DNA of 36,234 nt, taken from IMG/VR virus record IMGVR_UViG_3300044591_002907, positions 1 through 36,234 of that record. One strand, given 5' to 3'. This document shows, piece after piece, positions 1 through 36,234 of this stretch (within the stretch, counting starts at the first letter, position 1; every line of letters begins with the position of its first letter). The notes beneath the pieces are model-generated. The model was not told the DNA's origin, ran no database searches, and worked only from the letters and a program-made list of their open reading frames with translations. The position numbers and the translations under genes were made by a program. The DNA comes from a virus.

Positions 1-127
1 CGTCTGAGTACTTCGGCCGACGGCCCTTCCTGGAAAAGCCTTCCCCGGTCGCTTCGCGGTATTCCCGAACGGCCAAGAATTCCTCGGCGTTCGGTCCCAG
101 TAGGCGGCGGTAGCGAATCTGCTCGGC
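1..127. repeat. Terminal direct repeat, left copy (circular-assembly overlap)
   Basis: These 127 bases are identical to 36108-36234. An exact 127-base end overlap is what a de Bruijn assembler leaves when it closes a circle at k=127, so I read it as an assembly overlap and not as packaged terminal redundancy (inference). Trimming one copy gives a circular unit of about 36107 bp. The repeat lies inside the connector gene that crosses the junction. Confidence 0.95.
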
Positions 128-343
128 AATTGCTCGAGCGAGAAGGGTCCTCGCCTTGTTTGTCAGAGAAGCCGGATCGAGCTTCAGCCCGGTTTCCTCT
201 TGAAAGGACGAGACTGCTACGAGGGCGTTATCGGTATCGAGCTCGGCGAGTCGAATCTCTTCCTCGGTGCAGGTCCCGGCCGCGTTTCCGAGGTGAGAAT
301 CGACGCTCTCCGGCGTAGCGTAGGTAGGCGAGTACTCCTCCAT
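1..343 (-). CDS. Head-tail connector protein, N-terminal part (gene crosses the window ends)
   Basis: Reading leftward from an ATG at 341-343, this frame stays open to the left edge and continues without a break into 35998-36234 once the circle is closed, giving a protein of 150 residues. It begins MEEYSPTYATPESVDSHLG and is largely helical and charged. Size and position, directly after major capsid and before head closure, portal-side and tail-terminator genes, fit the small gp6-like head-tail connector (adaptor) family that docks on the portal ring. That family name is inferred from context and size more than from motifs. The ATG is the only usable start in the frame; the GGGGAG before it is unusually close. 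A terminator separates it from the capsid gene, so it may need its own promoter or read-through. Bases 1-127 duplicate the right end. Confidence 0.75.
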   Translation of the reverse strand, partial: MEEYSPTYATPESVDSHLGNAAGTCTEEEIRLAELDTDNALVAVSSFQEETGLKLDPASLTNKARTLLARAIAEQIRYRRLLGPNAEEFLAVREYREATGEGFSRKGRRPKYSD

Positions 344-504
344 CTCCCCGAAAGTAGGAGGCCCTCTAAGAGCCGCGCCGATAGTAAGTCGAGAGAATCA
401 CCGTTACCTGCCCTCGGGATAGCTCTCAGGGCTTCTCCGGCCCCGGAATGGCAAAGAAAAAGGCCCCCGAAGGGGCCTCTTTCAGTTGCTGCGCTTCGCT
501 TTGA
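344..504. other. Capsid-to-connector intergenic spacer
   Basis: No convincing gene is seen here. The spacer contains the capsid-gene terminator (455-485). The remaining stretch up to the connector start at 343 must supply any promoter for the connector gene. I could not identify clear -35/-10 boxes. Confidence 0.5.
455..485 (-). terminator. Intrinsic terminator after the major capsid gene (UUCG tetraloop)
   Basis: On the minus strand there is a perfect 7-bp GC stem, AGGCCCC and GGGGCCT, closed by a TTCG tetraloop and followed directly by TTTTCTTTG. It lies 20-40 bases past the capsid stop. UUCG-capped GC stems with a U tract are typical strong rho-independent terminators. It would cap capsid mRNA and reduce read-through into the connector gene. 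Confidence 0.85.
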
Positions 505-1443
505 TCACGAGCCCGAGGGGATCACGATCCGGCGGAAGGCGCGCGGGTCGGTCGAATAGACGTTCCCGTAGCTGCGGAACTTGACGAAGACCTGATCGGT
601 CTCGAATCCGCTGACGCCGTTCATCGCCGCTACGCGGCTAGTCTCCGATTCGAGGTCAGCATGGACCAGGACCCGGAGGGTCTCGAAGGCGCCAACGATC
701 ATCGTCGTCGAGCCTGCCTCCTGGTCGCCGAGGCGAGCCAGGTTATGCGAGACCGCGGAGCTGAGCCCGTAAAGGGGATCGGCGCTCGCGGCGTAGAGGG
801 GCGCGTTCGTGGTGGTGACTCCGCCTGCCTCGGTCGAGGTTACCCGCGCGTCCCTGAGGGCCTGCGGGGCATCGGCCGGGAGGAGAATCCCGTTCGCGGC
901 GAGTCCGGTCTCTTCATAGACCTGGCCCATCGCTTCGGAGACGGCCTTGCGGATTCCGTCGCCGCTGTCCTCGAGCTCGACCTCGTCGGTTACCGACGAA
1001 GCGAAATCGAACTCGAAAGCAGAGGAGATCGGCGAGCCGTTCTCCAGGCCGAGGATGTTCGAGTCCCAGGCCTTACCAAAGGCCCGATCGACCTTGGCCT
1101 GGATCTCCTGCTCGACGCCCGAAACGCTCTTTACCGAGCGAAGGAATTCGTCCGTCCAGGCCAGGCCGAGGCCGAGCTTGACGAGCGATACCGATTCGGA
1201 GTCGAAATCGACCCCCTGGAGGGCATACTCGCCCTGCTCAGGTACTGCGCTTGCCTCCACTTCCCCGGTGATCTTCGGGAAGGAGTAGGACTGAAGGCCG
1301 GCCCTTACGAGCCCGCCAGTACTGCGTGCGAGGTTGATTGCGCCTACCTCGTGAAGAACGGACGGGGCCACGAGCTCCAGATCGGATACTCGGACCACGG
1401 CTCCGCCGTCTTCAGGCGTTGAGATGTTCTGTGGAATAGCCAT
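505..1443 (-). CDS. Major capsid protein (HK97 fold)
   Basis: This 312-residue protein forms the icosahedral shell. It has the layout of the phage_capsid (HK97-like) family: a short N-arm, then a long E-loop/spine region with acidic segments (about residues 90-170), and a C-terminal A-domain ending in a stretch of the type 'V.V..RSYGNVY..DPRAFRRIVIP', seen in many actinophage capsids. There is no extra N-terminal delta domain; instead a separate scaffold gene lies directly upstream. The start is the ATG at 1441-1443, preceded only by a weak TTAGGG. The gene is bracketed by two hairpin terminators (1482-1517 upstream, 455-485 downstream), which is notable for a gene that must be very highly expressed. 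The identification rests on sequence character plus scaffold-capsid synteny. Confidence 0.9.
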   Translation of the reverse strand: MAIPQNISTPEDGGAVVRVSDLELVAPSVLHEVGAINLARSTGGLVRAGLQSYSFPKITGEVEASAVPEQGEYALQGVDFDSESVSLVKLGLGLAWTDEFLRSVKSVSGVEQEIQAKVDRAFGKAWDSNILGLENGSPISSAFEFDFASSVTDEVELEDSGDGIRKAVSEAMGQVYEETGLAANGILLPADAPQALRDARVTSTEAGGVTTTNAPLYAASADPLYGLSSAVSHNLARLGDQEAGSTTMIVGAFETLRVLVHADLESETSRVAAMNGVSGFETDQVFVKFRSYGNVYSTDPRAFRRIVIPSGS

Positions 1444-1481
1444 AGCCCTAAGTTGCTCGGCTATTTCCGGCCTGCCGAAGA

Positions 1482-1517
1482 AAGAAGGGCCCCTCTTGGT
1501 CTAGAGGGGCCCTTCTT
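1482..1517 (-). terminator. Perfect 14-bp hairpin between scaffold and capsid genes
   Basis: AAGAAGGGCCCCTC (1482-1495) and GAGGGGCCCTTCTT (1504-1517) are exact reverse complements with an 8-base loop. On the minus strand the stem ends in TTCTTTCTTCGG, a modest U-rich tail, so it can act as a partial terminator. It could equally be an RNase-processing or mRNA-stabilising hairpin at the 5' end of capsid mRNA. It sits 39 bases before the capsid start. Confidence 0.8.
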
Positions 1518-1543
1518 GGGTTATGGCCTTTCCAGTTCTTGAG

Positions 1544-2134
1544 CTAGCGCCCGAGAATCTTCATCGCGTCTCCGAGGACGCTGGCGACCGCGGTCGAGCC
1601 ATCGGCCGGCGTCTCGGTGTTCTGGCCGTCTCCGACGCTGGTCGTCTGGGCCGGGCCCTTGGGGGCTTCGGCCTTGAGGTATTCCCGCTCGGAGAGAACC
1701 TTGGCTACGGCCTCGGAGATCTCTTCGGCGTCAAGGTCTCCGGAGAGATCGACGTAGCGCAGAGCGTCCGAGGGGTCTCGGTAGCCAGCGGTAGAGGCGG
1801 CCGCGAGGGCGACCTGCTTCCTCTGCTCCTGGACGAGCTGGTTCTGGAGAGCTTCGGCCTGGGCCTTGGCCTCCTGAGCCTCGAGGCGGGCCCGCTCGAC
1901 CTCGTCGAGTTCGGCGCGCTTCCGCTCTTCCTCGGCTGCCTGGATCTCGGCCAGCCTGTTCTCCAGGTCGGAGATCTTGGCCGAGGCCTTCTCTCTCTCC
2001 TTCTGGAGGGCTGATACCGGGACGGTATGGGTCGAGGGGTCGGTCTCCTTGGCTACTGCCTCGGGAGCCGGGGTAGCTTCGGGCGCAGCGTCGCTAGCCG
2101 GAGCTTCGGTATTGGTGTTCGTTTCTTCAGACAT
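1544..2134 (-). CDS. Capsid scaffolding protein
   Basis: This 196-residue protein has the hallmarks of a siphovirus scaffold, the internal template removed after procapsid assembly. The N-terminus is low-complexity and rich in Glu, Ala, Thr and Pro (residues 1-38). A strong heptad coiled coil rich in Glu, Lys, Gln and Ala follows (about 42-110). The C-terminus is a short helical tail ending VASVLGDAMKILGR, the kind of segment that usually contacts the capsid protein. It lies immediately before the major capsid gene in the leftward late operon. There is no protease signature, so it is probably removed intact or by an unlinked protease. The ATG at 2132-2134 is the natural start. Confidence 0.88.
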   Translation of the reverse strand: MSEETNTNTEAPASDAAPEATPAPEAVAKETDPSTHTVPVSALQKEREKASAKISDLENRLAEIQAAEEERKRAELDEVERARLEAQEAKAQAEALQNQLVQEQRKQVALAAASTAGYRDPSDALRYVDLSGDLDAEEISEAVAKVLSEREYLKAEAPKGPAQTTSVGDGQNTETPADGSTAVASVLGDAMKILGR

Positions 2135-2328
2135 GGTGGTCCTATTTCTTTAGCCTCTTGTTTCGCCTTGATTAACGGGGGGCGATTCCCGCCGGAGGGC
2201 TAATTCCCGGAACCCGCGATAACGCTCGCGGGGAGCTGCCTTTACGGTGCTCTTTCGGCGAGGGGGTGCGCCGATCTTTCGGTCTATCCTTTCCCGGCTT
2301 AGGGAAAAGCGAAAGGAAGGAGGGGGAT

Positions 2329-2838
2329 ATGGGCGGCCAGCTTATGGATCAATGGACGACGAATTGGTTCCCAGTTTTTGAGCCTGAGAAGTTCCACGAA
2401 GCGGGGGCCTGCTGGGCTCTGGGCGGCGATGCCGAATGGCAGGAAGGCCTGTTTCGGATTTTCTCCCCTCCTGAGCTCGACGGCTTCCGGCCTTTTTATG
2501 AATGGTGGAACGAGCCCGATCCTCTGGAGATCTACTGGGAAGAGAAGGTTCCGGCCGGAGGAGGAAAGCTGACCGAAGCTTTTGTAGATGAAGATTTCCG
2601 GCCGACGGCTTTCGAGTTCTTGGAGTGCTTTGTCCCGGCCGGCACCCCGATGCTCTTAATCCAGGAAAGCTGGCTTCCCCTTAGAGATGGAGGAAGAGCC
2701 GATTACTCCTGCCAGGGGGCCCTCTGGCTGGTCGGAGATAGCGAAGACGAAATCGTCGATTCGGGAGGCTCTCCGGTCGAAGTGATCGAGGAAGCCCAGA
2801 AGCGCTGGCCCGATAAAGAGATTCGTCCGCCCCGCTAG
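2329..2838 (+). CDS. Moron-like acidic, Trp-rich protein of unknown function
   Basis: This 169-residue protein is encoded against the late operon, in the gap between the scaffold gene and the small gene that follows portal. The start at ATG 2329 is chosen because GGAAGGAGGGGG lies just upstream, the strongest ribosome-binding site seen in the window; an earlier in-frame ATG at 2266 lacks one. The protein is acidic and has roughly eleven tryptophans, with aromatic clusters such as 'FYEWWNEPDP' and 'EIYWEEK'. It has no signal peptide or membrane segment, so it is probably cytoplasmic. I recognise no family. A terminator follows directly. A self-contained single gene reversed inside a structural operon is the classic moron arrangement, suggesting expression during lysogeny or early infection (inference). 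Confidence 0.75.
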   Translation: MGGQLMDQWTTNWFPVFEPEKFHEAGACWALGGDAEWQEGLFRIFSPPELDGFRPFYEWWNEPDPLEIYWEEKVPAGGGKLTEAFVDEDFRPTAFEFLECFVPAGTPMLLIQESWLPLRDGGRADYSCQGALWLVGDSEDEIVDSGGSPVEVIEEAQKRWPDKEIRPPR

Positions 2839-2841
2839 AAC

Positions 2842-2874
2842 GAAGAAGCCCGGCTCTTTGGCCGGGCTCTTCGG
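2842..2874 (+). terminator. Intrinsic terminator of the 2329-2838 cassette (possibly bidirectional)
   Basis: GCCCGGC (2848-2854) pairs with GCCGGGC (2861-2867) around a 6-base loop, extended outward by GAAG/CTTC-type pairing, and followed by TCTTCGG. It begins four bases after the stop of the rightward gene. The minus strand gives a similar hairpin, so it may also stop leftward transcription coming from the portal region. Confidence 0.75.
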
Positions 2875-2909
2875 TGAAACCCCTACTTATTGGGGAGGGG
2901 AAGTCTTGT

Positions 2910-3149
2910 CTAGCGGTCTATTAGGAGATCGTTATCTCTGAGCCATTGGATCGCTTCATCTCTAACGGCCGGGGCGCTGGCCTCAATAAAGACCGTCTCT
3001 ATTTGCCGGAGAGCCTGCTTGAGCTGGTAGGGCTCAACCGGGCCGCGCCGAGTTATCTCGCGGAGCGTGTCTCCTACTGCCTGATTAGCCGGAACGCTGG
3101 CCATTCCGAAATCGTCGGAAAGAAAGGTCTTTACTTCGGCGGTCTTCAT
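2910..3149 (-). CDS. Small conserved-looking late-operon protein (79 aa)
   Basis: This is a 79-residue soluble, helix-rich protein between portal (ends 3203) and the reversed cassette at 2329-2838. The start is the ATG at 3147-3149, with AGG about eight bases upstream. It shows no cysteine motif, membrane segment or known signature. The C-terminal half (residues 42-79) reads as two amphipathic helices. Its position in the portal-scaffold interval suggests a head-assembly accessory, but no specific role can be assigned. Confidence 0.65.
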   Translation of the reverse strand: MKTAEVKTFLSDDFGMASVPANQAVGDTLREITRRGPVEPYQLKQALRQIETVFIEASAPAVRDEAIQWLRDNDLLIDR

Positions 3150-3202
3150 GAAATGAACCTAGAACGGGCCAGATCCGCGCACGCTGTTTTCAGCTTGGAG
3201 AT

Positions 3203-4702
3203 CTAGAAGCCGAGATCGGCCAAGATCGAAGCGGTATCGGGGGCCTCGGCGCTGGCCTGGCTGGCGGCCTCGCGAACGACTTCGCCCTGCTCTTCCTTGA
3301 TTCGGTCGATTTCGGCCTGGATGGCGTCCTCTTCCGAATCGCCCATTACCCGGCGTACCGCTTCGTCGATCGAGATCGCTCCGGCCGAGCGCAGATCCCT
3401 AACCGAAGTCGCGATCTCTCGAAGGTCTTCGGGCATGCCATCGGCCAGAGAGACGGTAATCGGGGCCTCTAGGTCGCTCCAAGAGGCGGCCGGCTTGCCC
3501 TGGTAGCTGAGCGAGTCAAGGCGGCGGGCGGCGTCTAGGAGGTGGCGAAGTGAGTCCTCCCAGAGCATGGCCTTACCAGCGTGTTCGACGAGGGTGTGAT
3601 GCATCATTAGGCGCCGAGCGGTTCCCGATTCAGCTCCTCCGGAAACGTTCCGGCCGAGGCTCTGCGGAGCAAAGCCGGCCGCCTGGAGGGTTAGATCGAT
3701 CAAAAAGTCCTGGTACTTGGCAAAGGTCTCGGCCCTTACCTGGGGCTGAATGACCTCGAGCAGCGGCTTGTCATCATCGCCGCCCTCCTCGAGAGTTACC
3801 GGGACGACGCGAGTTCCCTCGGCCAGATTGCCGCCCTCGGTTAGGAGGTCCTGTCGAGCGAAGATGGTCGCGGCCGAAGCCCTGGCGTCGTCCTGGGCCA
3901 TGGTTAGAGCCTCGTTAGTGGCCAGGAGAAGATCCTCTATTCCGGAGAGATCGGAAATCCCTAGAGGGGAATTGGCTCCGAGGTGATTCGGGATATAGAC
4001 CGTATCGAGGCCCTCGAGGCCGGTTGAAAGCTCGGGGGCCAGGCCGGCCGTCTGGGGAATAGAGTCGAGGCTTACCTGCTTTCCGAGTTCGGTCCTGGTT
4101 CCTCGGTAAAGCTCGCTAACGATCCGGCCGGGCTCGTGCCTTTCGAGAAGGCGCCATACCTCGCTCGAGATAGCGCTTCCCTCCTCGGAGAATTCGGAGA
4201 CGAAAGTTACCTGGACCAGCTCGTCATCGTTAGCGAAGACCGGAACGGCTCGGCGCTCGGAGATAAAGCGAATTAGCGCTCCCTTCTGTCCTCGAGGGGT
4301 GCGCGTATCTACATAGGCCAAGCCGTAGATACCGCCGACGCAGGAAGCCCCTTCCGCTGCTCGCTTTAGCTTCGAGTAAAGCCGGTTAAGCTCGACAAGC
4401 TCCTGGAGGCGGGCCTGGTCTTCCTCGCTTTCAACGGTGATTCGGGGAGACTCTCCGAAGAGGAGGTTCGCTGAGGTTCGGCAGATTCTCTGAGCGATCG
4501 GGATCGTTAGATACTGGGGAGTCGATCCGCCGATTCCCTCGGCCCGCTCTCTCCAGTAAGCCTTATCGTCGGAAGCTAGGCGCTCGTAATGCTCGGCGAA
4601 TTCCCAGCGAGCTACGACGCCCGGCGGGGCCCAGCTGTGCCAGGTGTTTCTCCCTAGGAGCTGGTTATTTACCCAGCCGATACTCCGTTCGACGATCGCC
4701 AT
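3203..4702 (-). CDS. Portal protein
   Basis: This 499-residue protein has the length and features of SPP1-type/HK97-group portals, the dodecameric DNA channel at one capsid vertex. The N-terminal third carries 'YLTIPIAQRICRTSANLLFGE' (about residues 63-83), which matches the conserved 'N.....I....A.LLFGE' feature of this family. A glycine/alanine-rich 'LGRNVSGGAESGTARRLM' stretch (about 355-372) resembles the conserved portal crown region where many members read 'G...SG.A.R'. The C-terminal 60 residues are acidic and coiled coil. Gene order terminase, portal, scaffold, capsid supports the call. The start is the ATG at 4700-4702. Downstream is a small protein and then a reversed cassette. Confidence 0.92.
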   Translation of the reverse strand: MAIVERSIGWVNNQLLGRNTWHSWAPPGVVARWEFAEHYERLASDDKAYWRERAEGIGGSTPQYLTIPIAQRICRTSANLLFGESPRITVESEEDQARLQELVELNRLYSKLKRAAEGASCVGGIYGLAYVDTRTPRGQKGALIRFISERRAVPVFANDDELVQVTFVSEFSEEGSAISSEVWRLLERHEPGRIVSELYRGTRTELGKQVSLDSIPQTAGLAPELSTGLEGLDTVYIPNHLGANSPLGISDLSGIEDLLLATNEALTMAQDDARASAATIFARQDLLTEGGNLAEGTRVVPVTLEEGGDDDKPLLEVIQPQVRAETFAKYQDFLIDLTLQAAGFAPQSLGRNVSGGAESGTARRLMMHHTLVEHAGKAMLWEDSLRHLLDAARRLDSLSYQGKPAASWSDLEAPITVSLADGMPEDLREIATSVRDLRSAGAISIDEAVRRVMGDSEEDAIQAEIDRIKEEQGEVVREAASQASAEAPDTASILADLGF

Positions 4703-4883
4703 TAGCTCGAAACTATGGCCGCCCCCTCTGGCCGCGCCGAGCGTAAGCCTGGTTACCGGCCGGGCCCTAATGGCGCGAAGGCGACAAGCCTTGCGAAAGC
4801 TTTCCGGTATGGCCTTTCGGCCGACCTACTTTTCGGGCATCAATCAATCGAAGGGCCAAAGGGCCCGGAAAGAAGGTCGTTTT
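4703..4883. other. Divergent spacer between portal and the 4884 cassette
   Basis: The spacer carries the portal translation start reading left and the 4884 gene reading right, so it should hold at least one promoter. I see several short GC palindromes (for example GGCCTTTCGGCC near 4813-4824) but no clear -35/-10 pair. It does not contain the 20-bp element found at 22468 and 25407. Confidence 0.4.
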
Positions 4884-5351
4884 ATGTTTGCAGAGTCGAA
4901 GAGCGCAGTTCTTAAGGATCTCGGCGATTTCGGAATAGACCAGGCCCAGGGCCTTTTCTTGTCTCCGGACATCTTCGTGGATCCGGCCAGCAAAGAGTCG
5001 GTCGTAGAGCTGGTCACGAATGCTCTTAAGGCCTGGTTCCTGCATTCCGGAGAGCTGGTCGAAACGGGAGCCGTTCCTCTAGATCAGTCGTCGCTGCTTC
5101 GAGTCTCTCTGGATGACGGAAAGGGCGAAGCTTTCACGATCCTCCTTCCCGCTCGCTACGAAGGCTTCGTAGGCAAAACGCCGGAAGACATCGACAATCT
5201 GATCGCCGAGCTCATGGAGCCGACCGAAGAGGTAATCGAAAAGTACTACCAGGAGAGAAGCACCGAAGGGATGGGCTTCTTCTACCGGGACGGCCTTACC
5301 GATGAGGAGGTGGCCGAGCTGTTCGAAGAGATCGACGAAATCGATTTCTAG
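4884..5351 (+). CDS. Moron-like strongly acidic protein of unknown function
   Basis: This 155-residue protein is transcribed rightward between terminase and portal. The start is the ATG at 4884, with AAAGAAGG eight bases upstream; the frame is open further upstream but without a good ribosome-binding site. By eye it has about 35 Asp/Glu against about 11 Lys/Arg, with a very acidic C-terminus (residues 136-155, ending EEIDEIDF). It has no cysteine pair, signal peptide or membrane helix. It could be a DNA mimic or a protein-binding inhibitor (inference only). A strong terminator follows at 5380-5406, making it a free-standing transcription unit inserted at an operon joint. No family is recognised. 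Confidence 0.75.
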   Translation: MFAESKSAVLKDLGDFGIDQAQGLFLSPDIFVDPASKESVVELVTNALKAWFLHSGELVETGAVPLDQSSLLRVSLDDGKGEAFTILLPARYEGFVGKTPEDIDNLIAELMEPTEEVIEKYYQERSTEGMGFFYRDGLTDEEVAELFEEIDEIDF

Positions 5352-5379
5352 AAGCCCAAGAAAGAGGAGGCGAGAATCT

Positions 5380-5406
5380 GCCCGGCTTGGCTCCGGGCTT
5401 TTTCTT
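5380..5406 (+). terminator. Intrinsic terminator of the 4884-5351 cassette
   Basis: GCCCGG (5380-5385) pairs with CCGGGC (5393-5398) around a 7-base loop, followed by TTTTTCTT. It starts 28 bases past the stop codon. It has the canonical rho-independent form on the plus strand, protecting the convergent terminase gene from opposing transcripts. Confidence 0.88.
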
Positions 5407-5455
5407 GGCCTAAAGAGCCTCTAGCGGAAAGCGTGCGGGCCCGAAAGGCTTTCGC

Positions 5456-7102
5456 TTACTCGGCTTCGCGGTGAGCCTTCTCCCATTGGCGGCGAACCAG
5501 ATTTACCACTGCGATTAGCGAGTCGAGCGTATGCTGGTCCTCGCCCTTCTCCAGGCCGCCGTCCTTGCCTACTTTCGCCTCTTTCATCTGATCGATTAGA
5601 AGGGAAGCGTCTTCGGGGCATATCCCTAGAACGCCGTAGCGCTCCGAGGGCGGGAGGTCGGCCTGCTCGGCCGTTCGGCGAACGAGGGTTCTCAAGAATT
5701 CGACGTTCTTCCTCTTGTTCTTGGAGAAAGAGACCGAGTAGGACTGCCTTACGGCCTTTCGGTAGATCCGCTTAAAGCTCTCATGCGCCTGGGCTCCCGA
5801 GCCTCCCGGGTCGTAGAGGACCCGATCTACGGCGGGCCCGAGCTTTCCGGCCTCGGCCATCATTCGATCGGAAGCGCTCTCGGCGTCTAGGTTCGTTAGC
5901 TGATCGGCCCGGGCGATGTAAATCTGGAAGCGGGCGAGATCCCAGCGAAGACACCAGCCGGTCCCGCTAAAGCCCCAATCGATCCCGAGATCCTGGGTCT
6001 CGCCTTTCGGCTCGAGCTTCCCGGCCTTCCTCTCTTTGCTCCATTCCCGGCCGAGAGCTGAGACCGCGAGCATTCCGTCGGGGGAGAAAGCGGCTCCGGA
6101 GAGGTCTCCCTGCATCGCTTCCTCTGGGGTCTCTGGGTACTCGGTCTGGGCGGTGGCTAGCCCGTAGATAGCTACCTGCTTCTCGAACCAGGCCTGGTCT
6201 CTTCCCGGCCGAGCGCTTCTAGGAATAAAGAGGGGGAAGAAGCCGTTCTTTCCTTCCTGGGCCTGATCCCAGATCCGGGCGAAGTGAGCCCCTTTACCGT
6301 GGCGGCCTCCGGAGCTGGATCCAATGATTAGTCGGCCGCCGCCCTCGATTGTCGGCATCGCTGCCTGCGCGACTTTCTCCGGATCGGCCGAGCCCTCGTA
6401 GCGCGCGTACTCGTCTAGAAAGAGCGTCGAGACGGTTTCCGAGCGAGCGGCCTCGTTAGGCGGTAGAGCGACAATCGAAGAGCCGCGGCTGGCGATCTGG
6501 AATTCCTTCGCCGAGTCGAGTCCCGCTCTTCCGCGAGCGTCCTTGGATTCGGCCCCGATGGGGATCGCGATCCAGGGGGCCTGCTCCTGGAGGTAAGCGA
6601 AGATCGCCTTAATGTCCCTAAGGAGCTTCGAGGCGTTGTCCATCCGGTTAGAGATAGCGACGAGCCGGGTATTCCGGCCCTCGGTGGAGTAGGCGGCCAG
6701 CCACGCAAAATAATGCAACACCAAAAGCGTGAATCCATATCGACGTGTCTTGAGGACTACGAGCTTCTCGTACTCATTAAGGGCCGGGCCCAGGAGGTCT
6801 CTCTGGGCTGGCCAAAGCTCAAGAGGGAGGCGCTGCCCGCCGCCGGCCGGAACGTGGCTTGCGTAATTCCGAAGGAAGTAGTCCCAGCCGGAAATCGGAT
6901 TTTCGACCAGAGATTTCTCCTCCTCGACAAAAGCCAGATAAGCGCTACGGTCGTTCCTGAGGAGCTCGAGCTCGGCCGGGCCCATCCGAAGGATCCGCTT
7001 AGGGGGTAGAGATCCGGCCGCGATGTCTGCTTCTACCGCTGAAGCCTGATCGGGCTTATCGGCTCGAACGGGAAAAAACTCCCCCGTACTTTGGAAGCTC
7101 AT
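5456..7102 (-). CDS. terL: Terminase large subunit (ATPase and nuclease)
   Basis: This 548-residue packaging motor pumps genome DNA through the portal and cuts concatemers. The ATPase domain has a phage-type Walker A, LKTRRYGFT (residues 117-125), and a Walker B, LFLDEYA (227-233, D230/E231). The C-terminal RNase H-like nuclease shows GIDWGF (D375), VLYDPGGSG (D431) and HTLDSL (D527), the three expected acidic positions. The start ATG at 7100-7102 overlaps the small-subunit stop as ATGA, and the GAGGAGGA ribosome-binding site lies inside the end of that gene, so the two subunits are translationally coupled. All catalytic residues are present. Confidence 0.95.
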   Translation of the reverse strand: MSFQSTGEFFPVRADKPDQASAVEADIAAGSLPPKRILRMGPAELELLRNDRSAYLAFVEEEKSLVENPISGWDYFLRNYASHVPAGGGQRLPLELWPAQRDLLGPALNEYEKLVVLKTRRYGFTLLVLHYFAWLAAYSTEGRNTRLVAISNRMDNASKLLRDIKAIFAYLQEQAPWIAIPIGAESKDARGRAGLDSAKEFQIASRGSSIVALPPNEAARSETVSTLFLDEYARYEGSADPEKVAQAAMPTIEGGGRLIIGSSSGGRHGKGAHFARIWDQAQEGKNGFFPLFIPRSARPGRDQAWFEKQVAIYGLATAQTEYPETPEEAMQGDLSGAAFSPDGMLAVSALGREWSKERKAGKLEPKGETQDLGIDWGFSGTGWCLRWDLARFQIYIARADQLTNLDAESASDRMMAEAGKLGPAVDRVLYDPGGSGAQAHESFKRIYRKAVRQSYSVSFSKNKRKNVEFLRTLVRRTAEQADLPPSERYGVLGICPEDASLLIDQMKEAKVGKDGGLEKGEDQHTLDSLIAVVNLVRRQWEKAHREAE

Positions 7103-7749
7103 TCCTCCTCCTCGGCCTCGACTACCTCGGCTTCGATGATCTCCTGGCCGGCCGAGGAAATAGGGGTAAGAGAGCCTTCTCCCGAAGTCGATTCCGGGGC
7201 CTGAGAGCCGCTCTGAAGGGCCCGCGCTTCAGCTAAGCGCCTCTGGCCCTCCTCTATCTGCTCGGGGGTCTGAGGCAGGAGCTCGTGCGTATGGCTATGA
7301 CTAACCCCGCCCTCGTGGGTGACGCGATCCTGTCGGCTCCAGCGGTCCTTATGCTTCCGCTCGAGATACCAAGCCGCCGCCTGCCATGAAGACTGCGCCG
7401 CCTTCTTGATATGGAGAACGGCCGCCGCCTCGGCCTCCGCTTCGGCCTTTTTTACTGCCTGCCAGAACTGAAAGAAAAGGATCTCGCTTTCGCTTGGCTG
7501 GTCCTCCTCCCGAGGCCGAAGCTCCTCCTCGATCTTCCTCTCGGCGTCGCTGAGTTCTTCCCAAGCCTCGATCGCTTCCTCCCAGGCCTCGCACTTCTCC
7601 GAAGCCTCGAGCCCGAGCTGCATCCAGCGGAAGAAAGTCCTCTCGCTGATCCCGGCCGCCTGGGCAGCCTGCGAAGAGTAATTCCCGGCCTGGATCAGGC
7701 TTACGATTTGATCCTGCCGCTGAGCGGTTAGCTTGGACGAGCGCCCCAT
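7099..7749 (-). CDS. terS: Terminase small subunit
   Basis: This 216-residue protein recognises the packaging site and loads the large subunit. Residues 1-45 form a helix-turn-helix: 'SSQAAQAAGISERTFFRWMQLG' type spacing with the turn at AGIS. An acidic coiled-coil middle (about 48-110) would drive oligomerisation. The region 'AAAWYLERKHKDRWSRQDRVTHEG' (about 125-148) is the conserved signature of many terminase small subunits. The C-terminus is a run of Glu/Val that contacts the large subunit. It overlaps terL by four bases. The start ATG sits within a GC-rich palindrome (GCGCC...GGCGC). Confidence 0.9.
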   Translation of the reverse strand: MGRSSKLTAQRQDQIVSLIQAGNYSSQAAQAAGISERTFFRWMQLGLEASEKCEAWEEAIEAWEELSDAERKIEEELRPREEDQPSESEILFFQFWQAVKKAEAEAEAAAVLHIKKAAQSSWQAAAWYLERKHKDRWSRQDRVTHEGGVSHSHTHELLPQTPEQIEEGQRRLAEARALQSGSQAPESTSGEGSLTPISSAGQEIIEAEVVEAEEEE

Positions 7750-7758
7750 GGTGGCGCC

Positions 7759-9060
7759 CTAGGCTTTCTCCGCCTTGTCGCCGGTGAAGTCTTCCCAGCG
7801 CTGGACGATCACGTCGCAGTAGCCGGGGTCGAGCTCGACGAGATACCCGCGGCGGCCGGTTCGCTGGGCGGCGATAAGCGTACTTCCAGAGCCTCCGAAA
7901 ATGTCGAGGACGATATCCCCATATTTCGACGAATTGTGGATTAGCTTTTCCAAGAGGCCCACCGGCTTTGTCGTCGGGTGAAGGCCGCTCTTACTTGGCC
8001 GGTCGTGCTCTATCGCCGTTGTTTGGATCGCTTCCTTGATCTGGAGAAGAGTCGCTAGAAGCTCGTCCTTCGAGAGGGCGGTCGGGTCGGCCAGCTTCTC
8101 GATAAGTGTCTTCTTGTCGAATCCCCCGTACCAGGTATGGGCTGCTCCTTCTTTCCAGCCATAGAAAATCGGTTCGTGCTGGGATTGGTAGTCCTGCTGC
8201 CCGAGAACCATCGTCTGTTTGACCCAGATCAAGGTCTGCCGAACGGACATATTCGATCCCTGGAGGGCCAGTTCGAATTCGACTCGCCCAGCATCTGGGA
8301 GAAAGCAATAGAAGGGAGCTCCGGCTGGAATAGCCGAGGCCGCGGCAGAGAGGGCGTCCTGCAGGAATAGCCGAAGCCCTTCTCCGGAAAGATTGTCGTT
8401 AGCGATGTCTCGATGGTCTGTATCGCTGACCGTGTTCGCCTTCTTTGAGTAATTGACCCCGTAGGGCGGGTCGGTTAGGAGGAGGTTCGCTGAGCTTCCG
8501 TCCATGAGCTGATCGATTACCGCCTGGTCGGTACTGTCTCCACAGATCAAGCGATGGGGGCCAAGAAGCCAGACGTCCCCGGGCTCGGTTCTGGTGTTAT
8601 CCGGATCCGGGGTTTCTGGGACCTCGTCCGGATCGGTGTTCCCGGGAACTACTGCGTCTTCGCCGAGCTCTTGTAGAAGGTGAGTAAGAGCGGTCTCGTC
8701 GTAGCCGGTTCCTTCGAGATCGTCTAGCTCGCTAAGCATGTTCCAGAGAGCCTGGTCGTCGTACTCGGCTAGATCGTTAGCCCGGTTATCGATAAGCACT
8801 ATTCGGGCGGCCTGGTCTTCGTCTGCATCTACCCAGGTCGCGGCGATCTCTTCCCAGCCAAGATCTCGAGCGGCCTTGTAAGTGTGGTTCCCGGCGAGAA
8901 TCTCGCTCGTTCTTTTATTGGCTACTACTGGCCGGTATTGGCCATTTACTCGAAGGCTCTCCTTAATGGCCTCGAGGTTTCCTTGCCGCGGATTGCCTTC
9001 TCGCTCTCGGAGGGAATCAATCGGAACGAGGAGCTTTTCTAGGTCTGCCGGAACTCTCAC
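7759..9060 (-). CDS. ParB-N domain fused to a DNA adenine/cytosine-N4 methyltransferase
   Basis: This is a 433-residue two-domain protein. Residues about 5-130 match the ParB-like N-terminal (ParB/Srx-fold) domain, with 'NPRQGNLEAIKESLRVNGQYRPVV' then 'ILAGNHTYKAARDLGW'. Residues about 158-430 are an exocyclic amino methyltransferase of beta-type order: catalytic DPPY (197-200) comes before the SAM-binding DIFGGSGST (386-394), with HPTTKP at 361-366. It would methylate phage DNA, giving protection from host restriction or marking packaging sites (inference). It is followed ten bases later by terS. The start is a GTG at 9058-9060; there is no ATG in frame between the upstream stop and there. 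The target sequence cannot be predicted. Confidence 0.93.
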   Translation of the reverse strand: MRVPADLEKLLVPIDSLREREGNPRQGNLEAIKESLRVNGQYRPVVANKRTSEILAGNHTYKAARDLGWEEIAATWVDADEDQAARIVLIDNRANDLAEYDDQALWNMLSELDDLEGTGYDETALTHLLQELGEDAVVPGNTDPDEVPETPDPDNTRTEPGDVWLLGPHRLICGDSTDQAVIDQLMDGSSANLLLTDPPYGVNYSKKANTVSDTDHRDIANDNLSGEGLRLFLQDALSAAASAIPAGAPFYCFLPDAGRVEFELALQGSNMSVRQTLIWVKQTMVLGQQDYQSQHEPIFYGWKEGAAHTWYGGFDKKTLIEKLADPTALSKDELLATLLQIKEAIQTTAIEHDRPSKSGLHPTTKPVGLLEKLIHNSSKYGDIVLDIFGGSGSTLIAAQRTGRRGYLVELDPGYCDVIVQRWEDFTGDKAEKA

Positions 9061-9154
9061 TGTCCAAGGCTGCCCGAGGTCTATTTGGCTGCGCCATCTT
9101 TTCCGCTAGATAGAAGGGCGGCGCGCGATCCCGAGCCCGTGGCAGGGTCGATAA

Positions 9155-9718
9155 ATGGAGATCGACCCAGTTCATGAACGCGAAACCCTCCTTAAGCGCC
9201 TAGTAGTCCGATCGCAGTCCAAGCTCCCCTGTTCCGTCCTTCTCGACGAGGGCCCGCTAGATGATCCAGCTCGGCCGTTCGAGGTCTTCGATCTCTTTTT
9301 CGCTCTTCCGGCTTCAAGCCAAAGCCGAATCGATCCCAAGACCGCCGACGGAGCCGAGCTGATCAACGCGCTGGTAGAAGGGGCGGCCGGGCTGATCGTT
9401 AATCGGTTTAAGGAGCTCCTACCTGGCTTCGAGGGCCCGATAAAGACGATCGGTATCTCGGCCGAGATCGATTGGGCTTTCGACGATGAAGTCTTCGAAG
9501 CCGAAGGTATGCTCGGCGACCTCTGGGACGAGACCGCGATTCCAGCTCGGCTTACTTTCTACGCTCGCTTCGTTGCCCCGGTTGATCAGATCGCCGGGCG
9601 CTGTCGAACCGCTCCGCTTCCAAAGCTACCCGGGCCAAGTCGGCCGGGCCCCTGGGCTAGAGAGAGCGAAGAGGAAGAAGAGCTGCGCGATCCCCCGATC
9701 GAGTGGTTCCAGCCCTAA
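9155..9718 (+). CDS. Reversed hypothetical protein (187 aa)
   Basis: This rightward gene fills the only large gap in the leftward operon between the methyltransferase (starts 9060) and the fibre gene ending at 9715; its stop overlaps that gene by four bases. The encoded protein is soluble and acidic. The central part (residues 55-150) looks like an ordered alpha/beta fold, and the C-terminal 30 residues are low-complexity, with 'ESEEEEEL'. The ribosome-binding site is weak (GCAGGG about eight bases before ATG). No terminator follows, so its transcript would run antisense into the convergent fibre gene. I recognise no family. It is accepted as real because no opposing frame covers the interval and its composition is protein-like. 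Confidence 0.65.
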   Translation: MEIDPVHERETLLKRLVVRSQSKLPCSVLLDEGPLDDPARPFEVFDLFFALPASSQSRIDPKTADGAELINALVEGAAGLIVNRFKELLPGFEGPIKTIGISAEIDWAFDDEVFEAEGMLGDLWDETAIPARLTFYARFVAPVDQIAGRCRTAPLPKLPGPSRPGPWARESEEEEELRDPPIEWFQP

Positions 9719-11088
9719 ACGCGAACGCTATTAACGACGAATCCAGCCAAGCCGGTCGAGTTCCACGCTTCTCGGTGGAGAACGTACGCCTTCCCATCCA
9801 CGATCTGGAGCTCGGCGTCCCAGCCCGGAAAAGTCCCTTCGAAGTTCGGAAGAAGGCGAGCAGAGCCTCCACCGAGCTCGGTCCAAGAAGTCCCGTCTTT
9901 CCTGAAAAGCCAGAGCCCGCGTTCGGTTGAAGTCATGCCCGGGCCCTGACCGAAAACGAGAACGTACTCCTTGCCCTCGTAGTGCTGCCAGCCGGCGAGA
10001 TTCATATTGGGGAGCGGAAGGCCCTCGGTTGTCGTGGTCCAAGTGGTCCCGCTGGTGTTTCGGATAATCGAGTAGCTGCTAGTCGGGCTCGAAGTGGTTC
10101 CGACTAGACATCCGGTCCCGTCAATCTGGCGAAGGAATGCTTTTCCGAAAGACGATCCGACGGTTACGAAGGTGCTCTGGCTATTCGAAAAGCCCAAGGT
10201 CGGGGTATAAACCGGAAAGTAGCCGCTAAATGGTCCCGAAGATCCTCTCCAAAACCAAGCCTTCGAGCCGTTATTGGATATTCCCCTAAGAGGGGAGCTT
10301 GCGATATTTACGCTCGTTTTTCTGCTCCAGCCCTCGGTCTCTAGTCGAGAGGCGACAAGGCGGGTCGTAGTTGAGCTCGAGGAAGAGCCGTAAATCTCGT
10401 CCCAAAAGAAATAGAGCGAGCCGTCTAGGATGCAAAAATCCCCGCCTCTAAAGGCGAGATGGTCGGAGAGGGTAGGAAGTCCGGTCGGGGTCATGTCCTC
10501 CCAAGTAGTGCCGGAAGTGTGCCGAAAGATCTTTAGCTTCGGAGAGGTCATTTCGGGGGCCCCGCTGCCTGTTGTCCCCCCGGTCTTTGAGCGATGGAGG
10601 AGAGCGATATAGAGGCTTCCTTCCCAAGAGATAAGCCCAGCGGTCGGCTCGGCCGAGTCGGTATCCGCGTCTCCAAAAGAGCTCTCGTCGCTTAGATGGT
10701 CCCAGCCCTTTGTCGCCTTTCGAGCTATGACTAGCGGAAAGACTCGAGAGTAGGCAGGAGAAGAGGAGGACTGCTGAGCAAAGACCGGCTCCCCGTCAAT
10801 GGTTCCCAGAGATCCGGTCGTTTCTAGATACTTCCTCGAGCAGAAAAGAAGCTGGCCTTCGTGTTTGATCGGCAGGCGTCGTACGAGGCTAGTCGTTGCT
10901 AGAGATTGATTGCCGATATATAGATTTAGGTCCCAGAGGCCGAACTGGGCCCCTAGGGCTGGCCAAGCGCTAATCCTGGGATCGCTCCCGGTTGGGCCCC
11001 CAATATTCCTCGTTACTGTTTCCCAGGCGTTATCGCGAGCCGCTTCGGTTAAGGGGACCTGGTCGTGGGCAATCGCTAGCGATGACAT
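9715..11088 (-). CDS. Putative receptor-binding / beta-propeller tail protein
   Basis: This 457-residue protein is rich in Ser, Thr, Gly and Trp. Repeating blades are visible: 'IFRHTSGTTWEDMTPTGLP', 'IIRNTSGTTWTTTTEGLP' and 'LFRKDGTSWTELGGG'. Each ends in a 'G(T)TW..' turn, and each is separated by beta-strand runs such as 'GSLYIALLH', 'GSLYFFW' and 'GKAYVLHRE'. This is the look of a Kelch/sialidase-like beta-propeller of the sort found as adhesion heads in siphovirus tails. It starts 3 bases after the upstream collagen-like fibre gene ends, so the two probably form one adhesion device. The exact fold is inferred from the repeats, not from a known family match. Confidence 0.7.
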   Translation of the reverse strand: MSSLAIAHDQVPLTEAARDNAWETVTRNIGGPTGSDPRISAWPALGAQFGLWDLNLYIGNQSLATTSLVRRLPIKHEGQLLFCSRKYLETTGSLGTIDGEPVFAQQSSSSPAYSRVFPLVIARKATKGWDHLSDESSFGDADTDSAEPTAGLISWEGSLYIALLHRSKTGGTTGSGAPEMTSPKLKIFRHTSGTTWEDMTPTGLPTLSDHLAFRGGDFCILDGSLYFFWDEIYGSSSSSTTTRLVASRLETEGWSRKTSVNIASSPLRGISNNGSKAWFWRGSSGPFSGYFPVYTPTLGFSNSQSTFVTVGSSFGKAFLRQIDGTGCLVGTTSSPTSSYSIIRNTSGTTWTTTTEGLPLPNMNLAGWQHYEGKEYVLVFGQGPGMTSTERGLWLFRKDGTSWTELGGGSARLLPNFEGTFPGWDAELQIVDGKAYVLHREAWNSTGLAGFVVNSVRV

Positions 11089-11090
11089 GG

Positions 11091-11930
11091 TTACCCATTT
11101 ACTCGGTAGGAGAGGTAGTAGCGATCGCTCGTGATGTTCTCCACGCGAACCTCGAAGAGGTCCCCAGGGCTAAGAGAAATCGTCCCGCCAGTCCCCGGGT
11201 AGACGAGGACGCCGTTTCGCTTTCTCCAGACCAATGTCCCGTCGCCGGTCTCGGTCTCTTGAAAAATAGAAAGCGTTCGCCCGGTGCTATTTACCCAGCC
11301 GAGAACTCTTGTCTCTACCCAGGGGCCGAGAGAAAGGCTGGTAGCCGCTGCCGGGCCTTGGGCTCCTGTTGGCCCGGCTGGGCCGGCTGGCCCCGCGGAT
11401 CCGGTCGCTCCTACTGCTCCCCGCTGAGTAAAAAGAGTCCATTTATCCCCGGCTACCCCGGGGTTATTTCCGCTGTTCGAAGTATGGGCGGTTTCGCAGA
11501 TATAAGTGGAGCCTTCGTAGCGAACGAGCGCGTTCTTCTGGTAGGAAAGGCCGGAGGCCCAAGCTCCTCTCCAGATTCCAACCTGGACGGCGGTCGTTGT
11601 GTTGTCGCCTCCGGGCCCTTGAGGTCCCTCGACCGACTGAACGATGAGGCTCCAGAAAAGCGGGTTAGCCGAAGGCGCCTTATTCGAGTTCGCCTGAAGG
11701 CAGATATAGGCCGAACCGTTGCCCCCGGTAGCCGTTGTATGGACGACCACGTCGAGTTCGGAATAGCTCTTCGAGCTGCTCCAAGCTCCGGTCGGGTTCC
11801 AGCTTTGGGCGTCTTCGCCGGGGATACCGATTCCGGGATCGCCCTTCTCCCCGACATTTCTCTGGGCTACCTTTACGACCTCCTCGGTCTGGATTACCAG
11901 GTGCCGATCGTTCGCTCTAGAGGTGGCCAT
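11091..11930 (-). CDS. Tail fibre with CBM5/12-like modules and collagen-like repeats
   Basis: This 279-residue protein starts at the ATG 11928-11930 (MATSRANDRH), preceded by GGAGAG and overlapping the upstream stop as TAATG; a longer frame to 12029 is antisense to nothing but lies inside the upstream gene, so it is rejected. Order of parts: an N-terminal attachment segment; 'KGDPGIGIPGEDA' collagen-like; a first carbohydrate-binding-like module ('WNPTGAWSSSKSYSELDVV...'); a second ('WRGAWASGLSYQKNALVRYEGSTYIC', CBM5/12-like); a second Gly-X-Y collagen-like run ('GPAGPAGPTGAQGP'); and a C-terminal beta-rich tip. It probably binds host cell-surface glycans. Confidence 0.85.
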   Translation of the reverse strand: MATSRANDRHLVIQTEEVVKVAQRNVGEKGDPGIGIPGEDAQSWNPTGAWSSSKSYSELDVVVHTTATGGNGSAYICLQANSNKAPSANPLFWSLIVQSVEGPQGPGGDNTTTAVQVGIWRGAWASGLSYQKNALVRYEGSTYICETAHTSNSGNNPGVAGDKWTLFTQRGAVGATGSAGPAGPAGPTGAQGPAAATSLSLGPWVETRVLGWVNSTGRTLSIFQETETGDGTLVWRKRNGVLVYPGTGGTISLSPGDLFEVRVENITSDRYYLSYRVNG

Positions 11931-12301
11931 TAGCTCTCCTCTCTGGCGTACTCTCGAAGAACGATCAGAGGCCAGCGAAAGGAAGTCACGTCCCCGGTCG
12001 AGGTGTTCCTTAGATCTAGCTCGGCCCAAAGCCTCGAAGCGCCGGTAGCGGAAACGGTCGCCTGCGTCTGTTCGGCCGAGATCTCGATCGAAATCCCGTC
12101 GGCTAGATAGACGCCGTCTCCATCTACAAGCTCGAGAAGGACCGGCGCCCCCGAATCAACGGTTCCGGCTCGGATCTGGAGAAGAGCCGAGTAGTCCTCC
12201 GAGTAATCGATCGGATCGCCGTTCGAATCGGTCACAGCCAAGGTGTCGGTATAGGTCGTCCCTTGGGCTAGTTCTCGAGGTTCAAGGTATGCAGCCGCCA
12301 T
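11930..12301 (-). CDS. Small beta-sandwich tail/fibre-associated protein
   Basis: This 123-residue protein starts at the ATG 12299-12301. It is predicted to be nearly all beta: 'GTTYTDTLAVTDSNGDPIDYSEDYSALLQIR', 'ISIEISAEQTQATVSATG' and 'WPLIVLREYARE'. Many tail and fibre loci carry such a small Ig/jelly-roll-like protein before the fibre gene (BppU-N-like or T4-baseplate-like adaptor), so a role as fibre adaptor is likely but inferred. Its stop and the fibre start overlap as TAATG. The start codon and its G-rich ribosome-binding site lie inside a hairpin (12299-12326), suggesting translational control. Confidence 0.65.
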   Translation of the reverse strand: MAAAYLEPRELAQGTTYTDTLAVTDSNGDPIDYSEDYSALLQIRAGTVDSGAPVLLELVDGDGVYLADGISIEISAEQTQATVSATGASRLWAELDLRNTSTGDVTSFRWPLIVLREYAREES

Positions 12302-12326
12302 CCCCCCGATACTGATTAGGGGGATG
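12299..12326 (-). promoter_or_regulatory. Hairpin masking the start of the 11930-12301 gene
   Basis: On the minus strand CATCCCCC (12326-12319) can pair with GGGGGATG (12306-12299) across a 12-base loop. The downstream arm contains both the G-rich ribosome-binding site and the ATG start. There is no U tract, so a terminator is less likely than a translational switch or coupling device after the metallophosphoesterase stop at 12351. Confidence 0.6.
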
Positions 12327-12350
12327 ACGGCCGCGCCGGAGGCTCGCTTC

Positions 12351-13598
12351 TTACTGCCAGCGCTCGCCGCGCCAGACTAGGACCCCGTTCTGGTAGGAAG
12401 CGAGGTCGATCTGGTAATGGCCATCGGGCCAGACGGCGACCGTTGCGAAGCCCTGCTGCCAATCGGTCGAGCGGCTCGAGGTGTATCCGAGGCCGTTCGG
12501 CTTGCAGAGGCAGCCGATCTCCGCGCCCTGGAGGGTGTAAGAGCCCTTCAGGGTATGAACCGTTCGGCTGACGATTGCCGCCCGGTGGGTGTGGCCGTGG
12601 ATAACCCCGGCTTCGAGGTGCTCCATTGCTGCATGCGGCGAAGTGCCGCTCTTGCGCCGAGCGACGTCGCCGTGGGTAGCGACAAGGCGCGGCGCGAGCT
12701 CGATCATCGGGTGGGGGTAAGTCCCCAGGTCCGAAGTTACGAGCTCGACTCCAAGCTCTTCGAGCCGGAGTAGGTAGGCGAGGTCGAGGACGGAGTTCCC
12801 GGCTTCTTCAGCCCGGGCGATTCCGAAAACCTCCTTCGCCTGGTTCAAGAGGTACCGCTGGAGGCGTACCTCGTGGTTCCCGATGAGATAGCGAGCTCGC
12901 GTTCCCTCCGGGAGATTGGCCATGTAGTTAGCGAGGATCCGGTAGGAGCTATCTATGCATTCCTGTACCGAGTTCGACCACTGGCCGGGGTTCAGCTGCT
13001 GGTACGAAGAGACGCTCTCAAAGTCGCCGAGGTCTCCAATATGGACCAGCTCGTCGGGCCCGACGTCGCGGAGGAATTGGAGGACCAATTCGTGGAGCGG
13101 TTCGTCGAGTCCGTTTGGTGCCTGTTCGTCTCCGAGGATGACGTAAAGGCGGGGCTCGGTCTTAGCCTTCTTACTGCGCTTCGGCCGGGCCCGGAAGACC
13201 GTCTTCTCTCCGGCCATGGCCGGTTCGGGAAGCTCGATCTTTGGAGCGATGGAAACCGAAATCGTTCGAGAGACCTTGGGGTCTTTCGCCGTTCCGGCGT
13301 CTCGCTTGGAGAGATCAACCTTAAGGACGTCCCACTCTGAGTCCTCGAGGCCGTGCTCGGAAAGAAGCTCCTCGGGCTTCTTAAGGTCTCGCTCTTCGAG
13401 AGAGCCGGAGACGCTTACGGCGTCGGTTAGCTTTCGCTTCGCGGCGCGTTCCGTTGCTTCCTCGCCCTGGTTGTCGTGCAGCCAGGACGAGAGAGTGGTC
13501 CTCGGTATTCCGAGGGCCTTGGCTGCTCCCGAGACGGTGCCGGCCGTCTGGAGAGCCTCCTGGATTTGGGCCTCTGACGGCTTAGCTCGCTTCGCCAT
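12351..13598 (-). CDS. HTH-metallophosphoesterase fusion
   Basis: This 415-residue protein has two parts. Residues 8-42 are a Fis/terminase-like helix-turn-helix ('GTVSGAAKALGIPRTTLSSWL'). Residues about 148-395 are a calcineurin-like metallophosphoesterase with a complete metal-binding set: GDEQ (156-159), HIGDLGD (186-192), GNHE (240-243), THGD (308-311) and HGHTH (334-338). The middle 45-147 is charged and probably flexible. Such phage enzymes may act as nucleases or phosphatases tethered to DNA; the substrate cannot be read from sequence. The start ATG is preceded by AGAAAGGA. It overlaps the holin gene by 17 bases. The second metal-motif residue is Gln where His is common (GDEQ versus GDxH), a tolerated change in SbcD-distant members. 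Confidence 0.9.
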   Translation of the reverse strand: MAKRAKPSEAQIQEALQTAGTVSGAAKALGIPRTTLSSWLHDNQGEEATERAAKRKLTDAVSVSGSLEERDLKKPEELLSEHGLEDSEWDVLKVDLSKRDAGTAKDPKVSRTISVSIAPKIELPEPAMAGEKTVFRARPKRSKKAKTEPRLYVILGDEQAPNGLDEPLHELVLQFLRDVGPDELVHIGDLGDFESVSSYQQLNPGQWSNSVQECIDSSYRILANYMANLPEGTRARYLIGNHEVRLQRYLLNQAKEVFGIARAEEAGNSVLDLAYLLRLEELGVELVTSDLGTYPHPMIELAPRLVATHGDVARRKSGTSPHAAMEHLEAGVIHGHTHRAAIVSRTVHTLKGSYTLQGAEIGCLCKPNGLGYTSSRSTDWQQGFATVAVWPDGHYQIDLASYQNGVLVWRGERWQ

Positions 13599-13878
13599 CG
13601 TCCGAGTCCTTTCTCCGGTTACGCCGGAGGAGGCGCTTTCTCTCCTCTGGCGGGAGCGGGGTTACCGCTCCTCTCGCGCTAGCCGCCGAAGCGACCAGAA
13701 CGAAAGCGACTACCAGCGCGTCGATTCTGTCGAGCTGGGAGTCGGTGAGCTCGAGGACTCCTCCGCTTACAAGAAGCGCGAGAACGGTCCTTACGAGCAC
13801 GGGCTCGGCCTGAATCTTCGCCCAGACTCGGCCGGCTACCGAGAGAGCGAAATCCTTTAGGCCTTTCCACTGTTTCAT
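13582..13878 (-). CDS. Holin-like small membrane protein
   Basis: This 98-residue protein has two hydrophobic segments, 'VLVRTVLALLVSGGVLEL' (about 28-45) and 'IDALVVAFVLVASAASARGAV' (about 52-72), joined by 'TDSQLDRIDA'. A highly charged C-terminus (PPEERKRLLRRNRRKDSDD) follows. This matches the general form of actinophage holin-like proteins, in which a 'LTDEQ...I' hinge separates two helices and 'R..VTP' follows the second. It would form membrane lesions timing endolysin release, although it lies far from the endolysin gene (25.2 kb). The end overlaps the metallophosphoesterase start by 17 bases, implying co-translation. The start ATG is at 13876-13878. Confidence 0.8.
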   Translation of the reverse strand: MKQWKGLKDFALSVAGRVWAKIQAEPVLVRTVLALLVSGGVLELTDSQLDRIDALVVAFVLVASAASARGAVTPLPPEERKRLLRRNRRKDSDDGEAS

Positions 13879-13983
13879 CTGCTCTGCTTTCTGCCTAGGC
13901 CCGCTAGATATTCGGTCTAGGCCGATTGAAAGTAAGCCCCTATTCCGGGCGCACCAGAGATTTCGCTTAAGGCATTTTTTGCC

Positions 13984-14781
13984 CTAGGAATTGGGGTTCT
14001 CGAGCGCTTCTCGAAGCATCCGAAGAGCCCGCTCTTCTCGAGCGGCGAAAAGCTGGGTAAGAACGCGGGTAGCCTGGAGGGCCCCTTCTCTCTCGACTCG
14101 GTCTCGCTGCTCTTGGGTGAGCTTGGAGAGATCCTTTTCTCGAGCTAGGGCGTAAGGAGGATTAGCCCGGAGAAGAAAGAGAACGCCGGCCAGCTCCTCT
14201 TCGGTCAAGTCTTCGAGCTGAGGATGGCGGCGCAGAGGCTCGAGGAGCTTTTCCTTTAGCTCGGTCGGAAGCTTGGTCGGGATCGTCGTTTCGCCTTCTC
14301 GCCAAGCCCTCTCGGCTCGGTGATAGGGGCGCCGGGCGCACCAGCCCTGGGTCGGTAGCTCGTAGGGCTGAAGCCCGAGCCGCCATAGGAGCTCTTCGAG
14401 GCTTTCTCTCTTGATCGGAAGGAGCTTCGCCGAAAAATGGAGCTCCTCGCCTGGGCCCGATCGATCGGAAAGCCCGATCCAGCTTCGAAGGCGCGCGTCC
14501 CAGCTCCCGCCCGGCTGATCTTCTGAGCCCATAAAAACTGCGCGCCTCTGGAGAAGGGCGTCTCTTTCTTCCTTTCGGCTCGCGGCGATAGTTCGAGGAG
14601 CTTCGGAACAAGCTCTAACGAGCGCGGTCCCGGGTTCCTTAAGAGCGAGGTAGCGCTGATACACGTCGGAGAATTCGTTCGGGGTATTGAAGAGCTCAAA
14701 GGCGAGGAAGTGCGTCGCCGAGGCGTAGCTGGCTCGTACCCAGCCCTTAGGCGGCTCGGCGGGAAGGTGTTCGTAGAGCAT
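13984..14781 (-). CDS. Hypothetical protein (265 aa)
   Basis: This is a soluble, helix-rich protein of 265 residues with many Arg, Glu and Leu. The C-terminal third (about 175-262) reads as amphipathic helices or coiled coil ('LTEEELAGVLFLLRANPPYA', 'REERALRMLREALE'). The N-terminal half contains 'TPNEFSDVYQRYLALKEPG' and 'SWDARLRSWIGL'. There are no metal-binding clusters, nucleotide-binding loops or membrane helices. It lies in a leftward group with two small regulators upstream and the holin downstream. I do not recognise a family. DNA replication or transcription control are possibilities only because those functions are otherwise missing. Confidence 0.7.
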   Translation of the reverse strand: MLYEHLPAEPPKGWVRASYASATHFLAFELFNTPNEFSDVYQRYLALKEPGTALVRACSEAPRTIAASRKEERDALLQRRAVFMGSEDQPGGSWDARLRSWIGLSDRSGPGEELHFSAKLLPIKRESLEELLWRLGLQPYELPTQGWCARRPYHRAERAWREGETTIPTKLPTELKEKLLEPLRRHPQLEDLTEEELAGVLFLLRANPPYALAREKDLSKLTQEQRDRVEREGALQATRVLTQLFAAREERALRMLREALENPNS

Positions 14782-14821
14782 GCTTCGACCCTGCCGAAGT
14801 CCTTATCCCTTTAGCCAGGAT

Positions 14822-15115
14822 TCACGCATAGCGGCCGAGAGCAATGTCGGCCGAGTCGGAAAGAACCTCGGCTATTGCGAGCTTGTATTCCCGGCGGAGG
14901 GGAACGATCTTCCCGAGGACCGGATGGGGCTCGAGTTCGTCTTCGAGCCAGGCCATCGCCCGGCGGTGAATTTCTCCTACCTCGTTTTCGGTGTAGCCCC
15001 GTCGGCGGAGCTGGGCTTGGAGCTTGTCTTCGTACTGCGGGTCTAGCGGCTGGCGGCTTTGGGTTAGAAGGGTGGTATCCATTCCTCGAAAATTGCAGCC
15101 GGGGACGAGCTTCAC
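14822..15115 (-). CDS. Hypothetical protein (97 aa)
   Basis: This small soluble charged protein has 'YEDKLQAQLRRRGYTENEVGEIHRRAMAWLEDELEPHPVLG' as its core, which reads as two or three helices. The frame starts at a GTG (15113-15115) with little ribosome-binding signal; an ATG eleven codons in (15080-15082) follows GAGGA directly and is an equally good candidate, giving 86 residues. It is twelve bases downstream of the XRE regulator, so probably co-transcribed with it. Function unknown. Confidence 0.6.
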   Translation of the reverse strand: MKLVPGCNFRGMDTTLLTQSRQPLDPQYEDKLQAQLRRRGYTENEVGEIHRRAMAWLEDELEPHPVLGKIVPLRREYKLAIAEVLSDSADIALGRYA

Positions 15116-15126
15116 TGGAATTTCGC

Positions 15127-15402
15127 TTAGTAGAGAAGCCTTGTCGGATCTAGGGCCGCTCTATGAGGGCGGCGAGTCCTTCGCTGTGGCTGGCCGGTCG
15201 GCCGAGGCGGTCCGGCTGAAAGCTCGAGCTCGTCTCCCATTGCTCGAAGAAAGCGGGCTAGGGTCTCAAAGCTTGGAGAGACCGCCCCTCGTTCGATTCG
15301 CGAGATCTGCCCCTGGCTCGTTCGCGCTAGGGCCGCGAGCTGCTTCTGGGTAAGGCCGCGAAGCTCTCGGCGGCTGCGAAGAAGTTCTCCGGGATCGCTC
15401 AT
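15127..15402 (-). CDS. XRE-family HTH regulator
   Basis: This 91-residue protein starts at the ATG 15400-15402. Residues 5-62 are a Cro/CI-type (HTH_3) domain: 'LLRSRRELRGLTQKQLAALARTSQGQISRIERGAVSPSFETLARFLRAMG'. The C-terminus is basic and Pro/Arg-rich. It would bind an operator as a dimer and is a candidate immunity repressor or toxin-antitoxin-type antitoxin. It overlaps the preceding gene stop as ATGA, so the two are translationally coupled; the arrangement of a small protein followed by an XRE gene is also typical of toxin-antitoxin pairs. A dyad at 15899-15915 is a candidate operator for this operon. Confidence 0.9.
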   Translation of the reverse strand: MSDPGELLRSRRELRGLTQKQLAALARTSQGQISRIERGAVSPSFETLARFLRAMGDELELSAGPPRPTGQPQRRTRRPHRAALDPTRLLY

Positions 15403-15809
15403 TCGAACCCCGGAGGAGGGCCGTTCGCCCAGACTGGCCGCTCTTCGAGCTCGCACCAGAGCTCAAAGAACGAAAAGGAAAGGTAGTAGCGGCAAAGAAA
15501 CGCGTCGGCTTTGGAAAGGTCGGGCGTAGCTCCCTCCTTTCTCCAGCGATAAAGAGCACGAGTGTCGCTCTCCGAGACGAGCTGGCCGTCGAAAGTCGTC
15601 CTTCCTTCGGCGTCCTGAAAGAGGAGCTCTTCTATATAGGCCTTCCAGCTTTCCGGATGAACGGCAAAGCGGCGGCGGTGCGGACGATGGGCTCGCCGAG
15701 CCTTCTGGGAACTACCACCTCCTCTCTTTTGGCTGGTGGCTCGGCGGCCCTTTCGTCCTATGGCTTGATCGGCCATGAAGAGAAATATCGGGCGCTTTTT
15801 TCCCGCCAC
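15399..15809 (-). CDS. Putative DNA-binding partner of the XRE regulator
   Basis: This 136-residue protein starts at a GTG (15807-15809) with GGAAAG four bases upstream; an ATG twelve codons in (MADQAIG) is the alternative. The N-terminal 45 residues are very basic (KGRRATSQKRGGGSSQKARR..HRPHRRRF). Residues 50-120 contain 'SESDTRALYRWRKEGATPDLSKADAFLCRY', which looks like a helix-turn-helix in which RALYRWRKEG is the recognition helix, as in other phage immunity and pathogenicity-island regulators. Its stop overlaps the XRE start by four bases. It may be a repressor or antirepressor; the family is not certain. Confidence 0.65.
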   Translation of the reverse strand: MAGKKRPIFLFMADQAIGRKGRRATSQKRGGGSSQKARRAHRPHRRRFAVHPESWKAYIEELLFQDAEGRTTFDGQLVSESDTRALYRWRKEGATPDLSKADAFLCRYYLSFSFFELWCELEERPVWANGPPPGFE

Positions 15810-15952
15810 AGAACTTTCCGGAAAAAAGTCGGATTAGCTTTCTAAGGGCTCCGGCGGCCTCGGCTAGGGAATCTCCTCGGGCCCTTTGCCTGGCATTGCT
15901 TAGAGCGGCTCTAAGGCCCCGGAATCAAGGTTCGAGAAGCGGCTAAAGCGGA
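15810..15952. other. Spacer upstream of the regulator pair
   Basis: This short gap lies between the LamG/Ig adhesin stop and the GTG of the regulator pair. It contains the perfect dyad at 15899-15915 and should hold the leftward promoter for the pair. No gene is seen. I find no convincing terminator for the adhesin gene here. Confidence 0.5.
15899..15915. promoter_or_regulatory. Perfect 17-bp dyad, candidate operator
   Basis: CTTAGAG-CGG-CTCTAAG is an exact inverted repeat of seven bases with a 3-base centre, about 90 bases before the start of the small-regulator operon. Size and symmetry suit a dimeric HTH repressor. No other full copy was noticed by eye. Assignment as operator is inference. 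Confidence 0.5.
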
Positions 15953-17863
15953 CTAGATCGCGCCGCTGATCATCAACGCCCCGACGACTGTCGCCGAGCT
16001 TGATTTACCTCGGAGCCGGTAAGGCTCGGAAGCTGCGGTAGCTGAACCGGCATCGTTCGAAGCGGTAACGACTGCTCGAATCCAATAGCCGCGGAGATTG
16101 TCGGTAATGGTGAGCGAGCTTCCGTCGGCCGAAGCGATGCTCTGCCAGTTCGTCGAGCCGGTAAGGCTCTTCTCCCAAGCCCAAGAAAAAGAAGGAGAAG
16201 GAAAGCCGTCCCACTCTCCAGCGCTTCCCTCGAAGCGATCCTCGAGGAACTCAATCGTCGGAGCGCTGATAAGAGAAGGATCTTCGGATACATAGGCGGT
16301 AGTTGCGCTTACGGCCTCGGTCGCCCCCTGGGTGTTGATCCCAAAGACCGAAACGCGAAGGTATTTCCCGGCGTCGGCCTCCGTCGCCGTGTAGGTCTCG
16401 CTAATTGCTCCGGAGATTGCCGTCCAGCCGGTCGAGCCGTCGAGGGAGCGCTGCCATTCGATCTCGTAAAGAAGCCCAGGGAAGCCGGTCCAAGAGCCAA
16501 TCGAAGCCGAGAGTTCGGTTCCGATTTCAAGAACGCCGGAGTAAGAGACCGAGGGCTGGGCCGTGTTGATCGGCTCCCAGACGATCTGGCCCAAAGTCGC
16601 CGAGAAAATCGTCTCCGAGCCGGCCGAGTTTGTCCCGGTTACCGAAACGCGAAGGTAGCGGCCGGCGTCCTCTCCGGTTGCCGTGTAGGAGCTAGAGGTC
16701 TCTCCGGAGATATTGCTCCAAGAGGTGCCCGAGCTGGTCGAGCGCTGCCATTGGTAGGAAATCGAAGGGGACTCGTAGCCGGTCCAAGTCCCCGGGGTGC
16801 AGGAGAGCAGGTCGCCAACGGCCGGGGAGTCGCCCTCTCCTTCGAAGCTGATCGCCGGGCCCTCGGTATTGGCCGGGGCCCAGAGGGTCGGGCCAACTGC
16901 GCTCGAGGAAGAAGTCGCGGGCCCGAGGATGTTCGTCGCGGTAACGGTTGAGCGAAGGTATTTCCCGGCGTCGGTGCTTACCGGCGAGTAGCTGCCGCTC
17001 GTTGCTCCAGAAATAGCGCTCCAGCCCGAAGTCCCGGTATCTGAGCTCTCCCAAGCGTAGGCGTAAGAGCTCGGGGCGGTTCCGCTCCAGGTTCCGGTCG
17101 AGGAGCTAAGGGTCTGCCCGACGGTCGCGGTTCCGGTAATTGTCGGGGCGGAGGTGTTCTCGAGAAGAAAGGCGCTTCCGACGTCATAGTGGGCCTGGAT
17201 TCGTGCGGGCGAAAGAGCCGCTCCGTAGATCGCCGGTTCGTCAATCTGTAGCGAATAGACCCGATTCGAGTTCCCGATCGAAGCGGTAGTGGCGGCCCAG
17301 GCCAAGATATCTGAAGCGCTGGAAGTGCTCGTTCCTACTAGCTCTCCATTTACATACTGTCGAATTTGGACGCTTGAGCCGAGGTCTTCAATTACCCCGA
17401 CGTAGTGGTAAGTCTGGCCGAGCGCGATTGCCGTAGAAGAGGGAACGGTAGTAGAGCTAGAAGAGTTGTTTAGATTGACGCGAAAGCCTAGATAGGCGAT
17501 GTTGTTCGTGACCGTTACGCCGAGCCCCTGGTTTCCGTTCATGGTTAGGATCGAGTGAGAGGAGCTGGTAGGAAGTGCTCCTCCGAAGCGAATCCACGCC
17601 TCGAAAGTAAGACCGCTTCGGCCGGTCGTTAGGTCTCCGACGGTCGCCTGGCCGATGGTGTTGATCGTGCTTGCTGGAAGTAGCGCTGCCTTGCCGGCCG
17701 GAGTGCTGTTAAGGAGAGAGCTTTGGTTTCGCTGAACCTGCGAAGTAGAAAAAGTCCCGTTCCGGCCGTTGCCTGAAGAATCGGCGAAAGCGGTTCCGCT
17801 TGTTTCTTCGAGCTTCCAGTAGATAAGCGGAGCATCGGCTAGGACTTGCGCGTTATAGGCCAT
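15953..17863 (-). CDS. LamG/concanavalin-like adhesin with four Ig-like repeats
   Basis: This 636-residue protein begins 'MAYNAQVLADAPLIYWKLEETSGTAFADSSG', the hallmark of phage LamG (concanavalin A-like) domains. That domain runs to about residue 230, with 'TFEAWIRFGG', 'HYVGVIED' and 'IDEPAIYGAALSPARIQAHY'. Four Ig-like repeats of about 90 residues follow (about 236-325, 330-425, 430-520, 530-615), each with a 'G.WSG.....Y.W..S..G..W..I.GAT...Y....AGKYLRV.VTATN..G' pattern. It is a probable tail adhesin or fibre binding surface glycans. It lies directly downstream of the glycerophosphotransferase gene, suggesting paired action on host surface polymers (inference). The start ATG is at 17861-17863. 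Confidence 0.88.
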   Translation of the reverse strand: MAYNAQVLADAPLIYWKLEETSGTAFADSSGNGRNGTFSTSQVQRNQSSLLNSTPAGKAALLPASTINTIGQATVGDLTTGRSGLTFEAWIRFGGALPTSSSHSILTMNGNQGLGVTVTNNIAYLGFRVNLNNSSSSTTVPSSTAIALGQTYHYVGVIEDLGSSVQIRQYVNGELVGTSTSSASDILAWAATTASIGNSNRVYSLQIDEPAIYGAALSPARIQAHYDVGSAFLLENTSAPTITGTATVGQTLSSSTGTWSGTAPSSYAYAWESSDTGTSGWSAISGATSGSYSPVSTDAGKYLRSTVTATNILGPATSSSSAVGPTLWAPANTEGPAISFEGEGDSPAVGDLLSCTPGTWTGYESPSISYQWQRSTSSGTSWSNISGETSSSYTATGEDAGRYLRVSVTGTNSAGSETIFSATLGQIVWEPINTAQPSVSYSGVLEIGTELSASIGSWTGFPGLLYEIEWQRSLDGSTGWTAISGAISETYTATEADAGKYLRVSVFGINTQGATEAVSATTAYVSEDPSLISAPTIEFLEDRFEGSAGEWDGFPSPSFSWAWEKSLTGSTNWQSIASADGSSLTITDNLRGYWIRAVVTASNDAGSATAASEPYRLRGKSSSATVVGALMISGAI

Positions 17864-17910
17864 CTCCGATCAAAAGTAGGGGCTTCGGCCGGGGCCGCGC
17901 GCGTCTTTCG

Positions 17911-18903
17911 CTAGCCCCAGGTCGCCTGGATCTCTTCGATCGCCTCGGCCGCCCTCTTGGCCGCTTGCCCGTCGGTCTTTATGTAGATACTCCGGAGAAG
18001 CTCCCGGCGCCGCTCGGCGATTTCGATCGGATCTTGCAGGGCCCGGCGAATCGTCTTCGAGAGCTCTTTCGGATCATCTACCTGGAGGCCGATATCAGCG
18101 TGACTCCAGAACCTCATCCCGTGCTCGACCTCCCGCCGATACCAGGGCGCGTTGAGCAGGGCAACCGGCCGGTCGAGGCTGGCCCATTCAAAGATCGTCG
18201 AGCTGTTGTCGCAGATATAGAGCTCGGCTTCTCCGATCAGCTGCTCGAAATCGGCGATAAATGGGATTCCGGCCTTTCTGTAGATCGCCTGGGCCTGGCG
18301 AGCTAAGCGGGGATGGGAATGCCCGACGAGATCAAAATCGCGAGCGAGGTTCTTTAGCTCTCCTCGGTAAAAGCGAAGAGCGCTTCGGGTCTCCGGGCAG
18401 ACCTTCGAATCCCAATGAAAAGAAATCGCTACTCGCCCCTTCTTGCCCGGCTTCGGGCTGGCGTGGTGTGGATCAAGCTTCGGGACGCCGACCGGGTAGG
18501 CGCGGATAGTCGGGTGGCGTGCTTCGTGCCTCTCCGCCTGGGCCCGGCCGGGAACGAGCGCGGCGACGCATCCGGCGCGATCGATTGCCCCGATATAAGA
18601 GCCCGATTCGACCCCCTGGTAGCTCTGCCCGGCTCCGTGCTCGGAGATGATTACTCGGCGGCCGTTGTCTCTGGCCAGCTTCATGTCGCGGAAGGCGGCG
18701 ACAACGGTTAGCCTCGTCCCGGCCATTTTTTCCACCGAGAAGGTCTTCTCGATTCCAAGCTCGCGGGCCCGAGGACGAAGAGCCTCGAGAGTGTAAAAGC
18801 GGCCGCGAAGCTCTTCGGGAAGAGCTTTCCAGGTCGGGGCTAAGTGGTCGAGGAAGTGCGGCTCCCGGGCCAAGAAATCGACGGCTCTACTTTTCCTCGC
18901 CAT
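17911..18903 (-). CDS. CDP-glycerol glycerophosphotransferase-like glycosyltransferase (TagF/TagB type)
   Basis: This 330-residue GT-B-like enzyme resembles the teichoic-acid polymerase family, which transfers glycerol-phosphate from CDP-glycerol. Visible motifs: 'IISEHGAGQSY' (about 85-95, with the conserved HG), 'ISFHWDS' (160-166), 'LVGHSHPR' (192-199) and 'YICDNSSTIFEWASLDRPV' (229-247), which corresponds to the family 'DYSS..FD...L..P' nucleotide-binding stretch. There is no signal peptide or membrane helix; family members act at the cytoplasmic face. In a phage it could change host wall teichoic acid (superinfection exclusion) or decorate virion proteins (inference). It starts at 18903, beside the pyrimidine-rich spacer and just upstream of the LamG adhesin. 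Confidence 0.82.
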   Translation of the reverse strand: MARKSRAVDFLAREPHFLDHLAPTWKALPEELRGRFYTLEALRPRARELGIEKTFSVEKMAGTRLTVVAAFRDMKLARDNGRRVIISEHGAGQSYQGVESGSYIGAIDRAGCVAALVPGRAQAERHEARHPTIRAYPVGVPKLDPHHASPKPGKKGRVAISFHWDSKVCPETRSALRFYRGELKNLARDFDLVGHSHPRLARQAQAIYRKAGIPFIADFEQLIGEAELYICDNSSTIFEWASLDRPVALLNAPWYRREVEHGMRFWSHADIGLQVDDPKELSKTIRRALQDPIEIAERRRELLRSIYIKTDGQAAKRAAEAIEEIQATWG

Positions 18904-19264
18904 AAGGCGAAGCTAGGAAGAGCTCGGCGGCTTGCCCGAGGAGGAGGGGTCAGCGCGCGAATTTTCCTCCCTGTTTCTTTCTTTAGGGGGGCCGCCCCCG
19001 CCGCCGCCCCTCTCATACCTCTTCTTACCGGGTACCTCTTCTTACCGGGTACCTCTTCTACCTTTACTACCTCTCCTAGCCTCTTCTTCTCTCCTTACCT
19101 CTATTCCCAAGCCCCGCCCGCCCCCTCAGCTTAATTTTGAAACCTTCGCGAAGGGCGAATTTCGCTTAAGCCACGGAAGACGGCTTCGGAGCTTGATCTG
19201 GCTAAGGAAAAAAGGGATAAGCGAAATTCCAGGAGCGCGAGGGAAGCGGGCCTACCTTGGCCCT
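18904..19264. other. Divergent, pyrimidine-rich spacer (possible origin/promoter region)
   Basis: This 361-base non-coding stretch lies between leftward and rightward genes. Roughly 18964-19131 is strongly pyrimidine-biased on the plus strand and contains the 17-bp tandem repeats at 19016-19062. A GC-rich GGGGGGCCGCCCCC palindrome lies near 18987-18999. The right part turns more AT-rich before the 19265 start. Iteron-like repeats plus strand bias suggest a replication origin or a complex promoter; neither is proven. Confidence 0.5.
19016..19062 (+). repeat. 17-bp tandem repeat (about 2.7 copies)
   Basis: TACCTCTTCTTACCGGG occurs at 19016-19032 and again, identical, at 19033-19049, followed by a partial third copy (TACCTCTTCTACC, 19050-19062). 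The junctions create GGGTACC palindromes. Such short exact iterons occur in origins and in repressor arrays. Confidence 0.85.
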
Positions 19265-19534
19265 ATGGAAAACAAAAAAGTAGATCTCCCCAGCTACGAA
19301 GCGATTAACGATTGGTATCTCGGCCAGATGGTCTGGGAGAGAAAAGGAGCGATTACTGGTCGCTCGATTCGAATTCTCCTTCGAGGAAAGGTTAAGCACC
19401 TGAGCGATGAGGAGCTCCAGGCCGAGGCCGAAGCTTGGACGATCCATTATCTAAAGCACCCCGAGTGGTTCGAGGATGCTTACGGGCGCTGGCCAAAGCT
19501 TCCTCCGGCAATCCCCGTCGGAGAGGCTGCTTAG
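19265..19534 (+). CDS. Hypothetical small rightward protein (89 aa)
   Basis: This is an 89-residue soluble protein starting at the ATG 19265 (MENKKVDLP). It has 'YEAINDWYLGQMVWERKGAITGRSI', then a helical 'LSDEELQAEAEAWTIHYLKHPEWFEDAYGRWP'. The ribosome-binding site is poor and the frame is open upstream, so an earlier non-ATG start is possible. It is the first gene of a rightward pair with the 325-residue protein that follows, beside the iteron-like tract. Its function is unknown; an early or replication-linked role is a guess from position. Confidence 0.6.
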   Translation: MENKKVDLPSYEAINDWYLGQMVWERKGAITGRSIRILLRGKVKHLSDEELQAEAEAWTIHYLKHPEWFEDAYGRWPKLPPAIPVGEAA

Positions 19535-19544
19535 CCTTTCCGGG

Positions 19545-20522
19545 ATGACTGTTAGAAGAACCGTCGGGGAAAACCTAGTTAGCGATAGCGCGAAGGCCTG
19601 GGTCGAGAACGCTCTTAATCGCCGAGCCGATCGCCTAAAGGAGGCCGGCTCGAAGAAGGGTCTCCCTCCGGCTCTGTTTAGTGGAGAGCTACGAATCCGG
19701 GCAGAGCGGCTGGTAACGGCGCTCGAGCTCGTTCCAAAGCGTTCGGGCCTATGGACTCCCAGAGGCCAGCTTCTGCAGGTCGCCTTCTATAACGCTCGGG
19801 CCTCTTCTCGGTTAGCTCTCGAAGAAAGAAGAAACGCTTATCGAGAAAGAGCTTTTAGCGAGCTCTCCGGCCTGATTACTCAAGCTCGAGACGCCGAGCA
19901 TTTTCGCCTGCTTGAAGAGATTGGAGACCCCTCTTCGGATGGGCCGCTCGAGTCGGTTCGAGCTCAATTGGCCGAGAAGCTTTCCGAGCTACACGAGGAG
20001 CGGCTCGGCGATCAAGAAAGAACCGCTTCCGACGCCGTCTATTACTTTCTCTGCTCGATTGGCCATCAGTGGGCTATAGAGAGCGAGCGGAGTCCCGATC
20101 TCGACGCCGATCTAGAAAAGCTTCGAGCGATTGGCCTTGCAGCCGACCTCGGGATCTCCGAGGCGGTGCCGGAGGTCTTTCTCTCCATGCTCTTGATTAT
20201 CGAAGAGGCGATCGGGCCCTGGATCGATTCCTATTCCGATTCGGATTGGACCGAGCTTATTTACGAGCGGATCGAAGCTACATTCTTCGACGATCGAGAG
20301 CTCCTCGGATTGCTCGAAGGAACGCTGGTTCTTGAAGATTCCCGCCTGGTGACTACGCCGCTCGCTCGATCCGAGGGAGACTGCCTTCGCCTGCTCTTGG
20401 CCGAGCGCTGGGCTGGCCGAAGAGCTGGAGGCGTCTTTCCCTGGGGAGAGCGCGCTGTTTGCCCGATTCCCGATCCGCTTCGGCCGGGTTCGGTTAAGGA
20501 GCTTCCTCCTCTAGATCGATAG
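19545..20522 (+). CDS. Hypothetical protein (325 aa), possible early/replication gene
   Basis: This large rightward protein starts at the ATG 19545 (MTVRRTVGENL), ten bases after the preceding stop; an ATG at 19476 overlaps the previous gene and is less likely. It is soluble and helix-rich, with an N-terminal basic segment (residues 1-60), a long acidic helical middle (about 90-240) and a C-terminal 'LLLAERWAGRRAGGVFPWG'. I see no Walker, helicase, primase or nuclease motif. It is convergent with the integrase gene, overlapping its end by 29 bases. As one of only two large unassigned proteins outside the structural genes, it is a candidate replication initiator or regulator (inference). Confidence 0.65.
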   Translation: MTVRRTVGENLVSDSAKAWVENALNRRADRLKEAGSKKGLPPALFSGELRIRAERLVTALELVPKRSGLWTPRGQLLQVAFYNARASSRLALEERRNAYRERAFSELSGLITQARDAEHFRLLEEIGDPSSDGPLESVRAQLAEKLSELHEERLGDQERTASDAVYYFLCSIGHQWAIESERSPDLDADLEKLRAIGLAADLGISEAVPEVFLSMLLIIEEAIGPWIDSYSDSDWTELIYERIEATFFDDRELLGLLEGTLVLEDSRLVTTPLARSEGDCLRLLLAERWAGRRAGGVFPWGERAVCPIPDPLRPGSVKELPPLDR

Positions 20523-21762
20523 GGCTATAGAGGCTCGAGAGGTCTCTTTCCTGGCTCTCGAATCGTTTAAAGATCGAGGCGTAGATTCGCATCGTTGTCG
20601 CCGGGTTGCTGTGGCCCATTAGGTAGGCGATTTGGGTAATCGGGACGCCCTGGGCGATTAGTTCGCTAGCGAAGGTATGGCGGAGCGAGTGCGGGGTATA
20701 GCTGAGCGGGACCCCGGCCTCCTGCAAAGCTGGCCGCCAGATGTCTCGGCGGAAATTGCCTTCGCCCCGGATCCGCCCCCGGCCGTTTGGAAAAAGAAGA
20801 GCGGGCTCCCCGGGCTTGTGAAGCTTCTTCGCCCTGGCTACTTGCCGCTCTAGGCGGTTCATAAGCTGCGGAGAAACCTTAAGGACGCGAAAGCCGGAGG
20901 CGGTTTTCGGGTACTGGCTAATTACTGTCTTTCCCTTTTTGGTCGAGAGGGTTCGCTGGATGCTTATCGAGCGATCGCGGCGATTCAGATCCGAGCAATC
21001 AAGGGCCAGGAGCTCGCCAAGGCGAAGCCCGAGCGAGGCCATCGTTAGAAGAAGGGTCTCTCGCTCTTCGGTTACTGAGTGCTTAAGGATGGCTCGAACG
21101 TCTTCCTGCTCCATTGGGACGATCTGCTTCTTGGTCCGGGGGTTAGAGCTGAGTTCAACGAGCGAGACGGGATTCTCGGCTACCAGCCCCTCCCGCTTGG
21201 CGTAGGTAAAGATCTGGCGAAGCACTGAGAGCTGCTGCTCTACAGAGCGAATGCCGAGCGGCTCGGTTCTCGAAGAGGCCACTTTCCCTTCTACCGGAAC
21301 GGCTCCGGGCTCGCCGGGAGCGAGCGTTAGCTTCTTCGCCGCGTACCTCTCTATATCCCCGGCGCTGATCTGGTGAAGGTAGAGGCCGCGAAAAGCGGGG
21401 AGGAGGTGGCAATCGAGAGCTACCTCGAGGAGCTCTTGGGCCCTGGTCGAGAGGCCCTTTAAGGCGATCTGGCTTCGCTGCCATTCCCGAGCTACAACCT
21501 CGAAGGGGTGCCCGAGAAATTGCGATCCCTGCCCCCGGCCGATTGCTACGAGCCTTTCTAAGAGGGCGTGCTCGGCCACCTCCCGAGTTACGCCGGCCGA
21601 TTCCGGGCCGATCGTTTCCCAGACTCTTCGGCCCCCTGGTACCGGCCGGTAGCCGATGGACCAGGAGCCGCTCCGGCAGCGGATCGTGCCCTGCCCGTAC
21701 GAGCGGCGCTTCTTACCCATTGCTACCTCGAGAGCGAGGTCGGTCTTTGTTGCTTCGGCCAT
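20494..21762 (-). CDS. int: Tyrosine integrase
   Basis: This 422-residue site-specific recombinase integrates the phage at attP. It has an N-terminal arm-binding region (residues 16-60: 'SYGQGTIRCRSGSWSIGYRPVPGGRR'), a SAM-like core-binding domain (about 85-195) and a catalytic domain with the full set: R247 (LGLRLGE), K286 in the beta-hairpin (YPKTASGFR), H358/R361 (TPHSLRHTF), H384 (LMGHSNP) and nucleophile Y394 (MRIYA). An alternative start at codon 15 (MGKKRRSYG, 21718-21720) follows GAGGT and may be the true one. It lies 7 bases after the excisionase gene and about 500 bases from the half-tRNA core. Confidence 0.96.
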   Translation of the reverse strand: MAEATKTDLALEVAMGKKRRSYGQGTIRCRSGSWSIGYRPVPGGRRVWETIGPESAGVTREVAEHALLERLVAIGRGQGSQFLGHPFEVVAREWQRSQIALKGLSTRAQELLEVALDCHLLPAFRGLYLHQISAGDIERYAAKKLTLAPGEPGAVPVEGKVASSRTEPLGIRSVEQQLSVLRQIFTYAKREGLVAENPVSLVELSSNPRTKKQIVPMEQEDVRAILKHSVTEERETLLLTMASLGLRLGELLALDCSDLNRRDRSISIQRTLSTKKGKTVISQYPKTASGFRVLKVSPQLMNRLERQVARAKKLHKPGEPALLFPNGRGRIRGEGNFRRDIWRPALQEAGVPLSYTPHSLRHTFASELIAQGVPITQIAYLMGHSNPATTMRIYASIFKRFESQERDLSSLYSPIDLEEEAP

Positions 21763-21768
21763 TGCTGC

Positions 21769-22044
21769 TTACCAGTCGAGGGCGGCGCCCTTGGCCCGGC
21801 TTCTCTGGCCGGCGAGTATCTCCGAGGGGGTGAGGTCGCGGGGAGCGATCTCGCCTTCGCTGACGAAGGCCAAGATCGAATCGGTAAGGATTCGAAGTCC
21901 GCCCTTCTTGCCGGGGCTGAGCTTGATCGCCTTTAGGCTGCCGGCCTTTACCAGGGCGTAGATCTTCGACCTCGAGCAGTCGAGCATCGCGGCGGCTTTC
22001 TCTGGAGTGACTACGAGGGCTTCGGTTTTCGTGGTGGTGTCCAT
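21769..22044 (-). CDS. xis: Excisionase-like MerR/HTH_17 protein
   Basis: This 91-residue protein has a winged-HTH of the HTH_17/excisionase family: 'LVVTPEKAAAMLDCSRSKIYALVKAGSLKAIKLSPGKKGGLRILTDSILAFV' (residues 10-61). It precedes the integrase by seven bases in the same operon, so it probably directs excision or regulates int. The start ATG (22042-22044) lies at the foot of a CCCGA/TCGGG hairpin. Confidence 0.9.
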   Translation of the reverse strand: MDTTTKTEALVVTPEKAAAMLDCSRSKIYALVKAGSLKAIKLSPGKKGGLRILTDSILAFVSEGEIAPRDLTPSEILAGQRSRAKGAALDW

Positions 22045-22045
22045 G

Positions 22046-22067
22046 CCCGAAAAGTCGGGTCTTTTTT
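22046..22067 (+). terminator. Short hairpin with U tract beside the xis start
   Basis: CCCGA-AAAG-TCGGG followed by TCTTTTTT reads as a small rho-independent terminator on the plus strand. It could stop rightward transcripts that have run antisense through int and xis. On the minus strand the same hairpin lies immediately before the xis ATG and could hide its ribosome-binding site. Confidence 0.55.
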
Positions 22068-22095
22068 CGGGGATACCGGAAAAGCTCGAGAAAAT

Positions 22096-22149
22096 CCTTT
22101 GTCACCGTTTATGTCTCCAAATCAGGGCTAATCTGTGCGATCTGGAGAC
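22096..22149. repeat. Duplicated block, left copy (candidate integrase arm site)
   Basis: CCTTTGTCACC (22096-22106) followed 33 bases later by TGTGCGATCTGGAGAC (22134-22149). The block at 22335-22389 repeats the same two elements in the same orientation with nearly the same spacing. TGTCTCCA and TGGAGACA within this copy also form an inverted repeat. It flanks the attP core, as integrase or excisionase arm sites would. Confidence 0.65.
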
Positions 22150-22246
22150 AAGATAGCGGGCCTGGAGGGCCTGGTAAAGGCTGTTTTTCCCTTTTTTAAG
22201 GGAAGTAGCTTCTTCGGCAGGTCTGGAGGAGGTAAGGGTCGCTCAA

Positions 22247-22283
22247 GTGTGAAGCGAGTGCTCTCCCGCTGAGCTACGCGCCC
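22247..22283 (-). other. attP core: 5' half of tRNA-Val(CAC)
   Basis: On the minus strand this reads as positions 1-38 of a tRNA: acceptor GGGCGCG, TA, the D-arm GCTC-AGCGGGA-GAGC, A, anticodon stem CTCGC and the 7-base loop TTCACAC with anticodon CAC (Val). The next bases (TTGAGCG) do not complete the anticodon stem, and no T-arm follows, so it is not a full tRNA. Such partial tRNA identity beside a tyrosine integrase marks the attachment core shared with the host tRNA gene; here it would restore the 5' half, with crossover at or before the anticodon loop. Confidence 0.85.
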
Positions 22284-22334
22284 TTCTTAGCTCTATAACT
22301 GAAGATCCTCGGTTACAGAGCCGGTCTCTTGCCT

Positions 22335-22389
22335 CCTTTTGTCACCATCTTGGCTCCGTTTCGGTGCGAAGTGTGCGATTAGAGGAGAC
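22335..22389. repeat. Duplicated block, right copy (candidate integrase arm site)
   Basis: CCTTTTGTCACC (22335-22346) followed 31 bases after its GTCACC by TGTGCGAT (22372-22379) and AGGAGAC. It is the partner of 22096-22149 on the other side of the half-tRNA core. A further GGTGCGAA sits just before TGTGCGAT, giving a tandem GTGCGA motif. Confidence 0.65.
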
Positions 22390-22467
22390 GTAAGGACGGA
22401 AAGTCTAGGCCAAGAAGGGGCTCGAAAGAACGGCCCCTTCTGAGCTGGCGGAAATGACTTAAGAAAA

Positions 22468-22487
22468 ATATCCCGTGCGCTAGTTCG
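22468..22487 (+). promoter_or_regulatory. Shared 20-bp cassette element, copy 1
   Basis: ATATCCCGTGCGCTAGTTCG differs at one base from 25407-25426. It lies 20 bases before the ATG of the HNH gene, the right place for a core promoter or an operator overlapping it. CTAGTT could serve as a -10-like box, but no standard -35 is obvious. Confidence 0.75.
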
Positions 22488-22507
22488 CCTCGCCTAATGG
22501 TCGGGGC

Positions 22508-23074
22508 ATGGATACCCAAGCAGTAAGGATGCGAGTCGGAGGCCACCGGGCCGGTTCGAGGAGCTGCTTCGTTACGGTGAGCCGGGAGGATCGAGATCGC
22601 CTTAAAGAGCATCGCTGGTCGATCCATCCGACCGGTTACGCGATTCGCCGAGACTGGATCGGCGAAAAGCGGGTTACCCTCTACCTTCATCGCGAGGTTA
22701 TGGGGCTGAAGTACGGCGACCCCGAAGTCGTCGATCATCTTTCGGGCGAGAAGCTCGATTGCCGAAGGGAGAACCTTCGAATCCTGGACGAGCCGGGCTG
22801 GAATGGCCAGAACGTTCGTCGGAGCGGCGGCTCCTCTCGCTTTCGCGGGGTAGCTGCTAGCGGGAAGAAGTGGCGAGCCCGCGTCTCCCATAAGGGAGAG
22901 AGCTTCGAGCTCGGCAGTTTCGATCGAGAGATCGACGCTGCAATCGCCGCCGAGCTGAAGAGGCAGGAAATCCTGCCCTTCGCCGAGCCCGATCCGGCCC
23001 TGGTCAAGGTCATGGGCGAGAAGGTTCGCCTTCTCCTTCCCCGTCGCGAGTCGATCCAGCCGATCGCGGCCTAG
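22508..23074 (+). CDS. HNH endonuclease with AP2-like domain
   Basis: This 188-residue protein has an HNH_3-type nuclease: 'YLHREVMGLKYGDPEVVDHLSGEKLDCRRENLRI' with H61, D76/H77 and N89 as metal and catalytic positions. An AP2-like DNA-binding domain follows (about 108-150: 'SSRFRGVAASGKKWRARV...LGSFD...AA'). This HNH-AP2 architecture is typical of phage homing-type endonucleases. It is a free-standing rightward unit with the 20-bp element upstream and its own terminator. Start chosen at ATG 22508 (GGTCGGGGC just upstream); MRVGGH seven codons later is possible. It could be a selfish element or nick DNA for recombination or packaging. Confidence 0.92.
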   Translation: MDTQAVRMRVGGHRAGSRSCFVTVSREDRDRLKEHRWSIHPTGYAIRRDWIGEKRVTLYLHREVMGLKYGDPEVVDHLSGEKLDCRRENLRILDEPGWNGQNVRRSGGSSRFRGVAASGKKWRARVSHKGESFELGSFDREIDAAIAAELKRQEILPFAEPDPALVKVMGEKVRLLLPRRESIQPIAA

Positions 23075-23094
23075 AAGTGCCACGTAGCAATCGA

Positions 23095-23125
23095 GCCCGC
23101 TCTCTAAAAGAGGGCGGGCTTCTTG
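23095..23125 (+). terminator. Intrinsic terminator after the HNH gene
   Basis: GCCCGCTCTCT and AGAGGGCGGGC pair over eleven positions (one U-G) around an AAA loop (23095-23119), followed by TTCTTGC. It begins 21 bases after the HNH stop and separates it from the next rightward gene. Confidence 0.85.
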
Positions 23126-23156
23126 CTGGCCAAAAGCTATCGGCAGCTTCGAGCCC

Positions 23157-23603
23157 TTGGATTACCTTCGGGAAGTGAAACCCTTTCTCGCGCTCCTTAG
23201 CCTCTTGGCCTTTCTCTTTTACCTGCTCTTCGTTGTTGGATCGGCCGGGGCAGCGAAGACCGATTCGGAAACCTCTCGCCTTACGCTGACGGTTCTTCCG
23301 GCCGTCGAGATCGAGATTTCGAAGGAGCCCCCGCTGGTTGATTCGGACCAGGCTTCGAGCTCGTTCTCGATCCGTCTTTGGGCGAACACGGCCTGGGCGA
23401 TCAGCGAGCCGGAAGTCTCCTCCCCGCTGGCTGAGCCTGGGGCCTGTACTGCCTCTCGCCTAACGGGCCCTCGAAATTTTGACAACGCTCCCCAAGAGAT
23501 CGAGGTTCTCTGCTTGCAGCCGATGAGCTGGGCCGATGGCCCGGGGAGCTACCTCCTCCGGCTCGATCAGATAGTCGCCGCTCCGCTAAGCGCTAGCGAG
23601 TAG
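23157..23603 (+). CDS. Secreted or membrane-anchored protein of unknown function
   Basis: This is a 148-residue protein with a clear N-terminal hydrophobic segment 'FLALLSLLAFLFYLLFVVGSAGAA' (about residues 10-33), ending in an AxA-type signal peptidase site (GAA|KTD). The exported part is beta-rich: 'LTLTVLPAVEIEIS', 'SFSIRLWANTAWAIS' and 'SYLLRLDQIV', with two cysteines (in 'GACTAS' and 'VLCLQP') that could form a disulphide. The start is TTG 23157 or GTG 23175, just before the signal sequence. It converges with the zinc-ribbon gene, overlapping by 11 bases. It would act outside the membrane; superinfection exclusion, host-surface change or lysis control are possible but unproven. Confidence 0.7.
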   Translation: MDYLREVKPFLALLSLLAFLFYLLFVVGSAGAAKTDSETSRLTLTVLPAVEIEISKEPPLVDSDQASSSFSIRLWANTAWAISEPEVSSPLAEPGACTASRLTGPRNFDNAPQEIEVLCLQPMSWADGPGSYLLRLDQIVAAPLSASE

Positions 23604-23790
23604 CGGGCCCGCCGCCGTGGCCGCCGGGAACCTTGGCGTAGAAGGTCTGTCCGTGCCAAAGGCGCTCGGCCGAAGCCGTGCAGCCTGGCTCAGTGCAGGG
23701 AACGCTCTTTGGCGTCGGATCGCTGATCCGGGCCGAGAGCTCAATTACCTTCGGCTCCTTGTGGCTCTTGCAGATGAACTGGTAGAGCAT
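23593..23790 (-). CDS. FmdB-like zinc-ribbon protein
   Basis: This 65-residue protein starts at the ATG 23788-23790 with GGAGGAAG upstream, and overlaps the endolysin stop as TAATG. It begins MLYQFICKSHKEPKVIEL and has CKSH and CTEPGC about 25 residues apart, giving a Cys/His zinc ribbon like the FmdB regulatory family, but with His replacing one Cys of the first knuckle. The tail is Gly-rich. The frame stays open further upstream, but that part is antisense-free coding overlap with the endolysin and is rejected. Its role beside a lysis gene is unknown. Confidence 0.75.
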   Translation of the reverse strand: MLYQFICKSHKEPKVIELSARISDPTPKSVPCTEPGCTASAERLWHGQTFYAKVPGGHGGGPATR

Positions 23791-25208
23791 TACTTCCTCC
23801 GAAGCTCGCGGAGGTTCCTTGTTCGGTTCATATCCACGGGCGTGTTGATTCCCGGGACGCGGCCCTGGTCGGTGTATTGATGAAGGCTCCAGCCGACGAT
23901 CCCCTTTAGCGGCTTCGGCTCTTGGACCCCCCAATGGGCGATCCAGGCTCGGCAATAGGGGAGCTGAGCTTCGAGGCGAGGGGTTCTGGGAATGTACGAA
24001 TCCCACCAGCCCGGAGAGGCATAGACGAGGATCTGGGGCGCTCCGCCTTCCCGGCGAAGAACGTCGAGGAAGCGGGCTAGGTAGTCGGCGGTCTCGGTCG
24101 GAGAGAGCTCGGTTACCTCGATGTCGGCTACCGGGAGAAGATCGCCCCAGCCGCCGAGGCTCTTGGCCTGCTCGATAAAGAAGCGGGCCTCGAGAGCAGC
24201 GTCTCTCTTCTTGGGCCGGAGGAAGTGGTACCAGCCATACTCGAGGCGGCTTTCTCTTATTGCTTGGAGCCGGGCTTCGTTCATGGAGCGATCGCGCCAA
24301 TCCTGGCCCTCGCTTAGCTTGAGATACACGGCTCGAATTCCTCGGCCTCGAACTTCGGCCCAATCGATATCGCCCTGGTGGTTAGAGACGTCGATTACCT
24401 CGGCCGGAATCGGGTCCTTTTTGGCCGGCGGCTTGTTCGGAAGCTCCTGTTCCTTTTCCGGGGCTTCAGAGGGCCTCTGCGGTTTAGGGGTCCCAGGACC
24501 TGGCTTTGCTCCCCCGCTTGGCTCTGAAGGCTTCTCCGGCTTCGGAACCGGCTTCTTCTTGGCTGGCTTTTTGCGGAGCTCGCGCCAGGTCCTAGCTCCG
24601 ACGATTCCGTCGGCCTTAAGAAGCCTTTCCCGCTGAAAGTCTTTAACGGCTTTTTCGGTCTTTTCTCCGAAGCGCCCCGAGACGAAGATCTCGTAGCCGT
24701 GCCTACGGAGGCGGCGCTGGAGCTTCTTAACGAACCATTTCTGGCCCCTGGCGCCTGAGCCTCGGCGAGCTACCGGGTTTCGGATATCGGTTCCGGGATC
24801 GGGCCCGCTCCAGATGCCCTGGCGCCAGGCGAGATGCCACCACTCGTGTTGAGCGTCGCTCCATTCTTTGGCCCATCCCCAGCGCTTCCCGATTAGATCG
24901 ATCGCCGCCGTTCGCATCGTTATAGAAGGAAGATCGACGGCTAGGCCGAGGCCGTGGTTCGAAGTTCCGGGGACGGCCGCGTTTCCACAGGCCCCCCGGT
25001 TGCACCAATAATCCCTCCAGTACTGCTGGCGCTCGAAAGTTCGGTAAGCCGAATCGGGCCCGCCGGGGTAAATATCGACGCGGAGATAGCGCTTCGAGAT
25101 CATTCGCATCGTGTTCCAGGCCGCCGCCGCGTCCTTTCGGAGATAGACCTCGACGCTCGGGTGGTAGATCCTGGCTAGCTCGCTTCGGGGAAGGCGTCCG
25201 TTACTCAC
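23790..25208 (-). CDS. Modular endolysin: carboxypeptidase-like, PG-binding, GH25 muramidase
   Basis: This 472-residue lysin has three modules. Residues 1-145 match a VanY/D,D- or L,D-carboxypeptidase: SNHGLGLAVD (83-92, H85/D92) and HEWWH (121-125, E122/H125) are the zinc and catalytic positions. Residues about 152-212 are a peptidoglycan-binding domain ('KKLQRRLRRHGYEIFVSGRFGEKTEKAVKDFQ'). A Lys/Pro/Glu linker follows (213-267). Residues 268-472 are a GH25 lysozyme: VIDVSNHQGDIDW (D273), ADIEV (D362/E364) and WSLHQYT. Together they cut both peptide and glycan bonds of Gram-positive peptidoglycan. The start is a GTG (25206-25208) with GGGAGG directly before it. No signal peptide is seen, so release depends on a holin. 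Confidence 0.95.
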   Translation of the reverse strand: MSNGRLPRSELARIYHPSVEVYLRKDAAAAWNTMRMISKRYLRVDIYPGGPDSAYRTFERQQYWRDYWCNRGACGNAAVPGTSNHGLGLAVDLPSITMRTAAIDLIGKRWGWAKEWSDAQHEWWHLAWRQGIWSGPDPGTDIRNPVARRGSGARGQKWFVKKLQRRLRRHGYEIFVSGRFGEKTEKAVKDFQRERLLKADGIVGARTWRELRKKPAKKKPVPKPEKPSEPSGGAKPGPGTPKPQRPSEAPEKEQELPNKPPAKKDPIPAEVIDVSNHQGDIDWAEVRGRGIRAVYLKLSEGQDWRDRSMNEARLQAIRESRLEYGWYHFLRPKKRDAALEARFFIEQAKSLGGWGDLLPVADIEVTELSPTETADYLARFLDVLRREGGAPQILVYASPGWWDSYIPRTPRLEAQLPYCRAWIAHWGVQEPKPLKGIVGWSLHQYTDQGRVPGINTPVDMNRTRNLRELRRK

Positions 25209-25479
25209 CTCCCGAAGGTGCCTCAGGGGCCCTAGCTTGCGCTAAGCCTGTTTCTTCTCTTGGTTATGTCGTCGAGATTGCTCGAGCCTTTTTCGAGTAG
25301 GTCACGCTTTTGGCCTTGGGCTTTGAGTAGGACGGGAGGGCGCTTAGAACGCCGCCGAGAAAGGCCCTTCTTTCCCTCGAAAAAGAATTTCCCCGAGAGG
25401 TTTGGAATATCGCGTGCGCTAGTTCGGCCTCTGGCAGTTTCTCTCTGTGAAGCCCTCTACCAACCAAAAGGAGAAAAAA
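25209..25479. other. Divergent spacer between endolysin and the 25480 cassette
   Basis: This 271-base region has leftward and rightward outputs. It contains the shared 20-bp element (25407-25426). Its middle is moderately AT-rich (for example the GAAAAAGAATTT stretch). No gene is supported. Confidence 0.6.
25407..25426 (+). promoter_or_regulatory. Shared 20-bp cassette element, copy 2
   Basis: ATATCGCGTGCGCTAGTTCG matches 22468-22487 at 19 of 20 bases. It lies 53 bases before the ATG at 25480. The proteins of the two downstream genes are unrelated, so the conservation is in the control element, not the genes. Confidence 0.75.
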
Positions 25480-25848
25480 ATGGAAATCACAATCGCCGAT
25501 ATTGAAAAGCTGGCCGAGGCTCTGGCCGAAACCTACGATCTCTCGCTGGCTGATGCCCACGAGCTGATCGACCTCGCCGAGAGGGTTTGGCGCTCTTTCG
25601 AGCCCACCGTCGAAAGCCTCGATCTTTTCGAGCATTCCTGGATCTGTAGGGAAACCGATCCCTTCTGGGATAGCCCCGAGGAATTCGCCGTATTCGAGGC
25701 TTCCGAGACCGGCGTCGAGATCCCGTACGGGGAGGAGATGAATTGGCTCATCGCTTCCTGCTGCTACTCCGTTCGCCAGCTCAGTAATGGCCGCTGGGCG
25801 GCGTTCTCTCATTACGAGGAGACGCGAACCGGCGTTTTTGCCGCTTGA
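25480..25848 (+). CDS. Moron-like acidic small protein of unknown function
   Basis: This 122-residue protein starts at the ATG 25480 with AAAGGAG upstream. It has about 26 Asp/Glu against about 7 Lys/Arg by eye. Residues 1-45 form two helices ('ITIADIEKLAEALAETYDLSLADAHELIDLAERVW'), and the C-terminal half is aromatic and beta-like ('WICRETDPFWDS', 'MNWLIASCCYS', 'GRWAAFSHYEE'). It has no membrane or signal segment. It stands alone, opposite to the late genes, with the shared 20-bp element before it and a strong terminator after it. Size and acidity are those of many DNA-mimic and anti-CRISPR-type proteins, but no family is recognised. Confidence 0.78.
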   Translation: MEITIADIEKLAEALAETYDLSLADAHELIDLAERVWRSFEPTVESLDLFEHSWICRETDPFWDSPEEFAVFEASETGVEIPYGEEMNWLIASCCYSVRQLSNGRWAAFSHYEETRTGVFAA

Positions 25849-25870
25849 TCTCCGGAGCCCTGGAGTCCTA

Positions 25871-25899
25871 AAGCCCGGTCTTTGTGGCCGGGCTTTTTG
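25871..25899 (+). terminator. Intrinsic terminator of the 25480-25848 cassette
   Basis: AAGCCCGG (25871-25878) pairs with CCGGGCTT (25888-25895), followed by a TTTTT tract. The flanking A and T runs make it likely to work in both directions, also stopping leftward late transcripts from the XhlA-like gene. Confidence 0.88.
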
Positions 25900-25902
25900 C
25901 TG

Positions 25903-26202
25903 CTAGAGAGCTTGGGCGATCAGAGTCGCTATGACTCCGAGGGCTGAGCTTGCTAGGCCAAGGGCCATCTTTGCGAGAGTGGTCATTCCTTCGGCCGAGC
26001 TCTGAGAAGTGTTCTCGAGCGTTTCTAGGCGCTGCTCAGTTCGGCCCTGAAAGACGGCGAGCCTTTGCTGGCTTTCTTCGATATGCGCGATCCGGCTCTT
26101 AAGCTCTGAGAAGCCGGAGTTCTGATCTTTGCCGAGCTGCTCGAGGCGGTGGAGTATTAGCTTTAGCTCGCCTTCGAGTCGGGTTGTGCTTTCGGGGGTC
26201 AC
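25903..26202 (-). CDS. XhlA-like coiled-coil protein with C-terminal membrane helix
   Basis: This 99-residue protein has an N-terminal coiled coil ('LEGELKLILHRLEQLGKDQNSGFSELKSRIAHIEESQQRLAVFQGRTEQRLETLE', about 8-62) and one C-terminal hydrophobic helix ('LAKMALGLASSALGVIATLIAQAL', 76-99). That is the layout of haemolysin XhlA-type proteins, which partner holins in lysis. The start is a GTG (26200-26202); the region just upstream has little ribosome-binding signal. It follows the fibre-like gene in the tail-to-lysis part of the late operon. Confidence 0.75.
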   Translation of the reverse strand: MTPESTTRLEGELKLILHRLEQLGKDQNSGFSELKSRIAHIEESQQRLAVFQGRTEQRLETLENTSQSSAEGMTTLAKMALGLASSALGVIATLIAQAL

Positions 26203-26260
26203 TTGGCGAGGTTAGTCGGGTGCGTGCAGCTTGCCTGCATGTCGCTAGCTCGTCGCGCCC

Positions 26261-26764
26261 TTACTGCGCGAAGACGATTACTCGAATCTCTTCCTCGTCG
26301 GCTGGGGCTGAGTCGAAAACGATTGTTACTGCGTCGAGGCTCGAATGCTCGATCTGGTATCCGGTCTGGATCAGGCTCCAAGGGCTGGCGTTCTCTCGAA
26401 TCGCGATAACGAGATCTCGAGTCCCCTGGCTATGGGTGATCACGAAAGAGGTCTCCGTTCCGTCCCCGGTAATGGTTGTCGCGAAGGAAGTCGGCTTATC
26501 GGCCACTTCGGCTTCTAGGGATCCGAGGGCCGCTTCGAGGGCGAGGAGGTCGTCCTGCTCGGCCGCGCCTAGGTCGGAAGGGTTAAGCGGATCGGTTCCT
26601 CCGGTGGCGTGGCTGGCAGCGTGTCCGGCGACGCCGGCCGAGCTCCAAGTCGAGCTCTGTCCTCGGCGCTCAATTCCGGCCAGGCGCTGCTCGATGCTTC
26701 TAAGCCTTTCGAGAAGGCGGTCCTCGCCGCTTCGCGGCACTCTTTGGGGTCCTTGGCCGTACAT
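26261..26764 (-). CDS. Tail fibre-like protein
   Basis: This is a 167-residue protein downstream of the hub gene. The N-terminal part is a coiled coil ('GEDRLLERLRSIEQRLAGIE'). Then comes 'HAASHATGGTDPLNPSDLGAA', a motif widespread in phage tail-fibre proteins, another helical segment, and a beta-rich C-terminus ('ITGDGTETSFVITHSQGTRDLVIAI'...'IVFDSAPADEEEIRVIVFAQ'). It probably trimerises at the tail tip. The start ATG is at 26762-26764, three bases after the hub stop. Confidence 0.8.
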   Translation of the reverse strand: MYGQGPQRVPRSGEDRLLERLRSIEQRLAGIERRGQSSTWSSAGVAGHAASHATGGTDPLNPSDLGAAEQDDLLALEAALGSLEAEVADKPTSFATTITGDGTETSFVITHSQGTRDLVIAIRENASPWSLIQTGYQIEHSSLDAVTIVFDSAPADEEEIRVIVFAQ

Positions 26765-26766
26765 GG

Positions 26767-27954
26767 TTACTCGAGGTAGAGCCCGAGCTCTGCCTTTTCC
26801 TCTCCTGTTTCAGACCATGAAATATCGATCGAGTAGATCCTTACCCCGACGTCGAAGCGAAGGCGGTCGCCGTAGTAGGAGCGAACGCGTACTCGATCCC
26901 CAGGGCCGTAATCGATCATCGGAATTGGAATCGAGCCAACTGTCGAGGCTAGGTCGGATCGCTGCGGCGAGGCTTCAAAGAGGCGCCTCGGTAGAGAGCG
27001 AAGCTGGTTATTTAGCTCGACCCAGCTCTGGCGAAGGCCGACGTCGATTAGGTCTCCGTCGGCGATTGCTTCGAAGACGCCGAGCTTTGCAATCGAGGCC
27101 GGGCTGCTCTCCTCTACGACGTAAGGCTGGTTACCCGATGAGACGTGCGAAACGAGGTTCGCCAGATTCTCGAGGGAGCGAGAGCGAAAGGAGGAGGAAA
27201 GGTTATTCCGGCCTATCCCGTACTCGAAGACGACCGAATCGGTTAGATCGGCCCCTATGAGCGGGGCGCAGATCCAATCGCCAAGAGCGAGGCCTTCGGA
27301 GTCGGTGTCGATTCGAGGGACTACCGCCCAATCGAAGCCGCCTAGAGATCCTTCTCCGGAGAGGTCGTTAATCGCCTGGGAGATGCTCCTAAAGCCTCCC
27401 CAGTTTCGGATCTCGACCTCGTCGGTTTCTTCGATCCCTTCCTCTGGGGCTCGAAGCCAAGAGTTACCGACGAGCGAGTTTGTATCCCTGATTAGTTGAG
27501 CGGCGATCCGTCCTCTCTGGCCGGAGATCGTTAGCCCGGCTTCTGAGCGTCCGTCTCCCGAAGAGTTGTCGGCGATTCGTGTTCCCATTCGCCAAAAGGG
27601 CCCGGCGCAGGTAAAGCTCGCCGTAGCTTCGTCTCCTTCGGTTCCTCCGTCGCGGGCTAGAAGAATCGGCCCAGAAAAGAGAAGCTCTAGCTCTTGCGAG
27701 TAAGGGTTAAGGCGGTAGGCCGAGACGATTCGGAAGTCGGTTTCTTGCGGCCGGGAAAGCAGGGCGTCGGCTGCCTCGAAGAGCTCTTCTCCCAGCGGGT
27801 TGTCTTGGAGAGGAATATCGAAGGAAAGGGAGGGGGAGCGGTTAAGGCCGGTCGTTAGGCGCCGGTTCCGAGCCCCGTTTAGCTCGCCGAGAACCTCTCC
27901 TTCCCAGGTATGGAGAAATAGCCGGAGCACGCCTACTCCCAGCTCGACTGCCAT
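26767..27954 (-). CDS. Minor tail protein / baseplate hub (Gp37-like)
   Basis: This 395-residue protein directly follows the distal tail gene and overlaps it by 22 bases. Its sequence ('ELGVGVLRLFLHTWEGEVLGELNGARNRRLTTGLNRSPSLSFDIPL', 'DFRIVSAYRLN...LLFSGPILL', 'FTCAGPFWRM') is like siphovirus ReqiPepy6 Gp37-like tail proteins, which correspond to the tail-associated hub capping the tail tube. Beta-rich throughout. The start ATG is at 27952-27954. Hub assignment combines similarity in character with gene order. Confidence 0.83.
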   Translation of the reverse strand: MAVELGVGVLRLFLHTWEGEVLGELNGARNRRLTTGLNRSPSLSFDIPLQDNPLGEELFEAADALLSRPQETDFRIVSAYRLNPYSQELELLFSGPILLARDGGTEGDEATASFTCAGPFWRMGTRIADNSSGDGRSEAGLTISGQRGRIAAQLIRDTNSLVGNSWLRAPEEGIEETDEVEIRNWGGFRSISQAINDLSGEGSLGGFDWAVVPRIDTDSEGLALGDWICAPLIGADLTDSVVFEYGIGRNNLSSSFRSRSLENLANLVSHVSSGNQPYVVEESSPASIAKLGVFEAIADGDLIDVGLRQSWVELNNQLRSLPRRLFEASPQRSDLASTVGSIPIPMIDYGPGDRVRVRSYYGDRLRFDVGVRIYSIDISWSETGEEKAELGLYLE

Positions 27955-28763
27955 CGGGTAACGAGCCTGGTCGGCGAAGCGCCTCCGGCAGCCGAAAAGC
28001 TAAGAGGGACCTCGGCCGAAAGCGGGGGAATGGAAAAGAAGCTCGAAGTCGAGAAGTCGATTCCTCCGTAGGCGTTCTGCGTGCCGTTTCGAAGGACGGT
28101 TCTCCTGGCCGTGTCGATCTCCAGATAGTCGCCGACCGGAACGAAGCCCGAGTAGAGAAGCTGCTCGCCAGTAAGGAGGTTCGCGATCTCGAAGTTAGAG
28201 AACGGTCCATAGACCCAGAAGCGCGGAGAGGCTGGAGCCGTGCCCCCGTTAAAGAGCTCGGTTTGCCCGGCCGCGTTTGCGATCTCTCTTGAATGGATCT
28301 CGCTCGAGAGAATGAAAGGAGAGCCGGTCTTAAGAGTTACCTGGAGCTCCTTAGGCCAGGCGTCCGAGACGGTGATATAGGCCGCCGGCCGAAGATTGCT
28401 TACTTCCTTTTCCCAGCCCGTGGCTTCTTTCCACGAGAGCGTAAGTCCCTCTGGCCCTCGGAGCAGGCCATTTAGTCGGGAGATCCATTCAATCCTCCGG
28501 GCCCGCTCGACCGGATCTCGCTCGGCGATCAGAAGATCGAGAACGACGCTTCGCCCGCCGCGATACATATCCCCAATTAGCGCTCCGTCTCCAGCCGCGA
28601 TCTGGGTATCCGAGAAATCGAGAGCGACGTCGGTGGTAATCCTCGTTAGGTGGGCGAGAAAGCCGGGCTCGCTGGAATCGGGCCCGACAATCCTCGAGGA
28701 GCCGCTGGGAAGAGTCAGTTTGTAGGGGAGGCTCGTTTGGATCACTTCCTGCCGAGTCTGCAT
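27933..28763 (-). CDS. Distal tail protein (Dit-like)
   Basis: This 276-residue protein comes immediately after the tape measure. The N-terminal half forms the ring domain, ending with 'YITVSDAWPKELQVTLKTGSPF' (about 131-152), typical of the siphovirus phage_tail (Dit) family, whose members read 'R....I...G.P......L.......' here. The C-terminal half is a galectin-like or beta-sandwich module ('NLLTGEQLLYSGFVPVGDYLEID..RRTVLRNG', the conserved 'G..L......G..L.ID...R.V'). It joins tail tube to hub. The start ATG is at 28761-28763. Confidence 0.88.
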   Translation of the reverse strand: MQTRQEVIQTSLPYKLTLPSGSSRIVGPDSSEPGFLAHLTRITTDVALDFSDTQIAAGDGALIGDMYRGGRSVVLDLLIAERDPVERARRIEWISRLNGLLRGPEGLTLSWKEATGWEKEVSNLRPAAYITVSDAWPKELQVTLKTGSPFILSSEIHSREIANAAGQTELFNGGTAPASPRFWVYGPFSNFEIANLLTGEQLLYSGFVPVGDYLEIDTARRTVLRNGTQNAYGGIDFSTSSFFSIPPLSAEVPLSFSAAGGASPTRLVTRWQSSWE

Positions 28764-28804
28764 TCGGCCAAGGAAGGCGCGCCTTCTCTTCGCTTTAGGC
28801 GAAG

Positions 28805-31261
28805 TTAGGCGAGGTTATTTGCCAGCTGGTAAGAGAGGTTTCGGACCGAGGAATGGGGGTCGGAGGCGTCGAGCTTAAATTCGCCATTTAGGACGACGGT
28901 CGTTCCGCCCGGGCCCTTGGCCAAAGTCCGGCCGCCTTGCCCGAGGCCCATCTGCAGGGCATTAGAGCCGAAAGAAGAGAAGGCCTGGTAGCGAAGCTCG
29001 GAGGCCCGGCCGAGCTGCTCGATAAAGCTTGCCCCAGAAGAGCTCGAGCCCGAGCCAAGTCCAGAGAGCTCGCCGAGGGTGCTCTGGATTGCTTCCTGGA
29101 GGAGAGAGATCTGGGTTCGGTTACTGGTCTTGGAGAGCCGGTCGCGGAGAATCTGCAGCTTCGCCTCTAGCTTGCTCTTCATCTTGGCCCGGATTTCTTC
29201 GGCGTCTCCTCCGTAGCCGCCCTCGGCTAGAGCGAGCTCGGTTTCGAGTGCCGCTAGCTGATCGTCTATCCCCGGGGTGGCCCCGTAGCTGTCCGACTGG
29301 ATTCCTAGGCGCTCGGCTTCCATCTCCCGGCGGTCAAGCTGAGCCGAACGAAGGGCCCGGCGAGCCTCTCTTTTCGCTGTGCCCTTGCTGGCCTTGACCA
29401 GCTTTAGGAGCTCGCGCTCGATCTTGCGGTTCATGGCTATAAGCGTCCCGAACTCGGAAGGAGTGATTTCTCCTCCTGAGATTTCGAAAGCGCGCCTCTT
29501 TAGGTCCATTTCGGCCTGAAGGTTCGAGATCGATCGGTTAAGACGCTCAGAGCGCTTGCCCTTTACCCGGCCGCCCTTGGCGTACATGGGAATCCCCAAA
29601 GCCGAGGCTGCCTCCATGAGGTATCGGCGGTTCGCCTGGCGGTTGCCCTCCTGGCTGATCACCCATTCATCCTTGCCGCCCTCACCGGCAACAAAGAGCT
29701 GGGGCCCGCCGGAATCGGGCCCTACCCGGCCGCCTTCGGAGAGGCCGATTACAGATCCGACCTTGCCTACCGCTCCCCCGATCCCTCCGGCGATGTTCTT
29801 TACCGCGTCGATAGCGCCCTGGAAGACCCCGACAATCTTGTCGATTACCGCCTTAATCTTCTCGTAGGCCCACTGGAAGGGCCGAAGAATGAATCTCCCG
29901 ACGCCGCTAAGGACGCGGGCTATCCGTCCTGGAACGTCGCGGAAGAAATCGATTATTCGCTTCCAGTTCGAAACGATCCAGGGAATCGGGCCGAGGAAGC
30001 CGCGCTTCGCTGCCTTTACTACGAAGTCGGCGACGTTCGAGAAGGCCTTCTTTATCCAGTTCCAGACGCCCCCGAGGAAGCCCTTTACCTTGTCCCAATT
30101 CTTGATAATCAGGACGGCCGCGGTTACGAGAACGGCTAGGCCGATTCCCACCGGGCCCATCATTACCGGGGCCAGGCGCAGGAAGCCGAATAGGGCCTTC
30201 GCCGCCTTAAAGAGAGTTCCGAAGACCTTCGCCATTCCGAAGATCTTGGTCCCGAGTCCAAGCAAAGCCCCGAGCCCTAGGATCGTTCCCTGGACCGGAG
30301 CGGGTAGCCCGGCGAAGCCCTTAACGACTCGAACGACGGCCGAGCCGATCGCGCGCAGGGTCGGCCAGAGGTTCCGAGCGATCTTCCAGAGGTCCTCGAG
30401 GAAGCCGCGGAATTCGCCCCCGGCTCCGGTGCCCTTCTGGACCTCGGTTATGAATTTCGAGAGAGCGGTTACCCCTCGGTTAAGGATCGGAAGGAGCTTC
30501 CCTCCGATGTCTTCGAGGAAGTTGTTCCAGACCATCTGGAGGCGCTGGATTGGGTCGGCCTGAGCTTCGGCCGAGCCCCCGAACTGAGATTCGAGCTCCT
30601 TAAGGATTACCTTCTGGGCCTTCATCTTGTCGCCGCTCTCGACCATCTTTTCGATCTGGGCCTTCTGCTGCTCGGTAAATTGGATACCGACGCGGCTTAG
30701 GGCAGAAAGGCCCTTTATTGGATCGTTGAGGGCTTTTCCAAGCTGGATCGAAGAGGCCTTAAAGTCCTGGCCCATCGCTGCCGACATATCGACAACCGCC
30801 TGGGTCGTTTGGTCGAAAATGTCGTTTCCTTTTCCGGCCTCGTTCCGGATGTCCTTAAAGGTTAGGAGTAGGTTTCCGGCGCTCTGGATCGCTTCATCGT
30901 CTATCCCGGTCTTATTCGAGATAGCGGTCGAGAGCTCCTCGAGGTCCTTCGCGGTGACTTTGGCCGCGCCTCCGGTGCTTTTAATTACCGCTTCCGTTTG
31001 CCTGGTTACCTTCTCAGCTTCGCGGGCTTCGGTAATCGCGTTCTTAAGGGAAACGGCGAGGCCAGCTCCGATCGCTGTTCCGGCAGCTACCGCTCCTACT
31101 TTTAGGCCAGATTTGAGCTTCGATCCGAGGGCCGAGGAGCGCTTCTCGAGCTTTCCCATGCTCCCCTCGGCCTGGCGCATGTCCTTATCTAGGGAGGTGA
31201 GGCCCTTGGAGTCGTAGGAGAGCTTTACCCTGCCTTCTATGGTTCCGACGTCGAAACTCAT
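28805..31261 (-). CDS. Tape measure protein
   Basis: This is the largest protein in the window (818 residues). It sets tail length and escorts DNA into the cell. N-terminal half: long amphipathic helices ('ITEAREAEKVTRQTEAVIKSTGG', the phage tail tape measure domain with 'LGKALNDPIKGLSALSRVGIQFT'). Middle: hydrophobic segments ('GAVAAGTAIGAGLAVSL', 'MMGPVGIGLAVLVTAAVLIIK') and 'IG.VWNWIKKAF' repeats. Then 'SEGGRVGPDSGGPQLFVAGEGGKDEWVIS', a family hallmark, and a C-terminal coiled coil. At about 0.15 nm per residue the tail would be near 120 nm (established rule of thumb). Confidence 0.94.
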   Translation of the reverse strand: MSFDVGTIEGRVKLSYDSKGLTSLDKDMRQAEGSMGKLEKRSSALGSKLKSGLKVGAVAAGTAIGAGLAVSLKNAITEAREAEKVTRQTEAVIKSTGGAAKVTAKDLEELSTAISNKTGIDDEAIQSAGNLLLTFKDIRNEAGKGNDIFDQTTQAVVDMSAAMGQDFKASSIQLGKALNDPIKGLSALSRVGIQFTEQQKAQIEKMVESGDKMKAQKVILKELESQFGGSAEAQADPIQRLQMVWNNFLEDIGGKLLPILNRGVTALSKFITEVQKGTGAGGEFRGFLEDLWKIARNLWPTLRAIGSAVVRVVKGFAGLPAPVQGTILGLGALLGLGTKIFGMAKVFGTLFKAAKALFGFLRLAPVMMGPVGIGLAVLVTAAVLIIKNWDKVKGFLGGVWNWIKKAFSNVADFVVKAAKRGFLGPIPWIVSNWKRIIDFFRDVPGRIARVLSGVGRFILRPFQWAYEKIKAVIDKIVGVFQGAIDAVKNIAGGIGGAVGKVGSVIGLSEGGRVGPDSGGPQLFVAGEGGKDEWVISQEGNRQANRRYLMEAASALGIPMYAKGGRVKGKRSERLNRSISNLQAEMDLKRRAFEISGGEITPSEFGTLIAMNRKIERELLKLVKASKGTAKREARRALRSAQLDRREMEAERLGIQSDSYGATPGIDDQLAALETELALAEGGYGGDAEEIRAKMKSKLEAKLQILRDRLSKTSNRTQISLLQEAIQSTLGELSGLGSGSSSSGASFIEQLGRASELRYQAFSSFGSNALQMGLGQGGRTLAKGPGGTTVVLNGEFKLDASDPHSSVRNLSYQLANNLA

Positions 31262-31285
31262 CTAGGGCCGAGTATCTGGCCGGCC

Positions 31286-31549
31286 CTAGGCGCCGCGCCG
31301 CTCGGCTCGAATCCGTTCGCGAAGAGCCTTCGCTTTACGCATTGCCGCTTGCCTTTGCTGGATCTGGCCTTGGGTGAAGCCCTCGGGGATTTCCTCGGGG
31401 TCGAAGACTGTCTGGGGGAGCTCTATTCCCTGGAGCTGAGCCTGGAAGCGCCTCTCCGTGTCCTCGTTCTTGGCTACCAAGTGGAGGAGCTTCTTTACTT
31501 CCTCCCAGGGGATCTCGTAGAGAACCTCGCGGCGGGAGAGGCTTAGCCC
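31286..31549 (-). CDS. Tail assembly chaperone C-terminal extension (-1 frame)
   Basis: This frame lacks a good start of its own (only a TTG at 31480) but is coding well upstream of that, beginning right at the stop of the previous gene with 'LSLSRREVLYEIPWEEVKKLLH', a typical start of the downstream chaperone segment. It lies one base back relative to the upstream frame, so a programmed -1 shift around 31543-31560 would fuse the two into a product of about 349 residues. It ends 'RKAKALRERIRAERRGA', positively charged, 24 bases before the tape measure start. The exact slip site is not clear: GGC-TAA allows P-site Gly tRNA to slip to GGG, and CCCCTT lies just before. Confidence 0.78.
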   Translation of the reverse strand, partial: GLSLSRREVLYEIPWEEVKKLLHLVAKNEDTERRFQAQLQGIELPQTVFDPEEIPEGFTQGQIQQRQAAMRKAKALRERIRAERRGA

Positions 31550-32334
31550 ATAAGGGGATCGGCAGAGCTGGAAGAGGATTCCGGCTCGGATATCTCGGAG
31601 CTCGTCGAGCTCGGCGTTTCGGGCTGGCTCGAATCGCTGCTCGAGTTCTCCGCGAGCCCGCCGATTTGCGACTGGATGGTCGCTAGCGTCTGCCCTAAAG
31701 GGCCTCCGAGCTCCTTCAGCTCCGAGATCACGTAAGAGACGATTTCCGCGGCCAAGTGGATGAAGTCGGCTGGCCGGAGCTTCTGCGTTAGCTCGGCTCG
31801 ATAGTCGAGGAGCTGCTGCTCGACGGTGTTCGTCTTTACCGCCTTCTCGAGGCGGCCGGCCGGAATCATCGTTACCGCTACGGCCATAACGACCTCGTTC
31901 GCGCAGGCGTCATATACCTCGGGAAAGACGCGCGAGAGGACCGCGAGCATCGGGGCCTCTGAAGGGAAGGAGAACTGGATCGGCTCTTGCTCGAGCGTCT
32001 CGGCCGTTATGTCTAGGGCAGATAGGGCTTCGCGGTCTTCAGAGCTGAGGTCCTCGAAAAAGACCCACTCCTGGAAGTCGGCCGAAAGCCGTTCCTTTAG
32101 GGCCTCCTTTTCTTCATCGTTTAGGCCTTCGTAATAGGCCTTAGAGACGAAGCCCTGGGCTTCGCCCTTGAGGTAGTCGATCCGCGCTTCGGAGACGGTG
32201 TCCATCAAGTCTGGAACGCGAGTAAGGACGCGTTTCGCGAGGCGGATTAGCTGGAGGACCTGCTCGGTCGAAAGTTCGGGAAGCTCGATTGTTCGGCCGT
32301 CACTGGGGAGGGTTACTTCTTTTGTTTCGCTCAT
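31543..32334 (-). CDS. Tail assembly chaperone (upstream, gpG-like)
   Basis: This 263-residue protein lies between tail tube and tape measure genes. It is helical, with 'VTLPSDGRTIELPELSTEQVLQLIRLAKRVLTR' at the N-terminus, and ends in a low-complexity Ser/Glu-rich tail ('SSSDSSQPETPSSTSSE'). In siphoviruses this gene makes the short chaperone that coats the tape measure; a fraction of ribosomes shift frame to make the long form with the extension at 31286-31549. At 263 residues it is longer than lambda gpG. The start ATG is at 32332-32334. Confidence 0.85.
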   Translation of the reverse strand: MSETKEVTLPSDGRTIELPELSTEQVLQLIRLAKRVLTRVPDLMDTVSEARIDYLKGEAQGFVSKAYYEGLNDEEKEALKERLSADFQEWVFFEDLSSEDREALSALDITAETLEQEPIQFSFPSEAPMLAVLSRVFPEVYDACANEVVMAVAVTMIPAGRLEKAVKTNTVEQQLLDYRAELTQKLRPADFIHLAAEIVSYVISELKELGGPLGQTLATIQSQIGGLAENSSSDSSQPETPSSTSSEISEPESSSSSADPLMG

Positions 32335-32379
32335 ATAGCGAAGGTAGGCGCTAGGCCTCGATTCGCTCTACGGTTTCGC

Positions 32380-33429
32380 TTAAGAGCCGAAGACCGGAGT
32401 CTCGTCGTAGGCGTCCGGGTCGGTGTTCTTGTGCTCTGCGGTGAGAGCGGCCGAGCCGTCTTCGCCCTCTTCGACCGCTCCGGCGATCGAGATCTCGGCT
32501 GCTCCGCCTTCGGGCGAGGGGGTTATCTCGTCATCGGTGGAAAGGGTGACGTTTCCGAGGGTGTAGGTAGCGCTTCGGAGGTTCGAGCTCGAGCCGTAAG
32601 TCCAGCTCCAAGCAATCGAGCCGCGGACCTCGTCCCGAGAGATTCCGTCTCCCTCGGCCGGGACGCTCGTTCCATAGTTGAGCTGGTTCCAGAGAGCCAG
32701 GCCGTCTGAATCAACGAGGAAGGTTCCGGCTACCTCGATTGAGGGCTCGCCCGAAACGATGTCGTAGGCGGAAACGTCGTCCGAGAAGTAAAGCTCTTCT
32801 CCGGTAGCTACCGATAGGGCCAGCTGGGAAACGTTCCGGAAGGTCTGGTTATCGATCTCGACCGATCCGGCGATATCGGTCCAGACGTACGGCTCGCTCT
32901 CGTCGGCCGGGTCATCGGTCGGCGTCGGGTCAGCGCTCTGGGCGGCCTGGACGGTAAGGCCGATTACGGTTGCCTTAATGGTTACGGGATCATCGGAGCC
33001 GGCCGATCCTTCGAGCTCGTAGCCGACGATCCGGCAATCGACGAAGGCGTCGCGAAGGACGGTATCTCCGGTTCCGATTCGCTGCACGAAGGTCAGCCAG
33101 GAAGAATCGTCGGCCTCGGAGGTCAAGGTATGGGTATAAGGAACGCTCGAGCCAGTTACGGCGTCGTTCGTGTGGATGCAGGACTCGACGAAAGCCAGCG
33201 CTTCCGGAGTAGCTAGAAGGGTAATCTCGCCGCCGACTGCGGTGGTCTTCTTAAAGGAGATCTTCTTTCCGAAGCGCTTTCCGTCGAGGAAGCGGCGCAT
33301 CGCGCCTTCGCTCTTAGGAGAAAGCCCTCCTTCGATCAGCGGGAGCCGCTTCTGCATGCTCTCTGCAGCCATTCCCTTAGCGGTCTGCTTGCCTACCCAA
33401 AGGGCCCCGGAGTCGGTGCGTAGTGCCAT
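32380..33429 (-). CDS. Major tail (tube) protein
   Basis: This is a 349-residue protein. 'MALRTDSGALWVGKQTAKGMAAESMQKRLPLIEGGLSPK' and 'GKKISFKKTTAVGGEITLLATPEALAFVE' are the usual opening of actinophage tail tube proteins. Then come beta-strand runs ('YTHTLTSEADDSSWLTFVQRIG', 'DAFVDCRIVGYELEG', 'TIKATVIG') typical of the tail tube beta-sandwich. Large for the family, with a C-terminal domain ('SSNLRSATYTLGNVTLS...') that may be surface-exposed. Preceded by tail terminator genes and followed by chaperones. The start ATG is at 33427-33429. Confidence 0.88.
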   Translation of the reverse strand: MALRTDSGALWVGKQTAKGMAAESMQKRLPLIEGGLSPKSEGAMRRFLDGKRFGKKISFKKTTAVGGEITLLATPEALAFVESCIHTNDAVTGSSVPYTHTLTSEADDSSWLTFVQRIGTGDTVLRDAFVDCRIVGYELEGSAGSDDPVTIKATVIGLTVQAAQSADPTPTDDPADESEPYVWTDIAGSVEIDNQTFRNVSQLALSVATGEELYFSDDVSAYDIVSGEPSIEVAGTFLVDSDGLALWNQLNYGTSVPAEGDGISRDEVRGSIAWSWTYGSSSNLRSATYTLGNVTLSTDDEITPSPEGGAAEISIAGAVEEGEDGSAALTAEHKNTDPDAYDETPVFGS

Positions 33430-33467
33430 CCCGGCGATGATGCAGGGGCGGCTCCGGTCTGCCGGGG

Positions 33468-33896
33468 TTAGTAGGGGCGAGTAAGCCCGGCGCTATCGAG
33501 CGCCCCGATAGTCCAGAGGCGAAAGAAGCGCCAATAGGGGGAAAGGTAGTCCTCGGCTGTCTTCGGCGAAGCCTTTCCGATGACGCGTAAGAGCTCCCCT
33601 TCCGAAGAGACGGCCGGAGAGCCTGAGATCTTCCCGGAAAGCTCGGGGTTATCGACGAGCTCCTGGCACTTCGCCATATCCGCCCGGAGAATCTCTACCG
33701 ATTGCCGAAGGATTTCCTCTTCCCGATTGGCCGCTTGGTCTAGGAGGCCAATATCGAGGAGCTCGTCGAGCTCGGTTTCTAGCTCTTGGTAATCGCCGAA
33801 AGCAAAGGTCTCGGCCAGTAGCTCTTCGGCGGCCGCCCAATCGGGCCCGCCGTTCGGGATCTGAAAGTCGAGCTCTTCAAGCTGCGGCCGAGTCAT
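33468..33896 (-). CDS. Tail-region hypothetical protein (142 aa)
   Basis: This 142-residue acidic protein lies between the tail terminator and the tail tube gene. The first half is helical and very acidic ('AAAEELLAETFAFGDYQELETELDELLDIGLLDQ'); the second half has 'RVIGKASPKTAEDYLSPYWRFFRLWTIGALDSAG'. No family is recognised. A conserved position between terminator and tube suggests tail assembly. Confidence 0.7.
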   Translation of the reverse strand: MTRPQLEELDFQIPNGGPDWAAAEELLAETFAFGDYQELETELDELLDIGLLDQAANREEEILRQSVEILRADMAKCQELVDNPELSGKISGSPAVSSEGELLRVIGKASPKTAEDYLSPYWRFFRLWTIGALDSAGLTRPY

Positions 33897-33914
33897 CGCG
33901 GCGAGATATTAGAG

Positions 33915-34388
33915 CTAATCGATTTCGTAGTCCGAGCGCCTAAGGCCGATCCGGAAGCTGATCGAGTATGTAACGCCGGGCCCGGTATAGCGCCAAGGGA
34001 CGCGGGTCGGGGCTTCTAGAAGCGTGCAGTTCGAGACTAGGAGCTGGCCGATCTGCTCGTGGATCTTGTCGTCGAGGGCTTCGGTTATCTCTTGGCAGAG
34101 GTCGATCCCGGTTCGAGCATCGGTCGAGCGAACCTCGATTCCGATTCCCCTTACCTCGCGAAAGCCTTCGAAGCTCCGAGTCGGCTCTCCGCCCTGGTAG
34201 ATCACGTTAATCACGGCCGAGACCTCTTCGTTGTGGCTCTTGGAGACGTCATCAGGAGCCGGGCAGCCCTCGGGCGCTTCAACAAAACAAGGGGGGAGGG
34301 GAGCCATCTCCAGATCCTCCGGGCCCCGGGCGATCCCCTGGTCGATCAGCTCGGCGCGAATCTCGTTAGCTAGGTAAAGGCGGGTCAC
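33915..34388 (-). CDS. Tail terminator / tail completion protein
   Basis: This 157-residue protein starts at a GTG (34386-34388; MTRLYLANEIRAELIDQGI). It has the usual form of the minor-capsid/tail terminator family: an N-terminal helix, a beta-alpha core ('VSAVINVIYQGGEPTRSFEGFREVRGIGIEVRSTD.ARTGIDLCQEITEALDD') and a C-terminal strand set ending 'TYSISFRIGLRR'. It caps the growing tail tube and joins it to the head. The position right after the gp10-like protein and before tail tube matches the HK97/SPP1 gene order. Confidence 0.8.
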   Translation of the reverse strand: MTRLYLANEIRAELIDQGIARGPEDLEMAPLPPCFVEAPEGCPAPDDVSKSHNEEVSAVINVIYQGGEPTRSFEGFREVRGIGIEVRSTDARTGIDLCQEITEALDDKIHEQIGQLLVSNCTLLEAPTRVPWRYTGPGVTYSISFRIGLRRSDYEID

Positions 34389-34395
34389 GGTCCGA

Positions 34396-34785
34396 TTATG
34401 TCCTTCGCCTTAGCTGCTGCTCGATAGCCCGTTCTATGTAGCGCCGATATTTAAGGGCGTTCTCTTTTTGCGGCCGCTCGAGGTATTTCGCCTCGCCGTT
34501 TGTATGGCGAAAATCGGTTCGCTCGTGCTGTACCTCGGCATAGGGGACGTCGAAGGTCACGCGAACGGCAATCTCGGCCGATACTGATCCCGGGTTACCG
34601 GCCTTGAAGCCGACCCCGTTTTCGATCTCCCAGCGCCCTGATCCTCGAAGCGTGCCTTCGCGCTTTGGCGCGAGTCGTTGAGCCTTGCCGGTCAAGTCAG
34701 CCCCGATGATCTCCAGGGATTGGGCTACTCCTTCTCGAATAGCTCTATCGGCTGGGCCGACGCCTTTGTAGGGCTTATCTGCCAT
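34396..34785 (-). CDS. HK97 gp10-like head-tail joining protein
   Basis: This 129-residue protein starts at the ATG 34783-34785 (MADKPYKG), just after the preceding stop; a frame open to 34839 would overlap it and is rejected. It carries 'LTGKAQRLAPKREGTLRGSGRWE', the signature of the HK97 gp10-like family ('A...AP..TG.LR.S'), and 'VPYAEVQHERTDFRH', its second conserved patch ('YA...E.G...'). It functions in head-tail joining or tail completion. Confidence 0.87.
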   Translation of the reverse strand: MADKPYKGVGPADRAIREGVAQSLEIIGADLTGKAQRLAPKREGTLRGSGRWEIENGVGFKAGNPGSVSAEIAVRVTFDVPYAEVQHERTDFRHTNGEAKYLERPQKENALKYRRYIERAIEQQLRRRT

Positions 34786-34802
34786 AGGCCGACCGTAGGG
34801 CC

Positions 34803-35621
34803 CTAAAGGATGGCCGCGGGGGTAAGGACGCAGCGGCACGAAGGATGAAAGGGGGGAAGCTGGTCGAGAACCTCGTAGCCGGGAGTCGTGCCGTCGAGGC
34901 TATAGGTATTCCCGTTAAATTCCGCGCAGATCGAGCACGCTCCCTGGTGGTCGTCGATCGTAAAGAGATCGAGTCCGTTAGCTCGAAGGCGATTAGCCAT
35001 TCCCTGCGTAGCGGCCTCCCTAGTAGTCGTTCGAGCGACCATCCGGGCGTATTTTTCGAGCTGGTAGTTCCGGCCGTTGATAGGGACGAGGCGAAGGGCG
35101 CCTTCGACCTTGGTTATTCCGGCGCTGGTTAGGGCTCGGTCTAGCCGGTCGGAGAGGTCTATTCGGGCTTCTCCGGCGGCGATCGAGGTCGCGGTCTCCT
35201 CGAGGGCTATTGAGCGGAGAACGTCATCTACTCGCCGGCCGACGAGGATCTCGGTCTGCTCGAATTTGGAGACCACGTTCTCGGCCAAGATTCGAACGGC
35301 GTCTGAGTCCCTGGGCCCGATAAGGGCGTTTAGCTGGACGTTCTTTACCCCCCGCTTTCGAAGCTCGCGAAGAATGAAATCGGCCCCGGCTTCGTAGCCC
35401 TTAGCGGTAAGAGCTACCAGAGCAGGCCGGGCCTGTTGCTGAGCCTTGGCGATCAAGACCGCGACGCGAGCTTGGCGTTTCTTGAGCTCGGCCACAGTGT
35501 CTTTGAAGCCGGCCGAAGCGGAGATGTCGATCTCCTTCTGGAGGTCTTTATCGAGCTTGGCGTAGATCTTTACGAGGTAGGCCGCGGCTCGATCGGACGG
35601 AAGAACGACCGGCTTAGCCAT
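34803..35621 (-). CDS. MuF-like minor head protein
   Basis: This 272-residue protein has a helical N-terminus (coiled segments about 10-75) and a C-terminal domain with 'YARMVARTTTREAATQGMANRLRANGLDLFTIDDHQGACSICAEFNGNTYSLDG...PPFHPSCRCVLTP'. The 'CSIC..F.G..Y' and 'P..HP.CRC' pairs are the phage minor head/Mu F family's metal- or disulphide-forming signature. It lies inside the head near the portal and may be ejected with DNA. It is placed after head closure, not directly after portal as in SPP1, which is less common. Confidence 0.88.
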   Translation of the reverse strand: MAKPVVLPSDRAAAYLVKIYAKLDKDLQKEIDISASAGFKDTVAELKKRQARVAVLIAKAQQQARPALVALTAKGYEAGADFILRELRKRGVKNVQLNALIGPRDSDAVRILAENVVSKFEQTEILVGRRVDDVLRSIALEETATSIAAGEARIDLSDRLDRALTSAGITKVEGALRLVPINGRNYQLEKYARMVARTTTREAATQGMANRLRANGLDLFTIDDHQGACSICAEFNGNTYSLDGTTPGYEVLDQLPPFHPSCRCVLTPAAIL

Positions 35622-35998
35622 TAGGAGGCCTCGATTTGCAGCTCGTAGCTCTGCCCGGCTCCTAGCTCTATCCCCTGGCCATGGAGGGTTACCCCGGAAA
35701 CCTTCCAGAGTGCCTCTTGGCCTTCATAGGAGATCTCAATCGAGTCGCCGATTTCGATCTGGCAGACGGCCGGGCAGATTACCCGGCGATCGGCTATCTC
35801 GTCTCGGCCGTCGGTAGTGGTCTCGAGGCGGTTAGGAATTGCCGGTACCCAGGCTCCTCGGGTCCCCTCCCATTTGGTCTCCTGAGGCTCGGGCCCGTCT
35901 CCTGAGCCTGCGAAAGAGTCGGAGAAGGAATCGGAGAGAACTCGAGCGCCAAGAACTTTCGTAAGGGTGGCGTTCGTCTGCGAGAGGACGCCGGCCAT
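35621..35998 (-). CDS. Head closure / head-tail joining protein
   Basis: This 125-residue beta-rich protein starts at the ATG 35996-35998, overlapping the connector stop as TAATG. The C-terminal part ('CQIEIGDSIEISYEGQEALWKVSGVTLHGQGIELGAGQSYELQIE') looks like the small beta-barrel of SPP1 gp16-like head completion proteins. The order connector, closure, minor head, gp10-like, terminator supports this. The middle 'DSFSDSFAGSGDGPEPQ' is low-complexity. Confidence 0.72.
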   Translation of the reverse strand: MAGVLSQTNATLTKVLGARVLSDSFSDSFAGSGDGPEPQETKWEGTRGAWVPAIPNRLETTTDGRDEIADRRVICPAVCQIEIGDSIEISYEGQEALWKVSGVTLHGQGIELGAGQSYELQIEAS

Positions 35999-36234
35999 TA
36001 GAAATCCTCGAAGCGAAGTTCTTTGAATTCCTGCCAGGTCAAGCGGCGGGCCGAGGTAATCCGGCGAGTAGGGGTAAAGCCGGCCTGCCGAAGGTATTCC
36101 CGGGCGGCGTCTGAGTACTTCGGCCGACGGCCCTTCCTGGAAAAGCCTTCCCCGGTCGCTTCGCGGTATTCCCGAACGGCCAAGAATTCCTCGGCGTTCG
36201 GTCCCAGTAGGCGGCGGTAGCGAATCTGCTCGGC
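35998..36234 (-). CDS. Head-tail connector protein, C-terminal part (continues at 343)
   Basis: This is the C-terminal 78 residues of the connector gene whose ATG is at 341-343 across the circular junction. It ends 'TSARRLTWQEFKELRFEDF' with TAA overlapping the next start. Within the linear window a TTG at 36181-36183 could look like a start, but the frame is open to the right edge and joins 128-343 in phase. It is basic in 'GEGFSRKGRRPKYSDAARE', a feature of portal-docking connectors. Confidence 0.75.
   Translation of the reverse strand, partial: AEQIRYRRLLGPNAEEFLAVREYREATGEGFSRKGRRPKYSDAAREYLRQAGFTPTRRITSARRLTWQEFKELRFEDF
36108..36234. repeat. Terminal direct repeat, right copy
   Basis: Exact copy of 1-127. 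One copy should be removed before analysing the genome as a circle. Confidence 0.95.

Follow-up and report, generated by a model that had tools for sequence, protein, structure and literature searches.

A phage attP-like core corresponding to the 5' half of tRNA-Val(CAC) and ending at the anticodon loop

Introduction

Most tRNA-targeting phages were expected by the original prediction to carry the 3' half of the tRNA, and the literature bears this out: the Islander collection holds 3760 islands with a 3' tDNA fragment versus 159 with a 5' fragment (PMC4383910), and tyrosine-integrase mycobacteriophages typically share the 3' tRNA half (PMC10865867). As the attP of these mycobacteriophage and actinophage systems holds the 3' half, the host promoter stays in place, whereas an element that carries the 5' half must supply the tRNA promoter. 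Archaeal pTN3-type integrases use the 5' half, a mode seldom seen in bacteria according to a review of archaeal recombinases (PMC8371274), and the rebuilt tRNA is consequently expressed from element DNA. An overlap placed in the anticodon loop is canonical (PMC8371274); 2083 Islander islands have an anticodon-centred crossover (PMC4383910), and the anticodon-loop site is that of Williams 2002, as cited in PMC4383910 and PMC8371274.

The locus described here belongs to the virus record IMGVR_UViG_3300044591_002907, which was analysed over its whole length of 36,234 nt (the window). Like the 5'-fragment islands of Islander, the phage combines a tyrosine integrase, a predicted anticodon-loop crossover, an element-carried 5' half and a tRNA that would be restored downstream of the element; unlike them, it is a free phage genome with attP anatomy, and its candidate host group is little studied. 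With the pTN3-type elements it has the use of the 5' half of a tRNA gene in common; in pTN3, however, int is split into int(N) and int(C) on integration, whereas in the phage attP lies upstream of xis and int, both of which would stay whole. As in the mycobacteriophage and actinophage systems, the attP has a 30-45 bp core overlapping a tRNA together with repeats that are putatively of the arm type. The phage thus adds to a known minority class of 5'-half integrating elements, whose mode of integration is uncommon but already known.

Results

The window carries a 127-bp direct terminal repeat (1-127 = 36108-36234), which points to a complete phage genome (a circular or circularly permuted assembly), and portal, terminase, capsid and tape-measure genes were identified by Pfam and PHROG matches. 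No complete tRNA was called by ARAGORN in the whole genome. Away from the integration locus, a single protein (7759-9060, minus strand) combines a ParB-N-like domain with an N4/N6 DNA methylase domain, and a CDP-glycerol glycerophosphotransferase-like gene (17911-18903, minus strand; PF04464, 3.9e-8) adjoins a gene (15953-17863) whose product has laminin-G and Ig-like domains. The integration locus comprises the following features, where G405 denotes a sister phage.

20494-21762, minus strand: tyrosine integrase, 422 aa (PF00589, 5e-22; PHROG 1, 3e-52; alignment with 6emy)
21769-22044, minus strand: excisionase-like HTH_17 protein, 91 aa (Pfam HTH_17, 3.9e-10; PHROG excisionase, 9e-5; 66% identical to the G405 protein)
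22100-22118, minus strand: int-side pair of putative arm-type integrase sites, GGAGACA (22118-22112) and GGTGACA (22106-22100), at the same offsets (+165/+177) in G405
22240-22246, minus strand: phage-side core arm TTGAGCG, the imperfect inverted partner of the ACTCGC stem across the loop, identical in G405
22247-22253, minus strand: putative 7-bp overlap (strand-exchange region) TTCACAC, which is the anticodon loop, placed where the identity with the hosts ends
22247-22283, minus strand: attP core, the exact 5' half of tRNA-Val(CAC) from acceptor strand to anticodon loop (37-mer match and ARAGORN)
22340-22357, minus strand: upstream pair of putative arm-type integrase sites, GGAGCCA (22357-22351) and GGTGACA (22346-22340), at the same offsets (-74/-63) in G405
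22508-23074, plus strand: HNH endonuclease-like gene (HNH_3, 7.7e-6), divergent from the tRNA half

In an alignment with 6emy, a solved structure named 'Int protein', the catalytic positions R, HxxR, H and Y of the integrase are recognisable; a short-peptide scan of viral contigs for relatives of this integrase gave distant matches alone (24-26%). The core lies outside int, just upstream of the excisionase-like and integrase genes and on the same strand. Its label as attP draws support from these two neighbouring genes, a sister phage with the same site and the flanking arm-type repeats.

The core sequence, GGGCGCGTAGCTCAGCGGGAGAGCACTCGCTTCACAC (37 nt, minus strand 22283-22247), was searched against a collection of one genome per species, and the exact 37-mer was present in 36 stretches or genomes. 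At 35 of these 36 places ARAGORN called a tRNA-Val(CAC), the remaining one being cut by the locus edge. Judged by its length and position, an exact match over 37 bases is far more than chance would give and goes further than generic D-arm identity, as it includes the acceptor strand and the anticodon arm. Identity between phage and hosts spans the first tRNA base to the last anticodon-loop base. Upstream of the first tRNA base no sequence was common to the phage and the 36 host places, and downstream of the 37-mer the bases GCGAG (3' side of the anticodon stem) followed in 36/36 hosts versus TTGAGCGACCC in the phage, so the identity does not reach past the final base of the 7-nt anticodon loop. 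Two points of the original prediction are therefore confirmed, namely that the core corresponds to a tRNA-Val(CAC) 5' half running as far as the anticodon loop and that tRNA homology stops exactly after TTCACAC, and the placement of the putative overlap at TTCACAC fits the canonical position.

A second phage, IMGVR_UViG_3300044591_002206 (G405), was reached via the portal and terminase genes, its portal being 89% identical. Its integrase and excisionase are 75% and 66% identical to those of the phage, most aligned pieces show about 64-77% DNA identity, and the DNA similarity extends through the HNH endonuclease-like gene. In G405 the half-tRNA differs at two bases and is likewise followed by TTGAGCG: over half-tRNA and TTGAGCG together 42 of 44 bases are kept versus 58% in the flanks (p about 2e-8), and no other part of the region is as well conserved as the half-tRNA. 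The two changed bases co-occur in a real tRNA-Val half, that of the Thermoleophilia genome G204. Furthermore, both phages have paired 7-base repeats on either side of the core; measured from the tRNA start, they lie 74 and 63 bases away on the upstream side and 165 and 177 bases away on the downstream side. The repeat sequence differs between the phages and agrees within each of them, the G405 pairs reading GGTGTCA/TGTGTCA on both sides, and the left-right similarity was matched by 1/500 shuffles in each phage. We read these paired repeats as putative arm-type integrase sites. They lie within longer similar blocks of ~55 bp (22333-22389 and 22095-22149, minus strand), in which ATCGCACA also occurs, on either side roughly 22 bp ahead of the arm pair; it may be where a second protein binds.

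These data bear on the origin of the half-tRNA. Aberrant excision can carry off tRNA fragments, and the half might for this reason be host DNA derived from imprecise excision or transduction and not a working attP core. That origin is largely refuted already and very improbable in our view: the same half, the same break and TTGAGCG recur in G405 despite the DNA identity of about 64-77% in most aligned pieces, the half is better conserved than the rest of its region, and paired repeats as well as int and xis flank it. An expression of the 5' half with TTGAGCG(A)CCC as a shortened, T-arm-less tRNA-like RNA has an equally slight chance of being correct. The next bases of G405, CGCCCA, could pair with GGGCG, and CGACCC of the phage partly can, but in the phage the pairing is broken by one base, ARAGORN calls nothing in either attP, and the RNA fold of the attP half was no better than that of shuffles (z -0.30); TTGAGCG is moreover explained as an inverted core-type integrase site. 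A tRNA-dependent lysogeny of the Hatfull type (PMC10865867), in which the host tRNA is disrupted on integration and replaced by one that the phage encodes, would likewise match a site inside a tRNA gene and is least credible of all because the core is long and there is no phage tRNA: such phages share a core of about 10 bp and encode the whole tRNA (PMC10865867), whereas the 37-bp core here suffices to rebuild the tRNA and the phage encodes none.

Very probably, 22095-22389 serves as attP for a temperate phage, whose integrase would recombine the identical anticodon loops of attP and of a host tRNA-Val(CAC) gene, so that phage 5' half and host 3' half rebuild the tRNA. In this attP, TTCACAC would form the 7-bp overlap between the imperfect inverted core sites ACTCGC and CGCTCAA (other strand), and it is this loop that the integrase would exchange with that of the host gene. 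Since the phage holds the 5' half, the rebuilt tRNA would consist of the phage 5' half and the host 3' half; it would be located at the int-distal prophage end, downstream of phage DNA (22284-22507) that takes the place of the host upstream region. The host tRNA promoter and its own 5' half would stay at the opposite prophage end, directed into xis and int. Along the chromosome, the host promoter and host 5' half would come first, followed by TTGAGCG, xis and int, then by the remainder of the phage up to its HNH side, and finally by the phage 5' half joined to the host 3' half and by host DNA; the predicted attL mark is CGCTTCACACTTGAGCG. Joined in silico to Thermoleophilia or alphaproteobacterial 3' halves, the phage half yielded a tRNA-Val(CAC) that was called by ARAGORN; integration is thus predicted to rebuild an intact, hybrid tRNA.

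Because the HNH gene runs the opposite way, the promoter of the rebuilt tRNA should lie in 22284-22507. Of the predicted 5'-half swap with a new upstream promoter, the geometry stands and is seen in natural islands (see below), whereas the promoter itself is only presumed: a consensus scan upstream of the half-tRNA recognised no sigma-70 consensus promoter, and TTATAG at -15 is a weak candidate found by eye. A terminator-like site was looked for on the tRNA strand between the half and xis and none was found, so transcription from the displaced native promoter might continue into xis and int.

In a search of 399 Thermoleophilia genomes for the 5' half (up to 3 mismatches), 209 genomes matched and 11 of them gave two or more matches. 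Nine of the 11 contain a displaced 5' half (G014, G126, G233, G259, G271, G287, G376, G379 and G393), and 5'-half integration at the tRNA-Val(CAC) gene consequently does occur. The other two, G122 and G364, have two whole tRNAs each. Eight of the nine genomes have an intact tRNA on the same contig and strand as the displaced half, at a distance of 0.7 to 61 kb downstream; in G233 displaced half and intact copy are on different contigs. The islands break at the loop end or a few bases past it, where GC or GCG is often kept (GCGAG in G014 and G379), and the displaced half of G014 is a decayed copy. An integrase of a single family starts about 110-150 nt after the fragment and is co-directional with it in G271, G376, G287 and G233. 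A different integrase is found in G126 at the opposite end, upstream of the restored tRNA; in the other four islands (G379, G259, G393 and G014) none could be identified. Host-like -10 boxes (GGCTATGCT, GCGTAGAAT) are retained with the displaced fragments of G271, G376 and G287, while the restored tRNAs have in common a different upstream sequence (GGATTTGCAGG...); in G233 the element-type upstream sequence sits on the displaced half itself.

The Thermoleophilia islands (G271, G376, G287, G233, G126 and others) thus resemble the phage in the tRNA 5' half used and in the breakpoint region, and four of them also in the co-directional integrase just downstream of the fragment. In contrast, their integrases are only 23-29% identical to the phage integrase over part of the protein, which makes the islands analogues and not close relatives of the phage. 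Together with the phage's own, the integrases linked to this tRNA-Val(CAC) half-site fall into at least three lineages.

Two or more copies of the 3' half were counted by hand in about 58 genomes, some of the extra copies being whole tRNAs; compared with the nine inspected 5' cases this uninspected count suggests that 3'-type use of tRNA-Val(CAC) is the commoner one. On contig C41 of G082 (2604-6847, minus strand) extra tRNA-Val(CAC) 3' halves are located at 2604, 3209 and 5168, downstream of the copy at 6787-6847, which suggests repeated 3'-type integration at the same tRNA. The viral contigs L044, L131, L133, L134 and L135 also match the 5' half; with the whole tRNA present, they are not further half-tRNA examples. 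In L131 (3695-3769) and L135 (5871-5945) an entire tRNA-Val(CAC) is followed, after about 100 bp, by integrase-like sequence on the other strand, and both contigs are possibly prophage edges of the ordinary 3' type.

With respect to the host, the 36 places with the 37-mer belong to Thermoleophilia-type Actinobacteria (one labelled Acidobacteriota) and to Alphaproteobacteria. As the exact core is common to Actinobacteria and Alphaproteobacteria, it does not by itself name the host. No prophage with this integrase was found in incomplete samples of 399 Thermoleophilia, 396 evenly drawn phylum-wide and 50 single-family genomes, and the best Thermoleophilia integrase match (33%, G334) has a tRNA-His nearby and not a tRNA-Val. 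The expectation that the core would give a direct handle on host identity is weakened on both counts, and the search for prophages next to tRNA-Val(CAC) returned none with this integrase and, at the same site, islands with other integrases. With no such prophage found, integration by this phage is an inference, and so are the exact crossover, the expression of the rebuilt tRNA from phage DNA and the host. Relatives of the portal are mainly actinophages, tape-measure matches come from phages of mixed hosts, with many Microbacterium and Gordonia phages among them, and terminase matches have mixed hosts as well. On the whole we lean towards an actinobacterial host.

Discussion

A more far-reaching reading, which we regard as rather unlikely, takes 5'-half integration to be a reciprocal promoter exchange, in which the tRNA would receive a phage promoter and, in exchange, the native tRNA promoter that is displaced would drive xis and int. 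The lysogen's integrase expression would then track the activity of the host tRNA-Val promoter, and several unrelated integrase lineages of Thermoleophilia may have converged on such an exchange at a single tRNA gene.

With the temperate-phage attP proposed here, the small class of 5'-half elements gains a phage with a complete attP anatomy, and the tRNA-Val(CAC) of Thermoleophilia is seen to be an integration site that is used from the 5' side by several integrase lineages. How such elements secure the expression of an essential tRNA, and whether the displaced native promoter is exploited, thereby become directly testable questions.
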